Shown piece after piece: positions 1 through 64,000 of a DNA stretch of 64,000 nt. The translations under genes were made by a program, and so were the position numbers. Within the stretch, counting starts at the first letter, position 1. Every line of letters starts with the position of its first letter. The stretch comes from Mycobacterium sp. Root265 (GTDB lineage Bacteria; Actinomycetota; Actinomycetes; Mycobacteriales; Mycobacteriaceae): assembly GCF_001428895.1 (NCBI RefSeq), contig NZ_LMJA01000007.1, positions 1 through 64,000 on the forward strand, in the 5' to 3' direction. A model generated the notes under the pieces. The model was given only the letters and a program-made list of their open reading frames with translations, ran no database searches and was not told the origin of the DNA.

Positions 1-97
1 CGGCACGCTCGGCGGCAGACAACACAATCTCAGCAGCATGAGGGGTCGGCACAACCCAGATTAACAACTAGATCGTAATTAATGACTCAGGACACTA
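1..97 (-). mobile_element. Probable end of an IS630-like insertion sequence with the first codons of its transposase (cut by window edge)
   Basis: Read on the minus strand, a GTG at 52 opens a frame that runs off the window edge and begins MPTPHAAEIVLSAAERA. This resembles the N-terminus of IS630-family transposases, which commonly start with an IVLSxAER-type stretch. Between this start and the neighbouring acetyltransferase gene lies an AT-richer stretch (53-95) unlike the surrounding GC-rich DNA, beginning GTGTCCTGAGTC next to a TA dinucleotide at 96-97. IS630/Tc1 elements insert at TA. The element would abut, or supply the last base of, the acetyltransferase stop codon. Only 17 codons are visible, so the family is an inference. 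Confidence 0.35.
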
Positions 98-412
98 GGA
101 GTTCTCCAGCAGTTCCAGCACGGCCGGGGTCACCTCGTCGGCGCCGGCCGCGAACTCGTCGTGCTTTTCGATGAACTTCGCCACGAACGGGCATACCGGC
201 ACGATGCGCAGGCCGGCGTTCGACGTCTCGGTCAGGGCGGTCTGGATCAGCTTGCTGGCCAGTCCCTTTCCGCCGAACTTCTCGCCGATCTCGGTGTGGT
301 GGAAGATGCGCTGCCGGTCGTGGTCGACGTATTCGGCGAAGCCGGCGATCTCGTCGCCCTCATAGATCTCGAAGCGGTTCAGCGCCGGTGCGTTCCTGAC
401 GATGTCGGTCAT
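95..412 (-). CDS. Small GNAT-fold N-acetyltransferase (YidJ/COG2388 type)
   Basis: A 105-residue protein of the short GNAT group (Pfam Acetyltransf_CG), which keeps only the acetyl-CoA-binding core. The core is visible as EKFGGKGLASKLI at about residues 44-56, preceded by the FHHTEI strand and followed by VPVCPFVAKFIEKH, the usual C-terminal signature of these mini-acetyltransferases. The acceptor substrate is unknown. The ATG at 412 is chosen because upstream codons lack any family similarity and it lies 7 bases after the stop of the upstream SDR gene, with which it is probably co-transcribed. Its TAG stop sits on the TA dinucleotide where an insertion-sequence end appears to begin, so the natural C-terminus may have been altered by a few residues. 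Confidence 0.85.
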   Translation of the reverse strand: MTDIVRNAPALNRFEIYEGDEIAGFAEYVDHDRQRIFHHTEIGEKFGGKGLASKLIQTALTETSNAGLRIVPVCPFVAKFIEKHDEFAAGADEVTPAVLELLENS

Positions 413-419
413 GGTGTCC

Positions 420-1277
420 TCACGGCCCGGTGTAGCCGGGCGGGTTGGGGGTGTCCACCCACAGGTCGACACCGAGCTCGGAGCCGGGCACACAGTCGTA
501 CACCGACAGGTCGGTGACCCCGGCGTCGAGCAGCACGTCCTCGCACAGCAGGCTCTGGCCGGTGTATTCACGTGCCGGACGGGTGAACACGGCGTAGGCG
601 GCATCGGCGTACACGTCGGGCTTGCGGGCCCGGCCCATCGCCTCGTCGCCGCCGAGCAGGTTCTGCACCGCCGCGGTGGCCACCAGGGTCCGCGGCCACA
701 GCGTGTTGGAGGCGATCTCGGCCTCGCGCATCTCCTCGGCGATGCCGAGCGCGCACAACGTCATCCCGAACTTGGCCATCATGTAGGCGGTCGGGGTGAG
801 CCATTCGGACTCCAGCCTGATCGGCGGGGACAGCGTGAGGATGTGCGGGTTGGTGCGACCCTTCATGTGCGGGATACAGGCCTGCGAGACGGCGTACGTG
901 CCGCGGATCTGGATCCCGTTCATCAGGTCGAAGCGCTTGAGGGGCACCTCCTCGATCGAGCCCAGGTTGATGGCCGAGGCGTTGTTCACGCACAGGTCGA
1001 TACCGCCGAATTGAGCCACGGCTTGATCTACTGCGGAGGCCACCGAGTCACCGTCACGCACATCACCGACGATGGGGAGCGCCTGACCGCCGGCGTCCTC
1101 GATCTCCTTGGCCGCGGTGTAGACGGTGCCTTCCAGCTTGGGGTGCGGTTCTGCCGTCTTGGCCAGCAGCGCGATATTGGCGCCGTCGGCGGCCACCCGC
1201 TTGGCGATGGCCAGACCGATGCCCCGGCTGGCCCCGGAGATGAACATGGTCTTTCCTGACAGCGGAGCTTCACCCAT
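420..1277 (-). CDS. SDR-family oxidoreductase, HSDL2-like (Rv3224-type)
   Basis: A 285-residue short-chain dehydrogenase. The Rossmann nucleotide motif SGASRGIG is at residues 14-21, NNAS at 98-101, and the catalytic Ser/Tyr/Lys are probably S150, Y165 and K169 (YMMAK). Length and the LTLSPPIRLESEWLTPTAY stretch are typical of the hydroxysteroid-dehydrogenase-like-2 group, whose physiological substrate is not settled. The long C-terminal part after residue 230 lacks an SCP2 domain, so this is the short bacterial form. It starts 9 bases after the YbaK stop and is followed closely by a small acetyltransferase, giving a three-gene minus-strand operon divergent from sigH. Confidence 0.88.
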   Translation of the reverse strand: MGEAPLSGKTMFISGASRGIGLAIAKRVAADGANIALLAKTAEPHPKLEGTVYTAAKEIEDAGGQALPIVGDVRDGDSVASAVDQAVAQFGGIDLCVNNASAINLGSIEEVPLKRFDLMNGIQIRGTYAVSQACIPHMKGRTNPHILTLSPPIRLESEWLTPTAYMMAKFGMTLCALGIAEEMREAEIASNTLWPRTLVATAAVQNLLGGDEAMGRARKPDVYADAAYAVFTRPAREYTGQSLLCEDVLLDAGVTDLSVYDCVPGSELGVDLWVDTPNPPGYTGP

Positions 1278-1286
1278 GGCCCAACC

Positions 1287-1778
1287 TTAGATCGCCCGGA
1301 TATCTGCCACGACGCCTTCGGTGAGCCGGACGAGGTCACCGGGCGCCAGCGCGACATCCCAGCCACGCTTGCCCGCGCTGCACAGCACCCGGTCCCATTC
1401 CAGCGCCGAGGAGTCGATCACCGTCGGCAGCGCGCGGCGCTGGCCCAGCGGAGAGATGCCGCCGAGCACATAGCCGGTGGACCGTTCGGCCGCGGCCCGG
1501 TCGGCCATGGCGGCCTTCGGCACGCCGAGGGCGGCGGCCGCGGCCTTCAGCGACAGTTTCGAGGGCACCGGCAGCACCGCCACCGCCAGCCCGTGCGGGA
1601 CGGCCAGCACCAGCGTCTTGAAGATCTGTGCGGGGGCGAGGCCATGTGCCGCGGCCAGTTCGGCGACCGCCTCGTCGCCGAAGGACGCGGCGCGCGGGTC
1701 GTGCTGGTAGCGCAGGATCTCGTGGTCCGCGCCGTCGACGAGCAGCGCGGCGATCGCGGGGGTCGCTGCTCCTGCCAC
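1287..1778 (-). CDS. YbaK/EbsC-type Cys-tRNA(Pro) deacylase
   Basis: A 163-residue single-domain protein of the YbaK/ProX editing family, which hydrolyses Cys mischarged onto tRNA-Pro in trans to prolyl-tRNA synthetase. The conserved lysine in QIFKTLVL (K54) and the glycine loop GGISPLGQRR (106-115) that shape the active pocket are present, so the protein looks functional. GTG at 1778 is the start. It heads the minus-strand operon with the SDR and GNAT genes. The 211 bases to the sigH start form a divergent promoter region. From memory, the M. tuberculosis counterpart is annotated as two short fragments (Rv3224A/B), whereas here the frame is whole. Confidence 0.85.
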   Translation of the reverse strand: MAGAATPAIAALLVDGADHEILRYQHDPRAASFGDEAVAELAAAHGLAPAQIFKTLVLAVPHGLAVAVLPVPSKLSLKAAAAALGVPKAAMADRAAAERSTGYVLGGISPLGQRRALPTVIDSSALEWDRVLCSAGKRGWDVALAPGDLVRLTEGVVADIRAI

Positions 1779-1794
1779 CCGGCCAGACTAGTGC

Positions 1795-1822
1795 GGGAAT
1801 GCAGACCCACCGGGCCGCCGTT
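1795..1822 (+). promoter_or_regulatory. Candidate SigH-type promoter upstream of sigH
   Basis: GGGAAT (1795-1800) is followed, with GGAATG read as the -35 and a 17-base spacer, by CGTT (1819-1822). Mycobacterial SigH promoters have the form GGAAY-N16-18-CGTT, and sigH is known to be autoregulated. The site would give a leader of about 160 bases before the chosen sigH ATG. Confidence 0.45.
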
Positions 1823-1989
1823 GTTGCTTGCATCGACGGAGTCGGGCGCCCTGCGCCCGGGCGATGTCGGTCATTGCCTTTAGGATCGTCAGATAGGGGA
1901 TTTTGGTGCCAACGGCCTGCCTGGATCGTCCGGTGTTCACACTGGAGCTGTTCGGTGATGCCGCAACAGAAGGGACGGTGTCTCCCGCG

Positions 1990-2622
1990 ATGACCGATAT
2001 CGATGAGGCGGCTCGTGCCGCAGAGACAGATGCCGAGCTGACCGCCCGGTTCGAACGCGATGCCATCCCACTGCTCGACCAGCTCTACGGCGGTGCCCTG
2101 CGGATGACCCGCAATCCGGCCGACGCCGAGGATCTGCTGCAGGAGACGATGGTCAAGGCCTATGCCGGCTTCCGATCGTTCCGCGCCGGCACGAACCTCA
2201 AGGCGTGGCTGTACCGGATTCTGACCAACACCTACATCAACAGCTACCGCAAGAAACAGCGGCAGCCTGCCGAGTACCCGACCGAGGAGATCACCGACTG
2301 GCAGCTGGCGGCCAACGCCGAGCACTCGTCGACCGGTCTGCGTTCGGCCGAGGTGGAGGCGCTGGAGGCGCTGCCCGACACCGAGATCAAGGCGGCGCTG
2401 CAGGCCCTGCCCGAAGAGTTCCGGATGGCGGTGTACTACGCCGACGTCGAGGGATTCCCGTACAAGGAGATCGCCGAGATCATGGACACGCCGATCGGCA
2501 CCGTGATGTCGCGGCTGCACCGCGGTAGAAAGCAGTTGCGTGAGTTGCTGGCCGATGTGGCCAGGGACCGTGGATTCATCCGAGACCCACAGCTCGGTGC
2601 GCCCGAGGAGGTTTCGTCATGA
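1990..2622 (+). CDS. sigH: RNA polymerase ECF sigma factor SigH
   Basis: A 210-residue group-4 sigma factor matching mycobacterial SigH almost residue for residue from [18 protein letters not shown] onward. Region 2 contains [17 protein letters not shown] and the -10-reading [11 protein letters not shown] segment. Region 4 contains the helix-turn-helix [20 protein letters not shown]. SigH directs the heat and thiol-oxidative stress response (thioredoxin, mycoredoxin, clpB, sigE, sigB). The ATG at 1990 is preferred because it gives the known N-terminal length. An in-frame extension to 1903 exists but its sequence looks non-coding. It overlaps the downstream anti-sigma gene by ATGA, so the two proteins should be translationally coupled. 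Confidence 0.96.
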
Positions 2623-2921
2623 CCCAGTCACCCGAGGATGAGCGCTGGTCGCCGCCGGTCGGCCCGGTCGATCCCGAGCACCCCGAATGTGCCGCGGTGA
2701 TCGCCGAGGTGTGGACGCTGCTGGACGGCGAATGCACCGCCGAGAGCCGTGACAAGCTCAAGCAGCACCTCGAAGATTGCCCGACCTGCCTGCGCGTCTA
2801 CGGAGTGGAGGAGCGGGTGAAGAACCTGATCGCCAGCAAGTGCCGTGGTGAGCGGGCACCCGAGGGCCTGCGGGCACGGCTGCAGATCGAGATCAGCAGG
2901 ACCACCATCATTCGGGGCTGA
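2619..2921 (+). CDS. rshA: Redox-sensitive zinc-associated anti-sigma factor RshA
   Basis: A 100-residue ZAS-family anti-sigma factor. The signature HxxxCxxC is at H50, C54 and C57 (HLEDCPTC), with further cysteines at C24, C39 and C75. In mycobacteria RshA binds SigH 1:1 under reducing conditions and releases it when the cysteines are oxidised or the protein is phosphorylated. The ATG overlaps the sigH stop (ATGA), the canonical arrangement. A strong terminator hairpin follows 23 bases after its stop codon. No alternative function is plausible given the context. Confidence 0.95.
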
Positions 2922-2944
2922 GCGCCCCGTACACAGCACAAAAC

Positions 2945-2980
2945 AACCGCCCGGGCTCTCTTGCGAGAGCTCGGGCGGTT
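2945..2980. terminator. Bidirectional terminator hairpin between rshA and bL37
   Basis: Two 16-base arms, AACCGCCCGGGCTCTC (2945-2960) and GAGAGCTCGGGCGGTT (2965-2980), pair with one G-U position around a TTGC loop. The right side continues TTGTT. It lies between convergent genes (rshA on plus, bL37 on minus), so it can serve both. Confidence 0.85.
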
Positions 2981-3016
2981 TGTTGCGTGCAGCCCCGTGG
3001 GGGCTACGACAACGCG

Positions 3017-3091
3017 TCAGGCGTTGGGACGACGGCCGTGGTTGGCCTTCGAGTGCTTGCGGTCGCGCTTCTTGCGGCCTCGCTTGGCCAT
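3017..3091 (-). CDS. Ribosomal protein bL37, 24 residues
   Basis: The minus strand encodes MAKRGRKKRDRKHSKANHGR followed by RPNA and a TGA stop: 24 residues, ten of them Lys or Arg. This corresponds to bL37, the tiny actinobacterial large-subunit protein seen in mycobacterial ribosome structures, where it sits at the 23S rRNA near the exit-tunnel side. A good Shine-Dalgarno (GGAGG) lies 7 bases before the ATG. The gene is short enough to be missed by automatic calling. It is convergent with rshA across a shared terminator and divergent from the biotinyl-protein gene at 3250. Confidence 0.9.
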   Translation of the reverse strand: MAKRGRKKRDRKHSKANHGRRPNA

Positions 3092-3249
3092 GGTGAACCT
3101 CCGGATCAGATGAATACTTGAGGCCCAGTATCTCATGCCGGACGGACTGCTTTTCCCGCGTGGTATTCGATGCGTCTTTTCCGGTTGTGGTTCGATATAG
3201 GCCGGTCGGCGGAACAGCAGCCAGCCAAAGCGACGTGAGTGGGGTGAAG

Positions 3250-3465
3250 ATGGCCGAGGATGTTCGCGCAGAGATCGTGGCCAGCGTGCTGGAGGTCGTT
3301 GTGCAGAAGGGCGACCAGATCGGTGCGGGCGACACCCTGGTGCTGCTGGAGTCCATGAAGATGGAGATCCCGGTGCTGGCGGAGGTCGCGGGCACCATCA
3401 CCGAGGTGAGTGTCTCGGTGGGTGACGTCATCCAGGCCGGCGACCTCATCGCGGTGATCAGCTAG
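3250..3465 (+). CDS. Small biotinylated (biotinyl-lipoyl attachment) protein, TB7.3-like
   Basis: A 71-residue stand-alone biotinyl/lipoyl domain corresponding to Rv3221c (BTB7.3). The biotin-accepting lysine is in ESMKMEIP near the middle of the sequence, and the second half (GTITEVSVSVGDVIQAGDLI) forms the matching hammerhead strands. The family is found in actinobacteria as a free biotin protein. Its carboxylase partner is not established, and none is encoded nearby. The ATG at 3250 gives exactly the known family length; the in-frame sequence before it is not conserved. The pdtaS sensor kinase starts 20 bases after its stop, suggesting co-transcription. Confidence 0.93.
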   Translation: MAEDVRAEIVASVLEVVVQKGDQIGAGDTLVLLESMKMEIPVLAEVAGTITEVSVSVGDVIQAGDLIAVIS

Positions 3466-3485
3466 CTCGTCTGCGGTAACGGCTC

Positions 3486-4982
3486 ATGTCGACTCTCGGC
3501 GATCTGCTCGCCGAGCACACCGTTCTTCCCGGTAACGCCGTCGACCATCTGCACGCTGTGGTCGGCGAGTGGCAACTGCTGGCCGACCTGTCCTTCGCCG
3601 ACTACCTGATGTGGGTGCGCAGCGATGACGAGGTCCTCGTGTGCGTGGCGCAGGTGCGGCCCAACACCGCCTCCACCATGCTGCTGGCCGACGCCGTCGG
3701 CACCGCCACCGCCGCCGCGGAGATGCCGGTGGTGCGCGCCGCGTTCGACTCCGGTGCGATCGGCCGGGAGAGCGATGTCAGCCAGCCCCGCGGGGACGGC
3801 CAGTGGCTGAACGTGGAGGCCGTGCCGGTGCGGCACGCCGATCGCGTCGTCGCCGTGCTCACCCATCAGACCGCGCTGGCCGAGGGCCGGACGTCCAGTC
3901 CGCTGGAGCGCGCCTACCTCGACTGCGCCGCCGACCTGCTGCACATGCTCAGCGACGGCACCTTCCCGAACGTCGGTGACCTGCCGATGTCGCGGTCCAG
4001 CCCACGCGTCGGCGACGGCTTCATCCGGCTCGGGGTGGCCGGGGAGGTCGCGTTCGCCAGCCCCAATGCCATTTCCGCGTATCACCGGATGGGCTTCGCC
4101 GCCGAACTCGAGGGGCACAACCTCGTCACGGTCACCCGCCCGCTGATCTCCGATCCCTTCGAGGCCCAGGAACTGGCCGAACATGTGCGTGACTCGCTGG
4201 CGGGCGGGTCGAGCATGCGCATGGAGGTCGACGCCGGCGGTGCCGCGGTGCTGCTGCGCACGATCCCGCTGCAGGTGGGCGGCGCGGCCGCCGGCGCGGC
4301 GGTGTTGATCCGTGACGTCACCGAGGTCAAACGGCGCGACCGCGCCCTGTTGTCCAAGGACGCGACGATCCGCGAGATCCACCACCGGGTGAAGAACAAC
4401 CTGCAGACCGTCGCCGCGTTGCTGCGCCTGCAGGCCCGCCGGACCAACAACGCCGAGGGGCGGGAGGCGCTCATCGAGTCGGTGCGCCGGGTGTCGTCCA
4501 TCGCGCTGGTGCACGATGCGCTGTCCATGTCGGTCGACGAAGAGGTCAACCTCGACCAGGTGGTGGACCGGATCCTGCCGATCATGAACGACGTCGCCTC
4601 GGTGGACACCCCGATTCGGATCACCCGCGACGGCGACCTCGGTGTGCTCGACGCCGACCGGGCCACCGCGCTGATCATGGTGATCACCGAACTGGTGCAG
4701 AACGCGTTGGAACACGCCTTCGACGGCGATGTGAAGAAGGGGTCGGTGACCATCCGGGCCGAGCGTTCGGCGCGCTGGCTCGACGTCGTCGTGCATGACG
4801 ACGGCCGCGGGCTACCGGAGGGTTTCAGCCTGGAGAAGTCCGACCGGCTCGGCCTGCAGATCGTGCGCACGCTGGTCTCGGCGGAACTGGACGGCTCGCT
4901 CGGCATGCACGATGTGGACTCCGGCGGTACCGATGTGGTGCTGCGGGTGCCGATCGGGCGGCACCGCAGAGCCGCGATCTAG
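3486..4982 (+). CDS. pdtaS: Cytosolic sensor histidine kinase PdtaS
   Basis: A 498-residue histidine kinase with no membrane segments, equivalent to Rv3220c. The N-terminal GAF-like domain (about 1-155) and PAS-like domain (about 170-280) are followed by a HisKA_2 dimerisation helix with the phosphoacceptor in EIHHRVKNNLQT (H299/H300). The HATPase domain has N-box TELVQNALEHAF (401-412) and DDGRGLPEGF (438-447). PdtaS phosphorylates PdtaR, an ANTAR-domain antiterminator encoded elsewhere, and has been linked to copper and nitric-oxide responses. A perfect 16-bp hairpin after the gene separates it from whiB1, which converges on it. Confidence 0.94.
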   Translation: MSTLGDLLAEHTVLPGNAVDHLHAVVGEWQLLADLSFADYLMWVRSDDEVLVCVAQVRPNTASTMLLADAVGTATAAAEMPVVRAAFDSGAIGRESDVSQPRGDGQWLNVEAVPVRHADRVVAVLTHQTALAEGRTSSPLERAYLDCAADLLHMLSDGTFPNVGDLPMSRSSPRVGDGFIRLGVAGEVAFASPNAISAYHRMGFAAELEGHNLVTVTRPLISDPFEAQELAEHVRDSLAGGSSMRMEVDAGGAAVLLRTIPLQVGGAAAGAAVLIRDVTEVKRRDRALLSKDATIREIHHRVKNNLQTVAALLRLQARRTNNAEGREALIESVRRVSSIALVHDALSMSVDEEVNLDQVVDRILPIMNDVASVDTPIRITRDGDLGVLDADRATALIMVITELVQNALEHAFDGDVKKGSVTIRAERSARWLDVVVHDDGRGLPEGFSLEKSDRLGLQIVRTLVSAELDGSLGMHDVDSGGTDVVLRVPIGRHRRAAI

Positions 4983-5053
4983 TGCCGAAGCGCCGCGAAA
5001 TGTGATGCGGCGCACAATGACTGGTGGCTCACAATGGGGCCCATACGCAAAAA

Positions 5054-5090
5054 GACTGCGGCCCCGACAATTGCTGTCGGGGCCGCAGTC
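5054..5090. terminator. Perfect 16-bp terminator hairpin between pdtaS and whiB1
   Basis: GACTGCGGCCCCGACA (5054-5069) and TGTCGGGGCCGCAGTC (5075-5090) are exact complements around a 5-base loop. The five A residues just before it on the plus strand (5049-5053) become a U tract on the minus strand, so it is a canonical intrinsic terminator for whiB1. It may also stop plus-strand transcripts from pdtaS. Confidence 0.88.
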
Positions 5091-5107
5091 GATGTCTTGC
5101 GGGGGAC

Positions 5108-5362
5108 CTAGACGCTGGTGCGTGCCTTGGTCCGCGCGTTGCGACGCTTGAGCGCGCGACGCTCGTCCTCGCTCATGCCACCCCACACGCCGGCATCCTG
5201 ACCGGACTCGAGTGCCCAGCTCAGGCACTCGGTGGTTACCGGGCAACGGTTGCAGACGAGCTTCGCATCGGCGATCTGGGCGAGTGCCGGGCCGCTGTTT
5301 CCCACCGGGAAGAACAGTTCCGGATCCTCATCGCGACAGACCGCCTTGTGACGCCAATCCAT
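5108..5362 (-). CDS. whiB1: WhiB1, essential [4Fe-4S] NO-responsive transcription factor
   Basis: An 84-residue Wbl protein. The four cluster ligands are C9, C37, C40 and C46 (CxxC plus outer cysteines), followed by the GVWGG turn at 58-62 and a basic C-terminal tail (RRALKRRNARTKAR) for DNA contact. WhiB1 binds the sigma-A C-terminal domain when its 4Fe-4S cluster is intact, and nitrosylation of the cluster changes its DNA binding. The ATG at 5362 gives the exact family length. The 256 bases upstream carry a recognisable promoter and Crp-type site. A strong terminator follows the stop. Confidence 0.97.
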   Translation of the reverse strand: MDWRHKAVCRDEDPELFFPVGNSGPALAQIADAKLVCNRCPVTTECLSWALESGQDAGVWGGMSEDERRALKRRNARTKARTSV

Positions 5363-5466
5363 GCTTCCATCTCCTAATCAAGTCGTTACAGTGGCGCTAC
5401 AAAGACACCCTGAGTTTTTTCGGCTGTTAACGCGCACACATCAAATGTTTCTGCGCTGTTGCGTCC

Positions 5467-5527
5467 AATGCTTTCACAGGCTGAACAGATGTCAATAGAA
5501 GTGCGTTAACACGTGGGCAATGTCACT
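5467..5527 (-). promoter_or_regulatory. whiB1 promoter with Crp-type activator site
   Basis: On the minus strand AGTGACATTGCCCACG (5512-5527) closely resembles the Crp (Rv3676) site I recall upstream of M. tuberculosis whiB1. Downstream is TTGACA (5490-5495) and, after 17 bases, AGCATT (5467-5472) as a weak -10. With a start near 5460, the Crp site would be centred about 59 bases upstream, matching the class-I activation position reported for whiB1. The boxes are seen; the start site is inferred. Confidence 0.6.
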
Positions 5528-5618
5528 GCGGTACCGGGTTACCAGTCCGCTCACTCGTTTGTACTACACTCAACTCACTTGCGCTCTAAATTTATGCTGC
5601 TCACAGCGAATTCGCAGG

Positions 5619-6566
5619 TCAAGCGGTTTCGGCAGTAGGCGCCACCACGCACAGCGCATCCGGAACCGAAGTAAAAGTCATCGCATCACGTAATCCGATG
5701 TAGTCGCCGTCGATCTGGCAAGCCACCGGTGTGTCACTGGTCACCCGCAGCCACGCCAGGTCGTCTTCCCGGATCAGATGGGGTGCTTCGATATTCGGTT
5801 TGGCCGACAGCATCCGGCGCACCAGGCCGAGATTGCGCCATACATTCATATTGGTGATCGCGAATACCCCGAGCCCGGTCTCGAAGGTCGTCCCCGGGTT
5901 CGTCCACACCGGCCGGGCGTTCGCGTACGTCCACGGGCTGGAATTCGACACGAACGCGAAGTGCACGCCGGACTGGGCCTCGCGGCCGGGCAGTTCGACG
6001 GTCAGCAGCGGCTCCCTGCGGGCGCTGGCCAGCATTTCGCGAATCGCCACCCTGATGTACCGGGATGCGGTCACGGTGCGGCCCTTGGCCCGCTGAGCCT
6101 CCACCGCGGCCACCACGTCGCCGTCGACGCCCATGCCCGCGGTGAACACGCCCCACCGCTCACCGCAGTTCATCAGGCCGATGCGGCGCCACGGCGCCCC
6201 GCGGCGGTAATCGCCGAGCAGATCGACGAGCTGGTTGGTGGCCACGACGGGGTCCGGGCTGATGCCCAGCGAGCGGGCGAAGACGTTGGCCGATCCGCCC
6301 GGCACCACCCCGACCGCGGGGGTGCGTTCGGAAGGCTCCTGCAGCACGCCGTTGACCACTTCGTTCACCGTGCCGTCGCCGCCGTGCACGATCAGCACGT
6401 CGATCCCGTCGCGGGTGGCTTGGTGGCCGATCTCGATGGCATGGCCTCGGTGATCGGTGTGGATCACGGTCAGATCGACGCGGCTTTCCAGCGCGTGAGC
6501 CAGCAGGTCACGTCCCGCCGGGGTCGTCGATGTCGCGTTCGGGTTGACGATCAGCACGGCACGCAC
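5619..6566 (-). CDS. Diacylglycerol/lipid kinase family protein (Rv3218-like)
   Basis: A 315-residue DAGK-catalytic-domain protein. The nucleotide-binding motif GGDGTVNEV begins at residue 62, and the conserved GVVPGGSANVFARSLG segment follows. The C-terminal half (CQIDGDYIG region) carries the beta-sandwich typical of YegS/DgkB-like lipid kinases. It should phosphorylate a diacylglycerol or related lipid at the inner membrane face; which lipid is not evident. GTG at 6566 is the start. It ends 256 bases upstream of whiB1 on the same strand and corresponds to Rv3218. The next gene upstream belongs to an accessory block, so this gene marks one border of an insertion relative to M. tuberculosis. 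Confidence 0.85.
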   Translation of the reverse strand: MRAVLIVNPNATSTTPAGRDLLAHALESRVDLTVIHTDHRGHAIEIGHQATRDGIDVLIVHGGDGTVNEVVNGVLQEPSERTPAVGVVPGGSANVFARSLGISPDPVVATNQLVDLLGDYRRGAPWRRIGLMNCGERWGVFTAGMGVDGDVVAAVEAQRAKGRTVTASRYIRVAIREMLASARREPLLTVELPGREAQSGVHFAFVSNSSPWTYANARPVWTNPGTTFETGLGVFAITNMNVWRNLGLVRRMLSAKPNIEAPHLIREDDLAWLRVTSDTPVACQIDGDYIGLRDAMTFTSVPDALCVVAPTAETA

Positions 6567-6710
6567 GGGGACCCAGCCTAACCGCGAATCCGCCGGGGGC
6601 GAATCGGCCTGCGCAACGCAGGGTGAGCAGTCGGCGCATTTCCGGTGATCATCGGGTGAATATCCGGGCCCCCGATACCGTTGGCGTTCAAGCCCGTTCG
6701 GTGACCCAGG

Positions 6711-7223
6711 TCAGTGCGCGCCCGCGGCGTCGGGCAGCAGTGCCGGGCAGGCGCCGAACAGATCGGTGGTCAGTTCGAAATGCCACGTCTCGTTGGCGTA
6801 GATCTGGCACAGCCCGAACCGCGGCCCGTTGGCGATCATCCACCGGTCGGCGCCGGGTCCGCCGATGTCCACCGCCGCGCCCACCACATGCCGCGACTGT
6901 TCGGGAGTCTGCACGTACTGCCGGGCCGCGGGGTAACTGCCGTAGGTCACGATGGCGTCGTCGAGCAGCTGCTGCTGGAACTCCGGCGAGCGCCACCCGG
7001 ACGTCACGGTCACGGTGACGCCCTCGGCCGCCGCCGCCGAGGTGGCGTTCTGCACCGCCGCCAGCAGGGTGGGGTCCAGCCGGCCGATGGCGGGATCGGC
7101 CACGTCGAAGGCGGTCAGCGGCGCGCTGTCCGTCGCGGTCTCACCGGCAGGTTCGGCATGAGACAGCGGCGCCGACAGCACGGCTGCGACGGCCATGGCC
7201 GCCACGATCAGCACGAAACGCAT
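6711..7223 (-). CDS. Secreted M15-family (VanY-like) D,D-carboxypeptidase
   Basis: A 170-residue exported metallopeptidase. The first ~23 residues form a signal peptide (hydrophobic core VLIVAAMAVAAVLSA, cleavage near SHA-EP). The M15B zinc motif SxHxxGxAxD is present (H112, D119), with the second motif ExWH at E145/H148 and the substrate-side arginine in SGWRS (R78). Such enzymes trim D-Ala from peptidoglycan stems. The gene starts 9 bases after the YchJ stop, probably in an operon with it and the LysR gene. I see no resistance genes nearby, so a housekeeping cell-wall role is more likely than glycopeptide resistance. Confidence 0.82.
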   Translation of the reverse strand: MRFVLIVAAMAVAAVLSAPLSHAEPAGETATDSAPLTAFDVADPAIGRLDPTLLAAVQNATSAAAAEGVTVTVTSGWRSPEFQQQLLDDAIVTYGSYPAARQYVQTPEQSRHVVGAAVDIGGPGADRWMIANGPRFGLCQIYANETWHFELTTDLFGACPALLPDAAGAH

Positions 7224-7232
7224 CAGGCCAGT

Positions 7233-7637
7233 TTACGGACCGCGCCCGATCTCCCCGTCCACATAGCGCCAGGAGCCGTCGCGGCCCCGGCGGAAACGGC
7301 TGCGTTCGTGCAGGATGTGCCGCTTTCCGTCCTGCAGGTACTCGGCGCGGAATTCGACGATCCCGGTGTCGTCGTCGGCGCCACCGGCCTCGGTGTCCAC
7401 GATCTGCAGGCGGCGCCAGGTGATCTGGTCGTCGAGGTCCAGCCGCGCGGGCCGGGTGCCGGGATGCCAGCTGCTCAGCAGGTAGTCGGCGCGACCGCGC
7501 GCGAAAGCGCTGAACCGCGAACGCATCAGCGCCTCGGCGGTTCCGGCAACCACCGTCCCGTCGTGTAGCGGTCCGCAACAGTCGCGGTAGGCCTGCCCGG
7601 ATCCGCAGGGGCAGGGGCCGGTATCAGCCGCGGACAT
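7233..7637 (-). CDS. YchJ-family (UPF0225) SEC-C motif protein
   Basis: A 134-residue YchJ-like protein. The N-terminal SEC-C zinc motif CPCGSGQAYRDCCG supplies C9, C11, C20 and C21. The rest is the NTF2-like YchJ domain with the family signature ALMRSRFSAFARGRADYL and a C-terminal HERSRFRR segment. The biochemical role of YchJ is not established. Here it overlaps the end of the LysR gene by 14 bases and is followed by an exported carboxypeptidase, which suggests co-transcription but gives no clear functional clue. Confidence 0.85.
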   Translation of the reverse strand: MSAADTGPCPCGSGQAYRDCCGPLHDGTVVAGTAEALMRSRFSAFARGRADYLLSSWHPGTRPARLDLDDQITWRRLQIVDTEAGGADDDTGIVEFRAEYLQDGKRHILHERSRFRRGRDGSWRYVDGEIGRGP

Positions 7638-8553
7638 CCGAAGTCCCTACCGCAGCGGCGATCTCGTCGACCAGAGCCTCGATCCGAGCCGGGTCGTCCA
7701 GCCGGTCGGGCGCCCAGGCCAGCGCGATCCTGACCGGGGCCCAGGTGCTTTCGTCGATCGGGATCAGTTTGAACTCCGGGGGCGAGAAGATCCGGCCGAT
7801 CGCCGATGCCGGCGCGTAGGTCACCATCGCGACCAGATGACGGTTGAACACCTGGGTCGCCATCTCCAACTCGCCGCCGAGTTGGTTGGTGGTCCGCACG
7901 ATTCGGTGCACTCCGCGGGCCTGCAGGCCGCGGGTCAGTCCGGCCAGCACCACCGGGTTGGGGCGCGCGAAGTCGATCACCACATCACGGTCGCGCAGCG
8001 CATCGATGGTCACGCTGTCATCGGCGGCCAACGGATCATCGAAGCGGACGGCGATCGCGCCCGGATAGCTGGTCACGACCCGGTGACGTAATCGCTTGTC
8101 GGAGTGGGGCAGATGGATCAGGCCCAGATCGAGGTGCCCGGACACCAGTTTGGCGGTGACCTCCGCCGCGGATCCGGGAACGCTGAACTCGGCCGGTGAC
8201 GTCAGTGCGGCGACCGTCGTCTCCAGCTGCGCCAGAAAGTCCGACGGCGCGTACGCGGTGGCGCCGATGCGGACCGGCTTGACGCCGTTGGTGATTCGCG
8301 ACGCCATCGCCTTGAGGTCGTCGACCCGATCGAGGATGTCGCGGGCCGGGCCCAGCAGCTTCTGCCCGAGTGGGGTGAGCCGGACGTTGTGGTAGTCGCG
8401 TTCGAAGAGCCGGCCGCCGAGCTCGTTCTCGAGCAGCTTGATCTGCTTGCTCAGTGGCGGCGGGGTGATCATCAGCCGGTCGGCGGCACGTTTGAAGTGC
8501 AGTTCCTCGGCGACCGCGACGAAATAGCGGAGCCTGGTGAAGTCCACTTGCAT
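7624..8553 (-). CDS. LysR-family transcriptional regulator
   Basis: A 309-residue LysR-type regulator. The N-terminal winged helix-turn-helix (about 1-60) reads LRYFVAVAEELHFKRAADRL then PPLSKQIKLLE, and the effector domain runs from about residue 90 to the C-terminus. The adjacent CaiB-type CoA-transferase gene ends 71 bases upstream on the same strand, so the regulator is not divergent from a target as LysR genes often are. Its ligand is unknown. It may control the CoA-transferase/acyl-CoA dehydrogenase genes behind which it is encoded, or the ychJ genes. Confidence 0.85.
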   Translation of the reverse strand: MQVDFTRLRYFVAVAEELHFKRAADRLMITPPPLSKQIKLLENELGGRLFERDYHNVRLTPLGQKLLGPARDILDRVDDLKAMASRITNGVKPVRIGATAYAPSDFLAQLETTVAALTSPAEFSVPGSAAEVTAKLVSGHLDLGLIHLPHSDKRLRHRVVTSYPGAIAVRFDDPLAADDSVTIDALRDRDVVIDFARPNPVVLAGLTRGLQARGVHRIVRTTNQLGGELEMATQVFNRHLVAMVTYAPASAIGRIFSPPEFKLIPIDESTWAPVRIALAWAPDRLDDPARIEALVDEIAAAVGTSDVRG

Positions 8554-8624
8554 GCGGGCACGTCCGAAACGGGTCGAGGCGGATGTTGGCTCCCGGATCT
8601 TAAGCCGCTCCGGCCGGCCGGCGG

Positions 8625-10931
8625 TCAGCGAGGCTGCGAGGCCGCCTCGAGCACGGACTCCAGCACGCCGCGGGCCATCAGGTCGTCGATGTCGGCCTGG
8701 CTCAGTCCGAGCAGTTCAGCGGCCAGCTCGCGGGTCTGCTCGCCCAGCAGCGGCGCCTGCCCGAGCGGAGGGTCGGCGATGCGGTCGGAATGGATCTGGA
8801 CGTTCTCCAGGATGTAGGGCTCGCGGCCGTGCGGGTGCAGCTCCTCCCGGAAGGCGCGGCGGTCGATGTAGTACGCCCAGCCGGGCACATCGGCGGCGTG
8901 CAGTACCGCGCCGGCGGGTACTCCGGCCGCCTGCAGCAGGTCCATCGCCTCGCCTGGGCTGTGCTCGGCGGTCCATTCGGCCAGCGGGTGCTGGCCGATC
9001 ACGGTGCGCAGGGCCCGGTGGTCGGCATCGTCGCGGACGGTCACCGCGACCCACGCGTCGTCGCCGCGGGCCGGGAACAGGCCCCAGGGGTGCTCGGGCT
9101 GCTGCTCGGGCAGCCCGGCCACCTTGCCGGCGATCTCGGCGGCAAGGTGGCTGGTCATCACCTCGGACTGCGCAACGCTGGCCGCCCCACCGGTTCCGGT
9201 GCGTTCCCGGCGCAGCAGCAGGGCCAGTGCGGCGAGCGCGCCGATCCGGGCAGCGACATGATCGGGGTAGACGGTGACGGCATCGCAAAAGGTTGGGTGG
9301 GGCGAGCGAAGCGACGGGGGATGATCCTGCCCGCCGGGGTAGGCCCACTGGGCGGTGAAGCCCGCGGCGGCCCGGACCAGCGGTCCGTAGCCGAGCCGGT
9401 TCGCCCACGGCCCGGTCGGCCCGAACGCCGAACTGTCCACGACGACGATGCCGGGGTTGATCCGGCGCAGCGTGTCGTGGTCCATCCCCAGGGCGGCGGC
9501 GACACCGGGCTTGAAGTTGGTGAGGACCACATCGGCGGCCTCGACGAGCCGGTGCGCCAGCGCCTGTCCTTCGGCGATGCGCAGATCGATGCTGATGGAC
9601 TTCTTGTTGCGGTGTCCGGCGGCGTAGGTGTGCGATATCGATGCCAGGTTGCCGCGCAATCCGTCCGGAAACGCCGAGTTCTCGATCTTGACGACATCGG
9701 CGCCGAGGTCGCCGAACAACCGGCCGGTATCGCTGCCCACCACGATGACACCGAGATCCAGCACCCGCACGCCCTCCAGCGGCAGGCCCTCGTCGCGGCG
9801 GGTGCGCCCGGCCAGGATGGGCGCGCGCTCCGGTCGCCCGGCCGGCATTGCGGGGGCATTCAGCGTGCTGGCCCGGTGACCGTCGATCTCGACGACGCCC
9901 ACCGGAACCGGAACCGTCACGCCCGTGCCGAGGTCGATGTCGCGAAAGAAGCCGCGCTCGGTGACGTGTTCGCTGCGCAGTGCCTCGTCGAGGGTGAGCA
10001 CCGCCGCGGTCGGTACCCGGTGGCGTTGACCCTGCTGCTCCAGTTCTGCGCGGGTCTTGCCCGCGCAGAACCGTCCTATCGCGCCCAGCAACTCGACCGA
10101 GGTGAGGCGTTCGCGCAGGCTGTAGTATTTTGGGTCGGCGAATTCGGCTGGGCGGCCCATCCATTCGAACATGCCCTCCCACTGCCGTTTGGCCAGCAGA
10201 CAGATCCGCACGTGCCCGTCACGACAGGCGATGATGGGATAGCGCAGCTGCTCGGCGGCCCAGTTGCGTTTCTGCGCGCTGAGCGCCACCCCCGCCGAGG
10301 CGGTGCCTGCGGTGCCGTACGGCGGATCGAGGGTCTGCATGGCGCCTTCGAGCACGGCGAAGTCGATGAGATCACCTGCACCGGTGCGTAAGCGGTCCAG
10401 CAGCACGCTGACGGTGAACACCGCCGCCTGTGCGGCGGCCACCTGGTAGGGCAGGTGGCGTCCGGGCGGCACCAGGGGTTCGCGCCCGGGGATCCCGGAC
10501 CGGGACAGCTCACTGGTGAGCGCGTGCAGCACCGGTGTGGTGGCCTGCCAGGTGCGGAATCGGGTGTCGCGGCCGAAATCGCTGATGGACAGGATGACCA
10601 GCGCCGGGTGCGCGGTCCGGATCGCGCGGACGGCCAGTGCGGCTTCGGCATCCGAGCCGGGCGCGGTGTTCTCGATGAGGATGTCCGCGCCGGCCAGCAT
10701 GCCGGTCCAGCTGTCGGGGTCGTCGACGGTCACCGTTTCCAGGCCGTGCCGGTTCATCGCGGTGTCGAGCGGCACCGGTCCGTCCTGGGAGCTGACGCCG
10801 TGCAGCACCACGGGACTGACGTCGGCCCCCAGATCGGCCAGCAGGCGTCCGACGGCGGTCATCGGTCCGGTGGTCAGATCGAGGACCCGTACGCCGGACA
10901 GTGGTGGGTCGTAGTCGTTTTCGCGGTTCAT
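8625..10931 (-). CDS. Tandem-domain CaiB/BaiF (family III) CoA-transferase
   Basis: A 768-residue protein built from two family III CoA-transferase domains (about 10-375 and 385-768). Each has the start motif L(S/E)GVRVLDL (11-19 and 385-393) and the GxGxxVD-type region before the catalytic position. In canonical family III enzymes an Asp there forms the acyl-CoA anhydride. By eye both halves have Glu at that position (E195 in FAVLEGAM, E590 in SVAQSEVM), with D190 nearby in the first half. It starts 5 bases after the stop of an acyl-CoA dehydrogenase gene, in an operon with two such genes. It probably activates a carboxylate to its CoA thioester for them; the substrate is unknown. Confidence 0.85.
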   Translation of the reverse strand: MNRENDYDPPLSGVRVLDLTTGPMTAVGRLLADLGADVSPVVLHGVSSQDGPVPLDTAMNRHGLETVTVDDPDSWTGMLAGADILIENTAPGSDAEAALAVRAIRTAHPALVILSISDFGRDTRFRTWQATTPVLHALTSELSRSGIPGREPLVPPGRHLPYQVAAAQAAVFTVSVLLDRLRTGAGDLIDFAVLEGAMQTLDPPYGTAGTASAGVALSAQKRNWAAEQLRYPIIACRDGHVRICLLAKRQWEGMFEWMGRPAEFADPKYYSLRERLTSVELLGAIGRFCAGKTRAELEQQGQRHRVPTAAVLTLDEALRSEHVTERGFFRDIDLGTGVTVPVPVGVVEIDGHRASTLNAPAMPAGRPERAPILAGRTRRDEGLPLEGVRVLDLGVIVVGSDTGRLFGDLGADVVKIENSAFPDGLRGNLASISHTYAAGHRNKKSISIDLRIAEGQALAHRLVEAADVVLTNFKPGVAAALGMDHDTLRRINPGIVVVDSSAFGPTGPWANRLGYGPLVRAAAGFTAQWAYPGGQDHPPSLRSPHPTFCDAVTVYPDHVAARIGALAALALLLRRERTGTGGAASVAQSEVMTSHLAAEIAGKVAGLPEQQPEHPWGLFPARGDDAWVAVTVRDDADHRALRTVIGQHPLAEWTAEHSPGEAMDLLQAAGVPAGAVLHAADVPGWAYYIDRRAFREELHPHGREPYILENVQIHSDRIADPPLGQAPLLGEQTRELAAELLGLSQADIDDLMARGVLESVLEAASQPR

Positions 10932-10936
10932 CGGGC

Positions 10937-12133
10937 TCAGTTGCTCCGGGCCTGGCGGAACGGGATGTCGCGGTCGACTTCGGGTTCCTTGGGCAGTCCG
11001 AGCACCCGCTCACCGATGATGTTGCGCTGGATCTGGTCGGTGCCGCCGCCGATCGAGGTGAAGAACGCGTTCAGGGTCAGGAAGTTGACGTCGTCGGATT
11101 CGGGGTTGTCGGGGCCGGCCAGGAGGGCCTGCGCGCCGATGATGTCGGTTTTCAGTCGCGCCTCGGCGTGCAGGATGCCCGACATCGCCAGCTTGCCCAG
11201 TGACATGACCGGACTCGAGGTGCCCTGCTTTGCCTCGGCTTTCGCGCGGGCATTGTTGAGGCCGTTGAGTTCTCGCAGGGCCAGCACATCGGCCAGCGAC
11301 CTGCGCACCGCGGCGTCGTCGAGTCGGCCGTGCTCACGGGCCAGTTCGACCAGGCTGTTGGCGCGGGACTGGTTTCGTCCGGAGCGGCCGGCGGCGCCCA
11401 TCAGGGACCGCTCGTAGGCGAGCGCGGTCTGCAGCACCCGCCAGCCGTTACCGGTACCGCCCACGACGTAGGCGTCGGGCGTCGTGGCGTCGGTGATGAA
11501 CACCTCGTTGAAGTGCGACTCACCGGTGATCTGGTGCAGCGGTCGGACTTCGATGCCGGGTTGTTTCATCGGGATGATGAAGAAGGTGATGCCCTTGTGT
11601 TTGGGCGCATCCCAATCGGTGCGGGCGATCAGCAGCGCGTAGTCGGAGGTCAGGGCTCCCGATGTCCACACCTTCTGGCCGTTGATCACCCACTGGTCGC
11701 CCTCCTGCACGGCCGAGGTGCGGATGCCGGCCAGATCCGATCCGGCGCCCGGTTCGCTGTAGAGCAGGCAGGTGCGGGACTTCTCGGTCAGGAAGTCGCG
11801 CAACAGATCGTGTTTGATCTGCTCGGTGCCGAACGTCAGGACGGTGTTGGCCGGGATGCTGTACTTGTCCTGGCGGGCGCCTGGGGCGCGGACCGCGCGG
11901 AACTCCTGGTCGATGACATTGGCGAGTTGGTTCGGGTATTCGCGGCCGAACCACTCGGTGGGGTAGGTCGGTGTCGCGTACCCGGCGTCGAGGACCGTCT
12001 CCAGCCAGGCGATCCGTTCCGGGGAACTCGCCCACGGGTCATCGGATTTCGGCAGGCCGGTCCAGTTGGCGGCCAGCCAGTCACGGACCTCGGCGCGCAG
12101 TTCGTCGGCAGCGGGCAGGGTGTGCGCGGTCAT
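10937..12133 (-). CDS. Acyl-CoA dehydrogenase, large subunit type of a FadE pair
   Basis: A 398-residue flavin acyl-CoA dehydrogenase. FAD and substrate contacts are in LYSEPGAGSDLAGI and WVINGQKVWTSGA. The C-terminal region reads IGGGTDQIQRNIIGER, where canonical enzymes have a catalytic Glu (as in YEGTxQIQR), so the base is replaced by Gly. That substitution is common in mycobacterial heteromeric FadE pairs, where catalysis depends on other residues or the partner. The ATG at 12133 is one base after the stop of the smaller dehydrogenase, implying tight coupling and probably an alpha2beta2 complex. These pairs often act on ring-bearing or branched acyl-CoA substrates. Confidence 0.88.
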   Translation of the reverse strand: MTAHTLPAADELRAEVRDWLAANWTGLPKSDDPWASSPERIAWLETVLDAGYATPTYPTEWFGREYPNQLANVIDQEFRAVRAPGARQDKYSIPANTVLTFGTEQIKHDLLRDFLTEKSRTCLLYSEPGAGSDLAGIRTSAVQEGDQWVINGQKVWTSGALTSDYALLIARTDWDAPKHKGITFFIIPMKQPGIEVRPLHQITGESHFNEVFITDATTPDAYVVGGTGNGWRVLQTALAYERSLMGAAGRSGRNQSRANSLVELAREHGRLDDAAVRRSLADVLALRELNGLNNARAKAEAKQGTSSPVMSLGKLAMSGILHAEARLKTDIIGAQALLAGPDNPESDDVNFLTLNAFFTSIGGGTDQIQRNIIGERVLGLPKEPEVDRDIPFRQARSN

Positions 12134-12134
12134 C

Positions 12135-13235
12135 TCAGGCGCCCTTCGCCAGCAGGTAGCGCTCGCGGTGGGCCCCGGAGTCGCCGAACAATTGCAGCCC
12201 GGAGCGGGCCCGGCGCAGGTACAGGTGCGCGGGATGCTCCCAGGTGAACCCGATGCCACCGTGCATCTGGATGGCCTGCATCGCGGTGTCCACATACGCC
12301 TCGGCGCAGGCGAAACCCGCGAGTGCGACTGCGCCGGAACGCGTTTCGGGGTCGTCGTACCGGGCTGCCGCATGCTGGGCCGCCGAGGTGGCCGATTCGA
12401 CCTGGAGCAGCAGGTCGGCCGCAATGTGTTTGAGCGCTTGGAAACTGCCGATCGGGCGGCCGAACTGGATGCGGGTCTTGAGGTAGTCGACGGTGATGTC
12501 GAAGATCCGCCGGGCGCCGCCGGCCTGCTCGCCGGCCAGGGCGATCACCGTCAGATCCAGCGCCTGCTGCACCGCATCCCAGCCGACGGCACCGATGCGC
12601 CGGGCCGGGGTGGCGGCGAAGGTGTAGGTGGACAGCGGGGTGGTCGGATCGAAAACCGTTGCCGCGGTGCGCTGGAAGCCGGGAGCATCGGGGGCCACCT
12701 GGAAGACGGCGGGCCCGTCGGTGGTCTGGGCGATGACCAGGATGACATCGGCGACCTGCCCGAAGGTGACGTAGTGCGCGGTGCCGGTCAGGGTGCCGTC
12801 CGCGCCGGCCCGGATGTCGAGGGCGTCGGCGGTCCAGGTGCCCCGCGGTCCGGTGACGGCGACGGTGCCGATCTCGGTGCCGTCGGCCAGCCCGGGCAGT
12901 AGCCGCTGCTTGTCGGCATCGGTGCCGCCGGACTGGACGAGCGCGACGGTGAGCACCGCGCTGGACAGGAACGGGGCGGGCAGCAGCGCGGCCCCGGTCT
13001 CCTCGGCAACGGCCACGAGTTCCTGGGCGCCCAGACCGACACCGCCGTACTCGGGCTCCACCAGCAGTCCCGTGACGCCCTGCGCGGCGAGCTTGGCCCA
13101 CAGGTCGCGGTCGAATCCGTCCGCGGAAGTCATCACCCGCCGCACGTCGGCCTCGCTGCATTCGTCGTGCAGCAGGTCGCGGACTGCGGATCGCAGCTCG
13201 GCCCGCTCGGTCACGCTGATCGTCATGGCGTCCAT
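12135..13235 (-). CDS. Acyl-CoA dehydrogenase, small subunit type of a FadE pair
   Basis: A 366-residue acyl-CoA dehydrogenase homologue, shorter than its partner. It retains EPEYGGVGLGAQEL in the N-terminal helical domain, the FGRPIGSFQALKH flavin/partner segment and HGGIGFTWEHPAHLYLRRA near the end. Two in-frame ATGs (13235 and 13226) are possible and neither has a strong ribosome site. It is first in the minus-strand unit FadE-FadE-CaiB, 90 bases downstream of pcaC, and a palindromic element lies in that gap. Together the three genes look like a CoA-dependent catabolic module of unknown substrate attached to the protocatechuate genes. Confidence 0.85.
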   Translation of the reverse strand: MDAMTISVTERAELRSAVRDLLHDECSEADVRRVMTSADGFDRDLWAKLAAQGVTGLLVEPEYGGVGLGAQELVAVAEETGAALLPAPFLSSAVLTVALVQSGGTDADKQRLLPGLADGTEIGTVAVTGPRGTWTADALDIRAGADGTLTGTAHYVTFGQVADVILVIAQTTDGPAVFQVAPDAPGFQRTAATVFDPTTPLSTYTFAATPARRIGAVGWDAVQQALDLTVIALAGEQAGGARRIFDITVDYLKTRIQFGRPIGSFQALKHIAADLLLQVESATSAAQHAAARYDDPETRSGAVALAGFACAEAYVDTAMQAIQMHGGIGFTWEHPAHLYLRRARSGLQLFGDSGAHRERYLLAKGA

Positions 13236-13277
13236 GCAACGCGGTGGCGCGGGCTGTGTAAATCACGCACGCCGACA

Positions 13278-13308
13278 CCGGTACGTTTCCGATCGGGACA
13301 TGTACCGG
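13278..13308. promoter_or_regulatory. Palindromic element upstream of the FadE-FadE-CaiB unit
   Basis: CCGGTAC (13278-13284) and GTACCGG (13302-13308) form a perfect 7-bp inverted repeat 17 bases apart, and the spacer itself contains the palindrome CCGATCGG. It lies in the 90-base gap between pcaC and the first acyl-CoA dehydrogenase start. The layout suits an operator for an independent promoter of the downstream unit. No regulator can be assigned. Confidence 0.45.
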
Positions 13309-13325
13309 CCGCGGGTGCGCGATGG

Positions 13326-13688
13326 TTACTCGCCGAGAACCTCGGCGGCGATCCGGAATGCGTTGTTGGCATCGGGGACCCCGCAGTAGATGGCGCTCTG
13401 CAGGATCACTTCCTTGATCTCGTCGGCGGTCAGTCCGTTGCGCAGCGCGGCCCGCACATGCATGGCGAATTCCTCGTGGTGGCCGCGGGCGATCAGCGCG
13501 GTCAGGGTGATCATCGAGCGCGATCTGCGGTCCAGGCCGGGCCGGGTCCAGATCTCGCCCCAGGCGTACCGGGTGATCAGGTCCTGGAAGTCGGCGGTGA
13601 ATGCCGTGGTGGCGGCCACCGCGCGGTCGACGTGCGCATCGCCGAGGACTTCGCGGCGCACCGCCATACCGTCGTCATGTGTGGTCAC
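13326..13688 (-). CDS. pcaC: 4-carboxymuconolactone decarboxylase PcaC
   Basis: A 120-residue member of the carboxymuconolactone decarboxylase (AhpD-like) family. It converts gamma-carboxymuconolactone to beta-ketoadipate enol-lactone in the protocatechuate branch. The diagnostic core is YAWGEIWTRPGLDRRSRSMITL at about 41-62, followed by ARGHHEEFAMHVRAAL and the C-terminal EVILQSAIYCGVPDANNAF. It is the separate short form, not fused to the PcaD hydrolase as in PcaL of many actinobacteria. The GTG at 13688 is chosen because it follows AAGGAG and overlaps the pcaB stop as GTGA. No pcaD is seen in the window. Confidence 0.9.
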   Translation of the reverse strand: MTTHDDGMAVRREVLGDAHVDRAVAATTAFTADFQDLITRYAWGEIWTRPGLDRRSRSMITLTALIARGHHEEFAMHVRAALRNGLTADEIKEVILQSAIYCGVPDANNAFRIAAEVLGE

Positions 13689-14878
13689 GATTCTCCTTCG
13701 AGGTTGCGCCGGGCGCGGTGCACCGCGGCATCGACGAGATGGGCGGTGGCGCCGAGATAGTCGGTGGGGCCGGTGTGCCCGGTCAGCGCCCGCATGGACT
13801 GTTGCTCGGCGTCGATGCCCGGGGCGGCGGCCAGGTTCGCGGCCGCCGTGGCGGTGTCGACGCGCAGCCCGCTCAGCAGATCGGAGGCCTGGGATGCGGC
13901 CACGACGGTGCGTCGCGCCAAGGTCCGCAGGGTGGCCCATTCGGTGTGCCAGCCGCCGTCGGAGCGTTCGTCGACGCTGGCCGCCGACGCGGTGTGCAGG
14001 GTGGCGCCCAACTGCGGCGCCGACATCGCGCTCCGGCGCAGCAGCACGGTGAGCACCGGATTGTTCTTGTGCGGCATGGTCGACGATCCGCCGCCGGAGC
14101 CTTCGGCGAGTTCCCCGACCCGGACACCGGCGGCGATGTCGTTGGCGACGTGGCCCCACGCGTCGGTGCAGGTGATCAGCGCGTCGCCGTGGCGGGTCAG
14201 CACCGAGCGGGTGGTGTGCCAGGGACGTGCGGTCTCCAGATCGAGCGCGTGGGCCAGCGCGTCGGCCAGTCGCAGTGCGGCCTCCGGTGACCCGGACAGT
14301 TCGGTCGCCGCCGCCATGGTGCCTGCCGCGCCGCCGCACTGCACCGGAAAGCCAAGGGCCGAAAGGGGTTCGGCGGCGTCCAGGATGGCGGTGAGCCAGA
14401 CGGCGAACTTGCCGCCGAAGGTGCCCGGCAGCGCAGCCTGAGTCAGTGTCCGGGTGAGAACCGCTGCGTCACGGTGGGTTTCGATCAAGTCCACCAGGGT
14501 GTGCACCTGTGCGGTCAGTTGGGTGCGCACGGCGGTCTGCGCATCGCGCGCGCACAGCATCAGGGCGGTATCGAGCACGTCCTGACTGGTGAGCCCGCGG
14601 TGCAACCAGGTGGCGGTCGCGTCGCCGGCCCGCGCACGCAGCAGTGCCACCAGCGCGGTGACGGGATTGCCGTCCCGTTCGGCGGCGACGGCGATGTCCT
14701 CCAGGTCCGCCTCCGACACCAGCGCGGTCAGATCCGCGGTGGCCGTCGCCGGCGCGACACCGGCGTCGACAAGGACTGTCAGCCAGGCATTTTCGACGGC
14801 GGCGAGTGCCGCCAGCAGCGCGATATCCGACATCACCGCGCCGGCGCGGTGGTCACCCGGCCAGAACAGGTCGCTCAC
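13685..14878 (-). CDS. pcaB: 3-carboxy-cis,cis-muconate cycloisomerase PcaB
   Basis: A 397-residue protein of the fumarase/aspartase superfamily, catalysing cyclisation of beta-carboxymuconate. The superfamily signature GSSTMPHKNNP lies at about residues 260-275. The N-terminus SDLFWPGDHRAG is diagnostic for PcaB, which fixes the start as the GTG at 14878 rather than any internal ATG. That GTG overlaps the pcaG stop (GTGA), and the gene ends in another GTGA overlap with pcaC. The reading frame is complete and all active-loop elements are present, so an active enzyme is expected. Confidence 0.92.
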   Translation of the reverse strand: MSDLFWPGDHRAGAVMSDIALLAALAAVENAWLTVLVDAGVAPATATADLTALVSEADLEDIAVAAERDGNPVTALVALLRARAGDATATWLHRGLTSQDVLDTALMLCARDAQTAVRTQLTAQVHTLVDLIETHRDAAVLTRTLTQAALPGTFGGKFAVWLTAILDAAEPLSALGFPVQCGGAAGTMAAATELSGSPEAALRLADALAHALDLETARPWHTTRSVLTRHGDALITCTDAWGHVANDIAAGVRVGELAEGSGGGSSTMPHKNNPVLTVLLRRSAMSAPQLGATLHTASAASVDERSDGGWHTEWATLRTLARRTVVAASQASDLLSGLRVDTATAAANLAAAPGIDAEQQSMRALTGHTGPTDYLGATAHLVDAAVHRARRNLEGES

Positions 14879-15426
14879 TGGCCCGGGTACCGCAGGAAGA
14901 CCGTCTCGCCGTCGCCCTGCAACCGGATGTCGAAGCGCAGGCCCTGCTCCTCGCGGGTGGCGATCAGGGTGTCGCGCCGGCCGGCGGGCAGCCCGGACAG
15001 CAGGGGATCGTCCGCGCAGGCCGGACCGGGGATGTAGGCCCGGGTGAACAGCCGGTTGAGCAGCCCGCGTCCGAACACGGTGATGGCGATGAACGGCGCG
15101 CGACCCGGTGTGCCGGGCGCGGGTTCGACGGTGCTGAAGCTGAAATGGCCCTCGTCGTCCGTGGATACCCGGCCCCACCCGGTGAACGTCCAGCCGTCGC
15201 GATGCAGCGATCCCGCGGTGTGGGGGACCCGGCCCTCGGCGTCGGCCTGCCAGATCTCCAGCAGCACATCGGGTACGGGCCGGCCCGCACCGTCGGTGAC
15301 GACGCCGTGGAAGCGGATGGCTCCCGGCGTGCCGGCGGGCACCAGCTCGCCGCCGCGTTCGAACGGCAGGGCGTAGCCGTAGAACGGGCCGATGGTCTGT
15401 CCCGGAGTTGCGGCCAGCATGGTCAT
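14875..15426 (-). CDS. pcaG: Protocatechuate 3,4-dioxygenase alpha subunit PcaG
   Basis: A 183-residue intradiol dioxygenase alpha chain. It starts with the typical ATPGQTIGPFYGYALPF and contains the beta-sandwich segments VLLEIWQADAEGRV and FTGWGRVSTDDEGHFSF. In the alpha subunit the iron ligands are lost and the chain shapes the active site of the alpha-beta protomer. It shares a base with pcaH (TGATG, 15424-15428), so the subunits are made in equal amounts. The enzyme opens the ring of protocatechuate, which the nearby QsuB-type enzyme should supply. Confidence 0.93.
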   Translation of the reverse strand: MTMLAATPGQTIGPFYGYALPFERGGELVPAGTPGAIRFHGVVTDGAGRPVPDVLLEIWQADAEGRVPHTAGSLHRDGWTFTGWGRVSTDDEGHFSFSTVEPAPGTPGRAPFIAITVFGRGLLNRLFTRAYIPGPACADDPLLSGLPAGRRDTLIATREEQGLRFDIRLQGDGETVFLRYPGQ

Positions 15427-16241
15427 CAGTGCTCCTCATCCTCATCACGGGCGGCATTCTCGAAATGCGTGCGCTGCGAGCCGGTCAGCACGATGTCCCA
15501 ACGGTAGCCGGTGGCCCATTCGTGGCTGGTGACATCGTGGTCGTAGGCGGCGACCAGCCGGTCACGCGCCTTCTGGTCGGTGATGGACTGGTAGATCGGG
15601 TCCAGGGCGAACAGCGGATCGCCGGGAAAATACATCTGGGTGATCATGCGCTGGGTGAAATCCGTTCCGAACAGCGAGAAATGGATGTGCGTAGGCCGCC
15701 ACGCGTTGCGGTGGTTCTTCCACGGGTAGGGGCCGGGCTTGATGGTGGTGAAGCGGTAGTTGCCGTCGGCGTCGGTGAGGCAGCGCCCGACACCGGTGAA
15801 GTTGGGATCCAGCGGCGCGTGGTGTTGATCGCGCTTGTGGACGTACCGGCCTGCCGAATTGGCCTGCCAGATCTCCACCAACTGGTGGCGCACGGGCCGG
15901 CCGTCACCGTCGAGGACACGGCCGGTGATCACCATGCGTTCACCGATCGGGTCGCCGCTGTGCTGGATGGTCAGATCCGATTCCAGGCGGTGGACGTCGC
16001 GCTCGCCGAACACCGGCGCCCACAACTCCAGGGCCTCCGGGTCGGCGTGGTGCAGATCCTTGGTGGGATGGCGCAGCAGACTGCTGCGGTAGGGGGCGTA
16101 GTCCAGCCGGGGCTGCAATTCTTCGATACCTGTTTGCAGGTAACCGGTTTCGATGGCTGCCATCTCGGCGTTGATCTCAGCCTGGCTCGCCGAAGCGCTA
16201 TCGGGATTGGTATCCGTGATGGTGAGGTGCGGGGCTGTCAT
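15426..16241 (-). CDS. pcaH: Protocatechuate 3,4-dioxygenase beta subunit PcaH
   Basis: A 271-residue catalytic subunit of the non-haem Fe(III) intradiol dioxygenase. The two tyrosine and two histidine iron ligands fall in AGRYVHKRDQH and in YPWKNHRNAWRPTHIHFS. The family entry motif GERMVITGRVLDGDGRPV precedes them. It is first in the operon pcaHGBC. The ATG at 16241 has no clear ribosome site; TAACGT at the -10 position would put transcription start within two bases of the ATG, so a near-leaderless message is likely. The IclR gene is divergent across 72 bases containing two palindromes. Confidence 0.93.
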   Translation of the reverse strand: MTAPHLTITDTNPDSASASQAEINAEMAAIETGYLQTGIEELQPRLDYAPYRSSLLRHPTKDLHHADPEALELWAPVFGERDVHRLESDLTIQHSGDPIGERMVITGRVLDGDGRPVRHQLVEIWQANSAGRYVHKRDQHHAPLDPNFTGVGRCLTDADGNYRFTTIKPGPYPWKNHRNAWRPTHIHFSLFGTDFTQRMITQMYFPGDPLFALDPIYQSITDQKARDRLVAAYDHDVTSHEWATGYRWDIVLTGSQRTHFENAARDEDEEH

Positions 16242-16313
16242 ACGGACTGACGTTAGTCAGCAAGGGGGTGGCCACGGAAGAGTAGACTTCCGCTCAGCGA
16301 AAGGATTCTGCGG
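16242..16313. promoter_or_regulatory. Divergent pcaH/iclR promoter region with two palindromes
   Basis: CTGAC-GTTA-GTCAG (16247-16260) overlaps the inferred pcaH -10. CGGAAG-N6-CTTCCG (16275-16292) is a perfect inverted repeat in the middle of the gap. A third, overlapping near-palindrome TTCCGCT-C-AGCGAAA (16288-16302) leads toward the iclR start. Operators of IclR proteins that control pca genes usually lie in this divergent position, so these are the best candidates. Which one is used cannot be told by eye. Confidence 0.55.
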
Positions 16314-17063
16314 TTGGCGGGGAACACGTCGGTACCGGGCACCACGGTGGCCTCCAGGTTGCTGGCGATCGTCGGCGCCTTTGATGAGCGCCACCGCGCG
16401 CTGACGCTCACCGAACTCGCCCAGCGGGCCGGACTGACGGTACCGACCGCATCGCGGCTGACCGGGGAACTGGTGGCGGGGGCGGCCCTGGAACGCCGCG
16501 CGGACGGGCGGTTCGTGATCGGCAGGCTGTTGTGGGAGGCCGGTCTGCAGGCACCGGTGGAAGGCCGGTTGAAGCAGGTCGCCGAGCCGTTTCTGTACGA
16601 CGTGTACGCCGCCACCCTGGCCACGGTGCACCTCGCGGTGCGCGACGGGGCCCAGGTGCTCTACCTGGCCCGGATGTCGGGGCGGGCGTCGGTGCCGATC
16701 GTGAGCACGGTGGGCAGCCGGCTGCCGATGCACAGCACCGGGGTGGGTAAGGTCCTGCTCGCCCATGCGCCGGCCGACGTGCGCGGCGAGGTGTTTGCCG
16801 CGCTGGTGCGGGTCACCGCCAAGACGATCACGTCGCCGGCGGTGCTCGACGCGCAGCTGGAGCGGATCCGCCGCGATGGGGTGGCGGTGACGGTGGAGGA
16901 GATGTCGATCGGGGCGTGTTCGATGGCGGTGCCGGTGATCCGCGCCTCGGACAACGCCGTGGCGGCCGCGATCGGGGTGGTGGTGCCCACCCTGAAACGC
17001 GACCGCCAGCGGTTGTTGGGAGCTCTGCAGGTTGCCGCGCGGGGAATCGGGCGCCTGCTCTGA
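16314..17063 (+). CDS. IclR-family regulator, probably of the pca operon
   Basis: A 249-residue IclR-type regulator. The N-terminal winged helix (about 10-70, LTLTELAQRAGLTVPTASRLTGEL) is followed by the GAF-like effector domain, with LPMHSTGVGKVLLAHAP at about 141-157 and the C-terminal EEMSIGACSMAVPVI. The start is taken as TTG at 16314, preceded by AAGGA eight bases upstream; this fits the usual N-terminal length. It is divergent from pcaHGBC, which is the standard arrangement for PcaR/PcaU-type regulators responding to protocatechuate or beta-ketoadipate. It converges with the transporter gene, separated by 3 bases. Confidence 0.85.
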   Translation: MAGNTSVPGTTVASRLLAIVGAFDERHRALTLTELAQRAGLTVPTASRLTGELVAGAALERRADGRFVIGRLLWEAGLQAPVEGRLKQVAEPFLYDVYAATLATVHLAVRDGAQVLYLARMSGRASVPIVSTVGSRLPMHSTGVGKVLLAHAPADVRGEVFAALVRVTAKTITSPAVLDAQLERIRRDGVAVTVEEMSIGACSMAVPVIRASDNAVAAAIGVVVPTLKRDRQRLLGALQVAARGIGRLL

Positions 17064-17066
17064 GCC

Positions 17067-18407
17067 TCAGTGCTTGACGAGTTGGCCCTCGGGTAGCACG
17101 CGATGACCCAGCTGTTCGGTGGGCACGTCCCGGGTTTCGCGGGCGGTCAGGGCCGACCCCGCGGCGATCAGGCACACCACCGCGGTGAAGATGCTGATGA
17201 CCACCCAGCCACCCTCGCGGACCCCACCCAGTGCGGTGACGATCGACGGCGCGAAACCTGCTACCAGGAAGCCCAATTGGGTGCCGATGGCCAGGCCCGA
17301 GAACCGCACCTGGGTGGAGAACATCTCACCGTAGAACGAGGGCCAGACCGCGTTGGCGGCGGCGTAACCGCACGAGAAGGTGGCGACCGCCAGGGCGAAG
17401 GTCAGCAGATGGTTGCCCTGGCTCATCGAGAGCATGTAGAAGGGCATCAGTGCCGCCGAGGACAGGGCGCCGTAGATGAACACCGGCTTTCGGCCGATGC
17501 GGTCGGCGAGCCTGCCGAAGAACGGCTGGGTGATCAGCGCACCGACGTTGGCGACCACGACGAGCCACAGGGTGAGGTCGGCTTCCAGGCCGACCGCTTT
17601 GCCGTAGGCGAGGGCCAGGTTTCCGAAAACCGTTGACACCGCGGCGATGAAGGCGCAGAGGATGACCCGCACCACATCGCGCCAGTGGTTGCGCAGCAAC
17701 GGGATGAGCGGCATCCGGGCGATCGTGCCGGCCTTCTTGGCCTCGGTGAACTGCGGGGTCTCGTGCAGCTGGCGACGGATGAAGTAGGCGACCACCACGA
17801 CGACGGCCGACAGCCAGAACGGGACACGCCAGCCCCAGCTGTACTTGGCTTCATCGGGTAGCGCCATGAAGGGGATCATCACCAGTGAGGCCAGGATGAG
17901 GCCGCCCTGGGTGCCGGTCAGCGTCCACGATGTGTAGAAGGCCCGCTGGTTGTCCGGGGAGTGCTCCAACGTCAGCGAACTGGCGCCGGCCTGCTCACCC
18001 GCGGCCGAAAGTCCCTGCAACAGCCGGCACAGCACCAGCAACCCGGGTGCGGCCCACCCGATGGTGTCGAAGCCTGGCAGGCAGCCGATCAGGAAGGTGG
18101 AGATGCCCATCAGGACCAGGGTGAACATCAGGACGCGCTGGCGGCCGATGCGGTCACCGAAGTGACCGAGGATGACGGCGCCGACGGGGCGGGCCACGTA
18201 GGCGAAGCCGAAGGTGGCGAACGACATCACCAGGGCGGCTTCGTCATTCGACGGGAAGAAGACGTGCGGGAAGATCAGTGCGGCGGCCGAGCCGAACAGG
18301 AAGAAGTCGTAGTACTCCACGGCACTTCCCATGAAGCTGGCCAGTGCGGCCTTGCGTGGCGTGCGGATCGGTGTTGATTCCGGAGGCTGCGCTTCGGTGG
18401 TGGTCAT
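17067..18407 (-). CDS. MHS-family MFS transporter, probable shikimate/quinate importer
   Basis: A 446-residue, 12-helix major facilitator of the metabolite:H+ symporter family. Family signatures include ASFMGSAVEYYDFFLFGSAA at the first helix, GHFGDRIGRQRVL between helices 2 and 3, LQGLSAAGEQAGA in helix 4 and the second-half repeat GRLADRIGRKPVF. ShiA-type shikimate and dehydroshikimate transporters belong here. It lies 63 bases downstream of the quinate/shikimate dehydrogenase gene on the same strand, so uptake of quinate, shikimate or dehydroshikimate is the likely job. Specificity within the family cannot be read from the sequence alone. Confidence 0.8.
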   Translation of the reverse strand: MTTTEAQPPESTPIRTPRKAALASFMGSAVEYYDFFLFGSAAALIFPHVFFPSNDEAALVMSFATFGFAYVARPVGAVILGHFGDRIGRQRVLMFTLVLMGISTFLIGCLPGFDTIGWAAPGLLVLCRLLQGLSAAGEQAGASSLTLEHSPDNQRAFYTSWTLTGTQGGLILASLVMIPFMALPDEAKYSWGWRVPFWLSAVVVVVAYFIRRQLHETPQFTEAKKAGTIARMPLIPLLRNHWRDVVRVILCAFIAAVSTVFGNLALAYGKAVGLEADLTLWLVVVANVGALITQPFFGRLADRIGRKPVFIYGALSSAALMPFYMLSMSQGNHLLTFALAVATFSCGYAAANAVWPSFYGEMFSTQVRFSGLAIGTQLGFLVAGFAPSIVTALGGVREGGWVVISIFTAVVCLIAAGSALTARETRDVPTEQLGHRVLPEGQLVKH

Positions 18408-18470
18408 CCGGGTCTCCTTTGAACGGATCTGGCGGGTGGGTGGGGATCAGGTCAGGCGGGCGGGTTGGTC

Positions 18471-19331
18471 TCAGGCGACGAGATTGCGGAAATGGGTGGA
18501 CATGCGGGCGGCATCGGGGGTGATGCCGGTGATCAGTGCGAAGGCGTCGACGGCTTGGTAGACGGCCATGTGGCCGCCGTCGAGGGTGCGGCACCCGGCC
18601 GCGCGCGCGGCCTGCAGCAGCGCGGTGTCCAGCGGTCGGTAGACGATGTCGGCGACCCACAGCCCCGGGTGCAGCAGCGCGGCGTCGAAGGCGATGCCGG
18701 GGTGTTCGGCCATCCCGGTCGGGGTGGCGTGCACGACGCCGTCGGCGCCGGGCAGCAGCACCGAGAGTTTGTCGAAGGACGAGGCGTCGACACGGGCCAG
18801 CGGGTGCCGGCCGCCGAGTTCGTGCGCGAGTGCGGTCGCGCGGTCGATATCCAGGTCGACGATGCTCAGGTGCCCGACCCCGAGGCGCAACAGCGCGTCG
18901 GCGACCGCCGTGCCTGCTCCGCCGGCGCCGATCAGCACCACGGTGTCCAGTGCCGCGCCCGGCAAGGCCTCCGTGACACCGTGGGCGAACCCGGTGGTGT
19001 CGGTGTTGTAGCCGATGGCGCGGGCACCGTCGAAGACGACGGTGTTGACCGCGCCGAGCGTGGCGGCCACCTCGTCGATGTCGTCGAGGTGGGGGAGCAC
19101 CAGCTGCTTGCACGGGTGGGTGATGTTGAGGCCGTTGTAGCCCAGGGTGCGGGCCCAGGTGAGGATCTCGCCGACCTGTTCGGGCGCCAGGCCCAGCGTG
19201 CCCAGGTCCAGGGTGCGGTAGACGTAGTCGAGGCCCTGGGCGCGGCCCTCGGCCATGTGCAGCGCGGGCGTCAGCGACGGACCGATGCCGTTGCCGATGA
19301 GCCCTACCAAGTATGGCTGCGGATGGTTCAT
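18471..19331 (-). CDS. qsuD: Quinate/shikimate dehydrogenase (QsuD-like)
   Basis: A 286-residue AroE-superfamily dehydrogenase. The substrate site has S19 and T21 (GPSLTPALH), K75 (NITHPCKQ), N96 and D111. The Ser-x-Thr pattern, in place of the Ser-x-Ser of biosynthetic AroE, is characteristic of the Corynebacterium quinate/shikimate dehydrogenase, which uses NAD and works catabolically. The dinucleotide loop GAGGAG is at 135-140. It oxidises quinate to 3-dehydroquinate and shikimate to 3-dehydroshikimate. It is first in an operon with the MHS transporter. A TetR-type operator lies 16 bases upstream of the start codon. Confidence 0.87.
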   Translation of the reverse strand: MNHPQPYLVGLIGNGIGPSLTPALHMAEGRAQGLDYVYRTLDLGTLGLAPEQVGEILTWARTLGYNGLNITHPCKQLVLPHLDDIDEVAATLGAVNTVVFDGARAIGYNTDTTGFAHGVTEALPGAALDTVVLIGAGGAGTAVADALLRLGVGHLSIVDLDIDRATALAHELGGRHPLARVDASSFDKLSVLLPGADGVVHATPTGMAEHPGIAFDAALLHPGLWVADIVYRPLDTALLQAARAAGCRTLDGGHMAVYQAVDAFALITGITPDAARMSTHFRNLVA

Positions 19332-19346
19332 CTGCGTCCTGCTCCC

Positions 19347-19368
19347 TTAATGTACTAACTGGTACGTA
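19347..19368. promoter_or_regulatory. TetR-type operator before the quinate/shikimate dehydrogenase operon
   Basis: TTAATGTACTAACTGGT (19347-19363) matches 14 of 17 bases of the reverse complement of the element at 20165-20181 in front of the qsuB-like gene. The dyad form AATGTACTA-AC-TGGTACGTA (19349-19368) is imperfect. Shared presence at both catabolic promoters, next to a TetR gene, marks it as that regulator's operator. Confidence 0.65.
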
Positions 19369-19477
19369 CGCAAAGTAGAGCACTGTGTCGCGGGTCGCGT
19401 CAAGGGGCGAATGTGAACTGGGTCTCTGACCTGGGTTCGGGCCGGTGAGCCGGCTGGTGTGCGGTGCGGTGGCCGCG

Positions 19478-20122
19478 TCAGGGCTGGGTGGTGAGCCAGC
19501 CGACCACCATGTCGCCGAGCATCCGGCGTAGGTGGGCGCGCTGCGACGTCTCGGTGAAGTCCACGTCGAACAGGTATCCGAAGGTGAAGCGATTGGCCAC
19601 CTGGAACACGCAGTAGGAGCTGATCACCACGTGCACGTCGAGGGCCACGACGTCATCGCGGAAGACGCCGGTCGCGCGCCCGTCGCGCAGGATCTCATCG
19701 AGCAGCGAGGTGGCCGGCCGGGACAGGTCGGGCAGTTCGCGCAGCTGCTGAATGAACTCACCACGGTGGATGTTCTCGATGGACACCAGCCGGATGAACG
19801 CGTCGTGGGCGATGTGGTGATCGAAGGTGACCTCGGCCAGCCGGCGGATCGCCACGACCGGGTTGTCGTGGTCGACGCGCAGCTTCTGCTCGGCCTGGCG
19901 GATGCCGCGGTACGCGTTCTCCAGGACGGCCAGATACAGCTGTTCCTTGCTGCCGAAGTAGTAGTAGATCATCCGCTTGGTGGTGCGGGTCCGCTCGGCG
20001 ATCTCGTCCACCCGCGCACCGGAATAGCCGGATTCGGCGAAGACCTCGGTGGCCACCGCGAGCAGTTCCGCCCGCGTGCGCTCGGCATCGCGCTGCAGTT
20101 CGGCTTTGGGCTTGGCGGCCAT
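19478..20122 (-). CDS. TetR-family regulator of quinate/shikimate catabolism (inferred)
   Basis: A 214-residue TetR protein. The DNA-binding domain (about 12-60) contains LLAVATEVFAESGYSGARVDEIAERTRTTK split by the usual turn, then MIYYYFGSKEQLYLAVLENAY. The C-terminal ligand domain is of the TetR_C type seen near aromatic and shikimate catabolic genes. The ATG at 20122 (MAAKPKAELQ) is selected; longer in-frame extensions have no homology. It is divergent from the dehydroshikimate dehydratase gene, with a 20-bp palindrome in the gap and a sister copy at the dehydrogenase promoter. Repression relieved by shikimate, quinate or protocatechuate is likely. Confidence 0.85.
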   Translation of the reverse strand: MAAKPKAELQRDAERTRAELLAVATEVFAESGYSGARVDEIAERTRTTKRMIYYYFGSKEQLYLAVLENAYRGIRQAEQKLRVDHDNPVVAIRRLAEVTFDHHIAHDAFIRLVSIENIHRGEFIQQLRELPDLSRPATSLLDEILRDGRATGVFRDDVVALDVHVVISSYCVFQVANRFTFGYLFDVDFTETSQRAHLRRMLGDMVVGWLTTQP

Positions 20123-20159
20123 GGGGGCAGAGCTTACTGGGGCCGACCCCTTCCCAGGC

Positions 20160-20181
20160 AATGAACTAACTAGTACATTAA
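20160..20181. promoter_or_regulatory. TetR-type operator in the tetR/qsuB divergent promoter
   Basis: AATGAACTA-AC-TAGTACATT (20160-20179) is a 9-bp inverted repeat with one mismatch. Its reverse complement TTAATGTACTAGTTAGT (20181-20165) recurs with three changes at 19347-19363. The site ends 6 bases before the qsuB-like ATG, so bound repressor would cover the promoter or start site of that gene. Confidence 0.7.
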
Positions 20182-20187
20182 TTGGGC

Positions 20188-21933
20188 ATGAAGACTTCGA
20201 TCGCCACCGTGTCACTGTCGGGCTCGCTGGTCGAGAAGCTGCACGCGTGCGCCGCGGCCGGATTCGACGGCGTCGAGATCTTCGAACCCGACCTGATCGC
20301 CAGCGTCCATTCACCCGAAGAGATCCGGCACCTGGCCCACCGGCTGGGGCTGCGCCTGGACCTGTACCAGCCGTTGCGTGACCTCGAAGGCGTCGACGAG
20401 ACCACCTTCGCCGACAACTTGCGGCGCGCCGATGCCACCTTCGCCACCGCCGAGCGCCTCGGTATCGACACCGTGCTGGTGTGCAGCAATGTCGCCACCG
20501 CGACCATCGACTCCGATGAGGTCTCCGCAGACCAGCTGCGCCGCATCGGTGACATCGCGCGGGCCCGCGGCATCCGGATCGCATTCGAGGCGTTGGCGTG
20601 GGGCCGCTATATCGATGACTATCGCCGCGCCTGGCGCATCGTCGAGATCGCCGATCACCCGAATGTCGGTGTCTGCCTTGACAGTTTCCACGTGCTCTCG
20701 CGCGGGCACGATCCGTCGGCGATCGAACAGATCACCGGTGAGAAGATCTTCTACCTGCAGCTCGCCGATGCCCCGGCACTGTCCATGGACGTGCTGTCCT
20801 GGAGCAGGCACCACCGGCTGTTCCCCGGGGAGGGCAGCTTCGATCTGGCCGCCTTCGTACGACACACCCTGGCCGCCGGGTACGACGGGCCGTGGTCGCT
20901 GGAGGTCTTCAACGACACCTTCCGCCAGACCGATCCGGGCCACACCGCGGTCCACGCACTGCGCTCGCTGCGCTGGCTGGGCGATCAGGTGCTGCACACG
21001 CTCACCGATGCCAAGCCGCCGACCGGCTTCGACTTCGTCGAGATCAAGGCCGAGGACACCAGCGAGGTCGAGGTACTGCTGGGCCAGCTGGGCTTCACGC
21101 CGCGCGGCAAGCACCGCACCAAGCCGGTGTCGCTGTGGTCCGCCGGTGATGCCCGGGTGGTGCTCAACGAACAGCAGGCCCGCGATCAGGTGCCGCACGT
21201 CGCCGCGGTCGGTCTGCAGGTACCGGACGCCGCGGCCACCTCGCAGCGCGCCGCCGAACTGATGGCGCCGGTGGCCTACCGCCGGACCTACGCTGCCGAG
21301 CAACCGCTGGGCGCCGCAGTGGCCCCCGACGGCACGGAGTTTTTCTGGACGGCGGCCCCCCGGTGGGTCGACGAATTCGAGGGCGGCCTCGCCGACGACG
21401 GCCGGGCCATGGCGATCGATCACGTCAACCTGACCCAGCCCTGGCAGACCGCCGACGACGCGGTGCTGTTCCTGACCAGCGTGTTCGGTCTGTCCGCCGG
21501 GGCGCCCGCCGAGGTGCCCGGCCCCACCGGACTGATCCGCAGCCAGGTCATGCACAACGCGGACCTGTCGGTGCGGCTGCCGCTCAATGTCGCCCCGCAC
21601 ATCCTGGACGGCGCAGGCTTGCCCCAGCACGTCGCCTTTGCCTGCGATGACGTCATCGCACTGGCCCGCGCCGCCGCGGGCAACGGCCTGCCCTTCCTGC
21701 CGGTGCCCGACAACTACTACGACTACCTGTCCGGGCGGTTCGGGCTGCCCGATGAGCGGGTTGCCGAACTGAAGGCGCTCAACCTGCTCTACGACCGCAG
21801 CCCGCGGGGCGAGTTCATCCACTTCTACACCCGCACGGTCGGCACGGTGTTCTTCGAGTTCGTGCAGCGTATCGGCGGGTACGACGGCTACGGCACCGAT
21901 AACGCGCCGGTGCGCCTTGCCGCCCAGCGCTAG
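20188..21933 (+). CDS. qsuB: 3-dehydroshikimate dehydratase fused to HPPD-like domain (QsuB type)
   Basis: A 581-residue two-domain protein. The N-terminal TIM barrel (about 1-275) is a sugar-phosphate-isomerase-like dehydroshikimate dehydratase. Metal ligands are recognisable in [28 protein letters not shown] and SLEVFND. The C-terminal half (about 285-575) is a vicinal-oxygen-chelate domain resembling 4-hydroxyphenylpyruvate dioxygenase, with [14 protein letters not shown] and [15 protein letters not shown]. This is the architecture of Corynebacterium glutamicum QsuB, which turns 3-dehydroshikimate into protocatechuate. The ATG at 20188 directly follows the operator, with no ribosome site, so translation may be leaderless. 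It feeds PcaGH. Confidence 0.9.
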
Positions 21934-21953
21934 TGCATCGGTACCGTATTTGC

Positions 21954-22394
21954 GTGACCCAACCCCGCCTGCTCCTCGTCAACGGGCCGAACCTCAATCT
22001 GCTCGGCACCCGCCAGCCTGAGGTCTACGGCGCCACCACGCTGGCCGAGATCGAGTCCGATGTCGCCGCCCAGGCCGCCGGATCCGGGTTCGAGGTGCGC
22101 GCCACCCAGAGCAACCACGAGGGCGCGCTCATCGACGCGATCCACGCCGCGCGCGGCGATTGTGTCGGCATCATCATCAACCCCGGCGCCTACAGCCACA
22201 CCTCGATCGCCATCGCCGATGCCCTGCGATCGGTCGAATTGCCGGTCGTCGAAGTGCATTTGAGCAATGTGCACGCGCGTGAGGAATACCGCCGGCACTC
22301 GTTCGTGTCGGAGGTGGCCGACGTCGTGATCGCCGGTGCCGGGCCCGCCGGCTACGAGTACGCGGTGCGCTACTTCGCCGCCAAACTGTCGTGA
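21954..22394 (+). CDS. aroQ: Type II 3-dehydroquinate dehydratase AroQ (QsuC role)
   Basis: A 146-residue dodecameric-type dehydroquinase that interconverts 3-dehydroquinate and 3-dehydroshikimate. Active-site elements are all present: NGPNLNLLG, the flexible lid GTRQPEVYG with Arg and Tyr, NPGAYSHTS with Asn and His, and [16 protein letters not shown]. The GTG at 21954 yields the standard N-terminus [16 protein letters not shown] at 21942-21947 would start transcription at this GTG, pointing to a leaderless message. It lies 20 bases after the qsuB-like gene, so here it probably serves catabolism, though it could also back up the biosynthetic shikimate pathway. Confidence 0.92.
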
Positions 22395-22771
22395 ACCTGC
22401 AGCCGCCGATCGTCCGCTATGTGGGGTTACTGGTGGCGGCCGAAGGCGTGGCCGCGCTCGTCATGGCCGTGGTGCTGCTGGTCCGGGCCTTCGCCGGTGC
22501 CGATCAGCAGATCGTCAACGGCTACGGCACCGCGGTCTGGTTCCTGCTGATCGGCGGCGGCGTGCTGGCCGGTGGCTGGGCGCTGATCACTGCCCGGCGC
22601 TGGGGCCGCGGCATCGCGGTGCCCACCAACCTGCTGCTGCTGCCGATCGCCTGGTACGTCATCACCAGTCATCATGTGGTCTACGGCATCCTGGTCGGTC
22701 TGCTGGCGCTGACCGCGCTGGGCATGTTGTTCAGCCCGTCGGCGGTGCAGTGGATGGCGGGCCGGGACTAA
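22391..22771 (+). CDS. Four-helix integral membrane protein (Rv3217c-like)
   Basis: A 126-residue very hydrophobic protein with four predicted membrane segments at about 9-31, 48-68, 77-93 and 95-113 and little outside them. It resembles the conserved mycobacterial membrane protein at the Rv3217c position. No functional motif is visible. GTG at 22391 overlaps the aroQ stop (GTGA), so it is translationally coupled to aroQ here, although in M. tuberculosis its neighbour is different. It therefore marks the second border of the accessory catabolic block. Its stop overlaps that of the converging acetyltransferase by 4 bases. Confidence 0.75.
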
Positions 22772-23253
22772 CCCGTTTCGCCGGCCAGTGCGGTGAGTTC
22801 CGGCCCCGACACCCGGTAGGTGGTCCATTCGGTCTGCGGTTTCCCGCCGACGGCGTCATACAGCGCGATGGCATTGACGTTCCAGTTCAGCACCGCCCAG
22901 CTCAGTCGCGTGTAGCCGTGGGTTTCGCACTCGGCGGCCAACGTGGACAACAACTTCCGGGCCAGACCGCGGCGGCGGAAATCCGGCCGCACGTAAAGGT
23001 CCTCGAGGTAGATCCCGGACACCCCGTCCCAGGTGGAGAAGTTCAGGAACCACACCGCCGTTGCCGCGGCCCGGCCGTCGATCTCGACAATATGGGCGTG
23101 TGCCGTCGGCTGATCGTTGAAAAGAGCGTTGTGCAGCGATGTTTCGGTCACCACGCATTCATCGGCGGCGTGTTCGAACTCGGCGAGCTCGCGGATCATG
23201 GCGACGATCTCGGCCTCGTCGCCCGGTCGTGCGCGGCGGATCACTTCGGTCAT
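22768..23253 (-). CDS. GNAT N-acetyltransferase, SSAT2/thialysine-type (Rv3216 position)
   Basis: A 161-residue GNAT acetyltransferase. The acetyl-CoA loop is LYVRPDFRRRGLARKLL (about 87-103), preceded by IYLEDLYV and followed by the motif-B segment LSWAVLNWNVNAIALYDAVGG. These are strongly reminiscent of diamine/thialysine acetyltransferases of the SSAT2 type. The acceptor is probably a small amine. The gene is last in the minus-strand unit gpm2-entC-GNAT and overlaps entC by four bases (ATGA). Confidence 0.85.
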   Translation of the reverse strand: MTEVIRRARPGDEAEIVAMIRELAEFEHAADECVVTETSLHNALFNDQPTAHAHIVEIDGRAAATAVWFLNFSTWDGVSGIYLEDLYVRPDFRRRGLARKLLSTLAAECETHGYTRLSWAVLNWNVNAIALYDAVGGKPQTEWTTYRVSGPELTALAGETG

Positions 23254-24341
23254 GTGGGTGCCCCCAGCCCTGTCAGGATCGTGCGGAATTTCGTGGTGGT
23301 CTCGTCGACCTCGTCATCGGGGTCGGATTCGGCGACGATGCCGCCGCCGGCATGGGCGAGTGCGCTGAGTCGGTCCGCGGCCAGCACCGCGCACCGGATC
23401 GACACGACCCAGCGGCCGTCGCCGCGCTCATCGCACCAGCCGACGGCGCCGGCGTAGAAGCCGCGGTCGCCCTCCAACTCGGTGATCAACTCCGCGGCCA
23501 GGTCGGTGGGCACCCCGCCCACCGCCGGTGTCGGGTGCAGCGCGAGCGCCAGATCCAGGGCGGTGGTGTCCGCCGACCGCAACCGGCCGCGGATCGGGGT
23601 GCTCAGATGCCACAGCGCATCGGTGCCGTGCAGTTCCGGTTCCGCGGCGATCTCCAGATCGACGCACAGTGGTTCCAGGGCCGAACGCATCACGTCGACG
23701 ACGAGCGCGTGCTCATGCCGGTTCTTGCCGGACGCCGCCAGCGCCGCCGCATTGCGCGCGTCGGCGTCGGGGTCCGCCGAGCGCGGCGCGGAACCGGCGA
23801 ACGGCTGACAGACGACCGTGTCACCGTCGCGGGCCACGAGCAGTTCCGGACTGGCGCCCACGAGGAACTGTCCCAGATACTCGGGCCCGGCGGGGGACAG
23901 GTCGGCCAGGTAGACCGTGGCCGCGGGATCGGCACCGGCCAGCCGTCGCAGCACCGAGCGGGCATCCCACGGGGTGTCGGCGGCCAGTCGCAACGCGCGC
24001 GCCAGCACCACCTTCTGCAGCGGCGAGTCCGGCGCGCGCAGGCGGCGCACGGCCTCGGCCACCCGTTCCCGGTGCACGGGGCCCGGCGGCAGGGTGTCGC
24101 GGGTGTGGATCGCCGGTGCGGGAGTGTCCGGCCACTCCGGCAATCCGCCGGTCTGCTGCACGGTGCCGGGCACGTGCAGGGCGGCGGGGCCGTCGAGGTC
24201 AAAAGGCAACGCGCCCATGATGATCGGCGCGGCACCCGTGCGCAGCGCGTGCTGAGCCGCGGCCACCTCGGAGAAACCGGCGCGGCTGCCGTCGGCCACC
24301 AGGGTGCCCGACGGTCCGGACAGGACAAAGGTTGGGGTCAC
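23250..24341 (-). CDS. entC: Isochorismate synthase EntC/MenF type
   Basis: A 363-residue chorismate-binding enzyme converting chorismate to isochorismate, used for menaquinone or siderophore salicylate synthesis. The chorismate-binding core includes PLQKVVLARALRL, the Mg-site segment KNRHEHALVVDVMR, LWHLSTPIRGRL, LHPTPAVGGVP and the final GGGIVAESDPDDEVDETTTKF. GTG at 24341 overlaps the stop of the upstream phosphatase (GTGA) and gives the length expected for the Rv3215 family. No iron-box sequence was recognised upstream, as the gene lies inside an operon. Confidence 0.92.
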   Translation of the reverse strand: MTPTFVLSGPSGTLVADGSRAGFSEVAAAQHALRTGAAPIIMGALPFDLDGPAALHVPGTVQQTGGLPEWPDTPAPAIHTRDTLPPGPVHRERVAEAVRRLRAPDSPLQKVVLARALRLAADTPWDARSVLRRLAGADPAATVYLADLSPAGPEYLGQFLVGASPELLVARDGDTVVCQPFAGSAPRSADPDADARNAAALAASGKNRHEHALVVDVMRSALEPLCVDLEIAAEPELHGTDALWHLSTPIRGRLRSADTTALDLALALHPTPAVGGVPTDLAAELITELEGDRGFYAGAVGWCDERGDGRWVVSIRCAVLAADRLSALAHAGGGIVAESDPDDEVDETTTKFRTILTGLGAPT

Positions 24342-24952
24342 GCCGGCGGTAGGCACGGGTTGGTGTGCCCGGTCAGCCCGAGCGCGCTGATCTGACGGAT
24401 GCCCTTCTCGAATCCGCACACCGCGATCGAGGCGGCGGCCATCGAGAACCGCACCCCTTCGGAGAGGGGCAGCTCGACCCACCGGCTCAGCACCGACCGG
24501 GAGAAATGGCCGTGGCCGACGAACACGACGTCCCGGGACTGCATGTGTTCCAAGGCCAGGGCGATGGCGGCGTCGGCGCGGTCGGACACCTGGATGGCCG
24601 TCTCGCCGCCGGGGGATTCGTGCGTCCACACCGTCCAGCCCGGAACCGTTTCGCGGATCTCGGGGGTGGTCAGGCCCTCGTAGTCGCCGTAATCCCATTC
24701 GGCCAGCAGGGGTGAGACCTCATCGACGGTCAATCCGGCGAGTTCGGCGGTCACCTGTGCGCGCTGTCGGGGGCTGCTGACCACCAGCGGGTTGCGCAAT
24801 TGCAGGTCGCCGATGACCTCGGCGGCCAGCTTGGCCTGTTCGCGGCCGATGTCGAGGAGTTCGATGTCGGTGCGTCCGGTGTGCCTGCCACTGCGCGACC
24901 ACTCGGTTTCGCCATGGCGCAGCAAGATCAGCCGATGCTGGTGGACGCTCAC
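24338..24952 (-). CDS. gpm2: Histidine phosphatase (Rv3214/Gpm2, acid phosphatase)
   Basis: A 204-residue member of the phosphoglycerate-mutase-like superfamily. The catalytic RHGETEWS motif begins at about residue 12, and the second catalytic histidine lies in VFVGHGHFSRSVL. The M. tuberculosis homologue, although named gpm2, was characterised as a broad acid phosphatase rather than a mutase, and the pattern here is the same. GTG at 24952 fits the known length. It heads the operon with entC and a GNAT gene and is divergent from a parA-like gene across 57 bases. Confidence 0.9.
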   Translation of the reverse strand: MSVHQHRLILLRHGETEWSRSGRHTGRTDIELLDIGREQAKLAAEVIGDLQLRNPLVVSSPRQRAQVTAELAGLTVDEVSPLLAEWDYGDYEGLTTPEIRETVPGWTVWTHESPGGETAIQVSDRADAAIALALEHMQSRDVVFVGHGHFSRSVLSRWVELPLSEGVRFSMAAASIAVCGFEKGIRQISALGLTGHTNPCLPPA

Positions 24953-25009
24953 AGGTGCGATTCTGCCGCACGGAGCAGCCAACCGCCGCATCCGTGCTTG
25001 GATGGTGCT

Positions 25010-25834
25010 GTGACGCGAGTATTAGCGGTCGCCAATCAAAAGGGTGGGGTCGCCAAGACGACGACGGTGGCGTCGATCGGTGCGGCGATGGCGGAAAAGG
25101 GCCGGCGGGTACTGCTCGTCGATCTCGATCCGCAGGGTTCCCTGACGTTTTCGCTTGGCCACGACCCGGACACACTTGCGGTGTCGATCCACGAAGTGCT
25201 GCTCGGCGACGTCGAACCGGACACGGCGCTCGTCGAGACGCCCGAGGGCATGACGCTGTTGCCGGCCAATATCGACCTGGCCGGCGCGGAGGCGATGCTG
25301 CTGATGCGGGCCGGGCGCGAGTATGCGCTCAAGCGCGCGCTGTCGAAGCTTGGCGTCGGAGCCGCGGGAGCGGCGACATCGGACGAGGCTTTCGACGTGG
25401 TGGTGATCGACTGCCCGCCGTCGCTGGGTGTACTGACGCTCAATGGCCTGACCGCCGCCGACGAGGTGATCGTGCCGCTGCAGTGCGAGACGCTGGCGCA
25501 TCGCGGTGTCGGGCAGTTCCTGCGGACCGTGAACGACGTCCAGCAGATCACCAACCCCGATCTCAAGATGCTCGGTGCACTGCCCACCCTCTACGACGCG
25601 CGCACCACGCACAGCCGCGACGTGCTGTTCGACGTGGCCGATCGTTATCAGCTGCCGGTGCTCGCGCCGCCGATTCCGCGCACCGTGCGGTTCGCCGAGG
25701 CCAGCGCCTCCGGATCGTCGGTGCTGGCGGGCCGCAAGAACAAGGGCGCGGTCGCCTATCGGGAACTGGCCGAGTCGCTGCTCAAGCACTGGAAATCCGG
25801 CAAGGCGCTGGCGACTTTCACTCCGGAGGTCTAG
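25010..25834 (+). CDS. ParA/Soj-type ATPase (Rv3213c-like)
   Basis: A 274-residue deviant-Walker-A ATPase. The N-terminus TRVLAVANQKGGVAKTTT has the ParA signature KGGxxKTT, with switch I/II segments LLVDLDPQGSLTF and VVVIDCPPSLGVLTLNGL. It lacks an N-terminal DNA-binding extension and has no ParB partner adjacent, so it is an orphan ParA-like ATPase distinct from chromosomal ParA at the origin. Rv3213c-type proteins have been connected with cell-cycle or antibiotic-tolerance phenotypes, but a mechanism is not clear. GTG at 25010 is selected to begin right at the conserved region. Confidence 0.88.
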   Translation: MTRVLAVANQKGGVAKTTTVASIGAAMAEKGRRVLLVDLDPQGSLTFSLGHDPDTLAVSIHEVLLGDVEPDTALVETPEGMTLLPANIDLAGAEAMLLMRAGREYALKRALSKLGVGAAGAATSDEAFDVVVIDCPPSLGVLTLNGLTAADEVIVPLQCETLAHRGVGQFLRTVNDVQQITNPDLKMLGALPTLYDARTTHSRDVLFDVADRYQLPVLAPPIPRTVRFAEASASGSSVLAGRKNKGAVAYRELAESLLKHWKSGKALATFTPEV

Positions 25835-25838
25835 GAGT

Positions 25839-27056
25839 TCAGGGTGATCCCAGCGCGACCACGGTGTCTCCGCGCTGTTCGATCAGCGTGGAACCGGCCG
25901 CGGCCGGCACGACGGCCGTATCCGCCGGTGGGCGCTCCAGGTCGATATGCCTTACCCCGGTGCCGGTTTCGGCGTTGAACACGTCGTAGCCGTCGGTGAC
26001 CGGGATCAGCAGTTCGCCGGCCATCATGGTGCCCGGGCCGGTCGGCGCACCGCCCGGTGCGGGCGCGACGGTGTACTTGTAGCGCAGCCCTGCCGCTTCG
26101 AAGACCAGCACCGAATCGCCGGTCCACCAGGTGATCAGGTCACCGGCCCGCGACATCGTGGCCGCCGCCGACGGCGCCCGGTCCAGCAGTGTGCTGGCGG
26201 TGACCGTACCGGTGTCGTCGACGATGTTGACCACCGGCTTCGGCGTCGGAAGGTACACCGCGGTGGTGGTGTCCGAGACCGCGATCACCCGGGCGTCGGC
26301 ATCGGATGACACACCGGGCTGCTGCTCGTATTTGACCTCGGGGGTGTCTTCTTCGTCGGACGGGCGCAGCAGGGTCAGGCGCATCTCGGTCTGTTCCGGG
26401 CAGGACTCGAGCACCGACACCGCGGCCGAACTTGCCGCCGCCGACACCAGCCGGCACAGCGGTGACTGCGGCACATCGGGTTTCACGCGGGCGTCGAGGG
26501 TGCCCCAACCGAGCATGCGGACCATGTCCGAGCGCCACAGTTCCAGGCGGCTGTCGCCGGCCGAGAGCACCGTGCTGCCGTCCGAGGACAACTGCACCTC
26601 ACGATCGGCGTAGGCGGTGCGAGCCGGGCCGCGCTTGCCGGTCCCGGCGTCGATGGTGCTTGCCTGCCCGCAGCCCCGTGCATCCGGGTAGACCGCCACG
26701 GCGTACTGGTACACCGAGGTCACCCCGCACAGCTCGAGATCGCGGGCATAGCGCCACAATTCGTTGCCGGAGACCGGATCACGGCCGATGACGCCGTCTC
26801 CGTCACCGGTCACCAGCGCACCTGCCACCACCAGGGGCATCGTGGTCTTGGCGCTCGGTGCCGACCACAGTTGCCTGAGACTGGTCGGCACCTGGGTCGC
26901 CGGCGTGAGGGTCGGCACCGGCTCGGCGGCCGGCGTGCTGATGGTGGCGCGGGCATCGCTGGTCCACCAGATCAGTGCCGCGGCCACGGCGACGACCAGG
27001 ACGATGGCCGCGGCCGCGATCAGATCGCCGCGCGTGCGGCGTTCCGGTTGAACCAC
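25839..27056 (-). CDS. Membrane-anchored beta-propeller-like protein (Rv3212-like)
   Basis: A 405-residue protein with one N-terminal transmembrane helix (about 12-31), a Pro/Thr-rich linker and a large extracytoplasmic domain. The repeating pattern includes GRDPVSGNELWRYARDLELC and VFNAETGTGV, suggestive of a PQQ-type beta-propeller. Several cysteines (CGVT, ARGCG, SPLCRL, LESCPEQ) could pair outside the membrane. It corresponds to Rv3212, whose function is not established. GTG at 27056 sits immediately after the rhlE stop, with no own ribosome site, so it is translated by coupling with the helicase gene. Confidence 0.75.
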   Translation of the reverse strand: MVQPERRTRGDLIAAAAIVLVVAVAAALIWWTSDARATISTPAAEPVPTLTPATQVPTSLRQLWSAPSAKTTMPLVVAGALVTGDGDGVIGRDPVSGNELWRYARDLELCGVTSVYQYAVAVYPDARGCGQASTIDAGTGKRGPARTAYADREVQLSSDGSTVLSAGDSRLELWRSDMVRMLGWGTLDARVKPDVPQSPLCRLVSAAASSAAVSVLESCPEQTEMRLTLLRPSDEEDTPEVKYEQQPGVSSDADARVIAVSDTTTAVYLPTPKPVVNIVDDTGTVTASTLLDRAPSAAATMSRAGDLITWWTGDSVLVFEAAGLRYKYTVAPAPGGAPTGPGTMMAGELLIPVTDGYDVFNAETGTGVRHIDLERPPADTAVVPAAAGSTLIEQRGDTVVALGSP

Positions 27057-28625
27057 TTAGCCGGCGGCAGGAGTGCTGGTCTTGCGCGGACGACGGCGGC
27101 GGCGGCGCTTGGCCGGCGCGTCGGCACCCTCGGACTCCGAGCCCGCATCATTGGCCGGACCTTCGGTGCCGTCCTGCGGTGCGGGCGCAGCCTCACCCTC
27201 CGGATGGCCGGTCGCGGGCTGGCCGGCGCGGGTGCGCTGCCGGGTGCGGTTGCGGTTGCGGGCCGGGCGTTCGGTGCGCTCGACGCGTTCGGTGCGCTCC
27301 CCTTCGGTGCGGGGCTTGGACTTGCGCGGCGCGGCTGTCAGGGAACCGGTCACGTCGGCCGGGATCTTCAGCTCGGTGTACAGATGCGGTGAGCTGGAAT
27401 AGGTTTCGACGGGATCGGGATTGTTCAGGCCCAGCGCCTTGTCGATCATCGTCCAGCGCGGCAGCTCATCCCAGTCGACGAGGGTGACCGCGATACCGGT
27501 CTTGCCCGCACGCCCGGTCCGGCCGATGCGGTGCACGTAGGCCTGCTCGTCCTCGGGGATCTGGTAGTTGATGACGTGGGTGATGTCGTCGATGTCGATA
27601 CCGCGGGCAGCGACGTCGGTGGCGACCAGCACGTCGACCTCACCGGTGCGGAAAGCCTTGAGCGCCTTCTCGCGTGCGATCTGGCCGAGGTCACCGTGCA
27701 CGGCGCCGACCTTGAAGCCGCGCTCGGCGAGCTCGTCGGCGACCTTCTGCGCGGTGCGCTTGGTGCGGGTGAAGATCATGGTGGCGCCGCGGCCCTCGGC
27801 CTGCAGGATCCGGCCGACCATCTCCACCTTGTCCAGCGCGTGGGCGCGGTAGGCGAACTGCTCGGTGGTGTCGTGGGTCTGCGAGGACTGCGGAGCCTCG
27901 GCCCGGATATGGGTGGGCTGGTTCATGAAGGTGCGCGCCAGCGTGATGATCGGGCCCGGCATGGTCGCCGAGAACAGCATCGACTGCCGGTCATCGGGGG
28001 TCAGCCGCAGGATCCGCTCGATATCGGGCAGGAAGCCCAGATCGAGCATCTCGTCGGCCTCGTCGAGCACCAGCACCGACAGGCTGCCCAGCTGCAGGTG
28101 TCCCTGCTGCGCCAGGTCGAGCAACCGGCCCGGGGTGCCGACGACGACGTCGACGCCCTTGCGCAGCGCCTCGATCTGGGGCTCGTAGGGGCGCCCGCCG
28201 TAGATGGAGGTCACGACGAACTTGCGGTCCGCGTGGCCTTCCACGTCGTCGGCGCGCAGGTACTTGGAGGCCAGCTCCAGGTCGCTGTAGACCTGCAGGC
28301 AGAGCTCGCGGGTGGGCACCACGATGAGGGCGCGCGGGGTGCCGTTGAGCGGGCGGCCACCGTCGGTGGTGATCCGGTGCAGCAGCGGTACGCCGAAGGC
28401 GAGGGTCTTGCCCATACCGGTGCGGGCCTGCCCGATCAGGTCATCGCCGGCCAGCGCGAGCGGCAGGGTCAGCTCCTGGATGGCGAAGGCGTGTTCCTTG
28501 CCGGTCTCGGCGAGGGCCCGGACGATCTCCTCGCGGACGCCCAGCTCGGCGAACGAGATTGCCGGCTTGGTCTCGGGTGCGGTCAGTTCGGGTGTTTCGG
28601 GTGCAGTCAGGTCAGGTGAAGTCAT
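27057..28625 (-). CDS. rhlE: DEAD-box RNA helicase RhlE
   Basis: A 522-residue DEAD-box helicase. Motifs in order: Q motif with Q50 (HAFAIQELTLPLALAG), Walker A ARTGMGKT (67-74), PTREL, TPGRLLDL, DEAD at 188-191, SAT at 219-221, and in the second RecA domain DVAARGIDI and HRIGRTGRAG. The last ~100 residues are a low-complexity Arg/Lys/Glu tail ending in KRRRRRRPRKTS, suited to RNA binding. In mycobacteria RhlE associates with the RNA-degradation machinery. The ATG at 28625 begins ahead of a Thr/Pro/Glu-rich leader; a slightly different start cannot be excluded. Confidence 0.92.
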   Translation of the reverse strand: MTSPDLTAPETPELTAPETKPAISFAELGVREEIVRALAETGKEHAFAIQELTLPLALAGDDLIGQARTGMGKTLAFGVPLLHRITTDGGRPLNGTPRALIVVPTRELCLQVYSDLELASKYLRADDVEGHADRKFVVTSIYGGRPYEPQIEALRKGVDVVVGTPGRLLDLAQQGHLQLGSLSVLVLDEADEMLDLGFLPDIERILRLTPDDRQSMLFSATMPGPIITLARTFMNQPTHIRAEAPQSSQTHDTTEQFAYRAHALDKVEMVGRILQAEGRGATMIFTRTKRTAQKVADELAERGFKVGAVHGDLGQIAREKALKAFRTGEVDVLVATDVAARGIDIDDITHVINYQIPEDEQAYVHRIGRTGRAGKTGIAVTLVDWDELPRWTMIDKALGLNNPDPVETYSSSPHLYTELKIPADVTGSLTAAPRKSKPRTEGERTERVERTERPARNRNRTRQRTRAGQPATGHPEGEAAPAPQDGTEGPANDAGSESEGADAPAKRRRRRRPRKTSTPAAG

Positions 28626-28920
28626 ATTTGTGGTCGGCGTAGCTTTCGCTGCCGTCAGCCTTTCGGTGTCAATCCTCGTCGCGTCCACGCGCGCACGACG
28701 ATGACGAGTAAAAGGCGGGTATACCCAGGTAGACGGGGGATACCGCTCCGTCGGGCCCTGCCAATCGAGGGCGGGCCAAACCACGTGCACGCACATTTCT
28801 CAGGCAGCGGCTGGTCGTAAAAAGTCGCAGATGGAGCTCGAAACGCCACTACCTGACTTCCATGATAGCTGGTCAACCCGCTACCCGAGCGCCAGATGGG
28901 CCGGAGACTAGAGTTGGGCC
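28626..28920. other. Divergent intergenic region between rhlE and the MiaE-like gene
   Basis: These 295 bases hold no convincing gene; the minus-strand frame continuing upstream of rhlE has no protein-like character. The region must contain the rhlE promoter and a leader, but I could not pick out convincing boxes for it. On the plus side TAGAGT (28909-28914) is spaced exactly so that transcription would begin at the ATG at 28921. Confidence 0.5.
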
Positions 28921-29637
28921 ATGATTTCACCGACGCCGCAGACGTCGTCCACGCAGCCTGTCGTCCCCGCCGGCGAGACTCGGACGCCGGGCGTGTCGGT
29001 CGATCAGCCCGGTGTCACCGAACTGTTCGCCCTCCTCGCGTACGGCGAGGTGGCCGCCTTCTACCGGCTGACCGAAGAGGCCCGGATGGCGCCGAATCTG
29101 TCCGGCCGGATCAACATGGCCAGCATGGCCGCCGCCGAGATGCGCCACTACGAAGTGCTGCACGAGGCGTTGGCCGCCCGCGGGGTCGACACGGTGCGGG
29201 CGATGACGAAGTTCGCGCCCGCACTGGAGAACTACCACCGCTTGACCACCCCGAGCACCTGGCTGGAAGCGTTGGTCAAGACCTATATCGGTGATGCGCT
29301 GGCAGCCGATTTCTATCTGCAGATCGCCGACGCGCTGCCGCCAGAGGCCTCCGACGTGGTGCGCTCGGTGCTGGCTGAGACCGGGCACTCGCAGTTCGTG
29401 GTGTCCGAGGTACGGGCCGCGGTCACCGCCAGCGACCGGCAGCGTCACCGACTGGCGCTGTGGTCGCGGCGACTGCTCGGTGAGGCCATCACCCAGGCCC
29501 AGTTCGTGCTCGCCGATCACGACGAACTGGTCGACCTGGTGATCAGCAGCAGCGAGGGGCTCGCCCAGCTCTCGGAGTTCTTCGATCAGCTGCAGCGCAC
29601 CCACACCAGCCGCATGCAGGAACTCGGCCTGGCCTGA
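28921..29637 (+). CDS. Ferritin-like fold protein, MiaE_2 family (Rv3210c-like)
   Basis: A 238-residue helical protein of the ferritin-like MiaE_2 family. Candidate di-iron ligands are Glu in LLAYGEVAAFYRL, the pair in AAAEMRHYEVLHEAL (ExxH), Asp/Glu in YIGDALAADFY and the ExxH of LAETGHSQFV. The relation to the tRNA hydroxylase MiaE is distant and the actual substrate is unknown. The first ~30 residues are a Pro/Thr-rich disordered leader. A -10-like TAGAGT seven bases upstream of the ATG and the absence of a Shine-Dalgarno point to a leaderless transcript. It converges with the next gene 4 bases away. Confidence 0.8.
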   Translation: MISPTPQTSSTQPVVPAGETRTPGVSVDQPGVTELFALLAYGEVAAFYRLTEEARMAPNLSGRINMASMAAAEMRHYEVLHEALAARGVDTVRAMTKFAPALENYHRLTTPSTWLEALVKTYIGDALAADFYLQIADALPPEASDVVRSVLAETGHSQFVVSEVRAAVTASDRQRHRLALWSRRLLGEAITQAQFVLADHDELVDLVISSSEGLAQLSEFFDQLQRTHTSRMQELGLA

Positions 29638-29641
29638 CCGG

Positions 29642-30526
29642 CTACCGGGTGCAGGTCGTGATCATCGTGTTGTTGGCCTGAACCGCCACGGCGGCGCCGC
29701 TGCCGTCGACGATCGAGCAGTTGAGTTGGCCGCCGACGCTGGTCGCCGTCACCGATGTCAGCGACACCCCCGGATCGAGGGTGACGGTCTTCACCCACGG
29801 CAGCGCCACGTTGACGTCGGTCTGCAACGCGCCCTGCTGGTCGGTGTAGATGACGGTGATCAGATCGATCAGCTGCCGGTTGCCGGTCACGTGATAGGTC
29901 ACGGTGCGCGCGGCCAGCGCCGGATCGGCCACCGGCGCCTCGGGGACCACGACGGGTGCCGGAGCGGTCGGGATCGGCTCCGGGACGGGAGCGGCGGTGG
30001 CGCTCGGGGTGACCGTGGTGACGGTCTCGGGCGGTAGCGCCGGGACCGCCGGTGCCGGGGCGGTGGCGCTGGGGGCGACGGTCGCCGAGGGCTGCGCGCT
30101 GGGTTCGGCGTCCGCGGACGTGGTGGCGCCCGCGGAGACGGTGCCGCTGTCGCCGCCACCGAGGATGATGCCGGTGCAGATGACCGCGACCATCAGGATG
30201 ACGCCCGCGACGCCGGCCACCCAGATCCAGCGACGGTCCAGCGGCTCGTGGTAATCGGCCGGGAACTCGTACTCGGTGTAGTCGGTGTCGATCTCGTCGT
30301 CATAGGCGACCTCGTCGTAAGCGGGGTCGTAGGTGTCGTAGTTGGCGTACGTCGCACGCGGGACGCGTCCGTAGCCGGCGCCTCGCCGGGCGGCCCGGCG
30401 GCGCTCACGGTCGCTGCGGTACTCGGTCTGCTGATCGGCTTCCGGGTCGGTCGGTGCGGCTGACTGGTAGCCGTTGCCCGAAGAGCGGTCGCGAGTGCTC
30501 GAATATGGCGCATATTGCCTGCTCAT
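29642..30526 (-). CDS. Membrane protein with MmpS-like extracellular domain (Rv3209-like)
   Basis: A 294-residue bitopic protein. The cytoplasmic N-terminus (about 1-98) is charged and Tyr/Asp-rich. One transmembrane helix runs at about 100-122 (WIWVAGVAGVILMVAVICTG), followed by a ~90-residue Ala/Pro/Thr-rich stalk. The C-terminal ~85 residues resemble the MmpS accessory fold, with TYHVTGNRQLIDLITVIYTD and NVALPWVKTVTL. MmpS proteins assist MmpL lipid exporters, but no mmpL is adjacent, so the partner is unknown. Two cysteines (NCSIVDG, ITTCTR) may form the conserved disulphide. Confidence 0.75.
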   Translation of the reverse strand: MSRQYAPYSSTRDRSSGNGYQSAAPTDPEADQQTEYRSDRERRRAARRGAGYGRVPRATYANYDTYDPAYDEVAYDDEIDTDYTEYEFPADYHEPLDRRWIWVAGVAGVILMVAVICTGIILGGGDSGTVSAGATTSADAEPSAQPSATVAPSATAPAPAVPALPPETVTTVTPSATAAPVPEPIPTAPAPVVVPEAPVADPALAARTVTYHVTGNRQLIDLITVIYTDQQGALQTDVNVALPWVKTVTLDPGVSLTSVTATSVGGQLNCSIVDGSGAAVAVQANNTMITTCTR

Positions 30527-30738
30527 AACCTATTTCCCAGATAGTTTCGGCACGTACTCCACCGATGTTAATGGGACAGATGTGACAGATGATGTTGACG
30601 CGGTCGCGGTCCGGTCACGGTCCGGACTCGGTCTGATCAGGGTGCTTCGCTCACGGCGCAACGACCACGGCGGCGCGATCCGGAGTGCGTCCACTAGCCT
30701 TTGACGAAGCATCGCCAACCAACCGAAAGGCCCGCAGC

Positions 30739-30987
30739 GTGGACATCAAGATCGGGGTCACCGACAGCCCGCGAGAGCTGATCATCAGCACCGCGCAGAC
30801 ACCCGACGAGGTGGAACAAGCGATCGTCAAGTCACTGGGTGACGCGACGGCCGTGCTCGCGCTGACCGACGAGAAGGGGCGCCGCTACCTGGTGCCGTCG
30901 GCGAGGATCGCCTACGTCGAGATCGGAGCGGCCGACAGCCGCAAGGTCGGCTTCGGGGTCGGCGCAGAGGCCATCAAGACCAGCTAG
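30739..30987 (+). CDS. TB9.4-like conserved protein (DUF3107, Rv3208A)
   Basis: An 82-residue conserved actinobacterial protein of the DUF3107 family, starting MDIKIGVTDSPRELIISTAQ and ending VGFGVGAEAIKTS. The M. tuberculosis counterpart TB9.4 is an antigen of unknown biochemical function. GTG at 30739 with GAAAGG eight bases upstream is the start. The mixed alpha/beta pattern, with a short loop DEKGRRYLVPSARIAYVEIG, suggests a small ligand- or RNA-binding fold, but no motif is diagnostic. It converges with a TetR gene across a hairpin. Confidence 0.88.
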   Translation: MDIKIGVTDSPRELIISTAQTPDEVEQAIVKSLGDATAVLALTDEKGRRYLVPSARIAYVEIGAADSRKVGFGVGAEAIKTS

Positions 30988-30998
30988 TGCTCAGCTGG

Positions 30999-31720
<722 letters not shown>

Positions 31721-31827
31721 TCATCGACGGGTGAACCTGCCGATCGACACGACATTACTACCGCACGCTGGGGGAGCGCCCGGTGTCGGTGCCCGTGTCG
31801 GTGGCGCGGCTGTGCCATCCTGGTTCG

Positions 31828-33012
31828 GTGACCTACGACCCGGGGCGTCGCGTCGGCGACCGTGCCCGGGCAGGGCAGGGCAGAAGCGACCCGGGAAACC
31901 GGTTCACCGGGGACTCCGGTGACCGGTACAACGATCAGGGCGCCCGGTACAACGACCAAGGCGTCCGGTACCGCGGCCAGGAGCGCAGCCAGCGCACCGA
32001 CCCGGACCGCGTGCCCGTGCGGCGCGATGACCAGCGTGAGCCGTTGCGGGCCCAGCGCGACCCGCTGGCCGATGATCAGGGTCGCCCCCGGGCCAACCGC
32101 GACGAGCACCAGCAATGGCGCAAGCAGACCTGGCTGGGCCGCTTCGTCTCGACCTACGGCTGGCGGGCCTATGCGCTGCCCATCCTCGCCGTCGTCACCT
32201 GCGTCGTCCTGTACCAAACGGTGACCGGCACCGGCACGGCTCCCACCCCGGTCAACGCCGAGGGACCCGTGCAGGGCCCGCCCACCATCGACGCCCCCAG
32301 CACCGCGATCGTCGGCGCACCGCCGAAAGGGCTGACCGAATTCGACGCCAACCTGCCGACCGGCATCCTGCCCGGCGGCGGCCCGTTCACCCAGGCCGGC
32401 GCGAAGACCTGGCACATCGTGCCGGGCACCTCACCCAAGATCGGTCAGGGCACCGAGAAGACGTTCACCTACACCGTCGAGGTCGAGGACGGTCTGGACA
32501 CCGCATCCTTCGGCGGTGACGAAGGATTCGCCCGGATGGTCAGCGAGACCCTGGCCAACCCGAAGAGCTGGACCCACAACGCCCAGTTCGCGTTCCTGCG
32601 CGTGGACAACGACAGCGAGGGCCCGCCGGATTTCCGGGTGTCGCTGACCTCACCGCTGACCATCCGGGAGGGCTGCGGCTACGACATCCCGCTGGAAGCG
32701 TCCTGCTTCAACCCCGCCTATCTGGGGGACCAGGCCCGGGTGTTCATCAACGAGGCCAGGTGGGTGCGCGGCGCCACCTCGTTCCAGGGTGACATCGGCT
32801 CCTACCGGCAGTACGTGGTCAACCACGAGGTCGGCCATGCCATCGGTTACCGCCAGCACGAGCCGTGCCCGGAGAACGGGGCGCTGGCGCCGATCATGAT
32901 GCAGCAGACGTTCTCGACGAGTAACAACGACGGTGCCCGGTTCGACCCGGACTCGGTCAAGGCCGACAACCTGACGTGCCGTTTCAATCCGTGGCCGTAT
33001 CCCATCGCCTGA
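31828..33012 (+). CDS. Membrane-anchored DUF3152 metalloprotease-like protein (Rv3207c-like)
   Basis: A 394-residue protein. The N-terminal ~105 residues are disordered and highly charged, with repeated RYNDQG units. A transmembrane helix lies at about 119-137 (AYALPILAVVTCVVLYQTV), followed by a Pro/Thr linker and the extracellular DUF3152 domain. That domain contains HEVGH at 333-337 followed by H344, a zinc-protease motif similar to metzincins but with one extra residue before the third histidine. Candidate disulphide cysteines are near GCGYD, ASCFN, EPCPEN and LTCRF. GTG at 31828 is selected; CATCCT at the -10 position suggests leaderless transcription. Substrate unknown. Confidence 0.82.
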   Translation: MTYDPGRRVGDRARAGQGRSDPGNRFTGDSGDRYNDQGARYNDQGVRYRGQERSQRTDPDRVPVRRDDQREPLRAQRDPLADDQGRPRANRDEHQQWRKQTWLGRFVSTYGWRAYALPILAVVTCVVLYQTVTGTGTAPTPVNAEGPVQGPPTIDAPSTAIVGAPPKGLTEFDANLPTGILPGGGPFTQAGAKTWHIVPGTSPKIGQGTEKTFTYTVEVEDGLDTASFGGDEGFARMVSETLANPKSWTHNAQFAFLRVDNDSEGPPDFRVSLTSPLTIREGCGYDIPLEASCFNPAYLGDQARVFINEARWVRGATSFQGDIGSYRQYVVNHEVGHAIGYRQHEPCPENGALAPIMMQQTFSTSNNDGARFDPDSVKADNLTCRFNPWPYPIA

Positions 33013-33034
33013 AACCCTCAGCTCGGCGCACACT

Positions 33035-33061
33035 GGGAACGTAATGCCCTGAATTGCTGTT
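33035..33061 (+). promoter_or_regulatory. Candidate SigH promoter of moeZ
   Basis: GGGAAC (33035-33040), with GGAACG as the -35, is followed after 16 bases by TGTT (33058-33061). This fits the mycobacterial SigH consensus GGAAY-N16-18-(C)GTT. The homologue of moeZ (Rv3206c) has been reported in the SigH regulon, so the site is biologically sensible. It would give a leader of about 50 bases. Confidence 0.55.
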
Positions 33062-33120
33062 GAGTACGTGTGCCTGGTCTGATTGGCCCAGGAAATCGTC
33101 GTCGATTCGAGGAGCACACG

Positions 33121-34296
33121 GTGACGTCGTTGCCACCGCTGGTGGAGCCAGCCGCTGAACTGACCCGCGAAGAGGTCGCCCGCTACAGCCGGCACCTGAT
33201 CATCCCGGACATGGGCGTGGACGGTCAGAAGCGCCTGAAGAACGCCAAGGTGCTGGTCATCGGTGCCGGCGGGCTCGGCTCGCCGACCCTGCTGTACCTG
33301 GCTGCCGCCGGCGTCGGGACCATCGGCATCGTCGAATTCGACGTCGTCGACGAGTCCAACCTGCAGCGCCAGATCATCCACGGCCAGTCCGATATCGGCC
33401 GGTCCAAGGCGCAGAGCGCCCGCGATTCCGTGCTCGAGGTCAACCCGCTGGTCAACGTGGTGCTGCACGAGGTGCGGCTGGAGCCCGAGAACGCCGTCGA
33501 GATCTTCGAGCAGTACGACCTGATCCTGGACGGCACCGACAACTTCGCCACCCGCTACCTGGTCAACGATGCCGCGGTGCTCGCAGGCAAGCCCTACGTC
33601 TGGGGCTCCATTTACCGCTTCGAGGGCCAGGTGTCGGTGTTCTGGGAGGACGCCCCCGACGGGCTCGGCCTGAACTACCGCGACCTCTACCCCGAGCCGC
33701 CGCCGCCGGGAATGGTGCCCTCCTGCGCCGAGGGCGGTGTGCTCGGCATCCTGTGCGCCTCGATCGCGTCGGTGATGGGCACCGAGGCCATCAAGCTGCT
33801 CACCGGCATCGGCGACCCCCTGTTGGGCCGGCTGATGGTCTACGACGCGCTGGACATGACCTACCGGACCATCAAGATCCGCAAGGACCCGTCCACCCCG
33901 AAGATCACCGAACTGATCGACTACGAGGCTTTCTGCGGTGTGGTCTCCGACGAAGCCGCGCAGGCTTCTGCGGGCGCGACCGTGACCCCGAAGGAGCTGC
34001 GTGAGCTGCTCGATTCCGGCAAGCCGGTGGCGCTGATCGACGTCCGCGAACCCGTGGAGTGGGAGATCAACCACATCGAGGGCGCCAAGTTGATCCCCAA
34101 ATCGGTGATCGAGGCCGGCGAAGGCCTGGCGACCGTCCCGCAGGACAAGACCGCGGTGCTCTACTGCAAGACCGGGGTGCGCTCGGCCGAGATGCTCGCC
34201 GTGCTCAAGAAGGCCGGCTTCTCCGATGCCCTGCACCTGCAGGGCGGCATCGTGGCATGGGCGAAACAACTCGAGCCCGACATGGTCATGTACTGA
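33121..34296 (+). CDS. moeZ: Adenylyltransferase/sulfurtransferase MoeZ
   Basis: A 391-residue fusion of an E1-like ThiF/MoeB domain (about 1-275; ATP loop GAGGLG at 48-53, and the catalytic NLQRQ region) with a C-terminal rhodanese domain whose active cysteine is C349 in LYCKTGVRS. It adenylates and sulfurates C-terminal GG carrier proteins such as CysO, MoaD and ThiS-like partners, serving cysteine, molybdopterin and thio-metabolite synthesis. GTG at 33121 follows GAGGAG at 7 bases. A SigH-like promoter upstream fits a role in thiol stress. It would also supply molybdopterin to the molybdenum enzyme encoded at 59 kb. Confidence 0.95.
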   Translation: MTSLPPLVEPAAELTREEVARYSRHLIIPDMGVDGQKRLKNAKVLVIGAGGLGSPTLLYLAAAGVGTIGIVEFDVVDESNLQRQIIHGQSDIGRSKAQSARDSVLEVNPLVNVVLHEVRLEPENAVEIFEQYDLILDGTDNFATRYLVNDAAVLAGKPYVWGSIYRFEGQVSVFWEDAPDGLGLNYRDLYPEPPPPGMVPSCAEGGVLGILCASIASVMGTEAIKLLTGIGDPLLGRLMVYDALDMTYRTIKIRKDPSTPKITELIDYEAFCGVVSDEAAQASAGATVTPKELRELLDSGKPVALIDVREPVEWEINHIEGAKLIPKSVIEAGEGLATVPQDKTAVLYCKTGVRSAEMLAVLKKAGFSDALHLQGGIVAWAKQLEPDMVMY

Positions 34297-34333
34297 CACC
34301 GTGTCGACCGACGCACCGCTTAGGCTGACGTGC

Positions 34334-35188
34334 GTGTCTGACGATCTGCCACCCGACCATGTGATGGCGGCGTTTGGTCTGGCCGGCCTGTCGCCGGTTC
34401 CGCTGGGTTCCAGCTGGGAGGGCGGCTGGCGCTGCGGCGAGGTCGTGCTGTCGATGGTCGCCGACCACGCGCGCGCCGCCTGGTCGGCCAAGGTCCGCGA
34501 GACGCTGTTCGCCGACGGTATCCGGCTCGCCCGCCCGGTGCGCTCCACCGACGGGCGCTACGTGGTCGCCGGCTGGCGTGCCGACACCTTCGTGGCCGGC
34601 ACCCCCGAACCCCGGCACGACGAAGTGGTCTCCGCCGCGGTCCGGTTGCACGAGGCGACCGCGAAACTGGAGCGTCCGCGCTTCCTGACCCAGCCCCCGG
34701 TGGCGCCCTGGTCGGATGTCGACGTGTTCATCGCCGCCGACCGCGCCGCCTGGGAGGACCGACCCCTGCACGGGCTACCCCAGGGCGCGCGGCTGGCGCC
34801 CGGCTCGGCCGACGGCCAGAAGTCCGTGGAGCTGATCAACCAGCTCGCCGCGCTGCGCAAGCCGACCCGCAGCCCGAGCCAGCTGGTGCACGGAGATCTG
34901 TACGGCACAGTGCTTTTCGCCGGCACCGCGGCGCCGGGCATCACCGATATCACCCCGTACTGGCGGCCTGCCTCCTGGGCGGCCGGCGTGGTGGTCGTCG
35001 ACGCGCTCGCCTGGGGCGAGGCCGATGACGGCCTGGTCGAACGATGGAATCCGCTGCCGGAGTGGTCGCAGATGCTGTTGCGTGCCTTGATGTTCCGGCT
35101 TGCCGTGCATGCGCTGCATCCACGGTCGACGGCGTCGGCGTTCCCGGGTCTGGCCCGCACCGCGGCCCTGGTCCGGCTCGCGCTCTAG
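34334..35188 (+). CDS. TIGR02569-family conserved actinobacterial protein (Rv3205c-like)
   Basis: A 284-residue soluble protein corresponding to Rv3205c and the actinobacterial family TIGR02569. The overall pattern (GGWRCGEVVLSMV, RPVRSTDGRYVVAGWRADTF, then LVHGDLYGTVLFAGTAAPGITDITPYWRP) recalls an aminoglycoside-phosphotransferase/fructosamine-kinase-like fold. HGDLYG would stand in for the catalytic loop and DITPYW for the metal-binding region, but the canonical catalytic residues are not fully conserved. I infer a kinase-derived protein of unknown role. GTG at 34334 is chosen because TAGGCT (34321-34326) would start transcription at or next to it. Confidence 0.75.
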   Translation: MSDDLPPDHVMAAFGLAGLSPVPLGSSWEGGWRCGEVVLSMVADHARAAWSAKVRETLFADGIRLARPVRSTDGRYVVAGWRADTFVAGTPEPRHDEVVSAAVRLHEATAKLERPRFLTQPPVAPWSDVDVFIAADRAAWEDRPLHGLPQGARLAPGSADGQKSVELINQLAALRKPTRSPSQLVHGDLYGTVLFAGTAAPGITDITPYWRPASWAAGVVVVDALAWGEADDGLVERWNPLPEWSQMLLRALMFRLAVHALHPRSTASAFPGLARTAALVRLAL

Positions 35189-35204
35189 GCTCGCCTTCTT
35201 TCGG

Positions 35205-35262
35205 CGAGCAGACGCAAATGGCCCGTAAAGGCGCCTATTTTGGCACCATTTGTGTCTGCTCG
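35205..35262. repeat. Mycobacterial palindromic intergenic element (GAGCAGACGCAAA type)
   Basis: CGAGCAGACGCAAATGG (35205-35221) and CCATTTGTGTCTGCTCG (35246-35262) are inverted copies with one G-T change, around a 24-base loop containing GGCGCC. The GAGCAGACGCAAA core is, in my recollection, a recurrent intergenic palindrome in mycobacterial genomes. It sits between converging genes (the Rv3205c-like gene and the alkyltransferase-like gene), where it could also end transcription from both sides. Confidence 0.65.
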
Positions 35263-35265
35263 CGC

Positions 35266-35562
35266 CTAGAACGCGTGGCGGTACTCGCGCAGCGGCACCC
35301 GGCCGTCGACGGCCAGCACCCCCTCGGCGCGTAACCGCTCCAGCTGCCGGGTGGCCAGGTGCGGCGCCGGCCATCCGGAGGCCCGAATCACCCGGTGCCA
35401 CGGCAGATCCGAGGAATCGGTGCGCATGATCCACGCCACGATGCGTGGGCTGGACAACCCGGCCTCCTCAGCGAGATCGCCGTAGGTACTCACCCGCCCG
35501 GCCGGGATCCGGGCCACGAGCGCCCGCACCACCTCGACCTGATCCTCGGTGATCGGCGCCAC
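35266..35562 (-). CDS. Alkyltransferase-like DNA repair protein (ATL)
   Basis: A 98-residue protein made only of the O6-alkylguanine-DNA-alkyltransferase DNA-binding domain. The active-site motif PCHRV reads PWHRV here, so the acceptor cysteine is replaced by Trp, the hallmark of ATL proteins. These bind O6-alkylguanine without repairing it and hand the lesion to nucleotide excision repair. The VSTYGDLAEEAG and PRIVAWIMRTD segments form the helix-turn-helix. It corresponds to Rv3204. GTG at 35562 lies 2 bases after the lipV stop, so the two are co-transcribed. Confidence 0.92.
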   Translation of the reverse strand: MAPITEDQVEVVRALVARIPAGRVSTYGDLAEEAGLSSPRIVAWIMRTDSSDLPWHRVIRASGWPAPHLATRQLERLRAEGVLAVDGRVPLREYRHAF

Positions 35563-35564
35563 GC

Positions 35565-36356
35565 TCAGGCCAGGTGCCCGCGGATGATCGCTGCGGTCTC
35601 AGCGGGCAAAGCCTGGGCCACCATGTGGTCGCAGTCCACCTCGGCCACCGTGAAACTGTCACCGAGCGCGTCGCGCAGGGTGCCGATCAGGGTGTCGGTC
35701 GCATACGGGGGAGTGGTGCGGGTGGCCAGCATCAGCGTGGTCGGTGTTCCGCTGCGCGGCAACGGGATCGGCCGGGTCAGCTCGCTCCAGTAGGACATCG
35801 CCGCCGGGACGCTGATCCGCCAGCCCACGCGCCCGTTGGGCAACTCGATCAGGTGCTCGTCCAGTTCACGGGTCAACTCCTCGGGGAACGTGGCGGCCAC
35901 CTCGGCCCACGACCCGGACAGCTTGTCGGCGGTGGCCTCCTCGCGGTCGGGATAATCGGGGGAGGACAGCATCGCGTCGGCGATCTCGGCCATCCAGGCG
36001 CCGTCCAGCGCGACCGCCGGATCCAGCAACACCAGCGAGGAAACCAGATCGGGCCGGGTCGCGGCGAGGCTGAGCGCCACCGCGCCGCCGAACGAATGCC
36101 CGGCCACCAGGACCGGCCCGCCGCCCTCGGCGTCCAGCAGGGCGGCCAGCGCCGCCACGTTGGCCTCCACCGTCCACGGCGCCGCCCAGGTGGACCGGCC
36201 GTGCCCGATCAGATCCGGTGCCAGCACCGAGAACTCGGGCAGATACTCATTGGACAGCGTTTCCCAGCGCCGGCCGTGCCCGGTGAGCCCGTGCACGCCC
36301 AGGATCTGGGCCGGCCGGGACGGTCCGTAGCGGTAGGTGTGCAGGCGATCGGTCAC
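35565..36356 (-). CDS. lipV: Alpha/beta-hydrolase, LipV type
   Basis: A 263-residue alpha/beta-hydrolase. The oxyanion HGLTGHG segment is near the N-terminus, the nucleophile elbow is GHSFGG, and the catalytic His is probably in VDCDHMVAQ close to the C-terminus. It matches the Rv3203 family, named LipV for weak esterase activity; the natural substrate is unknown. GTG at 36356 gives a complete first beta-strand. It is upstream of the alkyltransferase-like gene on the same strand and divergent from adnA across 94 bases. Confidence 0.87.
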   Translation of the reverse strand: MTDRLHTYRYGPSRPAQILGVHGLTGHGRRWETLSNEYLPEFSVLAPDLIGHGRSTWAAPWTVEANVAALAALLDAEGGGPVLVAGHSFGGAVALSLAATRPDLVSSLVLLDPAVALDGAWMAEIADAMLSSPDYPDREEATADKLSGSWAEVAATFPEELTRELDEHLIELPNGRVGWRISVPAAMSYWSELTRPIPLPRSGTPTTLMLATRTTPPYATDTLIGTLRDALGDSFTVAEVDCDHMVAQALPAETAAIIRGHLA

Positions 36357-36450
36357 GCCTCGATCGTAGGTGCCACCGGACAGTGGGTGCCTGCCGGGCC
36401 GTCTGCGCTGGTCAGTGCGACTTGTCGGACCTCCCTGATCAAATGCTGAC

Positions 36451-39400
36451 ATGTCCGCGCCGCACACCGATCTCACCCCCGACGCGCTCACCACACCGGG
36501 TGTCCGCGGCACGGTGCGGGTGCTCGGCGGCGCCGGCACCGGCAAGAGCACGCTGCTCGTGGACACCGCGGTGGCCCACATCGCCGCCGGCGCGGACCCG
36601 GAAAGCGTTCTGCTGCTGACCGGTTCGGCCAAGCTCGGCGCGCAGGCCCGCGCCGCGATCACCGCAGCACTGCTCACCGCCGGTGCGCGCGGTGTGGTGC
36701 GCGAGCCGCTGGTCCGCACCGTGCACTCCTACGCCTTCGCGGTGCTGCGCCTGGCCGCGCAGCGCAACGGTGATCCGCCGCCGCGGCTGATCACCAGTGC
36801 TGAGCAGCACGGCATCATCCGAGAACTGCTCGCCGGCGATCTCGAGGACGGCGCCGATGGCTGGCCGGTATCGCTGCATCCGGCGCTGGGCACCGCCGGT
36901 TTCGCCACCGAACTGCGTGATCTGTTGGCGCGGTGCGCCGAACGCGGTGTGGACCCGGTCGCCCTGCAACGCCTCGGCAGGCTGTCGGCGCGCCCGGAAT
37001 GGGTGGCGGCGGGACGGTTCGCGGCCACCTACGAGCAGGTGATGTTGCTGCGTTCATCGGTCGGCATGGCCGCACCGCAGGCCACCGTGCCTGCGCTGGG
37101 CGCGGCCGAACTGGTCGGCGCCGCCCTGGATGCGCTGGCCCTGGATCCCGCCCTGCTGGCCGCCGAACGCGCCCGGGTCCGCGTTCTGCTGGTCGACGAT
37201 GCGCAGCAACTCGACCCACAGGCCGCGCTGCTGGTGCGGGTGCTGGCCGCCGGATCCGATCTCGCGGTGCTCGCCGGTGACCCGGATCAGGCCGTGTTCG
37301 GTTACCGCGGCGGCGATCCGGCGCTGCTGCGCACCGACACCCCGGCCGTCGTGCTCACCGAATCGCATCGGTGCTCGACGGCAGTGGCCGCCGCGGTCAC
37401 CGGGATCGCGCGTCGCCTACCCGGAGCCGACGGGCTGCGCGAGTTCACTGGGGCGCCCGGGCGGCCGGGTTCGGTGGCGGTCCGCATCGCGGCGTCCACA
37501 CACGCCGAGTCCACGCTCATCGCCGACGCACTGCGCCGCGCCCATCTGATCGACGGTGTGCCGTGGTCGCGGATGGCCGTCATCGTCCGCTCGGTGTCGC
37601 GGGTGGGCGCCGCGCTGGGCCGCACCCTGACCGCCTCCGGGGTTCCGGTCGATCTGCCCGGCACCGAAGCCGGCCTGGCGCAGCAGCCCGCGGTCCGCGC
37701 GCTGCTCATCGTGGCCGACGCGACCGCGAACGGGCTCACCGGCGCGGCCGCGATGGACCTGGTGACCGGACCCATCGGACGGGTCGACCCGGTGTCCCTG
37801 CGGCAGTTGCGTCGGGCTCTGCGCCGCACCTTCGGCCATCAGCAGGAGTTCTCCGAGCTGCTGGTGAAATCGGTGCAGCGCGTTCCCGACGGCCTGCCCG
37901 CCGATCTGGCGCGCTGCCTGCAACGTGTGCAGACGGTGCTGCGCGCGGCCAAACACAGCCACCGCGGCGGTGAAGACCCCCGGAACACGTTGTGGCAGGC
38001 CTGGAATCGCAGCGGTCTGCAGAAGCGTTGGGTCACCCAGGCCGACCGCGGCGGTGCCGGGAGTGCGGCCGCTGAACGCGATCTGGCGGCGGTCACGGCG
38101 CTGTTCGACATCGCCGACCAGTACGTCACCAATACCACCGGCGCGACGCTGAGCGGCCTGGTCGACCACGTCCACGCGCTGGAATTGCCGATCACCGGCA
38201 CCCGCCCGGACCGGGCCGACGCGGTGGCGATCTGCAGCCCGCACGCCGCACTGGAACGGGACTGGGACTTTGTGGTGCTGGCCGGACTTCAGGAAGGGTT
38301 GTGGCCCAACACCGTTCCCCGCGGCGGGGTGCTCGGCACCCAGCACCTGGTCGACGTGCTCGACGGCGTGACCGGTTCCGACGGCCCGACGGCCCGGGTG
38401 TCGACCCGGGCGCCGTTGCTGGCAGAGGAGCGCAGGCTGCTGATCGCCGCGATGGGCCGCGCCCGTGACCGCCTGCTGGTGACCGCCGTCGACAGTGACA
38501 CCGGCGATGCCGCGATGCTGCCCTCACCGTTCTGCGCCGAGCTCGCCGCCCTGGCCACCGAGGATCCGGACACCGGCGACGAGCGAGAGATCGTGCCGGC
38601 GCCGCGGGTGCTGACGCCGGCCGCGCTGGTGGGCCGGCTACGGGCCGTGGTGTGCGCCCCCGAGGGCGACGTCGAGGCCGACGCCAAGGCATGTGCGGCA
38701 ACGCAGTTGGCCAGGCTCGCCGAGGCGGGTGTGCCCGGCGCGGACCCGTCGTTGTGGCAGGACCGTACCGAACCCTCGACGTCCGAGCCGCTGTGGTCGG
38801 GGGATGACCACGTGAGCACGCTGTCGCCGTCCACGTTGCAGACCCTGACGGACTGTCCGCTGCGCTGGCTGCTGGAACGCCACGGCGGGTCCGACAGCCG
38901 CGATGTGCGCTCCGCGGTCGGCACATTGGTGCACGCGCTGGTGTCGGACTCGACCAGGACCGAGAGCCAGATGCTTGCCGAGCTGGAGAGCGTCTGGGCC
39001 GGGATGCCCTACGAATCACAGTGGTACGCCGACAACGAACTGGCCCGCCACGGGGCCATGCTCTCGGCGTTCGCGCAGTGGCGCCAATCCACCCGCGACC
39101 AGTTCAGCGAGGTCGGCACCGAGGTCGCCGTCGACGGTATGGTGGCCCCCGGCGTGCGGGTGCGCGGACGCATCGACCGCCTGGAGCGGGACAACGCCGA
39201 CCGGCTGGTGATCGTCGACGTCAAGACCGGCAAGAGCCCGGCGACCAAGGACGACGCCCAGCGCCACGCCCAGTTGGCGATGTATCAGCTCGCCGTCGCC
39301 GAGGGTGTGCTGCCCGACGGCGACGAGCCCGGCGGCGGGCTGCTGGTCTACCCGGCCAAGACGACCGCCAGTGGAGTCACCGAACGCACCCAGGATGCGC

Positions 39401-39555
39401 TGACCGCCGACACGGCCCAGCAGTGGCGCGATACCGTTACCGCGGCGGCCGCAGCGACGCAGGGCCCGCAGTTCGTCGCGCGCGCCAACGACGGGTGCGG
39501 ACACTGCCCGGTGCGTGCCATCTGCCCCGCCCAGAACCCGGAAGGCCGGTCGTGA
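36451..39555 (+). CDS. adnA: AdnA, helicase-nuclease subunit of the AdnAB DNA end resection motor
   Basis: A 1034-residue UvrD-like motor fused to a RecB-type nuclease. Walker A is GGAGTGKST near residue 30, and VDDAQQLDPQAALL holds motif II. The C-terminal nuclease domain has D923 and K925 in IVDVKTGK. Four cysteines flanking it (C802, C1016, C1019, C1025) are placed like the Fe-S cluster of AddB-type nucleases. AdnAB is the mycobacterial double-strand-break resection machine, driven mainly by AdnB's ATPase. The gene overlaps adnB (GTGA). The ATG at 36451 is used; an ATG 8 bases earlier is out of frame. Confidence 0.94.
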   Translation: MSAPHTDLTPDALTTPGVRGTVRVLGGAGTGKSTLLVDTAVAHIAAGADPESVLLLTGSAKLGAQARAAITAALLTAGARGVVREPLVRTVHSYAFAVLRLAAQRNGDPPPRLITSAEQHGIIRELLAGDLEDGADGWPVSLHPALGTAGFATELRDLLARCAERGVDPVALQRLGRLSARPEWVAAGRFAATYEQVMLLRSSVGMAAPQATVPALGAAELVGAALDALALDPALLAAERARVRVLLVDDAQQLDPQAALLVRVLAAGSDLAVLAGDPDQAVFGYRGGDPALLRTDTPAVVLTESHRCSTAVAAAVTGIARRLPGADGLREFTGAPGRPGSVAVRIAASTHAESTLIADALRRAHLIDGVPWSRMAVIVRSVSRVGAALGRTLTASGVPVDLPGTEAGLAQQPAVRALLIVADATANGLTGAAAMDLVTGPIGRVDPVSLRQLRRALRRTFGHQQEFSELLVKSVQRVPDGLPADLARCLQRVQTVLRAAKHSHRGGEDPRNTLWQAWNRSGLQKRWVTQADRGGAGSAAAERDLAAVTALFDIADQYVTNTTGATLSGLVDHVHALELPITGTRPDRADAVAICSPHAALERDWDFVVLAGLQEGLWPNTVPRGGVLGTQHLVDVLDGVTGSDGPTARVSTRAPLLAEERRLLIAAMGRARDRLLVTAVDSDTGDAAMLPSPFCAELAALATEDPDTGDEREIVPAPRVLTPAALVGRLRAVVCAPEGDVEADAKACAATQLARLAEAGVPGADPSLWQDRTEPSTSEPLWSGDDHVSTLSPSTLQTLTDCPLRWLLERHGGSDSRDVRSAVGTLVHALVSDSTRTESQMLAELESVWAGMPYESQWYADNELARHGAMLSAFAQWRQSTRDQFSEVGTEVAVDGMVAPGVRVRGRIDRLERDNADRLVIVDVKTGKSPATKDDAQRHAQLAMYQLAVAEGVLPDGDEPGGGLLVYPAKTTASGVTERTQDALTADTAQQWRDTVTAAAAATQGPQFVARANDGCGHCPVRAICPAQNPEGRS

Positions 39556-42500
39556 TCGCCCAGCAGCAGTACAGCCCGGCCGAGCTGTCCGAGGCGCTGG
39601 GGCTGTTCGCACCAACCACCGAACAGGCCGCGGTGATCGCCGCGCCGCCGGGCCCACTGGTCGTCATCGCCGGCGCCGGCGCCGGCAAGACCGAAACGAT
39701 GGCCGCCCGGGTGGTCTGGCTGGTGGCCAACGGATATGCCCGGCCCAGTGAGGTTCTCGGCCTCACCTTCACCCGCAAGGCCGCCGGTCAGCTGCTGCGC
39801 CGGGTCCGCACCCGGCTGGCGCGACTGGCCGGCACCGGCATCGGCCGCGACATCCGGGCCGAGGACCCGCCCACCATCAGCACCTACCACGCCTTCGCCG
39901 GGGCGCTGCTGCGCGATCACGGGCTGCTGCTCCCGGTCGAGCCCGATACCCGACTGATCGGCGCAACCGAGTTGTGGCAGTTCGCCTTCCGGGTGGTCTG
40001 CGATCACCCGCGGGTCCTGGACACCGAGAAATCGCCGGCCGCGGTCACCGCCATGGTGCTGCGACTGGCCGGTGCGCTGTCCGAGCATCTGGTCGACACC
40101 GCCGCACTGCTGGACACCCACACCGAGCTGGAACGCCTCATCCACCACCTGCCCGCCGGTGGCAGCCGTGCCGATCGCGGGCCGGCGCAATGGCTGCTCA
40201 AGTTGCTTGCCACCCAGAACGAACGCACCGAACTGGTGCCGCTCATCGACGAACTGCACCGCCGCATGCGGGCAGAGAAGGTGATGGACTTCGGCGCCCA
40301 GATGTCGGCGGCCGCCCGGTTGGCGGTGGCCGCACCACAGGTCGGTGCCCAGCTCCGGCAGCGCTACCGGGTGGTGTTACTCGACGAATACCAGGACACC
40401 GGGCACGCCCAGCGCATCGCGCTGTCATCGCTGTTCGGTGGCGGCGTCGACGACGAGCTGGCGCTGACCGCGGTCGGCGACCCCATCCAGTCCATCTACG
40501 GCTGGCGCGGGGCGTCGGCGACCAACCTGCCGCGGTTCGCCACCGACTTTCCGCACGCCGACGGCAGCCCGGCGCCCACCCTGGAACTGCGCACCAGCTG
40601 GCGCAACCCGCCCGAGGCGCTGCACCTGGCGAACGCGGTGTCCGAGCAGGCCCGCACGCGGTCGGTGAGCGTACGGGAACTGCTGCCCCGACCGGACGCC
40701 GAACCGGGCACCATCCGCGCCGCCCTGCTGTCCGACGTTGTCGCCGAACGCAATTGGGTGGCCGATCAGGTGGCCACCCGCTACCGGGCCACCCCGACGC
40801 CGCCGACCGCCGCGGTCCTGGTCCGGCGCAACGCCGACGCGGCGCCGATGGCCGAGGCGCTGACCGCCCGTGGCATCCCCGTCGAAGTGGTCGGGCTGGC
40901 CGGGCTGCTGGCGATCCCCGAGGTCGCCGACGTGGTCGCCATGCTGCGCCTGGTGGTCGACCCGACCGGCGGCGCGGCTGCCATGCGGGTGCTGACCGGG
41001 CCGCGCTGGCGGCTGGGCGCCCGCGACATCGCGGCGCTGTGGCAGCGCGCCGTCGACCTCGACGTGCCCGCGCCCGGGCAGCTGGGCACCATGGAACGCA
41101 TCGTGGCTCAGGCGGCGCCCGACGCGGACACCGCCTGCCTGGCAGACGCCATCTGCGATCCCGGCCCGACCGAGCTGTACTCGGCCCCCGGGTATGCGCG
41201 CATCGTCGCACTCGGTCGCGAACTCACCGGTCTGCGTGCCCATCTGACGTATCCACTGCCCGAGCTGATCGCCGAGATACGGCGGGTGCTCGGCGTCGAC
41301 GTGGAAGTCCGAGCGGCCCGCCCGGTGCCCGCGGGCTGGGGCGGCACCGAGCACCTGGATGCCTTCGCTGACGTGGTGGCCGACTTCGCCGCCCGCTCCG
41401 ATGGTGCACCGGCCGGGTTGCTGGCCTACCTGGATGTCGCCGCGGACGTGGAGAACGGGCTGGCGCCGGCGGAGGTGACGGTCTCGACCGACCGGGTGCA
41501 GATCCTCACCGTGCACGCCGCCAAGGGCCTGGAATGGGAAGTGGTGGCCGTGCCGCATCTGAGTGGTCGGGTGTTCCCGTCCACCGCGATGGCCCGCACC
41601 TGGCTCAGCGACGCGGGGGACCTGCCGCCGCTGCTGCGCGGGGACAGAGCCACCGTTTCCGAGCATGGGGTACCGGTGCTGGACACCTCTGATGTCAACG
41701 ACCGGAAGACGTTGTCCGACAAGATCGCCGATCACAAGGACATGCTGGCGCAGCGCCGCGGGGACGAAGAACGGCGGCTGCTGTACGTGGCGCTGACCCG
41801 CTCGGAGGACACCTTGCTGCTCTCCGGGCACCACTGGGGCCCCACCGAGGCCAAACCCCGCGGGCCCTCGGAGTTCCTGCTGGAACTCAAGGCCATCATC
41901 GACGCCTCGGTGGATGCCGGGCAGCCCTGCGGCGTCATCGACGAATGGGTGCCCGACCCGCCCGACGGTGAGCCGAACCCGTTGCGCGGCAGCATCGTCG
42001 AAGCGACATGGCCGGTTCCGGCGGCCGGTGGTCGCCACGCCGATGTCGAGCGGGGCGCCGCCCTGGTCGCCCAAGCCGCCGAAGGAACCGTCGGGTCGGC
42101 GTTCGATCCCGAGGACTGGGCGGCCGACGTCGACGCGTTGCTCGCCGAGCGGGAGCGCGCCGCCGAGCAGGCCCCGGTCGAGTTGCCCGGGCAACTCTCG
42201 GTGAGCACCCTGGTCGATCTGGGCAAGGATCCCGCGGCCGCCCGGCAGCGGCTACGCCGCAGGCTGCCGGCGCGGCCAGATCCACATGCCCTGTTGGGCA
42301 CCGCATTCCACGAGTGGGTGCAGCGCTACTTCCACGCGGAACGGCTGTTCGATCTGGACGATCTGCCCGGTGCGGTGGACGGTGACACCGGACGGCTACA
42401 TGCCGAAGAGCTGGCCGATCTGCAGGCCGCGTTCGCGTCCTCGCCCTGGGCGTCGCGCACCCCGATCGACGTCGAGGTGCCCTTCGACATGATCCTCGAC

Positions 42501-42800
42501 GGGCCGCGCGCCACCGTGGTGCGCGGCCGCATCGACGCCGTCTTCGCCGAACCCGACGGCGGCGCGGTGGTCGTCGACTGGAAGACCGGTGAGCTACCGA
42601 GCACTCCGGAGACCCAGCGCCACGCCGCGATACAGCTCGCCGTGTACCGGCTGGCGTGGGCGGGCCTGCAGGGGTGCCCGGTGGAGTCGGTGCGGGCCGC
42701 GTTCCACTACGTGCGCAGCGGGGTGACCGTCATGCCGGACACGCTGCCCGACGAGCAGGAACTCGCCGGGTTGTTGAAGGACGCTCAGGCGCTGCGATAG
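39552..42800 (+). CDS. adnB: AdnB, main motor-nuclease subunit of AdnAB
   Basis: A 1082-residue SF1A helicase-nuclease. Motifs: Walker A GAGAGKTETM near residue 40, the motif Ia region LTFTRKAAGQLLRRVR, DEYQDT (motif II), GDPIQSIYGWRGA (motif III), [12 protein letters not shown] (motif V) and YVALTRSEDTL (motif VI). The C-terminal RecB-like nuclease has AFHEWVQRYF, GRIDAVF and VVDWKTG with the catalytic D/K pair. AdnB is the lead ATPase of the heterodimer. GTG at 39552 overlaps the adnA stop. The last 16 bases overlap the end of the converging DoxX-like gene. Confidence 0.94.
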   Translation: MIAQQQYSPAELSEALGLFAPTTEQAAVIAAPPGPLVVIAGAGAGKTETMAARVVWLVANGYARPSEVLGLTFTRKAAGQLLRRVRTRLARLAGTGIGRDIRAEDPPTISTYHAFAGALLRDHGLLLPVEPDTRLIGATELWQFAFRVVCDHPRVLDTEKSPAAVTAMVLRLAGALSEHLVDTAALLDTHTELERLIHHLPAGGSRADRGPAQWLLKLLATQNERTELVPLIDELHRRMRAEKVMDFGAQMSAAARLAVAAPQVGAQLRQRYRVVLLDEYQDTGHAQRIALSSLFGGGVDDELALTAVGDPIQSIYGWRGASATNLPRFATDFPHADGSPAPTLELRTSWRNPPEALHLANAVSEQARTRSVSVRELLPRPDAEPGTIRAALLSDVVAERNWVADQVATRYRATPTPPTAAVLVRRNADAAPMAEALTARGIPVEVVGLAGLLAIPEVADVVAMLRLVVDPTGGAAAMRVLTGPRWRLGARDIAALWQRAVDLDVPAPGQLGTMERIVAQAAPDADTACLADAICDPGPTELYSAPGYARIVALGRELTGLRAHLTYPLPELIAEIRRVLGVDVEVRAARPVPAGWGGTEHLDAFADVVADFAARSDGAPAGLLAYLDVAADVENGLAPAEVTVSTDRVQILTVHAAKGLEWEVVAVPHLSGRVFPSTAMARTWLSDAGDLPPLLRGDRATVSEHGVPVLDTSDVNDRKTLSDKIADHKDMLAQRRGDEERRLLYVALTRSEDTLLLSGHHWGPTEAKPRGPSEFLLELKAIIDASVDAGQPCGVIDEWVPDPPDGEPNPLRGSIVEATWPVPAAGGRHADVERGAALVAQAAEGTVGSAFDPEDWAADVDALLAERERAAEQAPVELPGQLSVSTLVDLGKDPAAARQRLRRRLPARPDPHALLGTAFHEWVQRYFHAERLFDLDDLPGAVDGDTGRLHAEELADLQAAFASSPWASRTPIDVEVPFDMILDGPRATVVRGRIDAVFAEPDGGAVVVDWKTGELPSTPETQRHAAIQLAVYRLAWAGLQGCPVESVRAAFHYVRSGVTVMPDTLPDEQELAGLLKDAQALR

Positions 42801-43189
42801 ATCTTGTAGGCCTGGGTGATCATCGGGACCTGCAGCGGCAGCCGGGCGACCGCGCCGATGCGCATCCAGACGGGCTTGGCCGGCTCTTGGGACCACAGGC
42901 GCACCATGTTGACGTTGGCGGGAAACACCCCGAGGAACAGCGCGATCGAGGCCAGTGCGCCGAACTTGCGGGTTTTCGGCGCGATCAGCAGCGCACCCGC
43001 GGCGACCTCGGCGACACCGGAGGCGTGCGTGTAGAAGCGGGCACTGCCGGGCAGCTCGGTGGGCACGATGGTGTCGAACGGCTTGGGCGCCACGAAATGC
43101 AGGACGCCCATGCCGACGAGCCATCCACCCATCTTCACGGCACGGCTGGCAGCTGCTTGCTTCTGATCTCCGGATGCGGGGCTTGTCAT
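42785..43189 (-). CDS. DoxX-like membrane protein
   Basis: A 134-residue protein with about four membrane segments: one near 20-36, one around 57-70, one near 75-92 and a last weakly hydrophobic one at about 108-125. The GVLHFVAPKPFDTIVPTELPG and SGVAEVAAGALLIAP segments are characteristic of DoxX/DUF-type small membrane proteins found widely in actinobacteria. In M. tuberculosis a DoxX-containing complex links a membrane protein to thiosulfate metabolism, but this is a different subfamily and I assign no function. The ATG at 43189 is used. It is divergent from the potassium-channel gene and its stop lies within the end of adnB. Confidence 0.78.
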   Translation of the reverse strand: MTSPASGDQKQAAASRAVKMGGWLVGMGVLHFVAPKPFDTIVPTELPGSARFYTHASGVAEVAAGALLIAPKTRKFGALASIALFLGVFPANVNMVRLWSQEPAKPVWMRIGAVARLPLQVPMITQAYKIYRSA

Positions 43190-43231
43190 GGTTACATTGT
43201 GACGTGCCCACCCCGTCCCGATCGGTGATAC

Positions 43232-44323
43232 GTGGCCAAAGGTAGATTGCGCCGGCGTTTGGCGGCCGTGAACGAGAACCTGACGTCGCGTCATGACGCC
43301 GACCTCGTTGACGTACTCAACATCCCGGAGAAGTTCGTCAGCCCGTGGCGGCGGATCTTCACCCGGGTGCTGTTGGCGCTGGGTGCGTTGTTCGCCGCGG
43401 TGCTCATCGTCTACATCGACCGGCACGGCTACCGCGACATCGGTGACAGCCCCAACCCGGACGACCCGCTGTCGTTCCTGGACTGCCTGTACTACGCCAC
43501 GGTGTCGCTCTCGACCACTGGCTACGGCGACATCACCCCGGTGACGGCCTCGGCCCGACTGGTCAACGTTCTGGTCATCACGCCCCTGCGGGTGGCATTC
43601 CTGATCGTGCTGATCGGAACCACGGTCGAGACCCTGACGACCCAGTCGCGTCAGGCGTTGAAGATCCAGCGATGGAGGAAAAGCGTGCGTAACCACACCG
43701 TCGTCGTCGGCTACGGAACCAAGGGCCGCACCGCGGTGGCGGCGATGATCGGTGACGATGTCCTGCCCGCCGACATCGTCATCGTCGAGAACAACCCGGC
43801 TGCACTCGAGCGCGCCAAGAACGCCGGTCTGGTCACCGTGCGCGGCAGCGCCACCGACTCGGAGATCCTGCGGCTGGCCTCGGCTCAGCACGCCAAGTCG
43901 ATCATCGTCGCCTGCAACAGCGATGACACCGCCGTCCTGGTCACCCTGACCGCCCGGGAACTCAACCCGCGGGCCAACATCATCGCCGCCGTGCGCGAGG
44001 CCGAGAACCAGCATCTGCTCAAGCAGTCCGGCGCGAACACCACCGTCGTCACCTCCGAGACCGCGGGGCGGCTGCTGGGCATCGCCACCCAGACCCCGAG
44101 CGTCGTCGAGATGATGGAAGACCTGCTGACCCCCGACGCCGGATTCGCCATCGGAGAACGGCCGGTCGAGCCCAAGGAGGTCGGCGGCTCACCGCGCCAT
44201 CTCACCGACATCGTGCTCGGCGTCGTCCGCGAGGGCGAGCTGCTTCGGGTGGACGACGAACGGGTAGATGCGCTGGAGCTGACCGATCGGCTGCTCTACA
44301 TCCGCTCCAAGGAAGACCGGTAA
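43232..44323 (+). CDS. Two-TM potassium channel with RCK/TrkA-N domain (Rv3200c-like)
   Basis: A 363-residue channel. TM1 lies at about 43-62, followed by the pore helix and selectivity filter TTGYGD (95-100), TM2 at about 108-130, and a cytoplasmic RCK domain with the dinucleotide loop GYGTKG (160-165). The layout is that of MthK-like channels gated by ligand binding to the RCK ring. It corresponds to Rv3200c. GTG at 43232 gives a short basic cytoplasmic N-terminus. The nudC gene starts 6 bases after its stop, so the two form an operon, as in M. tuberculosis. Confidence 0.92.
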   Translation: MAKGRLRRRLAAVNENLTSRHDADLVDVLNIPEKFVSPWRRIFTRVLLALGALFAAVLIVYIDRHGYRDIGDSPNPDDPLSFLDCLYYATVSLSTTGYGDITPVTASARLVNVLVITPLRVAFLIVLIGTTVETLTTQSRQALKIQRWRKSVRNHTVVVGYGTKGRTAVAAMIGDDVLPADIVIVENNPAALERAKNAGLVTVRGSATDSEILRLASAQHAKSIIVACNSDDTAVLVTLTARELNPRANIIAAVREAENQHLLKQSGANTTVVTSETAGRLLGIATQTPSVVEMMEDLLTPDAGFAIGERPVEPKEVGGSPRHLTDIVLGVVREGELLRVDDERVDALELTDRLLYIRSKEDR

Positions 44324-44329
44324 CGCTCC

Positions 44330-45253
44330 GTGAGTTTCACGCTCCGCAACATCCCTCTGTTGTCCCGGGTCGGGGCCGACCGCGCCGACACCCTGCGCAC
44401 CGATATCGACGCCGCCATCGCCGGCTGGCCCGACGCTCTGGTGCTGCGGGTGGACCGGCGTAACCAGGTGCTGATCGCCGGTGGCAGCGTGGTGCTCGGC
44501 AAGGCCACCGGCCTCGGCGACGCCCCGCCAGAGCAGGCGGTCTTCCTGGGCCGCCTCGAGGACGGCCGCCACGTCTGGGCGATCCGCGGCGCGCTGGAGG
44601 CGCCCGAGGATCCGACCGTGGAATCCGAGGTGCTCGACCTGCGTCGTGCCGGTGCAATCTTCGACGATGCCAGCGCGCAGTTGGTGTCCACCGCGACCGC
44701 CCTGCTGAACTGGCATGACAACGCCCGGTACAGCCCGGTCGACGGGTCACCGACCAAGTCCATCAAGGCCGGCTGGTCGCGGCTGAATCCCGACAACGGC
44801 CACGAGGAGTTCCCGCGCATCGACCCCGCGGTGATCTGCCTGGTGCACGACGGCCACGACCGGGCGGTGCTGGCCCGCCAGGCCGTCTGGCCGGAGCGGC
44901 TGTTCTCGATCCTGGCCGGGTTCGTGGAGGCGGGGGAGTCCTTCGAGGCCTGCGTGGTCCGCGAGATCTCCGAAGAGGTCGGCCTCGACGTCACCGAGGT
45001 GCAGTACCTGGGCAGCCAGCCCTGGCCGTTCCCGCGTTCGCTGATGGTGGGTTTCCACGCACTCGGCGATCCCGAGCAGCCGTTCGCGTTCAACGACGGC
45101 GAGATCGCCGAGGCGCAGTGGTTCACCCGCGCCGAGGTTCGCGACGCGCTCGCAGACGGGGACTGGAGTAGCGAATCGACGTCGCGGCTACTGCTCCCCG
45201 GATCCATCTCGATCGCCCGCGAGATCATCGAATCCTGGGCGGCGCTGGACTGA
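44330..45253 (+). CDS. nudC: NADH/NAD-RNA pyrophosphatase NudC (zinc-ribbon cysteines absent)
   Basis: A 307-residue Nudix hydrolase. The Nudix box occupies about 197-219 (GFVEAGESFEACVVREISEE then VGL), and the NADH-specific motif SQPWPFPRS is at 229-237. The central zinc-ribbon region, which in E. coli NudC carries four cysteines, reads WHDNARYSPVDGSPTKS and NPDNGHEEFPRID here with no cysteine, so no metal can be bound. This loss is shared with other mycobacterial NudC proteins. It hydrolyses NAD(H)-type dinucleotides, including NAD-like adducts of isoniazid/ethionamide. GTG at 44330 follows the channel gene by 6 bases. Confidence 0.92.
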   Translation: MSFTLRNIPLLSRVGADRADTLRTDIDAAIAGWPDALVLRVDRRNQVLIAGGSVVLGKATGLGDAPPEQAVFLGRLEDGRHVWAIRGALEAPEDPTVESEVLDLRRAGAIFDDASAQLVSTATALLNWHDNARYSPVDGSPTKSIKAGWSRLNPDNGHEEFPRIDPAVICLVHDGHDRAVLARQAVWPERLFSILAGFVEAGESFEACVVREISEEVGLDVTEVQYLGSQPWPFPRSLMVGFHALGDPEQPFAFNDGEIAEAQWFTRAEVRDALADGDWSSESTSRLLLPGSISIAREIIESWAALD

Positions 45254-45256
45254 TCG

Positions 45257-45562
45257 CTACGGCCCCAGCGCGTCGATGTCCCGCAACACGAGGCGGGCGT
45301 CGTCGTGGGTGACTTTCAGCTGGGTCGACACGAAATCCACCCAGGACCGTGCACCGAGAGCGCCCGGCGTGGTCTTCGATTTCAGGGTTGCCAGCAGCCG
45401 AAGCTGTTCCTCGCGGGCCAGGTGTTCGGCTCGACCGTAGAGCGCGATGGCGTGTTCCATCGTCGGCCGTGACCGTGACCTCGCCAGCAGTGCTTCGGCT
45501 TCGGCGACGAGCGCTGAGCGTTCGGTGCGGAGGGTGTCGATACCCGGAAGACTCTGAGTCAT
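45257..45562 (-). CDS. Short DUF222/13E12-like fragment protein under a LexA box
   Basis: A 101-residue protein starting MTQSLPGIDTLRTERSALVA. It has a charged helical first half and a final LGARSWVDFVSTQLKVTHDDARLVLRDID that resembles the N-terminal helical part of DUF222 (13E12-family) proteins. Those normally continue for several hundred residues to an HNH nuclease domain, absent here, so this may be a truncated relic or a self-standing small protein. The ATG at 45562 lies 3 bases from a perfect SOS box. In M. tuberculosis several 13E12 genes carry such boxes, which supports the family assignment. It converges with nudC 3 bases away. Confidence 0.55.
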   Translation of the reverse strand: MTQSLPGIDTLRTERSALVAEAEALLARSRSRPTMEHAIALYGRAEHLAREEQLRLLATLKSKTTPGALGARSWVDFVSTQLKVTHDDARLVLRDIDALGP

Positions 45563-45565
45563 GCA

Positions 45566-45581
45566 TCGAACACTAGTTCGA
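45566..45581. promoter_or_regulatory. Perfect LexA-binding SOS box
   Basis: TCGAAC-ACTA-GTTCGA (45566-45581) equals the mycobacterial LexA consensus TCGAAC-N4-GTTCGA with no mismatch; the inverted repeat extends two bases further each way (TGCATCGAAC/GTTCGATGCA, 45562-45585). It lies between the mrx1 stop and the start codon of the small 13E12-like gene, on whose promoter it must act. Confidence 0.9.
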
Positions 45582-45602
45582 TGCACCGACAGATCTGCCG
45601 CG

Positions 45603-45845
45603 TCAGCTCAGCTTGGCCTTGACCTGCTTGATGTTCGGGTTGGTCAGGGTGGACCCGTCCGCGAACTTCACCGTCGGCACCACATGGTTGCCGTTGTTCA
45701 CCGACCCGACGAATTCGGCGGCGGACGGATCGGCCTCGATGTCGATCTCGTCCCACGCGATGCCCTCGGCCTTCAGCGCGGTCTTGAGCCGATTGCAGAA
45801 GCCGCACCACGACGTGGTGTACATGGTCAGCTGAGCGTTGGTCAT
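45603..45845 (-). CDS. mrx1: Mycoredoxin-1
   Basis: An 80-residue glutaredoxin-fold protein with the redox motif CGFC (C14, C17) after MTNAQLTMYTTSW, and the TVPTVKFADG-type cis-Pro loop near residue 57 (VVPTVKF). Mycoredoxin-1 reduces mycothiol mixed disulphides, taking electrons from mycothiol and Mtr. It matches Rv3198A in size. The ATG at 45845 is used. It is divergent from uvrD2 and is followed 18 bases downstream by the perfect LexA box, so readthrough into the small SOS gene is possible. Mrx1 belongs to the oxidative thiol response, in keeping with sigH in the same neighbourhood. Confidence 0.93.
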   Translation of the reverse strand: MTNAQLTMYTTSWCGFCNRLKTALKAEGIAWDEIDIEADPSAAEFVGSVNNGNHVVPTVKFADGSTLTNPNIKQVKAKLS

Positions 45846-45944
45846 GCTGGAAACAACCTATCGACGTCGGTGCGTATTTCCGTGCCAGCCTAGGTGGCGG
45901 CACGGGCGCTGCTGATGTCGGAGCCCCCTGCCATGATGGACGGC

Positions 45945-48038
45945 ATGCCGTCCGTCGACAGTCTCCTCGGCGACCTCGATGACGAACAGCGCGAGGCCGT
46001 GCTCGCGCCGCGTGGTCCGGTCTGCGTGCTGGCCGGCGCGGGCACCGGCAAGACCCGCACCATCACCCGCCGCATCGCCCACCTGGTGGTGGGCGGGCAT
46101 GTGGCGCCCGGCCAGGTCCTGGCTGTGACGTTCACCGCCCGCGCGGCCGGCGAGATGCGCAGCCGGTTGCGGGCCCTCGGCGAGCAGTCCGGGGTGCCGA
46201 CCGCTGCGGTCCAGGCCGTCACCTTCCACGCCGCGGCCCGCCGTCAGCTGCAGTACTTCTGGCCCCGGGTGGTCGGCGACACCGGCTGGCAACTGCTCGA
46301 CAGCAAGTTCTCGGTGGTGGCGCAGGCCGCCAACAAGGCGGCCGTGAAGGCCAGCACCGATGACGTGCGCGACCTCGCCGGCGAGATCGAATGGGCCAAG
46401 GCTTCGCTGATCACCCCCGAGCAGTACGTGGCCGCGGTCGCCCAGGTCCGCCGCGACGTCCCGATGGACGCGGGCACCGTCGCCAAGGTCTACAACAACT
46501 ACGAGCGGCTCAAGACCCACCGCGACGGCACCGCCCTGCTGGACTTCGACGACCTGCTGCTGCACACCGCTGCCGCGATCGAGAACGACGCGGCGGTCGC
46601 CCAGGAATTCCGGGACCGCTACCGGTGCTTCGTCGTCGACGAGTACCAGGACGTCACGCCACTGCAGCAGCGTGTGCTCAACGCGTGGGTCGGCGAGCGC
46701 GACGACCTGACGGTGGTCGGGGACGCCAACCAGACCATCTACTCGTTCACCGGCGCCACCCCGAAGTTCCTGCTGGACTTCTCCCGGCGCTTCCCCGAGG
46801 CCACCGTGGTACGGCTGGAGCGCGACTACCGGTCCACCCCGGAGGTGGTGTCGCTGGCCAACCGCGTCATCGCGGCGGCGCGCGGCCGGATGGCCGGCAG
46901 CAAGCTGCACCTGATCGGTCAGCGTGACCCGGGTCCCAAGCCGTCTTTCGCCGAGCATCCCGACGAGGTGGCCGAGGCCACCGGCGTCGCGAAGAAGGTC
47001 AAGAAGCTCATCGAATCCGGCACTCCCGCAGCCGAAATCGCGGTGCTGTACCGGATCAACGCCCAGTCCGAGGTATATGAGGAGGCGCTCACCGAGGCCG
47101 GCATCGCCTTCCAGGTGCGCGGCGGTGAAGGGTTCTTCAGCAGGCAGGAGATCCGCCAGGCGCTGCTCGCGTTGCAGCGCAACGTCAACAGCGAGTACGG
47201 CGACGATCTGCCCGGCCTGGTCCGGTCGCTGCTGGAACCGCTGGGCCTGACGGCCGAGCCACCCGCAGGCACCCAGGCGCGGGAGCGCTGGGAAGCGCTC
47301 GCCGCGCTCGCCGAACTGGTGGACAACGAAGTGGCGCAACGCCCTTCGCTGGACCTGCCGACCTTGCTCGCCGAACTGCGCCAACGGGCCGACTCCAGGC
47401 ACCCGCCGGTGGTGCAGGGCGTCACGCTGGCCTCGCTGCACGCCGCGAAGGGCCTGGAATGGGATGCGGTGTTTCTGGTCGGGCTGGCCGACGGCACCCT
47501 GCCGATCTCGCATGCGCTGTCCCATGGCCCCGACAGCGAGGCCGTCGAGGAGGAACGCCGGCTGCTCTACGTCGGTGTCACCCGGGCGCGGGTGCATCTG
47601 GCGCTCAGCTGGGCGCTGGCCCGTACCCCCGGCGGGCGGCAGGGCCGTCGTCCCTCGCGGTTCCTCAACGGGGTGGCCCCCCAGTCCCCGGCCGACGCCG
47701 CCCCGGCCCGCCCGAAGCGCGCCAAGGGTGCCACCCCGCGCTGCCGGGTCTGCAATGGCCCGCTGAACAGCCCGACGGCGATCATGCTGCGCCGCTGCGA
47801 GAGCTGCCCGTCCGACATCGACGTCGAACTGCTGGCCGAACTCAAGGATTGGCGGCTGCGCGTCTCCCAGGAGATGAAGGTGCCGGCGTTCGTGGTGTTC
47901 ACCGACAACACGCTGATCGCCATCGCCGAGACGCTGCCCGCTGATGCCGCCGCCCTCGTCGCGATTCCCGGTATCGGTGCCCGCAAGCTGGAGCAGTACG
48001 GCCCCGATGTGCTGGCGCTGGTGAAAGCCCGGTCCTGA
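45945..48038 (+). CDS. uvrD2: DNA helicase UvrD2 with Cys4 linker and HRDC domain
   Basis: A 697-residue SF1 helicase: Walker A GAGTGKT (31-37), motif II VVDEYQD, motif [17 protein letters not shown], motif [13 protein letters not shown] and [16 protein letters not shown] linker with CRVCNGP and CESCPSDID forms the tetracysteine zinc module, followed by a C-terminal HRDC domain ending at the natural stop. In mycobacteria UvrD2 is essential and partners with other repair factors. The start is uncertain: ATG 45945 gives a length nearly equal to the 700-residue homologue. Earlier GTG 45894 and ATG 45915 are possible, adding up to 17 residues. Confidence 0.93.
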
Positions 48039-48093
48039 GGCCGGGTCGCAACGTCGGCCAAGTTTCACACATATTCCGCCAAACCCGCTGGTC

Positions 48094-48126
48094 AGAAATT
48101 CGCTTGTGCGTTTGCACTGTTAGGCT
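48094..48126 (+). promoter_or_regulatory. whiB7 promoter with AT-rich WhiB7/SigA element
   Basis: The -10 is TAGGCT at 48121-48126. The upstream part reads AGAAATTCGCTTGTGCG; WhiB7 autoregulates its promoter through an AT-rich element next to the -35, which AGAAATT (48094-48100) would supply. The exact -35 hexamer is ambiguous: TTCGCT at 48099-48104 has a 16-base spacer. Confidence 0.6.
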
Positions 48127-48194
48127 CTAGCCTCAAGATCACAAGTTCCGTGTGGGACTACATCTTTGTCTGGCGAGAGGAGGGATTCGGCATC

Positions 48195-48374
48195 ATGACG
48201 ATTTTCACAATGCAGCAAGGCGTAAACGTCAGTGGCATGCCGCTGTCCGCCCGCGCCGTCGTCGGCATTCCCGCCGCGCATCGAGCTGGTTGGGCGCCCG
48301 CTGCCGCCGCGCCGCAGCACAAGCGCCGCACCGCCGAAACGACCGCCGAGTCCGTGAAGTGGGGCACCACCTAG
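48195..48374 (+). CDS. whiB7 leader peptide (upstream ORF)
   Basis: A 59-residue open frame starting at ATG 48195 (MTIFTMQQGVNVSGMPLSAR...) with a GAGGAGG stretch eleven bases upstream, ending VKWGTT about 16 bases before the attenuator region. Short upstream ORFs in this position are known to sense translation inhibitors for whiB7. Whether this exact start is used, or an internal ATG (48210 or 48237), is not certain. The product is expected to act by being translated rather than as a protein. Confidence 0.6.
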   Translation: MTIFTMQQGVNVSGMPLSARAVVGIPAAHRAGWAPAAAAPQHKRRTAETTAESVKWGTT

Positions 48375-48390
48375 GTAGCCCCCAGCACCG

Positions 48391-48440
48391 CCGAAAAGGC
48401 CACGGACCCGCGCAACCGGATCCGTGGCCATTGTTTTCGG
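48391..48440 (+). terminator. whiB7 leader attenuator (intrinsic terminator)
   Basis: GGCCACGGACCCG (48398-48410) pairs with CGGATCCGTGGCC (48417-48429) with one mismatch around CGCAAC. The outer CCGAAAA (48391-48397) can pair with TTTTCGG (48434-48440), so the stem runs into the U-rich ATTGTTTT that follows. This is the expected terminator between the upstream ORF and whiB7. Confidence 0.85.
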
Positions 48441-48517
48441 AACACCCGAACACCCTGGTCACCCGGTCCGGACAAGTACACCGACACCGAAGAAACGACC
48501 AGGAAGTAGGGAAAGAC

Positions 48518-48787
48518 ATGTCCGTCCAGACATGCCCGCAACGATTACTGCCCGCGGTGCCGTGCCACGAGGCCGATCCCGACCTGTGGTTCGCCGAGAG
48601 CCCCAGCGAACTGGAGCGCGCCAAGGCGCTGTGCGCGGACTGCCCGATCCGGAGCCTGTGCCTCGACGAGGCGCTGGAACGTCAGGAGCCGTGGGGAGTC
48701 TGGGGTGGCGAGATCATCGAACGCGGAACCATCGTGGCGCGCAAGCGGCCCCGTGGACGTCCGCGTAAGGACGCGCAAGCGGCCTGA
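48518..48787 (+). CDS. whiB7: WhiB7, antibiotic-resistance transcription activator
   Basis: An 89-residue Wbl protein with cluster cysteines C16, C39, C42 and C48, the turn WGVWGGE (59-65) and an AT-hook-like tail RPRGRPRK (77-84), which only WhiB7 among Wbl proteins carries. It binds SigA and AT-rich DNA upstream of resistance promoters (erm, eis, tap-like genes) in response to ribosome-targeting drugs. C6 is an extra cysteine outside the cluster set. The ATG at 48518 has AGGGAAAG as ribosome site. The terminator hairpin after it overlaps the last codons. Its regulator gene order next to uvrD2 is conserved. Confidence 0.96.
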   Translation: MSVQTCPQRLLPAVPCHEADPDLWFAESPSELERAKALCADCPIRSLCLDEALERQEPWGVWGGEIIERGTIVARKRPRGRPRKDAQAA

Positions 48788-48806
48788 CGAAATACGTCAG
48801 GCCGCT
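48777..48806. terminator. Bidirectional terminator between whiB7 and the AarF-kinase gene
   Basis: AAGCGGCCTGACG (48777-48789) and CGTCAGGCCGCTT (48794-48806) are exact complements around AATA. The left arm contains the last whiB7 codons and stop. AA before and TT after make it work in both directions between converging genes. Confidence 0.85.
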
Positions 48807-48816
48807 TGTCGGCGCG

Positions 48817-50133
48817 CTATGCGGCGTCGGTGAAGCCCGGAACCAGTTCGGTGGCAATGGCTTTCATCGGAACGTGGGCGTCCAGCTGGCAGCAGATCGC
48901 GATGGTCGACGCGATCACGCGCAGCGGGATGGCCAGGTTCGCCGGCAGGTCGAGCTGGCGCGCCATCTTGATCTGGGCCACCGAGTTGTCCATCTGTCCG
49001 GCCGCCATCCGCTGCAGCCAGCGCCGGGTGTAGTGGAAGACCTCGGTCTGCACCGGTTCCACGTACTGGCGCAGCATGTCGTCGACTTCCTGGGCCGAGA
49101 CTTCCTGACCCTTCTGGATGAACCCGGCGGCTTCCATCGCCGGTAGCAGCTCGACGTAGTTCTTGTCCCGGGCCAACCGGATGCACTTGCCGAGTGCGGG
49201 CGGGAAACCACCGGGAAGCGGTGCGACAGCACCGAAATCGATGACGCCCATGCGGCCGTCGGGCATCAACATGAAGTTCCCGGGGTGCGCGTCGCCGTGC
49301 ATCATCTCCAGGCGCTCGGGGGCGCCGAAGGTCAGTTCGGTCAGCCGGGTGCCCATCGCATCGCGCTGCTCGGGGGTGCCCTCGCGGATGATCACCGACA
49401 TGGGGATGCCTTCGATCCATTCGGCGATGACGACCTTGGGGGCACTCGCGATCACCGCGGGCACCACGAAATGCGGATCGTCGGCGTAGGCCTTGGCGAA
49501 CGCGCGCTGGTTGTCGGCTTCCAGCCGGTAGTCCAGCTCCATCTCGGTGCGCTCGATGAGTTCGGCGACGACACCGTCGATATCGGCGCCCGGGGCGAGT
49601 TGTTTGAACACACTGGTCAACCGCTGGATGGTCTTGAGGTCGGCGCGCAGGGCCTCATCGGCACCGGGGTACTGGATCTTGACCGCGACCTCGCGACCGT
49701 CGGACCACACCGCTTTGTGCACCTGGCCGATGCTGGCCGACGCGATCGGCTTGTCGTCGAAGGACTGGAACCGTTCGCGCCATTTGGTGCCGAGCTGTCC
49801 GTCGAGGACGCGGTGCACCTTGGCCGCGGGCAGCGGCGGGGCTTCGCGCTGCAGCTTGGTCAGCGCCTCGCGGTAGGGCTTGCCGTACTGCTCGGGGATC
49901 GCGGCTTCCATCACCGACAGGGCCTGGCCGACCTTCATGGCGCCGCCCTTGAGTTCCCCCAGGACGGTGAACAGCTGCTGTGCAGCCTTGTCCATCAGCT
50001 CCGCGGTGACCTCGTCCCGGGATTTGCCGGCCAGTCGCTTGCCGAACCCGAGCGCGGCCCGTCCGGCAAAGCCGACGGGAAGGCTGGCGAGCTTCGCGTT
50101 TCGCGCGACGCTGCCTCGTTTGATTTCGGACAC
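48817..50133 (-). CDS. AarF/ABC1/UbiB-family atypical kinase (Rv3197, MABP-1-like)
   Basis: A 438-residue ABC1-family kinase. The family-specific KxGQ motif is MKVGQALS (67-70). The Ala-rich ATP loop reads ASASIGQVHKA (131-141), the VAVKIQYPG lysine is K152, the catalytic loop is HGDAHPGNF and the metal motif VIDFGAV. UbiB-like proteins support isoprenoid-quinone synthesis or lipid transport. The mycobacterial Rv3197 homologue, however, was reported to be under WhiB7 and to contribute to macrolide tolerance, which fits its place opposite whiB7. GTG at 50133 is the start. No membrane helix is evident, so it is the soluble subtype. Confidence 0.88.
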   Translation of the reverse strand: MSEIKRGSVARNAKLASLPVGFAGRAALGFGKRLAGKSRDEVTAELMDKAAQQLFTVLGELKGGAMKVGQALSVMEAAIPEQYGKPYREALTKLQREAPPLPAAKVHRVLDGQLGTKWRERFQSFDDKPIASASIGQVHKAVWSDGREVAVKIQYPGADEALRADLKTIQRLTSVFKQLAPGADIDGVVAELIERTEMELDYRLEADNQRAFAKAYADDPHFVVPAVIASAPKVVIAEWIEGIPMSVIIREGTPEQRDAMGTRLTELTFGAPERLEMMHGDAHPGNFMLMPDGRMGVIDFGAVAPLPGGFPPALGKCIRLARDKNYVELLPAMEAAGFIQKGQEVSAQEVDDMLRQYVEPVQTEVFHYTRRWLQRMAAGQMDNSVAQIKMARQLDLPANLAIPLRVIASTIAICCQLDAHVPMKAIATELVPGFTDAA

Positions 50134-50190
50134 CTAACCATCATCCACGACGGGCCTGAATATGCCGCAACGAACTGGCAACATGCGATG

Positions 50191-51030
50191 TCAGCATGCG
50201 CACGCCGGGTGCCGCGACCAGCGCCTCGTCACCACCGAACCGGTGCCGACGTCGAATTCGACGGTGGTGTCCAGTGTGATCGGCGTCGGCGAAGCGTCCT
50301 GAGAGTCGGGCTCCTCACGCATCGCCCGGAGCACCAGATCGACCTGCGTGAGCGCCAGCGCGGCGGTGCCCAGCACGGTGGCTCGGTCGGCGGTGGTGAC
50401 GGCGTGGCGAAGCTGCGCGGCCAGCGCCGGCCAGGCCGCGTCACGGTCGCTGCGGTGCAGATCCGCGCACGCCAGGCAGGAGGTCAGACCGGGGATCACC
50501 AGCGGTCCCACCAGCCCGGTGCCGTCGCGCACCCGAACCGGAAGATGCGGCACCCGGGCGGTGTGCAGATCGCGCAGCACCCGCGGATCGGTGACCAGCG
50601 CGTCGGCCAGCACCACCAGGTCCGTCTTGTCGGTGGTCACCACCGAATGCCGTCGGCTGCTGCGCGTCACCCGGGTCCCCGAACAACTCAGCGCCCCGGA
50701 CAGCAGGTCTGACAGCGGGCCCCGGCCATGTACCCGCACCGACACCGACCGCAGCGACGGACGGGTCCGGGTCACCACACCGGCCGCCAGCAGCGCGTCC
50801 AACAGGTCCGGAAGGGCATCCGGGGTCAGGCCGAAAGCTTCGGCGCGCGTGGTCAATTCATCGGCGGTGGCAGGGTTCTGCATGGATCGGAGCAACCGGG
50901 CCAGCGTCGCGCCGGTCGATCCGGCGGGAGGATGCACCAGCACGGCGCGGCGCGGGTCCCAGCCGACCTGCACGGTTCCGTCGGGCCGCAGCAGGACCGG
51001 CATCGCCGGGTTGAGTGCATAGCGCCGCAT
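50191..51030 (-). CDS. Orphan cyclodehydratase/E1-like protein (Rv3196-like)
   Basis: A 279-residue protein. The C-terminal half has GLVGPLVIPGLTSCLACADL followed by HRSDRDAAWP, a hallmark of the TOMM cyclodehydratase/ThiF-like 'bacteriocin biosynthesis' family, with a second cysteine pair HPACAC at the very end that would complete a zinc site. The N-terminal ~90 residues (VLLRPDGTVQVGWDPRRAVLV...) resemble the RiPP-recognition winged helix of such proteins. No precursor peptide, YcaO or dehydrogenase gene is nearby, so this may be a repurposed peptide-binding protein. ATG at 51030. It lies between the AarF kinase and zincin genes on the same strand. Confidence 0.72.
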   Translation of the reverse strand: MRRYALNPAMPVLLRPDGTVQVGWDPRRAVLVHPPAGSTGATLARLLRSMQNPATADELTTRAEAFGLTPDALPDLLDALLAAGVVTRTRPSLRSVSVRVHGRGPLSDLLSGALSCSGTRVTRSSRRHSVVTTDKTDLVVLADALVTDPRVLRDLHTARVPHLPVRVRDGTGLVGPLVIPGLTSCLACADLHRSDRDAAWPALAAQLRHAVTTADRATVLGTAALALTQVDLVLRAMREEPDSQDASPTPITLDTTVEFDVGTGSVVTRRWSRHPACAC

Positions 51031-51065
51031 GCCATGACTGTGTCACGGCAGGCGCGATCGCCGCG

Positions 51066-52403
51066 TCAGTTATCCACAGGGCCGTCGGGGCGCTCGTTGC
51101 GCTCCAGGTCTTCGAGTAGCTGATCGATGCCACTGGTGTCCCCGCCGATGGCCCGGTCGATGAAGGCGGCCGGCTCGTCGAGATCGGCGGCACCGGGCAG
51201 CAGGTCGGGGTGCTGCCACACCGCGTCGCGGGCATCGGCGCCCACCGCCTCGGTGAGCTTCTCCCACAGCGCGGCGGCCTCACGCATCTTGCGGGGTCGC
51301 AGTTCCAGCCCGACCAGGGTCGCGAAGGTCTGCTCGGCGGGCCCGCCGGTGCCGCGCCGGCGGCGCAGCGTCTCGCTGAGCGCCTCGGTGCCCGGCAACC
51401 GGTCCCCGAGCGCGGCGATGACGACGGTCTGCACCCAGCCCTCGATGAGCGCCAGCAGCGTCTCGAGTCGCTCCAGCGCGGCGGTCTGCTCCGGGGTGGC
51501 CTTGGGTTCGAACATGCCCTGGCTGAGCAGCTGCTCCATGGCCGCGGGATCGGCCAGCGACGCCGGGTTGAAGCCCTGCGCCATGTCCTCGATCCCGCTC
51601 ATGTCGATCTTCATGCCCTTGGCGAACGCCTCTACCGCGCTGAGCAGCTGGCTGGACAGCCACGGCACATGGCTGAACAGCCGGTGGTGGGCCGCCTCGC
51701 GGGCGGCCAGGAAGGTCAGCACCTCGCTGCGCGGCTGCTCAAGACCCTCGGTCAGGGCGTCCACGGCCTCGGGCATCAGGGCGGCAACACCCTTGGGGCC
51801 CAGCGGCAATCCGATGTCGGTGGAGGTCAGCACCTCCTTGGACAGCTTGCCCAGGGCCTGGCCGAGCTGGCTGCCGAAGGCCATTCCACCCATCTGGGAC
51901 ATCATCGCCAGCAGCGGCCCGGCCATCGCCTGGGCCTCCTGGGGCAGCGCCGAGGCCCAGACCGTGGAGATCTGCTCGGCAACCGGGTCGCACAACCGCT
52001 TCCAGGTTTCCAGGGTGTTGTCTAGCCACTCCGTCGGCGTCCAGGCCACCGTGCGGGTGGTGCCCGCGGGCAGCGCGGTGGCGCCGTCGAGCCAGGTTTC
52101 GGCCAGCCGCACCGCGTCGGCGATCGCGGAGCTGGTGGATTCGGGTACCGGTGCCACAAAACCGATGGAACTCGTTGCCAGCTGGCGGGCCAGGTCGTAG
52201 TTGACCGGTCCGGCCTGCTGGCCGCCGGCGGCCATATTGCCTGTGCCGCTGAACATCTCGCCGAGCCGGGTGAAGATCTGGCCGAGATCGGACATGTCGA
52301 AACCCTCACCGCCCAGCCCGAACGGATCCCCGGAGGGATCTTTCTTGCGCTTGTCAGGATCCGGGTCATCTCCGTGGGAGAAGCCGAAGGGCAGGTCAGC
52401 CAT
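51066..52403 (-). CDS. Zincin_2-family metalloprotease-like protein (DUF2342, Rv3195-like)
   Basis: A 445-residue protein of the Zincin_2 family, sometimes annotated as coenzyme-F420-biosynthesis-associated. The family motif FLAAREAAHHRLFSHVPWL (from about residue 223) replaces the classical HExxH. An N-terminal Gly/Met-rich segment precedes the helical catalytic domain. No signal peptide is visible, so it acts in the cytoplasm. Its substrate is not known. The ATG at 52403 (MADLPFGFSHGDD) is preferred over an upstream in-frame ATG with no conservation. The 308 bases upstream carry two copies of the GntR operator, but those serve the plus-strand regulator. Confidence 0.82.
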   Translation of the reverse strand: MADLPFGFSHGDDPDPDKRKKDPSGDPFGLGGEGFDMSDLGQIFTRLGEMFSGTGNMAAGGQQAGPVNYDLARQLATSSIGFVAPVPESTSSAIADAVRLAETWLDGATALPAGTTRTVAWTPTEWLDNTLETWKRLCDPVAEQISTVWASALPQEAQAMAGPLLAMMSQMGGMAFGSQLGQALGKLSKEVLTSTDIGLPLGPKGVAALMPEAVDALTEGLEQPRSEVLTFLAAREAAHHRLFSHVPWLSSQLLSAVEAFAKGMKIDMSGIEDMAQGFNPASLADPAAMEQLLSQGMFEPKATPEQTAALERLETLLALIEGWVQTVVIAALGDRLPGTEALSETLRRRRGTGGPAEQTFATLVGLELRPRKMREAAALWEKLTEAVGADARDAVWQHPDLLPGAADLDEPAAFIDRAIGGDTSGIDQLLEDLERNERPDGPVDN

Positions 52404-52504
52404 AGCGTCAACGGTACCCACCGGCGGCGGTGCGGGTGGGGCCGCGGGTCACGCTGTGAGCGAAGGAGCGTCGAGGGAAGCCGTCGAGCGCGGCTGAAGC
52501 ACAA

Positions 52505-52521
52505 TCGGATAGAATATCCAA
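52505..52521. promoter_or_regulatory. GntR operator copy 1
   Basis: TCGGATA-GAA-TATCCAA: seven-base arms around a three-base centre, one mismatch from perfect symmetry. It matches the copies at 54108 and 63736 in all but one arm base and the centre. Confidence 0.75.
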
Positions 52522-52676
52522 CGCCGATGCATCGAAGACGCCCCAATCGAACCTTCGGTGGACGCGCGAAATCGACAAGCAGTGAATCCTGCTCAAGCGG
52601 CGAATGGGCCTTAACGTGACCAAAGAAGGCCTGACGGCCCCATGACACCGCGCATATACCGGCCAGGACCACGAAT

Positions 52677-52693
52677 TCGAATAGAGTATCCAA
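52677..52693. promoter_or_regulatory. GntR operator copy 2, at the gntR start
   Basis: TCGAATA-GAG-TATCCAA, one base different from copy 1 in the arms. It ends 18 bases before the gntR ATG, so bound GntR would block its own transcription or translation start. Confidence 0.75.
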
Positions 52694-52711
52694 TACTTGA
52701 AAGGAGAGCTG

Positions 52712-53446
52712 ATGCCACCGCGAGCAACGAAGCGCAGCCCCCGTGTTGCGGCCGGCGCGAGCGCGAGTGCACGCTCGGAGTTTGTGCGCCCGAAGACGGC
52801 GAACCAGGCCGTCGCCGAGGCGATTCGCCGCGACATCAGCAGCGGTCGATTCCCGCCGGGCAGCTGGATCGTGCAGGAAAGCCTCGTGGAAATGTACGGG
52901 GTGTCGCGAATTCCCATCCGGGAGGCGTTGAAGACGCTGGAGGCCGAGGAGTACGTCACCTACGTACCGCACAGCGGCTATCGAGTCACCGAACTGGGTC
53001 TCGAAGAGCTCCGGGAGATTTTCCAGCTGCGTGCCACGCTGGAAGAGATGCTGATCCGCGATGCAATGCCCCATGTCACCGACGAGATCGTCGATCAGAT
53101 GCGGCTACGGATGGCGGAGATGGACGAAGGTGTTGCCAGCGGCGACCTCGTCGCAGTCGGCCTCGCGAACCGGCAGTTTCACTTCCTGACCTTCGAGAAG
53201 AGTCGGCTGGCCCGCACGAAACGTATTGTGACCCAGCTGTACAACACGGCTGATGCGTACCGGCCGCTGTACGCGCATCTGATGAATCTGCCGAAGGTCA
53301 ATACCGAGCACATCCTGCTGACGGACGCGATTGCCGACCGCGACGTGGAGAGGGTGATCGCCCTGAATTACGAGCATCGTTCGCACGCGATCGATAACCT
53401 GACCAAGGCGCTGGCCGAGGACCTGAAGGACACGGCCGCCCAGTAA
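52712..53446 (+). CDS. GntR/FCD-family regulator of the downstream catabolic cluster
   Basis: A 244-residue FadR-type GntR protein. The winged helix-turn-helix covers about 29-95 (AEAIRRDISSGRFPPGSWIVQESL, then YGVSRIPIREALKTLEAEEY). The all-helical FCD ligand domain spans about 100-230, with candidate metal-binding histidines in RQFHFLTF, TEHILLTDAI and YEHRSHAI. Many FCD regulators bind small carboxylates through such a site. The ATG at 52712 has AAGGAG six bases upstream. It lies next to the operator that recurs before the monooxygenase and amidohydrolase genes, so it is the likely repressor of the block. Confidence 0.9.
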   Translation: MPPRATKRSPRVAAGASASARSEFVRPKTANQAVAEAIRRDISSGRFPPGSWIVQESLVEMYGVSRIPIREALKTLEAEEYVTYVPHSGYRVTELGLEELREIFQLRATLEEMLIRDAMPHVTDEIVDQMRLRMAEMDEGVASGDLVAVGLANRQFHFLTFEKSRLARTKRIVTQLYNTADAYRPLYAHLMNLPKVNTEHILLTDAIADRDVERVIALNYEHRSHAIDNLTKALAEDLKDTAAQ

Positions 53447-53450
53447 GCGG

Positions 53451-54050
53451 TTACCGCGGCCCGCCCAGGGTTCGTCCGAGAGCGAGACCCAGCGCCACAC
53501 CGGCGAGCGCCGTGACAGCGAGCACCAGGCGTTCGTCGGCGTTGGGGGAGTAGCTCGCAGCCCGACGGTGCGGCGAGCTGTCGGCGGCAGGGCGGTGCGG
53601 GTCGTCGGGGCCGGCGATGGCGTCGTTGAGGCGATTGGCGAACTGCTTGAGGATTCGGTTGCTGACCTGAGCGATCACCCCGCTGCCGAACTGCGCGATC
53701 CGCCCACTGAGCTCCAGATCGGTGGTGACGGTGACCGCCGAACTGCCGCCACGCTCGTGGGCAACCATGGTGACCGTGGCCTCGGCCGAGCCATTGCCCT
53801 TGCCGTCGCGGGCGGTTCCCCGGACCACCATCCGATGCGTTCGGTCGTCGCGGTTCACGATCCGTGCCGTCCCGCCCAGCGTGAGGCCGACGGGTCCGAC
53901 CTTCACTGTGACGTTGGCCCGGTGCTCATCACCCTCGCTGCTCTCCAGTTCGGCGCCCGGAATGCACGCCGCCACCTGCGGAATGTCGGTGAGTACGGCC
54001 CACGCGATATCGATCGGTGCATCGACGACGAACTCGTTGACCAGCTGCAT
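53451..54050 (-). CDS. CoxG-like SRPBCC protein with C-terminal membrane tail
   Basis: A 199-residue CoxG-family protein. The N-terminal ~145 residues are an SRPBCC ligand-binding domain (FVVDAPIDIAWAVLTDIPQVAACIPGAEL at the start; TDLELSGRIAQFGSGVIAQVSNRILKQF helix near the end), a cavity that binds hydrophobic ligands. A linker leads to a C-terminal hydrophobic helix, LVLAVTALAGVALGLALGRTL. CoxG accompanies Cox-type CO dehydrogenase, and the M. smegmatis protein was shown to carry menaquinone to that enzyme. This one sits with a different molybdenum hydroxylase, hence an analogous role is inferred. It is divergent from the monooxygenase gene, sharing an operator. Confidence 0.82.
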   Translation of the reverse strand: MQLVNEFVVDAPIDIAWAVLTDIPQVAACIPGAELESSEGDEHRANVTVKVGPVGLTLGGTARIVNRDDRTHRMVVRGTARDGKGNGSAEATVTMVAHERGGSSAVTVTTDLELSGRIAQFGSGVIAQVSNRILKQFANRLNDAIAGPDDPHRPAADSSPHRRAASYSPNADERLVLAVTALAGVALGLALGRTLGGPR

Positions 54051-54107
54051 CGCGGTGCTCCCTGTGTGACTGCGCTGTTGAAGAACCCGGTGAGGTCCGC
54101 TTTACTA

Positions 54108-54124
54108 TTGGATATTCTATCCAA
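54108..54124. promoter_or_regulatory. GntR operator copy 3, perfect palindrome in the coxG/monooxygenase gap
   Basis: TTGGATA-TTC-TATCCAA is a perfect inverted repeat. It immediately follows TACTAT (54103-54108), a good -10 for the plus-strand monooxygenase gene, with TTGAAG (54078-54083) at -35. A repressor here would shut both divergent promoters. Confidence 0.8.
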
Positions 54125-54148
54125 GACGCACCGTAAAGGGAGTTACGC

Positions 54149-55147
54149 ATGTTGAGCAAGGGTGTTGGACTTTTTCCCACCGAGCCGGTCGGTCCGATGT
54201 GCGACTACGTCAAACTCTGCGAATCGCTGGGCTATGACAATGTGTGGTTCGGCGATTCGCAGAACATCTGGCGCGAGTCCTCAACCGTGATGGGCGCAGC
54301 GGCCGTCGGTACCGAAAAGATCGTCTTCGGCACCGGGGTGACCAATGCCGTGACGCGGCACCCGTCCGTGCTGGCGTCGACCTGGGCGACCTTGGCGGAG
54401 TTCACCAACGGCCGAGTGGCGCTGGGCATCGGCACCGGAGACTCTTCGCTTCGGACCATGGGCCTTCGCCCGCAGAAGCTTGCCGAGCTCGAACAGTCGA
54501 TCACCGACCTGCGTGCCTTGTTCCGTGGGGAATCGGTGGCAGAGTCGAGCAGTGGCGCCGATTTTCACCTCAACTACGTGACCGAACCGATGGACATCCC
54601 GATCTACATCGCGGCGTCGGCACCGAAGATCCTGCAGATGTCCGGCCGTATCGCCGATGGCGTCATCGTGCTGGTGGGAACGGCACCGCATTTCATCGAA
54701 GCGGCGCTGCAGACCATCGAGGCCGGCGCCAAGGAGAGCGGCCGCACACTCGACGACCTGCACATCGTGTTGTGGACACCCACAGCGATCGCCGAAGACC
54801 GCACCGAGGCCCGCGATCTGGTGCGCGCTCATGTATCCCGTGTCGCCATCCGTCCGTTACCGGCCAAGGTGGACCCGGCGCTGGAGAAAGCGATCGACCG
54901 CATCCGGGACAGCTACAACTACTACGAGCACATGAACACCGAAGCCGCGCACGCCGACCTCGTCCCCGACGAACTGGTCGATCTGTTCGCCCTGGCGGGG
55001 ACCCCCGATGAGTGTGCGCAACGGCTCAAGGAGATCGAATCCGTGGGTGTCAACCAAGTGTCGATCGTTCCTTTCGTGCGTCCCGGGCAGAGCAAGGAAG
55101 CAACCATCCGCACCTTCGCCGATATCGTGGGCGGCCTCGGGCAATGA
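54149..55147 (+). CDS. LLM-class (luciferase-like) flavin-dependent monooxygenase
   Basis: A 332-residue bacterial-luciferase-fold protein that would use reduced F420 or FMNH2. Diagnostic segments are LGYDNVWFGDSQNIWRES, VTRHPSVLASTWATLAEFTNGRVALGIGTGDS (from about residue 68), PIYIAASAPKILQMSGRIADGVIV and the C-terminal GTPDECAQRLKEIESVGVNQVSI. Family members oxidise or reduce a wide range of small molecules, and in mycobacteria many use F420. The ATG at 54149 has AAAGGGAG upstream. As first gene after the operator it may act early in the pathway. The cofactor cannot be decided from sequence. Confidence 0.87.
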   Translation: MLSKGVGLFPTEPVGPMCDYVKLCESLGYDNVWFGDSQNIWRESSTVMGAAAVGTEKIVFGTGVTNAVTRHPSVLASTWATLAEFTNGRVALGIGTGDSSLRTMGLRPQKLAELEQSITDLRALFRGESVAESSSGADFHLNYVTEPMDIPIYIAASAPKILQMSGRIADGVIVLVGTAPHFIEAALQTIEAGAKESGRTLDDLHIVLWTPTAIAEDRTEARDLVRAHVSRVAIRPLPAKVDPALEKAIDRIRDSYNYYEHMNTEAAHADLVPDELVDLFALAGTPDECAQRLKEIESVGVNQVSIVPFVRPGQSKEATIRTFADIVGGLGQ

Positions 55148-55413
55148 CGGACCGCCGAGGTGCGCCCGCTACGGCTGCCGCCGGCTTCCCGGCTCCGGGC
55201 AGCAGGGTCGCCGGGGCGCCACCGGCACTGAAGCGCGTGCTGACACCGGCCGACGGGGTACTTCACGCTCCGCCCGTTGCTGAAGTGGCGACCGCCGCGG
55301 TGCCCGCGGCCGATCTGCGACGACCGTCCTTGTCGTCGTTCACCGCGGCCGCCGCCATGGCGGGCATCGCGGTCGGCCTCGAGCTGGCGCGACTGTCGAG
55401 AGGCGCTCGGTGA
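55144..55413 (+). CDS. Small membrane-tail protein, unrecognised
   Basis: An 89-residue Ala/Pro-rich protein that I do not recognise. Only its last ~25 residues are hydrophobic (SSFTAAAAMAGIAVGLELARL), forming a C-terminal helix that closely resembles the tail of the CoxG-like protein encoded opposite (TALAGVALGLALGRTL): both have A-x-x-A-G-[VI]-A-x-G-L-x-L-x-R spacing. The first 60 residues look unstructured. The ATG overlaps the monooxygenase stop (ATGA), implying coupled translation. It might be a membrane anchor or assembly partner, or a degenerate gene end; there is no direct functional evidence. Confidence 0.6.
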   Translation: MTDRRGAPATAAAGFPAPGSRVAGAPPALKRVLTPADGVLHAPPVAEVATAAVPAADLRRPSLSSFTAAAAMAGIAVGLELARLSRGAR

Positions 55414-55444
55414 GGTGTTATTTACGTCAAGTTAACGCGATCGG

Positions 55445-55482
55445 TTGACGCACCTCACACCCCCTTTTATAGTTGGATCCAA
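55445..55482 (+). promoter_or_regulatory. Promoter of the ABC importer with compressed GntR site
   Basis: TTGACG (55445-55450), 17-base spacer, TATAGT (55468-55473) form a near-ideal housekeeping promoter. Immediately downstream is TTGGATCCAA (55473-55482), the two operator half-sites TTGGAT/ATCCAA placed directly against each other rather than with the 7-base offset of the other copies. Position at the start site suits repression, but the altered spacing makes GntR binding uncertain. Confidence 0.65.
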
Positions 55483-55510
55483 TATGCAGTTACCAGATGG
55501 AGGTGCTTTG

Positions 55511-56497
55511 ATGTTGCGTCTGACCAAGTGCGTGACTGCGTCACTCACAGTCTTCGCCGTACTGGCCACCGGTGCGTGCGCCGACGAGGGGGCGGCGCCC
55601 CAGAGTGGATCCGGCAGCAACACGCTGAGCATCTCGGCCACCGGCGTCGACAGCCTGCCGTTCATGGCCATCCTGCAGGCCGGCATCAACAAGAAGTGGT
55701 TCGAGGAAGAGGGCCTGGCCGTCGACCTGTTCTCGGGCGGCGGCGGTGGTAACACGCTGCGAGTCGTCACCAGTGGCGACGCCGACGTCGCCATCGCGGG
55801 CAACAGCTCGGTCCTGCTCGCCGCCCAGCAGCCCAATTCCAATCTCAAGGTGATCGCGCCCTGGTTCCAGGTCAACGACTTCTCCTGGATCAGCCCGCCC
55901 GGACGAAGCCTGGAGGGCGCGACCCTGGGTTTCAGTTCCGCCGGATCCTCGACCGAACTGATCGTCAAGGGCCTGCAACGTGAACTCCCCGGAGTGCAGG
56001 CACAGGCAGTCGGCCCGATGGGCGACAACTGGACGGCGGCGAAGGCCGACCAGATCACCGCAGGCTGGGCCATGCAACCCTTCATCGCCGACAAGCAGGC
56101 CACCGACAATGCCGAGGTGCTGGTGAATTCCCGGGAGTTGCTGGGTGACCTGCCCGCCGATCTGGTGGCAGTCAACACCGCATACGCCGAAGCCAACCCG
56201 GAAAACTTGCGCAAGTTCTTCAAGGTCGCCGACCGGCTGAACCAGTGGGTGGTGGAAAGCCCGGATGAAGCCGCGACCGAACTGGCGCCGCTGGTCGGTG
56301 TCGGTCCAGAAGTGATGAAGGCAGCCTTCCGTGACAATCCCGACCTCGCCAAAGGCTACTCGCTCAAGGTGGACACCGAGGGCCTGAAGAACCTGTCGGA
56401 CCTGATGGTGGAGGCCGGGCAGATCTCCGAACCCGTCAACTGGGCGGAGACATTGGATCAGCAGTACCTGCCCGACGACGCCCAGTCCACGTTCTGA
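55511..56497 (+). CDS. ABC transporter substrate-binding lipoprotein (SsuA/NMT1-like)
   Basis: A 328-residue periplasmic-binding protein of the SsuA/TauA/NMT1 type. Signal sequence with hydrophobic core VTASLTVFAVLATGA precedes a lipobox-like cysteine (C23 in ATGACADEG); the box is not canonical but position and context fit. The binding domain includes VDSLPFMAILQAGINKKWFEEEGL, SGDADVAIAGNSSVLLAAQQ and the SPPGRSLEGATLGFSSAGSSTELI hinge. Members bind small sulfonates, nitrate, pyrimidine or aromatic-carboxylate compounds. ATG 55511 with GGAGG seven bases before is chosen over earlier ATG 55484. Inferred cargo is the substrate of the pathway. Confidence 0.87.
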   Translation: MLRLTKCVTASLTVFAVLATGACADEGAAPQSGSGSNTLSISATGVDSLPFMAILQAGINKKWFEEEGLAVDLFSGGGGGNTLRVVTSGDADVAIAGNSSVLLAAQQPNSNLKVIAPWFQVNDFSWISPPGRSLEGATLGFSSAGSSTELIVKGLQRELPGVQAQAVGPMGDNWTAAKADQITAGWAMQPFIADKQATDNAEVLVNSRELLGDLPADLVAVNTAYAEANPENLRKFFKVADRLNQWVVESPDEAATELAPLVGVGPEVMKAAFRDNPDLAKGYSLKVDTEGLKNLSDLMVEAGQISEPVNWAETLDQQYLPDDAQSTF

Positions 56498-56561
56498 GCC
56501 CGCAGCGACCGCGTGAACCGAACCCGTTGATGTCCGACAGCCTTGAAAGAGAGCGAAATTC

Positions 56562-57371
56562 GTGAGCAATCAGGGAATTCAAATCGAGAACGTGTCGGTC
56601 GTGTTCGACACGGCAGCCGGGCAGGTGACGGCGGTCAAGCAGATCGATCAGCACATTCCGCCCACCAGCTTCGTGTCGATCGTCGGCCCCAGCGGCTGTG
56701 GCAAATCGACTCTGCTCGCCGTGATCTCCGGATTGCAGAAGGCCACCAGTGGAACGGTGAGTGTGGCGGGGCGACCGGTGAGCGGGCCGGACCCCAAGAT
56801 CGGCGTGGTGTTCCAGGAGGACTCAACGTTGCCCTGGCGCACCGTCGAGGAGAACGTGGCGTTCGCGATGGAGATGATCGGGACCGAGAAGGCGGCCAGA
56901 CGCCGACGGGCTCAGGAGGCGATCGAGCTGGTCGGTCTGCGGGGGTTCGAGAAGTCCTATCCCTCACAACTTTCCGGTGGCATGCGCCAGCGAGTGGCAT
57001 TGGCGCGCACGCTCGCGGTCCAGCCCGAGGTGGTGCTGATGGACGAGCCGTTCGCAGCACTTGACCAGCAGACGCGCTTGTTCCTCGGTGCCGAGGTCCG
57101 CCAGATCTGGGCCCGCACGCATCAGACCATCATGTTCGTCACGCACGACATCTCGGAGGCCATTCTGCTGTCCCAGCAGGTGTGGGTGATGTCCTACCGG
57201 CCCGGAACCATCATCGATGTCGTTGACATCGACCTGCCCGACGAGCGTGACGCCAGTGTTGTCTCGACACCCCGGTTCAACGAGTTGCACAACCGGATCT
57301 GGAGTTCCCTGCAGGCGGAGTCGATGCGCGGGTTCCAGCAGCAGGACACCAAGGAGAAGGCGTCGAAGTGA
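56562..57371 (+). CDS. ABC importer ATPase (SsuB/TauB-like)
   Basis: A 269-residue nucleotide-binding subunit. Walker [10 protein letters not shown] is at 42-50, the Q-loop in FQEDSTLPW near 85-91, the signature LSGGMRQR at 137-144, Walker B VVLMDEP (157-163) and the switch histidine in VTHDISEA. The [12 protein letters not shown] segment is characteristic of nitrate/sulfonate/taurine importer ATPases. GTG at 56562 has AAAGAGAG before it. It is 64 bases after the binding-protein gene and overlaps the first permease by GTGA. Confidence 0.94.
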
Positions 57372-58219
57372 CCACCTCCTATGTGGCGGCCGACGATCTG
57401 CCGTCGGAAACTCTGCACGGGTCGCAGCGGGAGCCGGAGAACAGCACACCCGCGTGGCGTCCGGGCAAGCTCACGGTGAGTGTGTTGTCGACGGTGGGTC
57501 TGTTCGCGGCATTCATCCTCTTCTGTGAGATCGGTGCGCGCGCCGGATGGTGGAGCGCGGGCATCCTGCCGGCCCCGTCGGTCATCGTTGCCGAACTGGG
57601 CGTCCTCCTCACCGAGCCGCAATTCTGGAGTGACGCGGGCCGCACCGGATTCGAGGTGGCACTGGCCATTGTGTTCGGCGGGCTGCTGGGATTCGCTGCC
57701 GGCCTGGTCTTCTGGAAGATTCCGCTGGTCGGCCGGATCTTCGAACCGTATCTGGTGTCGTTCTACGCCGTCCCGTTGGTTTTGTTCTACCCGGTCATGA
57801 TCGTCCTGGTAGGCATCAACGCCATGTCGGTGATCATCCTGGCGACCATCATGGCGGCCATCCCGATGGCGCTCAACACCGCGGTCGGTCTCAACACCAT
57901 GCCCCCCGTCTACATGAAGCTGGCTCGATCGTTGAAAGCCTCACCGCGACAGACGCTGTTCGCCATCGCCATCCCAGCGGCCGGACCTTTCATCGTCGCC
58001 GGTCTGCGACTCGCCGTGGTGTACGCCCTGATCGGGACCATCGCCATGGAATTCACCACGGCCCAGGCAGGATTGGGATACCGCATCCGCTACCTCTACG
58101 AAATCTTCGACAACGAACTGATGTTCGCCCACATCGTGATGGTTCTCGTGCTCTCCGGCATTCTCACCATCCTGCTGGCCGTGGTAGAGCGGGCACTGCT
58201 GCGCGGAAGGAATCTGTGA
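57368..58219 (+). CDS. ABC importer permease 1 (SsuC-like)
   Basis: A 283-residue BPD-type inner-membrane permease with about six helices (first at about 37-57). The EAA loop for ATPase coupling reads [21 protein letters not shown] (EAA-like motif near residues 186-210). A ~35-residue hydrophilic N-terminus precedes the first helix. It overlaps the ATPase gene stop by GTGA and its own end overlaps the second permease start. Together with permease 2 it probably forms a heteromeric membrane pair rather than the usual SsuC homodimer. Confidence 0.9.
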
Positions 58220-59013
58220 TGACCACCATCGCCGGCCGGCACGCGGCCACCGAGCCGCCGGCGCGGCCCGACAGGTTCCAGGCCCGTGCGATCGTGACCA
58301 GCCAGGCTTTCGGGGCCGTGATGCTGGGATTCGTGATACTTGCCGTCTGGCAGGTGATGTCGGGTGTCACCTTCGTCATCCCTTCGCCTGCGCACACGGT
58401 GGCCGTGCTGTTCTCCAATCTCGCCGATCCTGCCTACCTTTTCGATCTGCGGGTCACGGCCCAGTCGGTGCTGATGGCATTCGTGATCGGCACCGCGGTG
58501 GGCGGCGGCATCGGCCTGCTCCTCGGACTGTCGCCACTTCTGCGAACGGTCCTCGAACCGTCGATCATCATCCTCAACGGTATCCCCAAGATCGTGCTCT
58601 ACCCGGTGCTGCTGCCCATCTTCAGCCTGTCGGGGTCCAAGGTGGTCATGGGCGTGTTGTTCGCCCTGTTCCCGGTTCTGATCAATGTCTCGACCGGCGT
58701 CCAGGAGATCCCGCGGGTGTACTGGAAGCTCGCGAAGTCGGTACGGGCGAACTCCTGGCAGACGCTGGTGCACATCATCTTTCCTGCCATTCGCCGTCCG
58801 CTGCTGACCGGCATCCGGCTCGCGGTGAGCCTGTCGGTCGTGGGCGTCGTGCTCTCGGAGTTCTTCGCCACTCGTCGCGGGCTCGGTCGAGTGGTGCTGC
58901 AGTCTTACAGCCACGGTGAATACCCGGCGATGGTCGCCACCATCATGCTGCTCATCACGATCTCCTTCGGTATCTCGATCGCGCTGTGGCAGTGGGAAAA
59001 GCGACTCCATTGA
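58216..59013 (+). CDS. ABC importer permease 2 (SsuC-like)
   Basis: A 265-residue second BPD permease, similar in plan to the first but clearly diverged. Its EAA loop is VRANSWQTLVHIIFPAIRRPLL and it ends ITISFGISIALWQWEKRLH. About six membrane segments begin near residue 32. GTG 58216 or ATG 58219, adjacent codons, could start it, with GGAAGGA upstream. Having two different permease genes suggests a heterodimeric channel. The stop overlaps the molybdenum-subunit start (TTGA), tying transport to catabolism. Confidence 0.9.
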   Translation: MMTTIAGRHAATEPPARPDRFQARAIVTSQAFGAVMLGFVILAVWQVMSGVTFVIPSPAHTVAVLFSNLADPAYLFDLRVTAQSVLMAFVIGTAVGGGIGLLLGLSPLLRTVLEPSIIILNGIPKIVLYPVLLPIFSLSGSKVVMGVLFALFPVLINVSTGVQEIPRVYWKLAKSVRANSWQTLVHIIFPAIRRPLLTGIRLAVSLSVVGVVLSEFFATRRGLGRVVLQSYSHGEYPAMVATIMLLITISFGISIALWQWEKRLH

Positions 59014-61316
59014 GTTCGGAAACGGGCGGCGGACGCTACATCGGGACGTCGGTCCGTCGGCGTGAGGACGACCGCATGCTCAGCGGGCGGGGCCGATTTC
59101 TGGCCGACCATGCCGCCGGTGCCCACCACATCGTGTTCGTCCGGTCGAGTCAGGCACACGCACGGATCACCCGAATCGACACATCGCGGGCGGCGGAGAT
59201 GCCCGGGGTGCTGGGGGTGTTCCTCGCCCACGATCTCGGTCTGGCGGACACACCGATCACCGGATTGACCACTCCCGATCCGGGTTTCACTGCGGCGACG
59301 TCGTGTGTGATCGCTGAGCAGCGCCTACCGATTCTCGCCACCGACCGGGTGCACTATGTCGGTCACCCGATCGCGGTGGTGGTGGCCGATGACCGTTACC
59401 GGGCCGAGGACGCTGCCGAGAACGTCGACATCGAATACGAACCGCTTCCCGTCCTCACCGATGCGACGGCCGCACTCGAACCAGGGGCGCCGGTGCTCTT
59501 CGATCACCTGCCCGACAACGAGGCCGCCCGGATGCACTACGCGTTCGGTGATCCCGACGGTGCGTTCAGCCGTGCCCACCGCATCGTCGAGGGCAGCTAC
59601 CAGATGAGCCGGCACGGCGCGGTGCCGTTGGAATGTCGGGGCGTGGCAGCCAGTTTCGATGCCAGATTGCAGCGCGTGGACATGCTCACCTCCACCCAGG
59701 TTCCGCACATGGTGCGTAACGCGATCTGCGCAGCCACCGGCTGGACCCGGGAGGACATCAAGGTCTCGGTACCCGACGTGGGCGGTGGCTTCGGGACGAA
59801 GGCCAACGTCTACGGCGAGGAGATCATCGTCCCGGTGGTGTCCCGATACACCGGCTACCACGTTATCTGGGTGGAGGACCGGCAGGAGCATCTGGTCGCC
59901 AGTGCCCAAGGCCGCGATCAGCTGCACAAGACCAGACTGGCGGTGGACCGCGACGGCCGAATACTCGCGTGGCAAGACGATTTCGTCGTCGATATCGGTG
60001 CCGGCAGCCTGTGGGTCGCCGGAATCGTCGCCAACACCGCCATCCACCTGCTCGGGTCCTACCGGGTTCCGGCGGCGCGCATCAGTGGCCGGGCAGCATT
60101 GACCAACAAAACGCTTGTCGCCCAGTACCGGGGAGCGGGTCGGCCCGAGGCGACGTTTGCCCTGGAACGCAGCATGGACGCGGCGGCGAGGGAACTCGGG
60201 CTCTCGACGGTGGAGATACGCCGCCGAAATCTGCTGACCGCCGACGACCTACCCTATCCGCGGCCGATCCCTTATCGCGACGGCGTACCGATCCTCTACG
60301 ACGGCAAGGACTACACGGCTTGCCTGGAGTCCGTGCTGACCTCCCTTCCCCAGTCGGAGGCCGACGAACTGGCGGACACCTATCCGGATCACCGGATCGG
60401 TTACGGCTTGGCGTGTTACATGGAAGCCACCGGCCGCGGTCCGCACGAGACCGCCCGCGTGAGGGTGTTGCCGAACGGCCAGTTCGAAGCTACCGCCGGC
60501 GCGGCCTCGGCCGGGCAGGGGCACGAAACCACATTTGCGCAGATTGCTGCGGACGCCCTGGAGGTGCCGCTGGAGCGGGTGCGGTATCTGGCTTCCGACA
60601 CCGAACGCCTGCCCGACGGTGTGGGCACCTTCGCGAGTCGGTCGGCGATCCTGGCCGGATCGGCGATCCATCAGGGCGCCCGCGAACTCATCGACCTGGC
60701 TCGGGGGCGGGCGGCCGGTCTGCTCGGCTCGGCCGACGTGGTGTACCGCGACGGACGTTTCGAGGCCGACGGCAAGGCCGTCGGCTGGGGCGAGCTGGCC
60801 GCTGCGGTCCGGGACGGCGCGCCACTCGATATCAGCACGGTGTTCCGGGTGAACACCGTCACCTGGACGATGGGGGTGCACGCGGTGATCCTCGGGGTCC
60901 ATCGGCATACCGGGATCGTGACGGTGCTCCGGTATGCGGTATCGCACGAAGGTGGGCGGGAGATCAATCCGCAAATCGTCGAGGGACAGGTGATAGGCGG
61001 TGTTGCGCAGGGCATCGGCGGCGCGTTGTTCGAGAAGTGGGCGTATTCGCCCGGCGGCGAACCGCAGTCGACCACCTTCGCTGCATACCACCTACCCCTG
61101 AGTACCGATGTTCCTCGGGTGCGGGTGACGCATCTGCATGTCGACACGCCGTGCAACCCGATCGGCGTGCGTGGAGCAGGTGAAAGCGGCGCAATCGCGG
61201 TATACGCCGCTGTCGCGGGTGCGATCGATGACGCGGTGGGTGGAAACATCCACATCGACCGCACGCCGATCAACACCGGTGACATCTGCCGAGCCCTGGA
61301 CGCGGTGGCGTCATGA
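59010..61316 (+). CDS. Molybdenum-binding large subunit of a xanthine-dehydrogenase-type hydroxylase
   Basis: A 768-residue molybdopterin subunit of the xanthine oxidase family. Pterin-contact segments DVGGGFGTK (256-264) and QYRGAGRPEA (372-381), the QGHETTFAQIAAD region, and the catalytic Glu in GVRGAGESGAI (E725) are all present. The active-site loop is QYRGAGRPEA rather than the AYRCSFR of true CO dehydrogenase, so CO is not the substrate. Hydroxylation of an N-heteroaromatic or aldehyde carbon by water is expected. The start is TTG 59010 overlapping the permease stop; GTG 58986 in frame is an alternative. Confidence 0.9.
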   Translation: MSSETGGGRYIGTSVRRREDDRMLSGRGRFLADHAAGAHHIVFVRSSQAHARITRIDTSRAAEMPGVLGVFLAHDLGLADTPITGLTTPDPGFTAATSCVIAEQRLPILATDRVHYVGHPIAVVVADDRYRAEDAAENVDIEYEPLPVLTDATAALEPGAPVLFDHLPDNEAARMHYAFGDPDGAFSRAHRIVEGSYQMSRHGAVPLECRGVAASFDARLQRVDMLTSTQVPHMVRNAICAATGWTREDIKVSVPDVGGGFGTKANVYGEEIIVPVVSRYTGYHVIWVEDRQEHLVASAQGRDQLHKTRLAVDRDGRILAWQDDFVVDIGAGSLWVAGIVANTAIHLLGSYRVPAARISGRAALTNKTLVAQYRGAGRPEATFALERSMDAAARELGLSTVEIRRRNLLTADDLPYPRPIPYRDGVPILYDGKDYTACLESVLTSLPQSEADELADTYPDHRIGYGLACYMEATGRGPHETARVRVLPNGQFEATAGAASAGQGHETTFAQIAADALEVPLERVRYLASDTERLPDGVGTFASRSAILAGSAIHQGARELIDLARGRAAGLLGSADVVYRDGRFEADGKAVGWGELAAAVRDGAPLDISTVFRVNTVTWTMGVHAVILGVHRHTGIVTVLRYAVSHEGGREINPQIVEGQVIGGVAQGIGGALFEKWAYSPGGEPQSTTFAAYHLPLSTDVPRVRVTHLHVDTPCNPIGVRGAGESGAIAVYAAVAGAIDDAVGGNIHIDRTPINTGDICRALDAVAS

Positions 61317-62197
61317 AGCCGGCCGACTTTGATTACGTCCGGCCGCATACGGTTTCGGACGCCCTTGACCTGCTCGCCGAGAACCCAGATGCGAAGATCC
61401 TCGCCGGCGGCCAGTCGCTGCTGACGCTGATGAACCTGCGGTTGGCCCGTCCGACGATGCTGATCGACATCGGCGCACTGGAAGAACTGCGCAGGGTCTT
61501 CGATGACACCGACGATCTGGTGCTGGGGTCCCTGATCACCCATCGCACCGTCGAGACGGATCCTCTCATCGGTGCCCGCGCGCCGTTACTGGCCGATGCC
61601 GCGCGCTATATCGGTCATATCGGCATCCGGAACCGGGGAACCATCGGTGGCTCGGTGGCACATGCAGACCCCGCTGCCGAGATGCCACTGGCCACTCTCG
61701 TTCTCGACGCCACATTCCACATCGAGTCGGCCATGTCCGGCCGCCGCGAGTTGTCCGCCGAGGACATGTTCGTGTCGTTCTACACCAATGCCCTGGAGCA
61801 CCACGAGATCATCACCTGGATCTCGATTCCGAGTGCCCGACCCAATGAGGGCTGGGGATTCGTCGAATATTCCCATCAGCATGGCGATTACGGCATGGCC
61901 GGTGCGGGGTGTGCGCTCACGTTGAGCCCGGATGGCCGGGTCTCGGCACTGCGCGCCGGCGTTCTCGCCGCGGCCGACCGGCCGCTGCTTTTCGTGGGGG
62001 ACGAGGCCGTGGGAGCCGTGCCCTCGGAGAAGCTGTGGGCCGACCTCGCCCACGAATGGGCGGCGCGCACCGAACCTGCGGCTGATGATTCCGACTATGC
62101 GCGCCGGCTGTGCGCAACGGCGCTACGCGAAGCGCTGACCATGGCAGCGCATCGAACCATCGACCAATCAGAGGAGGAGGGCAGCTATGGCGGCTGA
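61313..62197 (+). CDS. FAD-binding medium subunit of the molybdenum hydroxylase
   Basis: A 294-residue CoxM/CutM-like flavoprotein. The two FAD pyrophosphate motifs are AGGQSLLTLMNLRLARP (from about residue 31) and the IRNRGTIGGSVAHADPAAE stretch near 103-121. It passes electrons from the Fe-S subunit to an acceptor; in CO dehydrogenase this is the site where quinone delivered by CoxG is reduced, so it is the likely contact for the CoxG-like protein here. The ATG overlaps the large-subunit stop (ATGA) and its end overlaps the small-subunit start by 11 bases. Confidence 0.92.
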   Translation: MKPADFDYVRPHTVSDALDLLAENPDAKILAGGQSLLTLMNLRLARPTMLIDIGALEELRRVFDDTDDLVLGSLITHRTVETDPLIGARAPLLADAARYIGHIGIRNRGTIGGSVAHADPAAEMPLATLVLDATFHIESAMSGRRELSAEDMFVSFYTNALEHHEIITWISIPSARPNEGWGFVEYSHQHGDYGMAGAGCALTLSPDGRVSALRAGVLAAADRPLLFVGDEAVGAVPSEKLWADLAHEWAARTEPAADDSDYARRLCATALREALTMAAHRTIDQSEEEGSYGG

Positions 62198-62711
62198 TTC
62201 TCGGGACTCGAATGCGGTTCCGGTGTCGATCTCGGTCAACGGTCGCAATTTCCGGCGGACTGTCCCGGCCCGACTGACACTTGCCGACTTCCTGCGGGAC
62301 CACCTCGGACTGACCGGAACTCATCTCGGCTGCGAGCACGGGGTGTGCGGCGCCTGCACGGTGCTCGTCGATGGCCACAGTGCCCGATCGTGCCTGATGC
62401 TGGCGGTCCAGGCCGACGGAGCTCGGCTTGACACGGTCGAAGGGCTCGGCCGATACGAGCAGTGTGACCGGCTACGCGAGGCGTTCTCCCGGAACGGGGG
62501 ATTGCAGTGCGGTTTCTGCACGCCGGGCTTCCTGGTCACCGCGCTGGAATTGCTCCGCGATCCGGACACCGAGAAGCCGCTCTGCGAGCAGTCGGTACGG
62601 GAAGCTCTGTCCGGCAACATATGTCGATGCACTGGCTACCAGGGGATTGTGCAGGCCGTCCTCGACGCGGCGGAACCTCCGGATCCAGGTCCTGAGGTCG
62701 AGCCCGACTAG
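62187..62711 (+). CDS. [2Fe-2S] small subunit of the molybdenum hydroxylase
   Basis: A 174-residue protein with two [2Fe-2S] clusters. Plant-type ferredoxin cluster: C49, C54, C57, C69 (CEHGVCGAC then RSC). Alpha-helical cluster: C108, C111, C146, C148 (CGFC and CRC). All eight ligands are intact, so the three-subunit enzyme should be competent. A strong ribosome site (GAGGAGGGC) precedes ATG 62187. The gene order large-medium-small differs from the medium-small-large layout common in cox operons, which again separates this from CO dehydrogenase. Confidence 0.94.
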   Translation: MAADSRDSNAVPVSISVNGRNFRRTVPARLTLADFLRDHLGLTGTHLGCEHGVCGACTVLVDGHSARSCLMLAVQADGARLDTVEGLGRYEQCDRLREAFSRNGGLQCGFCTPGFLVTALELLRDPDTEKPLCEQSVREALSGNICRCTGYQGIVQAVLDAAEPPDPGPEVEPD

Positions 62712-63796
62712 TGCGCCGCTCACCGGTGTGCCCGTGTGTGGCCGAGCTGGTGCGCCCGGTCGGGCAGGCGCAGTGGGCGATGGCGACATGTCTGGCAGTG
62801 ACGCTCGGCGCGATTCTCACGATCACCGCGGCCGTCGGCCACGCGGAGCTGGGCTCGGCGGTGGGACTGGGTTTCGTGCTGACCGCGGTTCCTTCGCTGC
62901 CGCAGGAGTTGGCCGCGGGACTGAGATTGATCGCTTTACGCACGGCCACGGTGATCGTCGGTGCGGGGTTCGTGGTGGTGACCGTCGAGGTTCCCGGTGC
63001 GCACGCGGTGGCCGTCGTGGTGGCGGCAGTGTGTGGTTCGCTGATCGAAAAGATAGGCGCGACAGCGGGTTTGGTGGTCATCTTGACCGCCATCGATGTC
63101 GGGGCATCGGGCGCCACGCACGTCCCGTGGTGGAATGTGTGGCCTTACGCCACAGGTTCGCTGACGGTGTTGATGGCCTGGCTGGCATGGTGGTGCGTTG
63201 CGCGTGTCAGAGGCTCGGGACCAGAGCCCGCCGTGTCTCCCTCAGTCGGCACGACGGTCGTACCGTACCGGCATGCCGCGCGGGTGGCGGTAGCCGTCAC
63301 GGCGGCCGTCCTGGTTGCCCAGGCGCTACCCGATGATCTGGTGGGCGGGCACTGGCTGATCACCAGTGTGCTGCTGACCATTCAGCCGCAGCGGGACCAG
63401 ACGCGCACCCGGATCGCGCAGCGGCTCGGCGGAAACGCGGTCGGAGCGTTGATCGCGGCCGCCGTGCTCGGGGTGCAACCACCTGCGCCGGTGGTCATTT
63501 CCGTGGCCGTCGCGTTGTTCCTCCTGGCCATGGCGCTGCGGCCGGTCAACTACACCTGGTGGGCGGTCACGGGGCCGCCGGTCCTGCTGATCGTCAGCGA
63601 GTATCCCGCGCTGTTCCCCTGGTATGAGGGCGGTGTGCGGTTGGCGATGAACCTCGCCGGTGCGGTGGTTGTCGTCCTGGTCGTGTTCGGCCCGACTCTG
63701 CTGATGCGCCGGGACCGTGCACGTGCATCCAATAATCGGATAGTGTATCCAAAATGGAGAGAAGGAGCCGCGGGTGACGACCCTGTTGATCGATGA
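62711..63796 (+). CDS. FUSC-family membrane protein
   Basis: A 361-residue membrane protein with repeated hydrophobic stretches: a cluster of helices at about 22-165 and a second at about 190-345 separated by a loop. The IQPQRDQTRTRIAQRLGGNAVGALIAA segment is the FUSC signature of fusaric-acid-resistance/aromatic-acid efflux proteins. A role in exporting or tolerating a toxic aromatic acid intermediate would make sense here. GTG at 62711 shares a base with the stop of the Fe-S subunit gene. The C-terminal 23 codons run through the next operator and past the amidohydrolase GTG at 63774. Confidence 0.8.
   Translation: MRRSPVCPCVAELVRPVGQAQWAMATCLAVTLGAILTITAAVGHAELGSAVGLGFVLTAVPSLPQELAAGLRLIALRTATVIVGAGFVVVTVEVPGAHAVAVVVAAVCGSLIEKIGATAGLVVILTAIDVGASGATHVPWWNVWPYATGSLTVLMAWLAWWCVARVRGSGPEPAVSPSVGTTVVPYRHAARVAVAVTAAVLVAQALPDDLVGGHWLITSVLLTIQPQRDQTRTRIAQRLGGNAVGALIAAAVLGVQPPAPVVISVAVALFLLAMALRPVNYTWWAVTGPPVLLIVSEYPALFPWYEGGVRLAMNLAGAVVVVLVVFGPTLLMRRDRARASNNRIVYPKWREGAAGDDPVDR
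63736..63752. promoter_or_regulatory. GntR operator copy 4, before the amidohydrolase gene
   Basis: TCGGATA-GTG-TATCCAA (63736-63752), with an extra half-site ATCCAA at 63727-63732. TAGTGT inside it could be a -10. It lies inside the end of the FUSC coding sequence, 21 bases before the amidohydrolase start, giving that gene its own controlled promoter. Confidence 0.75.
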
Positions 63797-64000
63797 CATC
63801 GGCCTGCTGGTGCACGGTGACAGCTCGAAGTCTCCGATCCGAGACACGACTGTCGTGGTCGAGGACGGTGTCATCACCGGTATCGGAAGCCGCCATCCCG
63901 CACCCGATGCCGTGCTCTCCGCGGGCGGGATGACGGTGATGCCCGGCCTTGTCGACGGCCACGTCCACCCCACCTTCGGTGAGTGGACACCGGCGCAGAA
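63774..64000 (+). CDS. Amidohydrolase-superfamily enzyme, N-terminal part (cut by window edge)
   Basis: The first ~75 residues of an amidohydrolase, starting at GTG 63774 after GAAGGAG. The initial beta strands (LLIDDIGLLVHG, TTVVVEDGVITGIGS) lead to the first metal motif HxH in PGLVDGHVHPTFGEW. The HVHPTFGEWTPAQ form resembles enamidase and related ring-opening enzymes of N-heterocycle breakdown, but too little is visible to name the substrate. It overlaps the FUSC end by 23 bases and has its own GntR operator. The rest of the gene, and probably more of the pathway, lies beyond the window. Confidence 0.8.
   Translation, partial: MTTLLIDDIGLLVHGDSSKSPIRDTTVVVEDGVITGIGSRHPAPDAVLSAGGMTVMPGLVDGHVHPTFGEWTPAQ

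Follow-up and report, generated by a model that had tools for sequence, protein, structure and literature searches.

A GntR-associated gene cluster of Mycobacterium sp. Root265 that probably encodes reductive picolinate catabolism via 2-oxoadipate

The window, i.e. the whole 64,000-nt stretch of Mycobacterium sp. Root265 DNA analysed here, ends inside a gene cluster that spans positions 52505 to 72414 (~20 kb) when the contig is read beyond the window end (Table 1). Every gene named in the initial annotation, from gntR through the amidohydrolase, was found, but the extent of 11.5 kb given there has to be revised, as the cluster does not end at 64000: reading on, as had been proposed, yields the full amidohydrolase, a fused E1 dehydrogenase, an FAD oxidase, HglS and a RidA-type deaminase on the same contig. 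The overlapping stops and starts described earlier are present, with eight of 12 neighbouring pairs overlapping by 1 to 23 bases with the start codons used here. A Pfam search with the 89-aa protein gave no match.

Table 1. Genes and operator sites at the locus, numbered from the first base of the window
Feature	Position	Strand	Basis or remark
GntR-family regulator, FCD subfamily	52712-53446	+	Pfam GntR and FCD
CoxG-like protein, C-terminal hydrophobic segment	53451-54050	-	Pfam COXG, 63.7 bits
LLM-class oxidoreductase	54149-55147	+	Best NCBIfam scores: F420 families; best PDB match: F420-dependent Mer
89-aa protein, C-terminal hydrophobic segment	55144-55413	+	tblastn matches in many relatives
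Binding lipoprotein, NMT1/SsuA type	55508-56497	+	Pfam NMT1
ABC importer ATPase	56562-57371	+	Pfam ABC_tran
ABC importer permease 1	57368-58219	+	Pfam BPD_transp_1
ABC importer permease 2	58216-59013	+	Pfam BPD_transp_1
Molybdenum hydroxylase, large subunit	59010-61316	+	Best PDB matches 7dqx, 1t3q
Molybdenum hydroxylase, FAD subunit	61313-62197	+	Pfam FAD_binding_5
Molybdenum hydroxylase, 2Fe-2S subunit	62187-62711	+	Pfam Fer2, Fer2_2
FUSC-type membrane protein	62711-63796	+	Pfam FUSC_2, 55.3 bits
Enamidase-like amidohydrolase	63774-65009 (cut by window end at 64000)	+	PDB 2vun, 272 bits
GCDH remnant	65037-65162 (past window)	+	tblastn
Fused E1 dehydrogenase	65188-67362 (past window)	+	Pfam/NCBIfam
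GlcD-like FAD oxidase	67387-70251 (past window)	-	Pfam/NCBIfam
HglS	70344-71807 (past window)	-	Pfam/NCBIfam
RidA-type deaminase	71893-72390 (past window)	-	Pfam YjgF_endoribonc, Ribonuc_L-PSP
Operator 1	52505-52521		Upstream of gntR; 1 mismatch to TTGGATANNNTATCCAA
Operator 2	52677-52693		18 bases 5' of gntR start codon; 2 mismatches
Operator 3	54108-54124		Between divergent coxG and LLM genes; perfect, 0 mismatches; same place in relatives
Weak operator-like site	55473-55489		5' of binding-protein gene; 3 mismatches
Operator 4	63736-63752		Within 3' end of FUSC gene, 21 bases 5' of amidohydrolase start codon; 1 mismatch; same place in relatives
Operator 5	72398-72414 (past window)		5' of ridA; 1 mismatch
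Match to TTGGATANNNTATCCAA outside the cluster	36250		≤3 mismatches

The palindrome TTGGATANNNTATCCAA has six matches in the window if up to three mismatches are allowed, as compared to a mean of 0.17 and a maximum of 2 in shuffled sequences. Genome-wide, five of the six sites that match TTGGATA-N3-TATCCAA with up to two mismatches lie within the cluster, the sixth being located on contig C1, and the reversed control pattern has no match at this threshold. The relatives' loci (n=38) contain 114 operator sites, some of them overlapping, vs 3.7 in shuffles; sites with two or three mismatches precede the binding-protein gene in many relatives, loci L102 and L106 have no site at up to three mismatches, and L105 has a single one, located away from the expected promoters. 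The initial annotation did not mention these operators. We suggest that the GntR protein controls the whole set via the TTGGATA-N3-TATCCAA operators, the likely effector being either the compound degraded or one of the pathway intermediates.

In the PDB, the amidohydrolase strongly matches a single entry, the enamidase 2vun (over the full length, residues 4-385), the runner-up reaching 24 bits. In reductive nicotinate degradation, enamidase is the enzyme that opens the 6-oxo ring. The metal-site residues are kept, i.e. H63, H65, H193, H221 and D278 align with what we take to be the metal site of the solved enamidase (His67, His69, two further His, and Asp). In contrast to the nicotinate enamidase, the position of Glu164, presumably its bridging metal ligand, is occupied by a Lys (Lys162, KFIFYDW) in 40 of 40 near sequences, the window's own being counted twice, and in six of seven distant ones. 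We propose that the protein is enamidase-like and hydrolyses a cyclic enamide.

The best PDB matches of the molybdenum hydroxylase large subunit, 6-hydroxypseudooxynicotine dehydrogenase (7dqx) and quinoline 2-oxidoreductase (1t3q), are N-heteroaromatic hydroxylases, and we propose it to be a picolinate 6-hydroxylase. All three subunits stay below the curated NCBIfam cut-offs, with CO dehydrogenase and glyceraldehyde dehydrogenase models scoring highest. An aerobic CO dehydrogenase was rejected: QYRGAGR is found at 372 instead of the Cys-containing AYxCSFR active-site loop, which we take to be the hallmark of that enzyme, and 602.6 and 368.3 bits are under the cut-offs of 950 and 991. The CoxG-like protein is probably the membrane anchor of the hydroxylase, a function described for CoxG in the part of the source covered here (PMC11962113). 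The FUSC-type protein, a possible exporter of picolinate-like acids, is encoded in all Mycobacterium clusters but that of G077 and is not found in the Sciscionella, Sphaerisporangium, Nonomuraea and Georgenia loci.

The genes past the window end include HglS, a 2-oxoadipate dioxygenase/decarboxylase (NF050083, 719.6 bits, cut-off 600; PDB 6w1g, 286 bits). H77, R81, H234 and E308 sit in conserved alignment blocks, the His and Glu residues being those which we take to be the metal triad. In the part of the study covered here, HglS from Pseudomonas putida has an HHE metal triad and a substrate arginine, Arg74, and 2-oxoadipate was the sole 2-oxoacid accepted among those tested (PMC7286885). Where HglS is missing, glutaryl-CoA dehydrogenase (GCDH) and E1 occupy the relatives' loci: among 37 loci HglS is found in seven and GCDH in 26, none has both, and four (two Sciscionella, two Mycobacterium) have neither nearby. 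When GCDH-type genomes were searched as a whole, 18 of 21 had no HglS at E ≤ 1e-60. The relatives' GCDH (the copy of L083) best matches 3sf6 (685 bits) and 3swo (583 bits), and the window genome itself retains a decayed GCDH remnant (18/42 identical, tblastn E 1e-5 in an 18-kb subject). The HglS module and the E1-GCDH module, which are unrelated, would thus meet at 2-oxoadipate, which both forms would consume. E1 best matches pyruvate and branched-chain dehydrogenases in the PDB, and the FAD oxidase best matches D-lactate dehydrogenase and scores 444 bits with YdiJ (D-2-hydroxyglutarate dehydrogenase), below the cut-off of 1350, so that the substrates suggested below for these two enzymes rest on context. 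RidA, for which the NCBIfam search gave no match, has R141 aligned, presumably the catalytic arginine of RidA/Rid deaminases. As the cluster carries ridA in only two of six genomes outside the genus, the other four having only 34-41% paralogues elsewhere, RidA can be dispensed with; the ridA copy in the G141 cluster is broken.

The earlier suggestion that an N-heteroaromatic acid is imported and degraded under GntR control is supported by these results. The substrate had been described as hydroxypyridine, nicotinate-like or pyrimidine-like; we retain the N-heteroaromatic acid and narrow it to a pyridine-2-carboxylate, since both the genes beyond position 64000 and those that take their place in relatives lead to 2-oxoadipate. 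The 20-kb regulon thus probably serves reductive catabolism of picolinate (pyridine-2-carboxylate) via 2-oxoadipate. Among the carboxypyridines considered, it is picolinate from which 2-oxoadipate is obtained when the ring is hydroxylated and reduced once by two electrons and an enamide and an imine are hydrolysed; the single reduction is required by the computed atom balance (6-hydroxypicolinate + 2H + 2 H2O - NH3 = C6H8O5, 2-oxoadipate). The NMT1/SsuA-type ABC importer would take up picolinate, while FUSC may export excess, and the CoxG-tethered molybdenum hydroxylase would hydroxylate C6, adjoining the ring nitrogen, to give 6-hydroxypicolinate (6-oxo-1,6-dihydropicolinate). The LLM protein may then reduce the ring by two electrons taken from F420H2, and the resulting cyclic enamide, 1,4,5,6-tetrahydro-6-oxopicolinate, would be opened by the amidohydrolase to 2-aminohex-2-enedioate/2-iminoadipate, whose hydrolysis to 2-oxoadipate and ammonia RidA may accelerate. 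Finally, D-2-hydroxyglutarate would be formed from 2-oxoadipate by HglS and oxidised to 2-oxoglutarate by the FAD oxidase; alternatively, in most relatives from the genus, E1 with resident E2/E3 would form glutaryl-CoA, to be processed by GCDH.

The LLM protein is the sole reductase candidate in the core gene set, and we propose that it is an F420H2-dependent pyridone ring reductase. It had been labelled a flavin monooxygenase, and an FMN-dependent enzyme in an oxidative pathway would agree with its Pfam label (Luciferase-like monooxygenase) and with the presence of FMN enzymes in the LLM superfamily, as stated in the part of PMC6279831 covered here. This label should be replaced, as F420 enzymes are the closest matches: although the protein is under every curated NCBIfam cut-off, two F420 families score 192 and 186 bits vs 62 bits for the top FMN family (among the best 25 of 30 families, which include more F420 than FMN models), and the top structures are F420-dependent, too. 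Moreover, an oxygenase step fails the 2-oxoadipate balance, which one reduction satisfies, Pfam detects no flavin reductase partner among the 17 gene products, and in three of 39 loci the gene adjoining the amidohydrolase passes the cut-off for F420-glucose-6-phosphate dehydrogenase, each of these three genomes having at least one further such gene elsewhere. We therefore consider the oxidative alternative unlikely. Mer itself was rejected as the identity of the LLM protein, which has a Gly at chain residue 6 of 1z69 (i.e. Glu6 is missing) and scores 192.3 bits against a cut-off of 276; Glu6 is catalytic in Mer according to the part of PMC11094777 covered here.

Slightly less likely still is the degradation of a cyclic imine that stems from lysine (piperideine carboxylate or 6-oxopipecolate), which would also end at 2-oxoadipate: HglS is known from bacterial D-lysine catabolism (PMC7286885, part covered) and the molybdenum enzyme could turn a cyclic imine into a lactam, but according to Pfam the 17 gene products include neither an aminotransferase nor an amine oxidase or a pipecolate enzyme, the large subunit best matches heteroaromatic ring hydroxylases, and the importer is of the NMT1/SsuA rather than the amino-acid type. 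The proposed picolinate pathway shares the steps from 2-oxoadipate via D-2-hydroxyglutarate to 2-oxoglutarate with D-lysine catabolism of P. putida, but would be fed by a pyridine ring and combines these steps with ring-opening genes in one regulon.

Reductive nicotinate degradation of the Eubacterium barkeri type comprises hydroxylation, ring reduction and the enamidase reaction. Similarly, the proposed pathway would involve molybdenum-dependent hydroxylation beside the ring nitrogen, one ring reduction and cyclic-enamide hydrolysis by a homologous amidohydrolase, but the carboxylate is at C2 instead of C3, hence 2-oxoadipate after deamination, RidA and HglS/E1-GCDH would operate below, F420H2 is the proposed reductant, and the hosts are actinobacteria. 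That the cluster encodes the nicotinate route itself (6-hydroxynicotinate to tetrahydro-6-oxonicotinate and, via the amidohydrolase, 2-formylglutarate) is improbable: the homology to enamidase would fit and the relatives' GCDH could serve a glutarate branch, but 2-formylglutarate is not a 2-oxoacid and would leave HglS and E1 without a function, and none of the 17 gene products corresponds to the partner genes expected from the Bacillota locus L109. Judged by eye, the reading frames of L109 resemble the nicotinate set. Equally improbable as the true substrate is a substituted picolinate, e.g. a halogenated one or fusaric acid, which is 5-butylpicolinic acid. The FUSC-type gene in the Mycobacterium clusters except that of G077 would suit such a compound, but the loci of the four other genera named above do without FUSC, and a substituent on the chain should stop the pathway at its final step because the studied HglS accepted 2-oxoadipate only (PMC7286885, part covered).

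The oxidative pic pathway of Alcaligenes faecalis JQ135 would share picolinate and the first intermediate, 6-hydroxypicolinate, with the pathway proposed here, and proceeds via the monooxygenase PicB, the decarboxylase PicC and 2,5-dihydroxypyridine to fumarate (PMC10142695, part covered); judged by Pfam domains only, no genes for a PicB-type monooxygenase, a PicC-type decarboxylase or 2,5-dihydroxypyridine are among the 17 gene products. In the literature covered, including part of PMC10142695, the proteobacterial pic pathway is the only picolinate route with known genes. The reductive pathway would thus be a second one, unrelated to pic after the first step. In picrate degradation by Rhodococcus/Nocardioides, F420-dependent hydride transfer to aromatic rings takes place. 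The same transfer from F420H2 is proposed here, but to a pyridone carboxylate that lacks nitro groups and as part of a natural catabolic route; F420 would then have a function in the natural breakdown of aromatics. With somewhat less confidence than for picolinate catabolism as such, we favour a complete reductive pathway in actinobacteria, in which F420H2 would dearomatise 6-hydroxypicolinate to yield the lysine-pathway intermediate 2-oxoadipate. On this view, a glutaryl-CoA module and an HglS module replaced one another in the lower half on at least one occasion, and some lineages recruited an F420-reducing dehydrogenase of their own. Together with the decayed remnant, the HglS/GCDH swap makes pathway remodelling at a shared intermediate readable.

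If the proposal holds, about a dozen genes would be given functions in 27 of 248 sampled genomes of the genus, and strains with the cluster are predicted to grow on picolinate. Strong matches to the amidohydrolase and to the LLM protein occur in the identical 27 genomes, window genome included, and RidA is present in 26 of these. Since most of these co-occurring genes are linked, their joint occurrence and the gene order are not independent lines of evidence. No published description of the cluster was found among the matches listed from the open-licence literature. Arthrobacter, Rhodococcus and Streptomyces, the Gram-positive picolinate degraders named in the part of PMC10142695 covered here, are not among the named strong cluster matches. 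The neighbourhood search across actinobacteria that the initial annotation had proposed revealed similar clusters in four other genera; locus L108 is without the LLM protein, the binding protein and the ATPase at the expected places, and a short Pseudonocardia contig carries a partial cluster.

All genes of the initial annotation, from gntR to the amidohydrolase gene, were found again in the reading frames and by Pfam, with overlapping stops and starts as described. The window corresponds to positions 1-64000 of contig C7 in a 6.67 Mb genome and, as its last gene is truncated at the window end, the contig was read further, a check that the initial annotation had proposed: the cluster continues past 64000, the gene of the enamidase-like amidohydrolase is completed, and further genes are found.

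Genes completed or found beyond position 64000 (contig C7, numbering of the window)
Gene product	Position	Strand	Setting
Amidohydrolase, complete	63774-65009	+	
Fused E1 dehydrogenase (E1)	65188-67362	+	downstream of amidohydrolase
GlcD/GlcF-type fused FAD oxidase	67387-70251	-	in one operon with RidA and HglS
HglS (2-oxoadipate dioxygenase/decarboxylase)	70344-71807	-	in one operon with RidA and FAD oxidase
RidA	71893-72390	-	in one operon with HglS and FAD oxidase

The cluster contains a recurrent palindrome, TTGGATA-N3-TATCCAA, at 52505, 52677, 54108 and 63736, in weak form at 55473, and beyond the window at 72398. With up to two mismatches the whole genome has six such places, five of them in the cluster, and a control pattern gave none. 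The 38 related loci contain 114 sites (up to three mismatches, some overlapping) vs an average of 3.7 after shuffling (three shuffles of each locus); the sites recur at the coxG/LLM promoter and ahead of the genes for the binding protein and the amidohydrolase. We infer that the GntR protein of the cluster binds these sites, and the cluster genes may form one regulon under palindromic operators. Among the distant loci, L102 and L106 have no site at up to three mismatches and L105 has a single one, away from the expected promoters; the GntR proteins of L102 and L105 are 38-39% identical to that of the window, and that of L106 was not found within the locus stretch examined. The operator of the amidohydrolase operon (63736-63752) sits within the coding end of the gene for the FUSC-type membrane protein.

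Among the carboxypyridines considered, picolinate fits as candidate substrate. An enamidase-type step requires a cyclic enamide, and the substrate of RidA is an enamine or an imine. If picolinate is hydroxylated at C6, reduced once by two electrons and then hydrolysed at the amide and at the imine, the linear C6 acid 2-oxoadipate would result as end product of the upper pathway, and the computed sum of these steps is exactly C6H8O5; the atom balance thus requires a single reductase, and no oxygenase, upstream of 2-oxoadipate. The picolinate pathway whose genes have been described, pic of Alcaligenes faecalis JQ135, is an oxidative one with fumarate as its end product (PMC10142695), whereas the route proposed here would be reductive and lead to 2-oxoadipate; the oxidative pic route was rejected as pic-type genes were not seen in Pfam among the cluster products. 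The Gram-positive genera that PMC10142695 names as picolinate degraders are absent among the named strong matches. A nicotinate route was dismissed, since it would yield branched 2-formylglutarate, which is of no use to HglS or E1. In the open-licence literature nothing was found on picolinate together with F420 and, among the matches listed, nothing on this cluster or on conversion of picolinate to 2-oxoadipate. As pic is oxidative and no paper on this cluster was among the matches listed, we regard it as a probably undescribed form of reductive N-heteroaromatic catabolism.

The closest PDB entries of the large subunit of the molybdenum hydroxylase are 6-hydroxypseudooxynicotine dehydrogenase and quinoline 2-oxidoreductase, both of which hydroxylate the ring next to the nitrogen. 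CoxG and the Cox-like subunits suggested an aerobic CO dehydrogenase, a reading rejected because the large subunit lacks the active-site loop of that enzyme and because of the NCBIfam scores: the subunits score highest with models of CO dehydrogenase and glyceraldehyde dehydrogenase, but reach no cut-off. A similar hydrophobic segment, read by eye, ends both CoxG (53454-54050) and an 89-aa protein (55144-55413), which suggests that the pathway may use both proteins as membrane tethers. For a 3-hydroxypyridine dehydrogenase, anchoring by a CoxG-like protein has been put forward (PMC11962113).

The sole reductase candidate among the core genes is the LLM-class oxidoreductase (LLM). It scores 192 and 186 bits with F420-dependent NCBIfam families and 62 with the best FMN family listed, exceeding the cut-off of no family, and its best structural matches in the PDB are F420-dependent reductases. 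Identity with Mer, the F420-dependent methylene-H4MPT reductase, was rejected because Mer's catalytic Glu (PMC11094777) is absent from LLM in the alignment. The gene of an F420-glucose-6-phosphate dehydrogenase adjoins the amidohydrolase gene in three of 39 loci. CofD is present in all 32 cluster genomes, but discriminates little, since it also occurs in 6 of 14 control genomes (three over cut-off). In L108 the interval from coxG to the first permease gene is missing the genes for LLM, binding protein and ATPase, through either a deletion or a collapse in the assembly.

The sole strong PDB match of the amidohydrolase is enamidase 2vun (272 bits; next 24). In the alignment to enamidase it keeps the metal-site residues other than the Glu that is the bridging metal ligand of the solved enamidase; this position is Lys in 40/40 near sequences of the alignment, a total that includes the window's own sequence two times. 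The amidohydrolase gene of L074 (genome G087) appears as two overlapping matches, either a frameshift or an assembly error. A separate branch, 36-39% identical (L075-L081, NC_011961.1 (L118) and NZ_CP122441.1 (L119)), appears to belong to another pathway: in L118 and L119 a gene annotated as 'amino acid synthesis family protein' adjoins that of the amidohydrolase, a similar small frame, read by eye, lies beside it in L075, L076, L078, L080 and L081, and molybdenum-hydroxylase genes are close in L077, L078, L079, L118 and L119.

Related loci with 77-85% amidohydrolase identity belong to Mycolicibacterium/Mycobacterium species. Harmless environmental carriers of the cluster include M. vanbaalenii BC8_1 (L096) and M. 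vaccae NBRC 14118, whose locus (L093) has the FUSC-amidohydrolase-GCDH-E1 end, with the remainder lying outside that contig. Amidohydrolase matches occur in 29 of 248 genus genomes, the window's included (27 strong, two at 37-38% identity), and LLM matches (E <= 1e-120) in the same 27. A class-wide draw of 296 genomes returned the window genome alone with a strong match and five others at 38-39%; among plasmids 25 records matched, none of which reached 60% identity, and the four examined have gene settings that differ from the cluster. The search for the gene set across actinobacteria, suggested initially, returned similar loci: those of Sphaerisporangium and Nonomuraea comprise importer, hydroxylase, LLM, coxG, gntR, amidohydrolase, HglS and FAD oxidase, that of Georgenia importer, hydroxylase, LLM, coxG, amidohydrolase, F420-glucose-6-phosphate dehydrogenase and HglS, and in Sciscionella the locus is limited to the upper part plus the amidohydrolase.

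RidA (E <= 1e-40) is found in 26 of the 27 amidohydrolase/LLM genomes, the 27th being G141, where the cluster ridA is broken (L055, C6:177478-177917; two pieces, one internal stop). Outside the genus it is cluster-linked in two of six genomes (Sphaerisporangium, Pseudonocardia); the other four have only paralogues of 34-41%, elsewhere. RidA is accordingly taken to be useful but dispensable, and as the imine could hydrolyse without it, its patchy occurrence leaves our confidence in the picolinate route unchanged.

HglS exceeds its curated NCBIfam cut-off and keeps the substrate arginine; the characterised HglS accepted 2-oxoadipate and no other 2-oxoacid tested (PMC7286885). In most relatives in the genus HglS is absent from the locus and a glutaryl-CoA dehydrogenase (GCDH; best PDB match 3sf6, 685 bits) lies between amidohydrolase and E1. 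Among 39 unique loci, two of them left out (L082, L104; <2 kb of downstream sequence), seven have HglS, 26 GCDH (all with E1), none both, two E1 only and two neither module nor E1; L095, which ends 99 bases past the amidohydrolase gene, was kept, as its HglS gene is located upstream. For zero overlap a chance value of 3e-5 was computed on the assumption of independent loci, which does not hold. Genome-wide, HglS (E <= 1e-60) occurs in 10 of 32 cluster genomes, in six of these within the cluster, and was not found in 18 of 21 GCDH-type genomes searched whole. The window genome has HglS and an intact E1, and a GCDH remnant, decayed to 42 codons, persists at the expected place, which looks like displacement of the GCDH module by the HglS module. 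E1 with GCDH and HglS with a D-2-hydroxyglutarate oxidase are unlike enzymes, yet both sets would start from 2-oxoadipate. Counted against the picolinate reading are the four loci with neither HglS nor GCDH nearby, the uneven presence of RidA, the genes missing from L108, the low YdiJ score of the FAD oxidase and the lack of the Gram-positive picolinate degraders of PMC10142695 among the named strong matches. The FAD oxidase scores well under the YdiJ cut-off, and sequence alone cannot assign a substrate to it or to E1. A second HglS paralogue in the window genome (C10:98920-100113) is 60% identical to the cluster copy. Downstream of E1, L058 and L064 have genes for a family III CoA-transferase and a thioesterase-like protein (the latter read by eye), which possibly handle glutarate/glutaryl-CoA.
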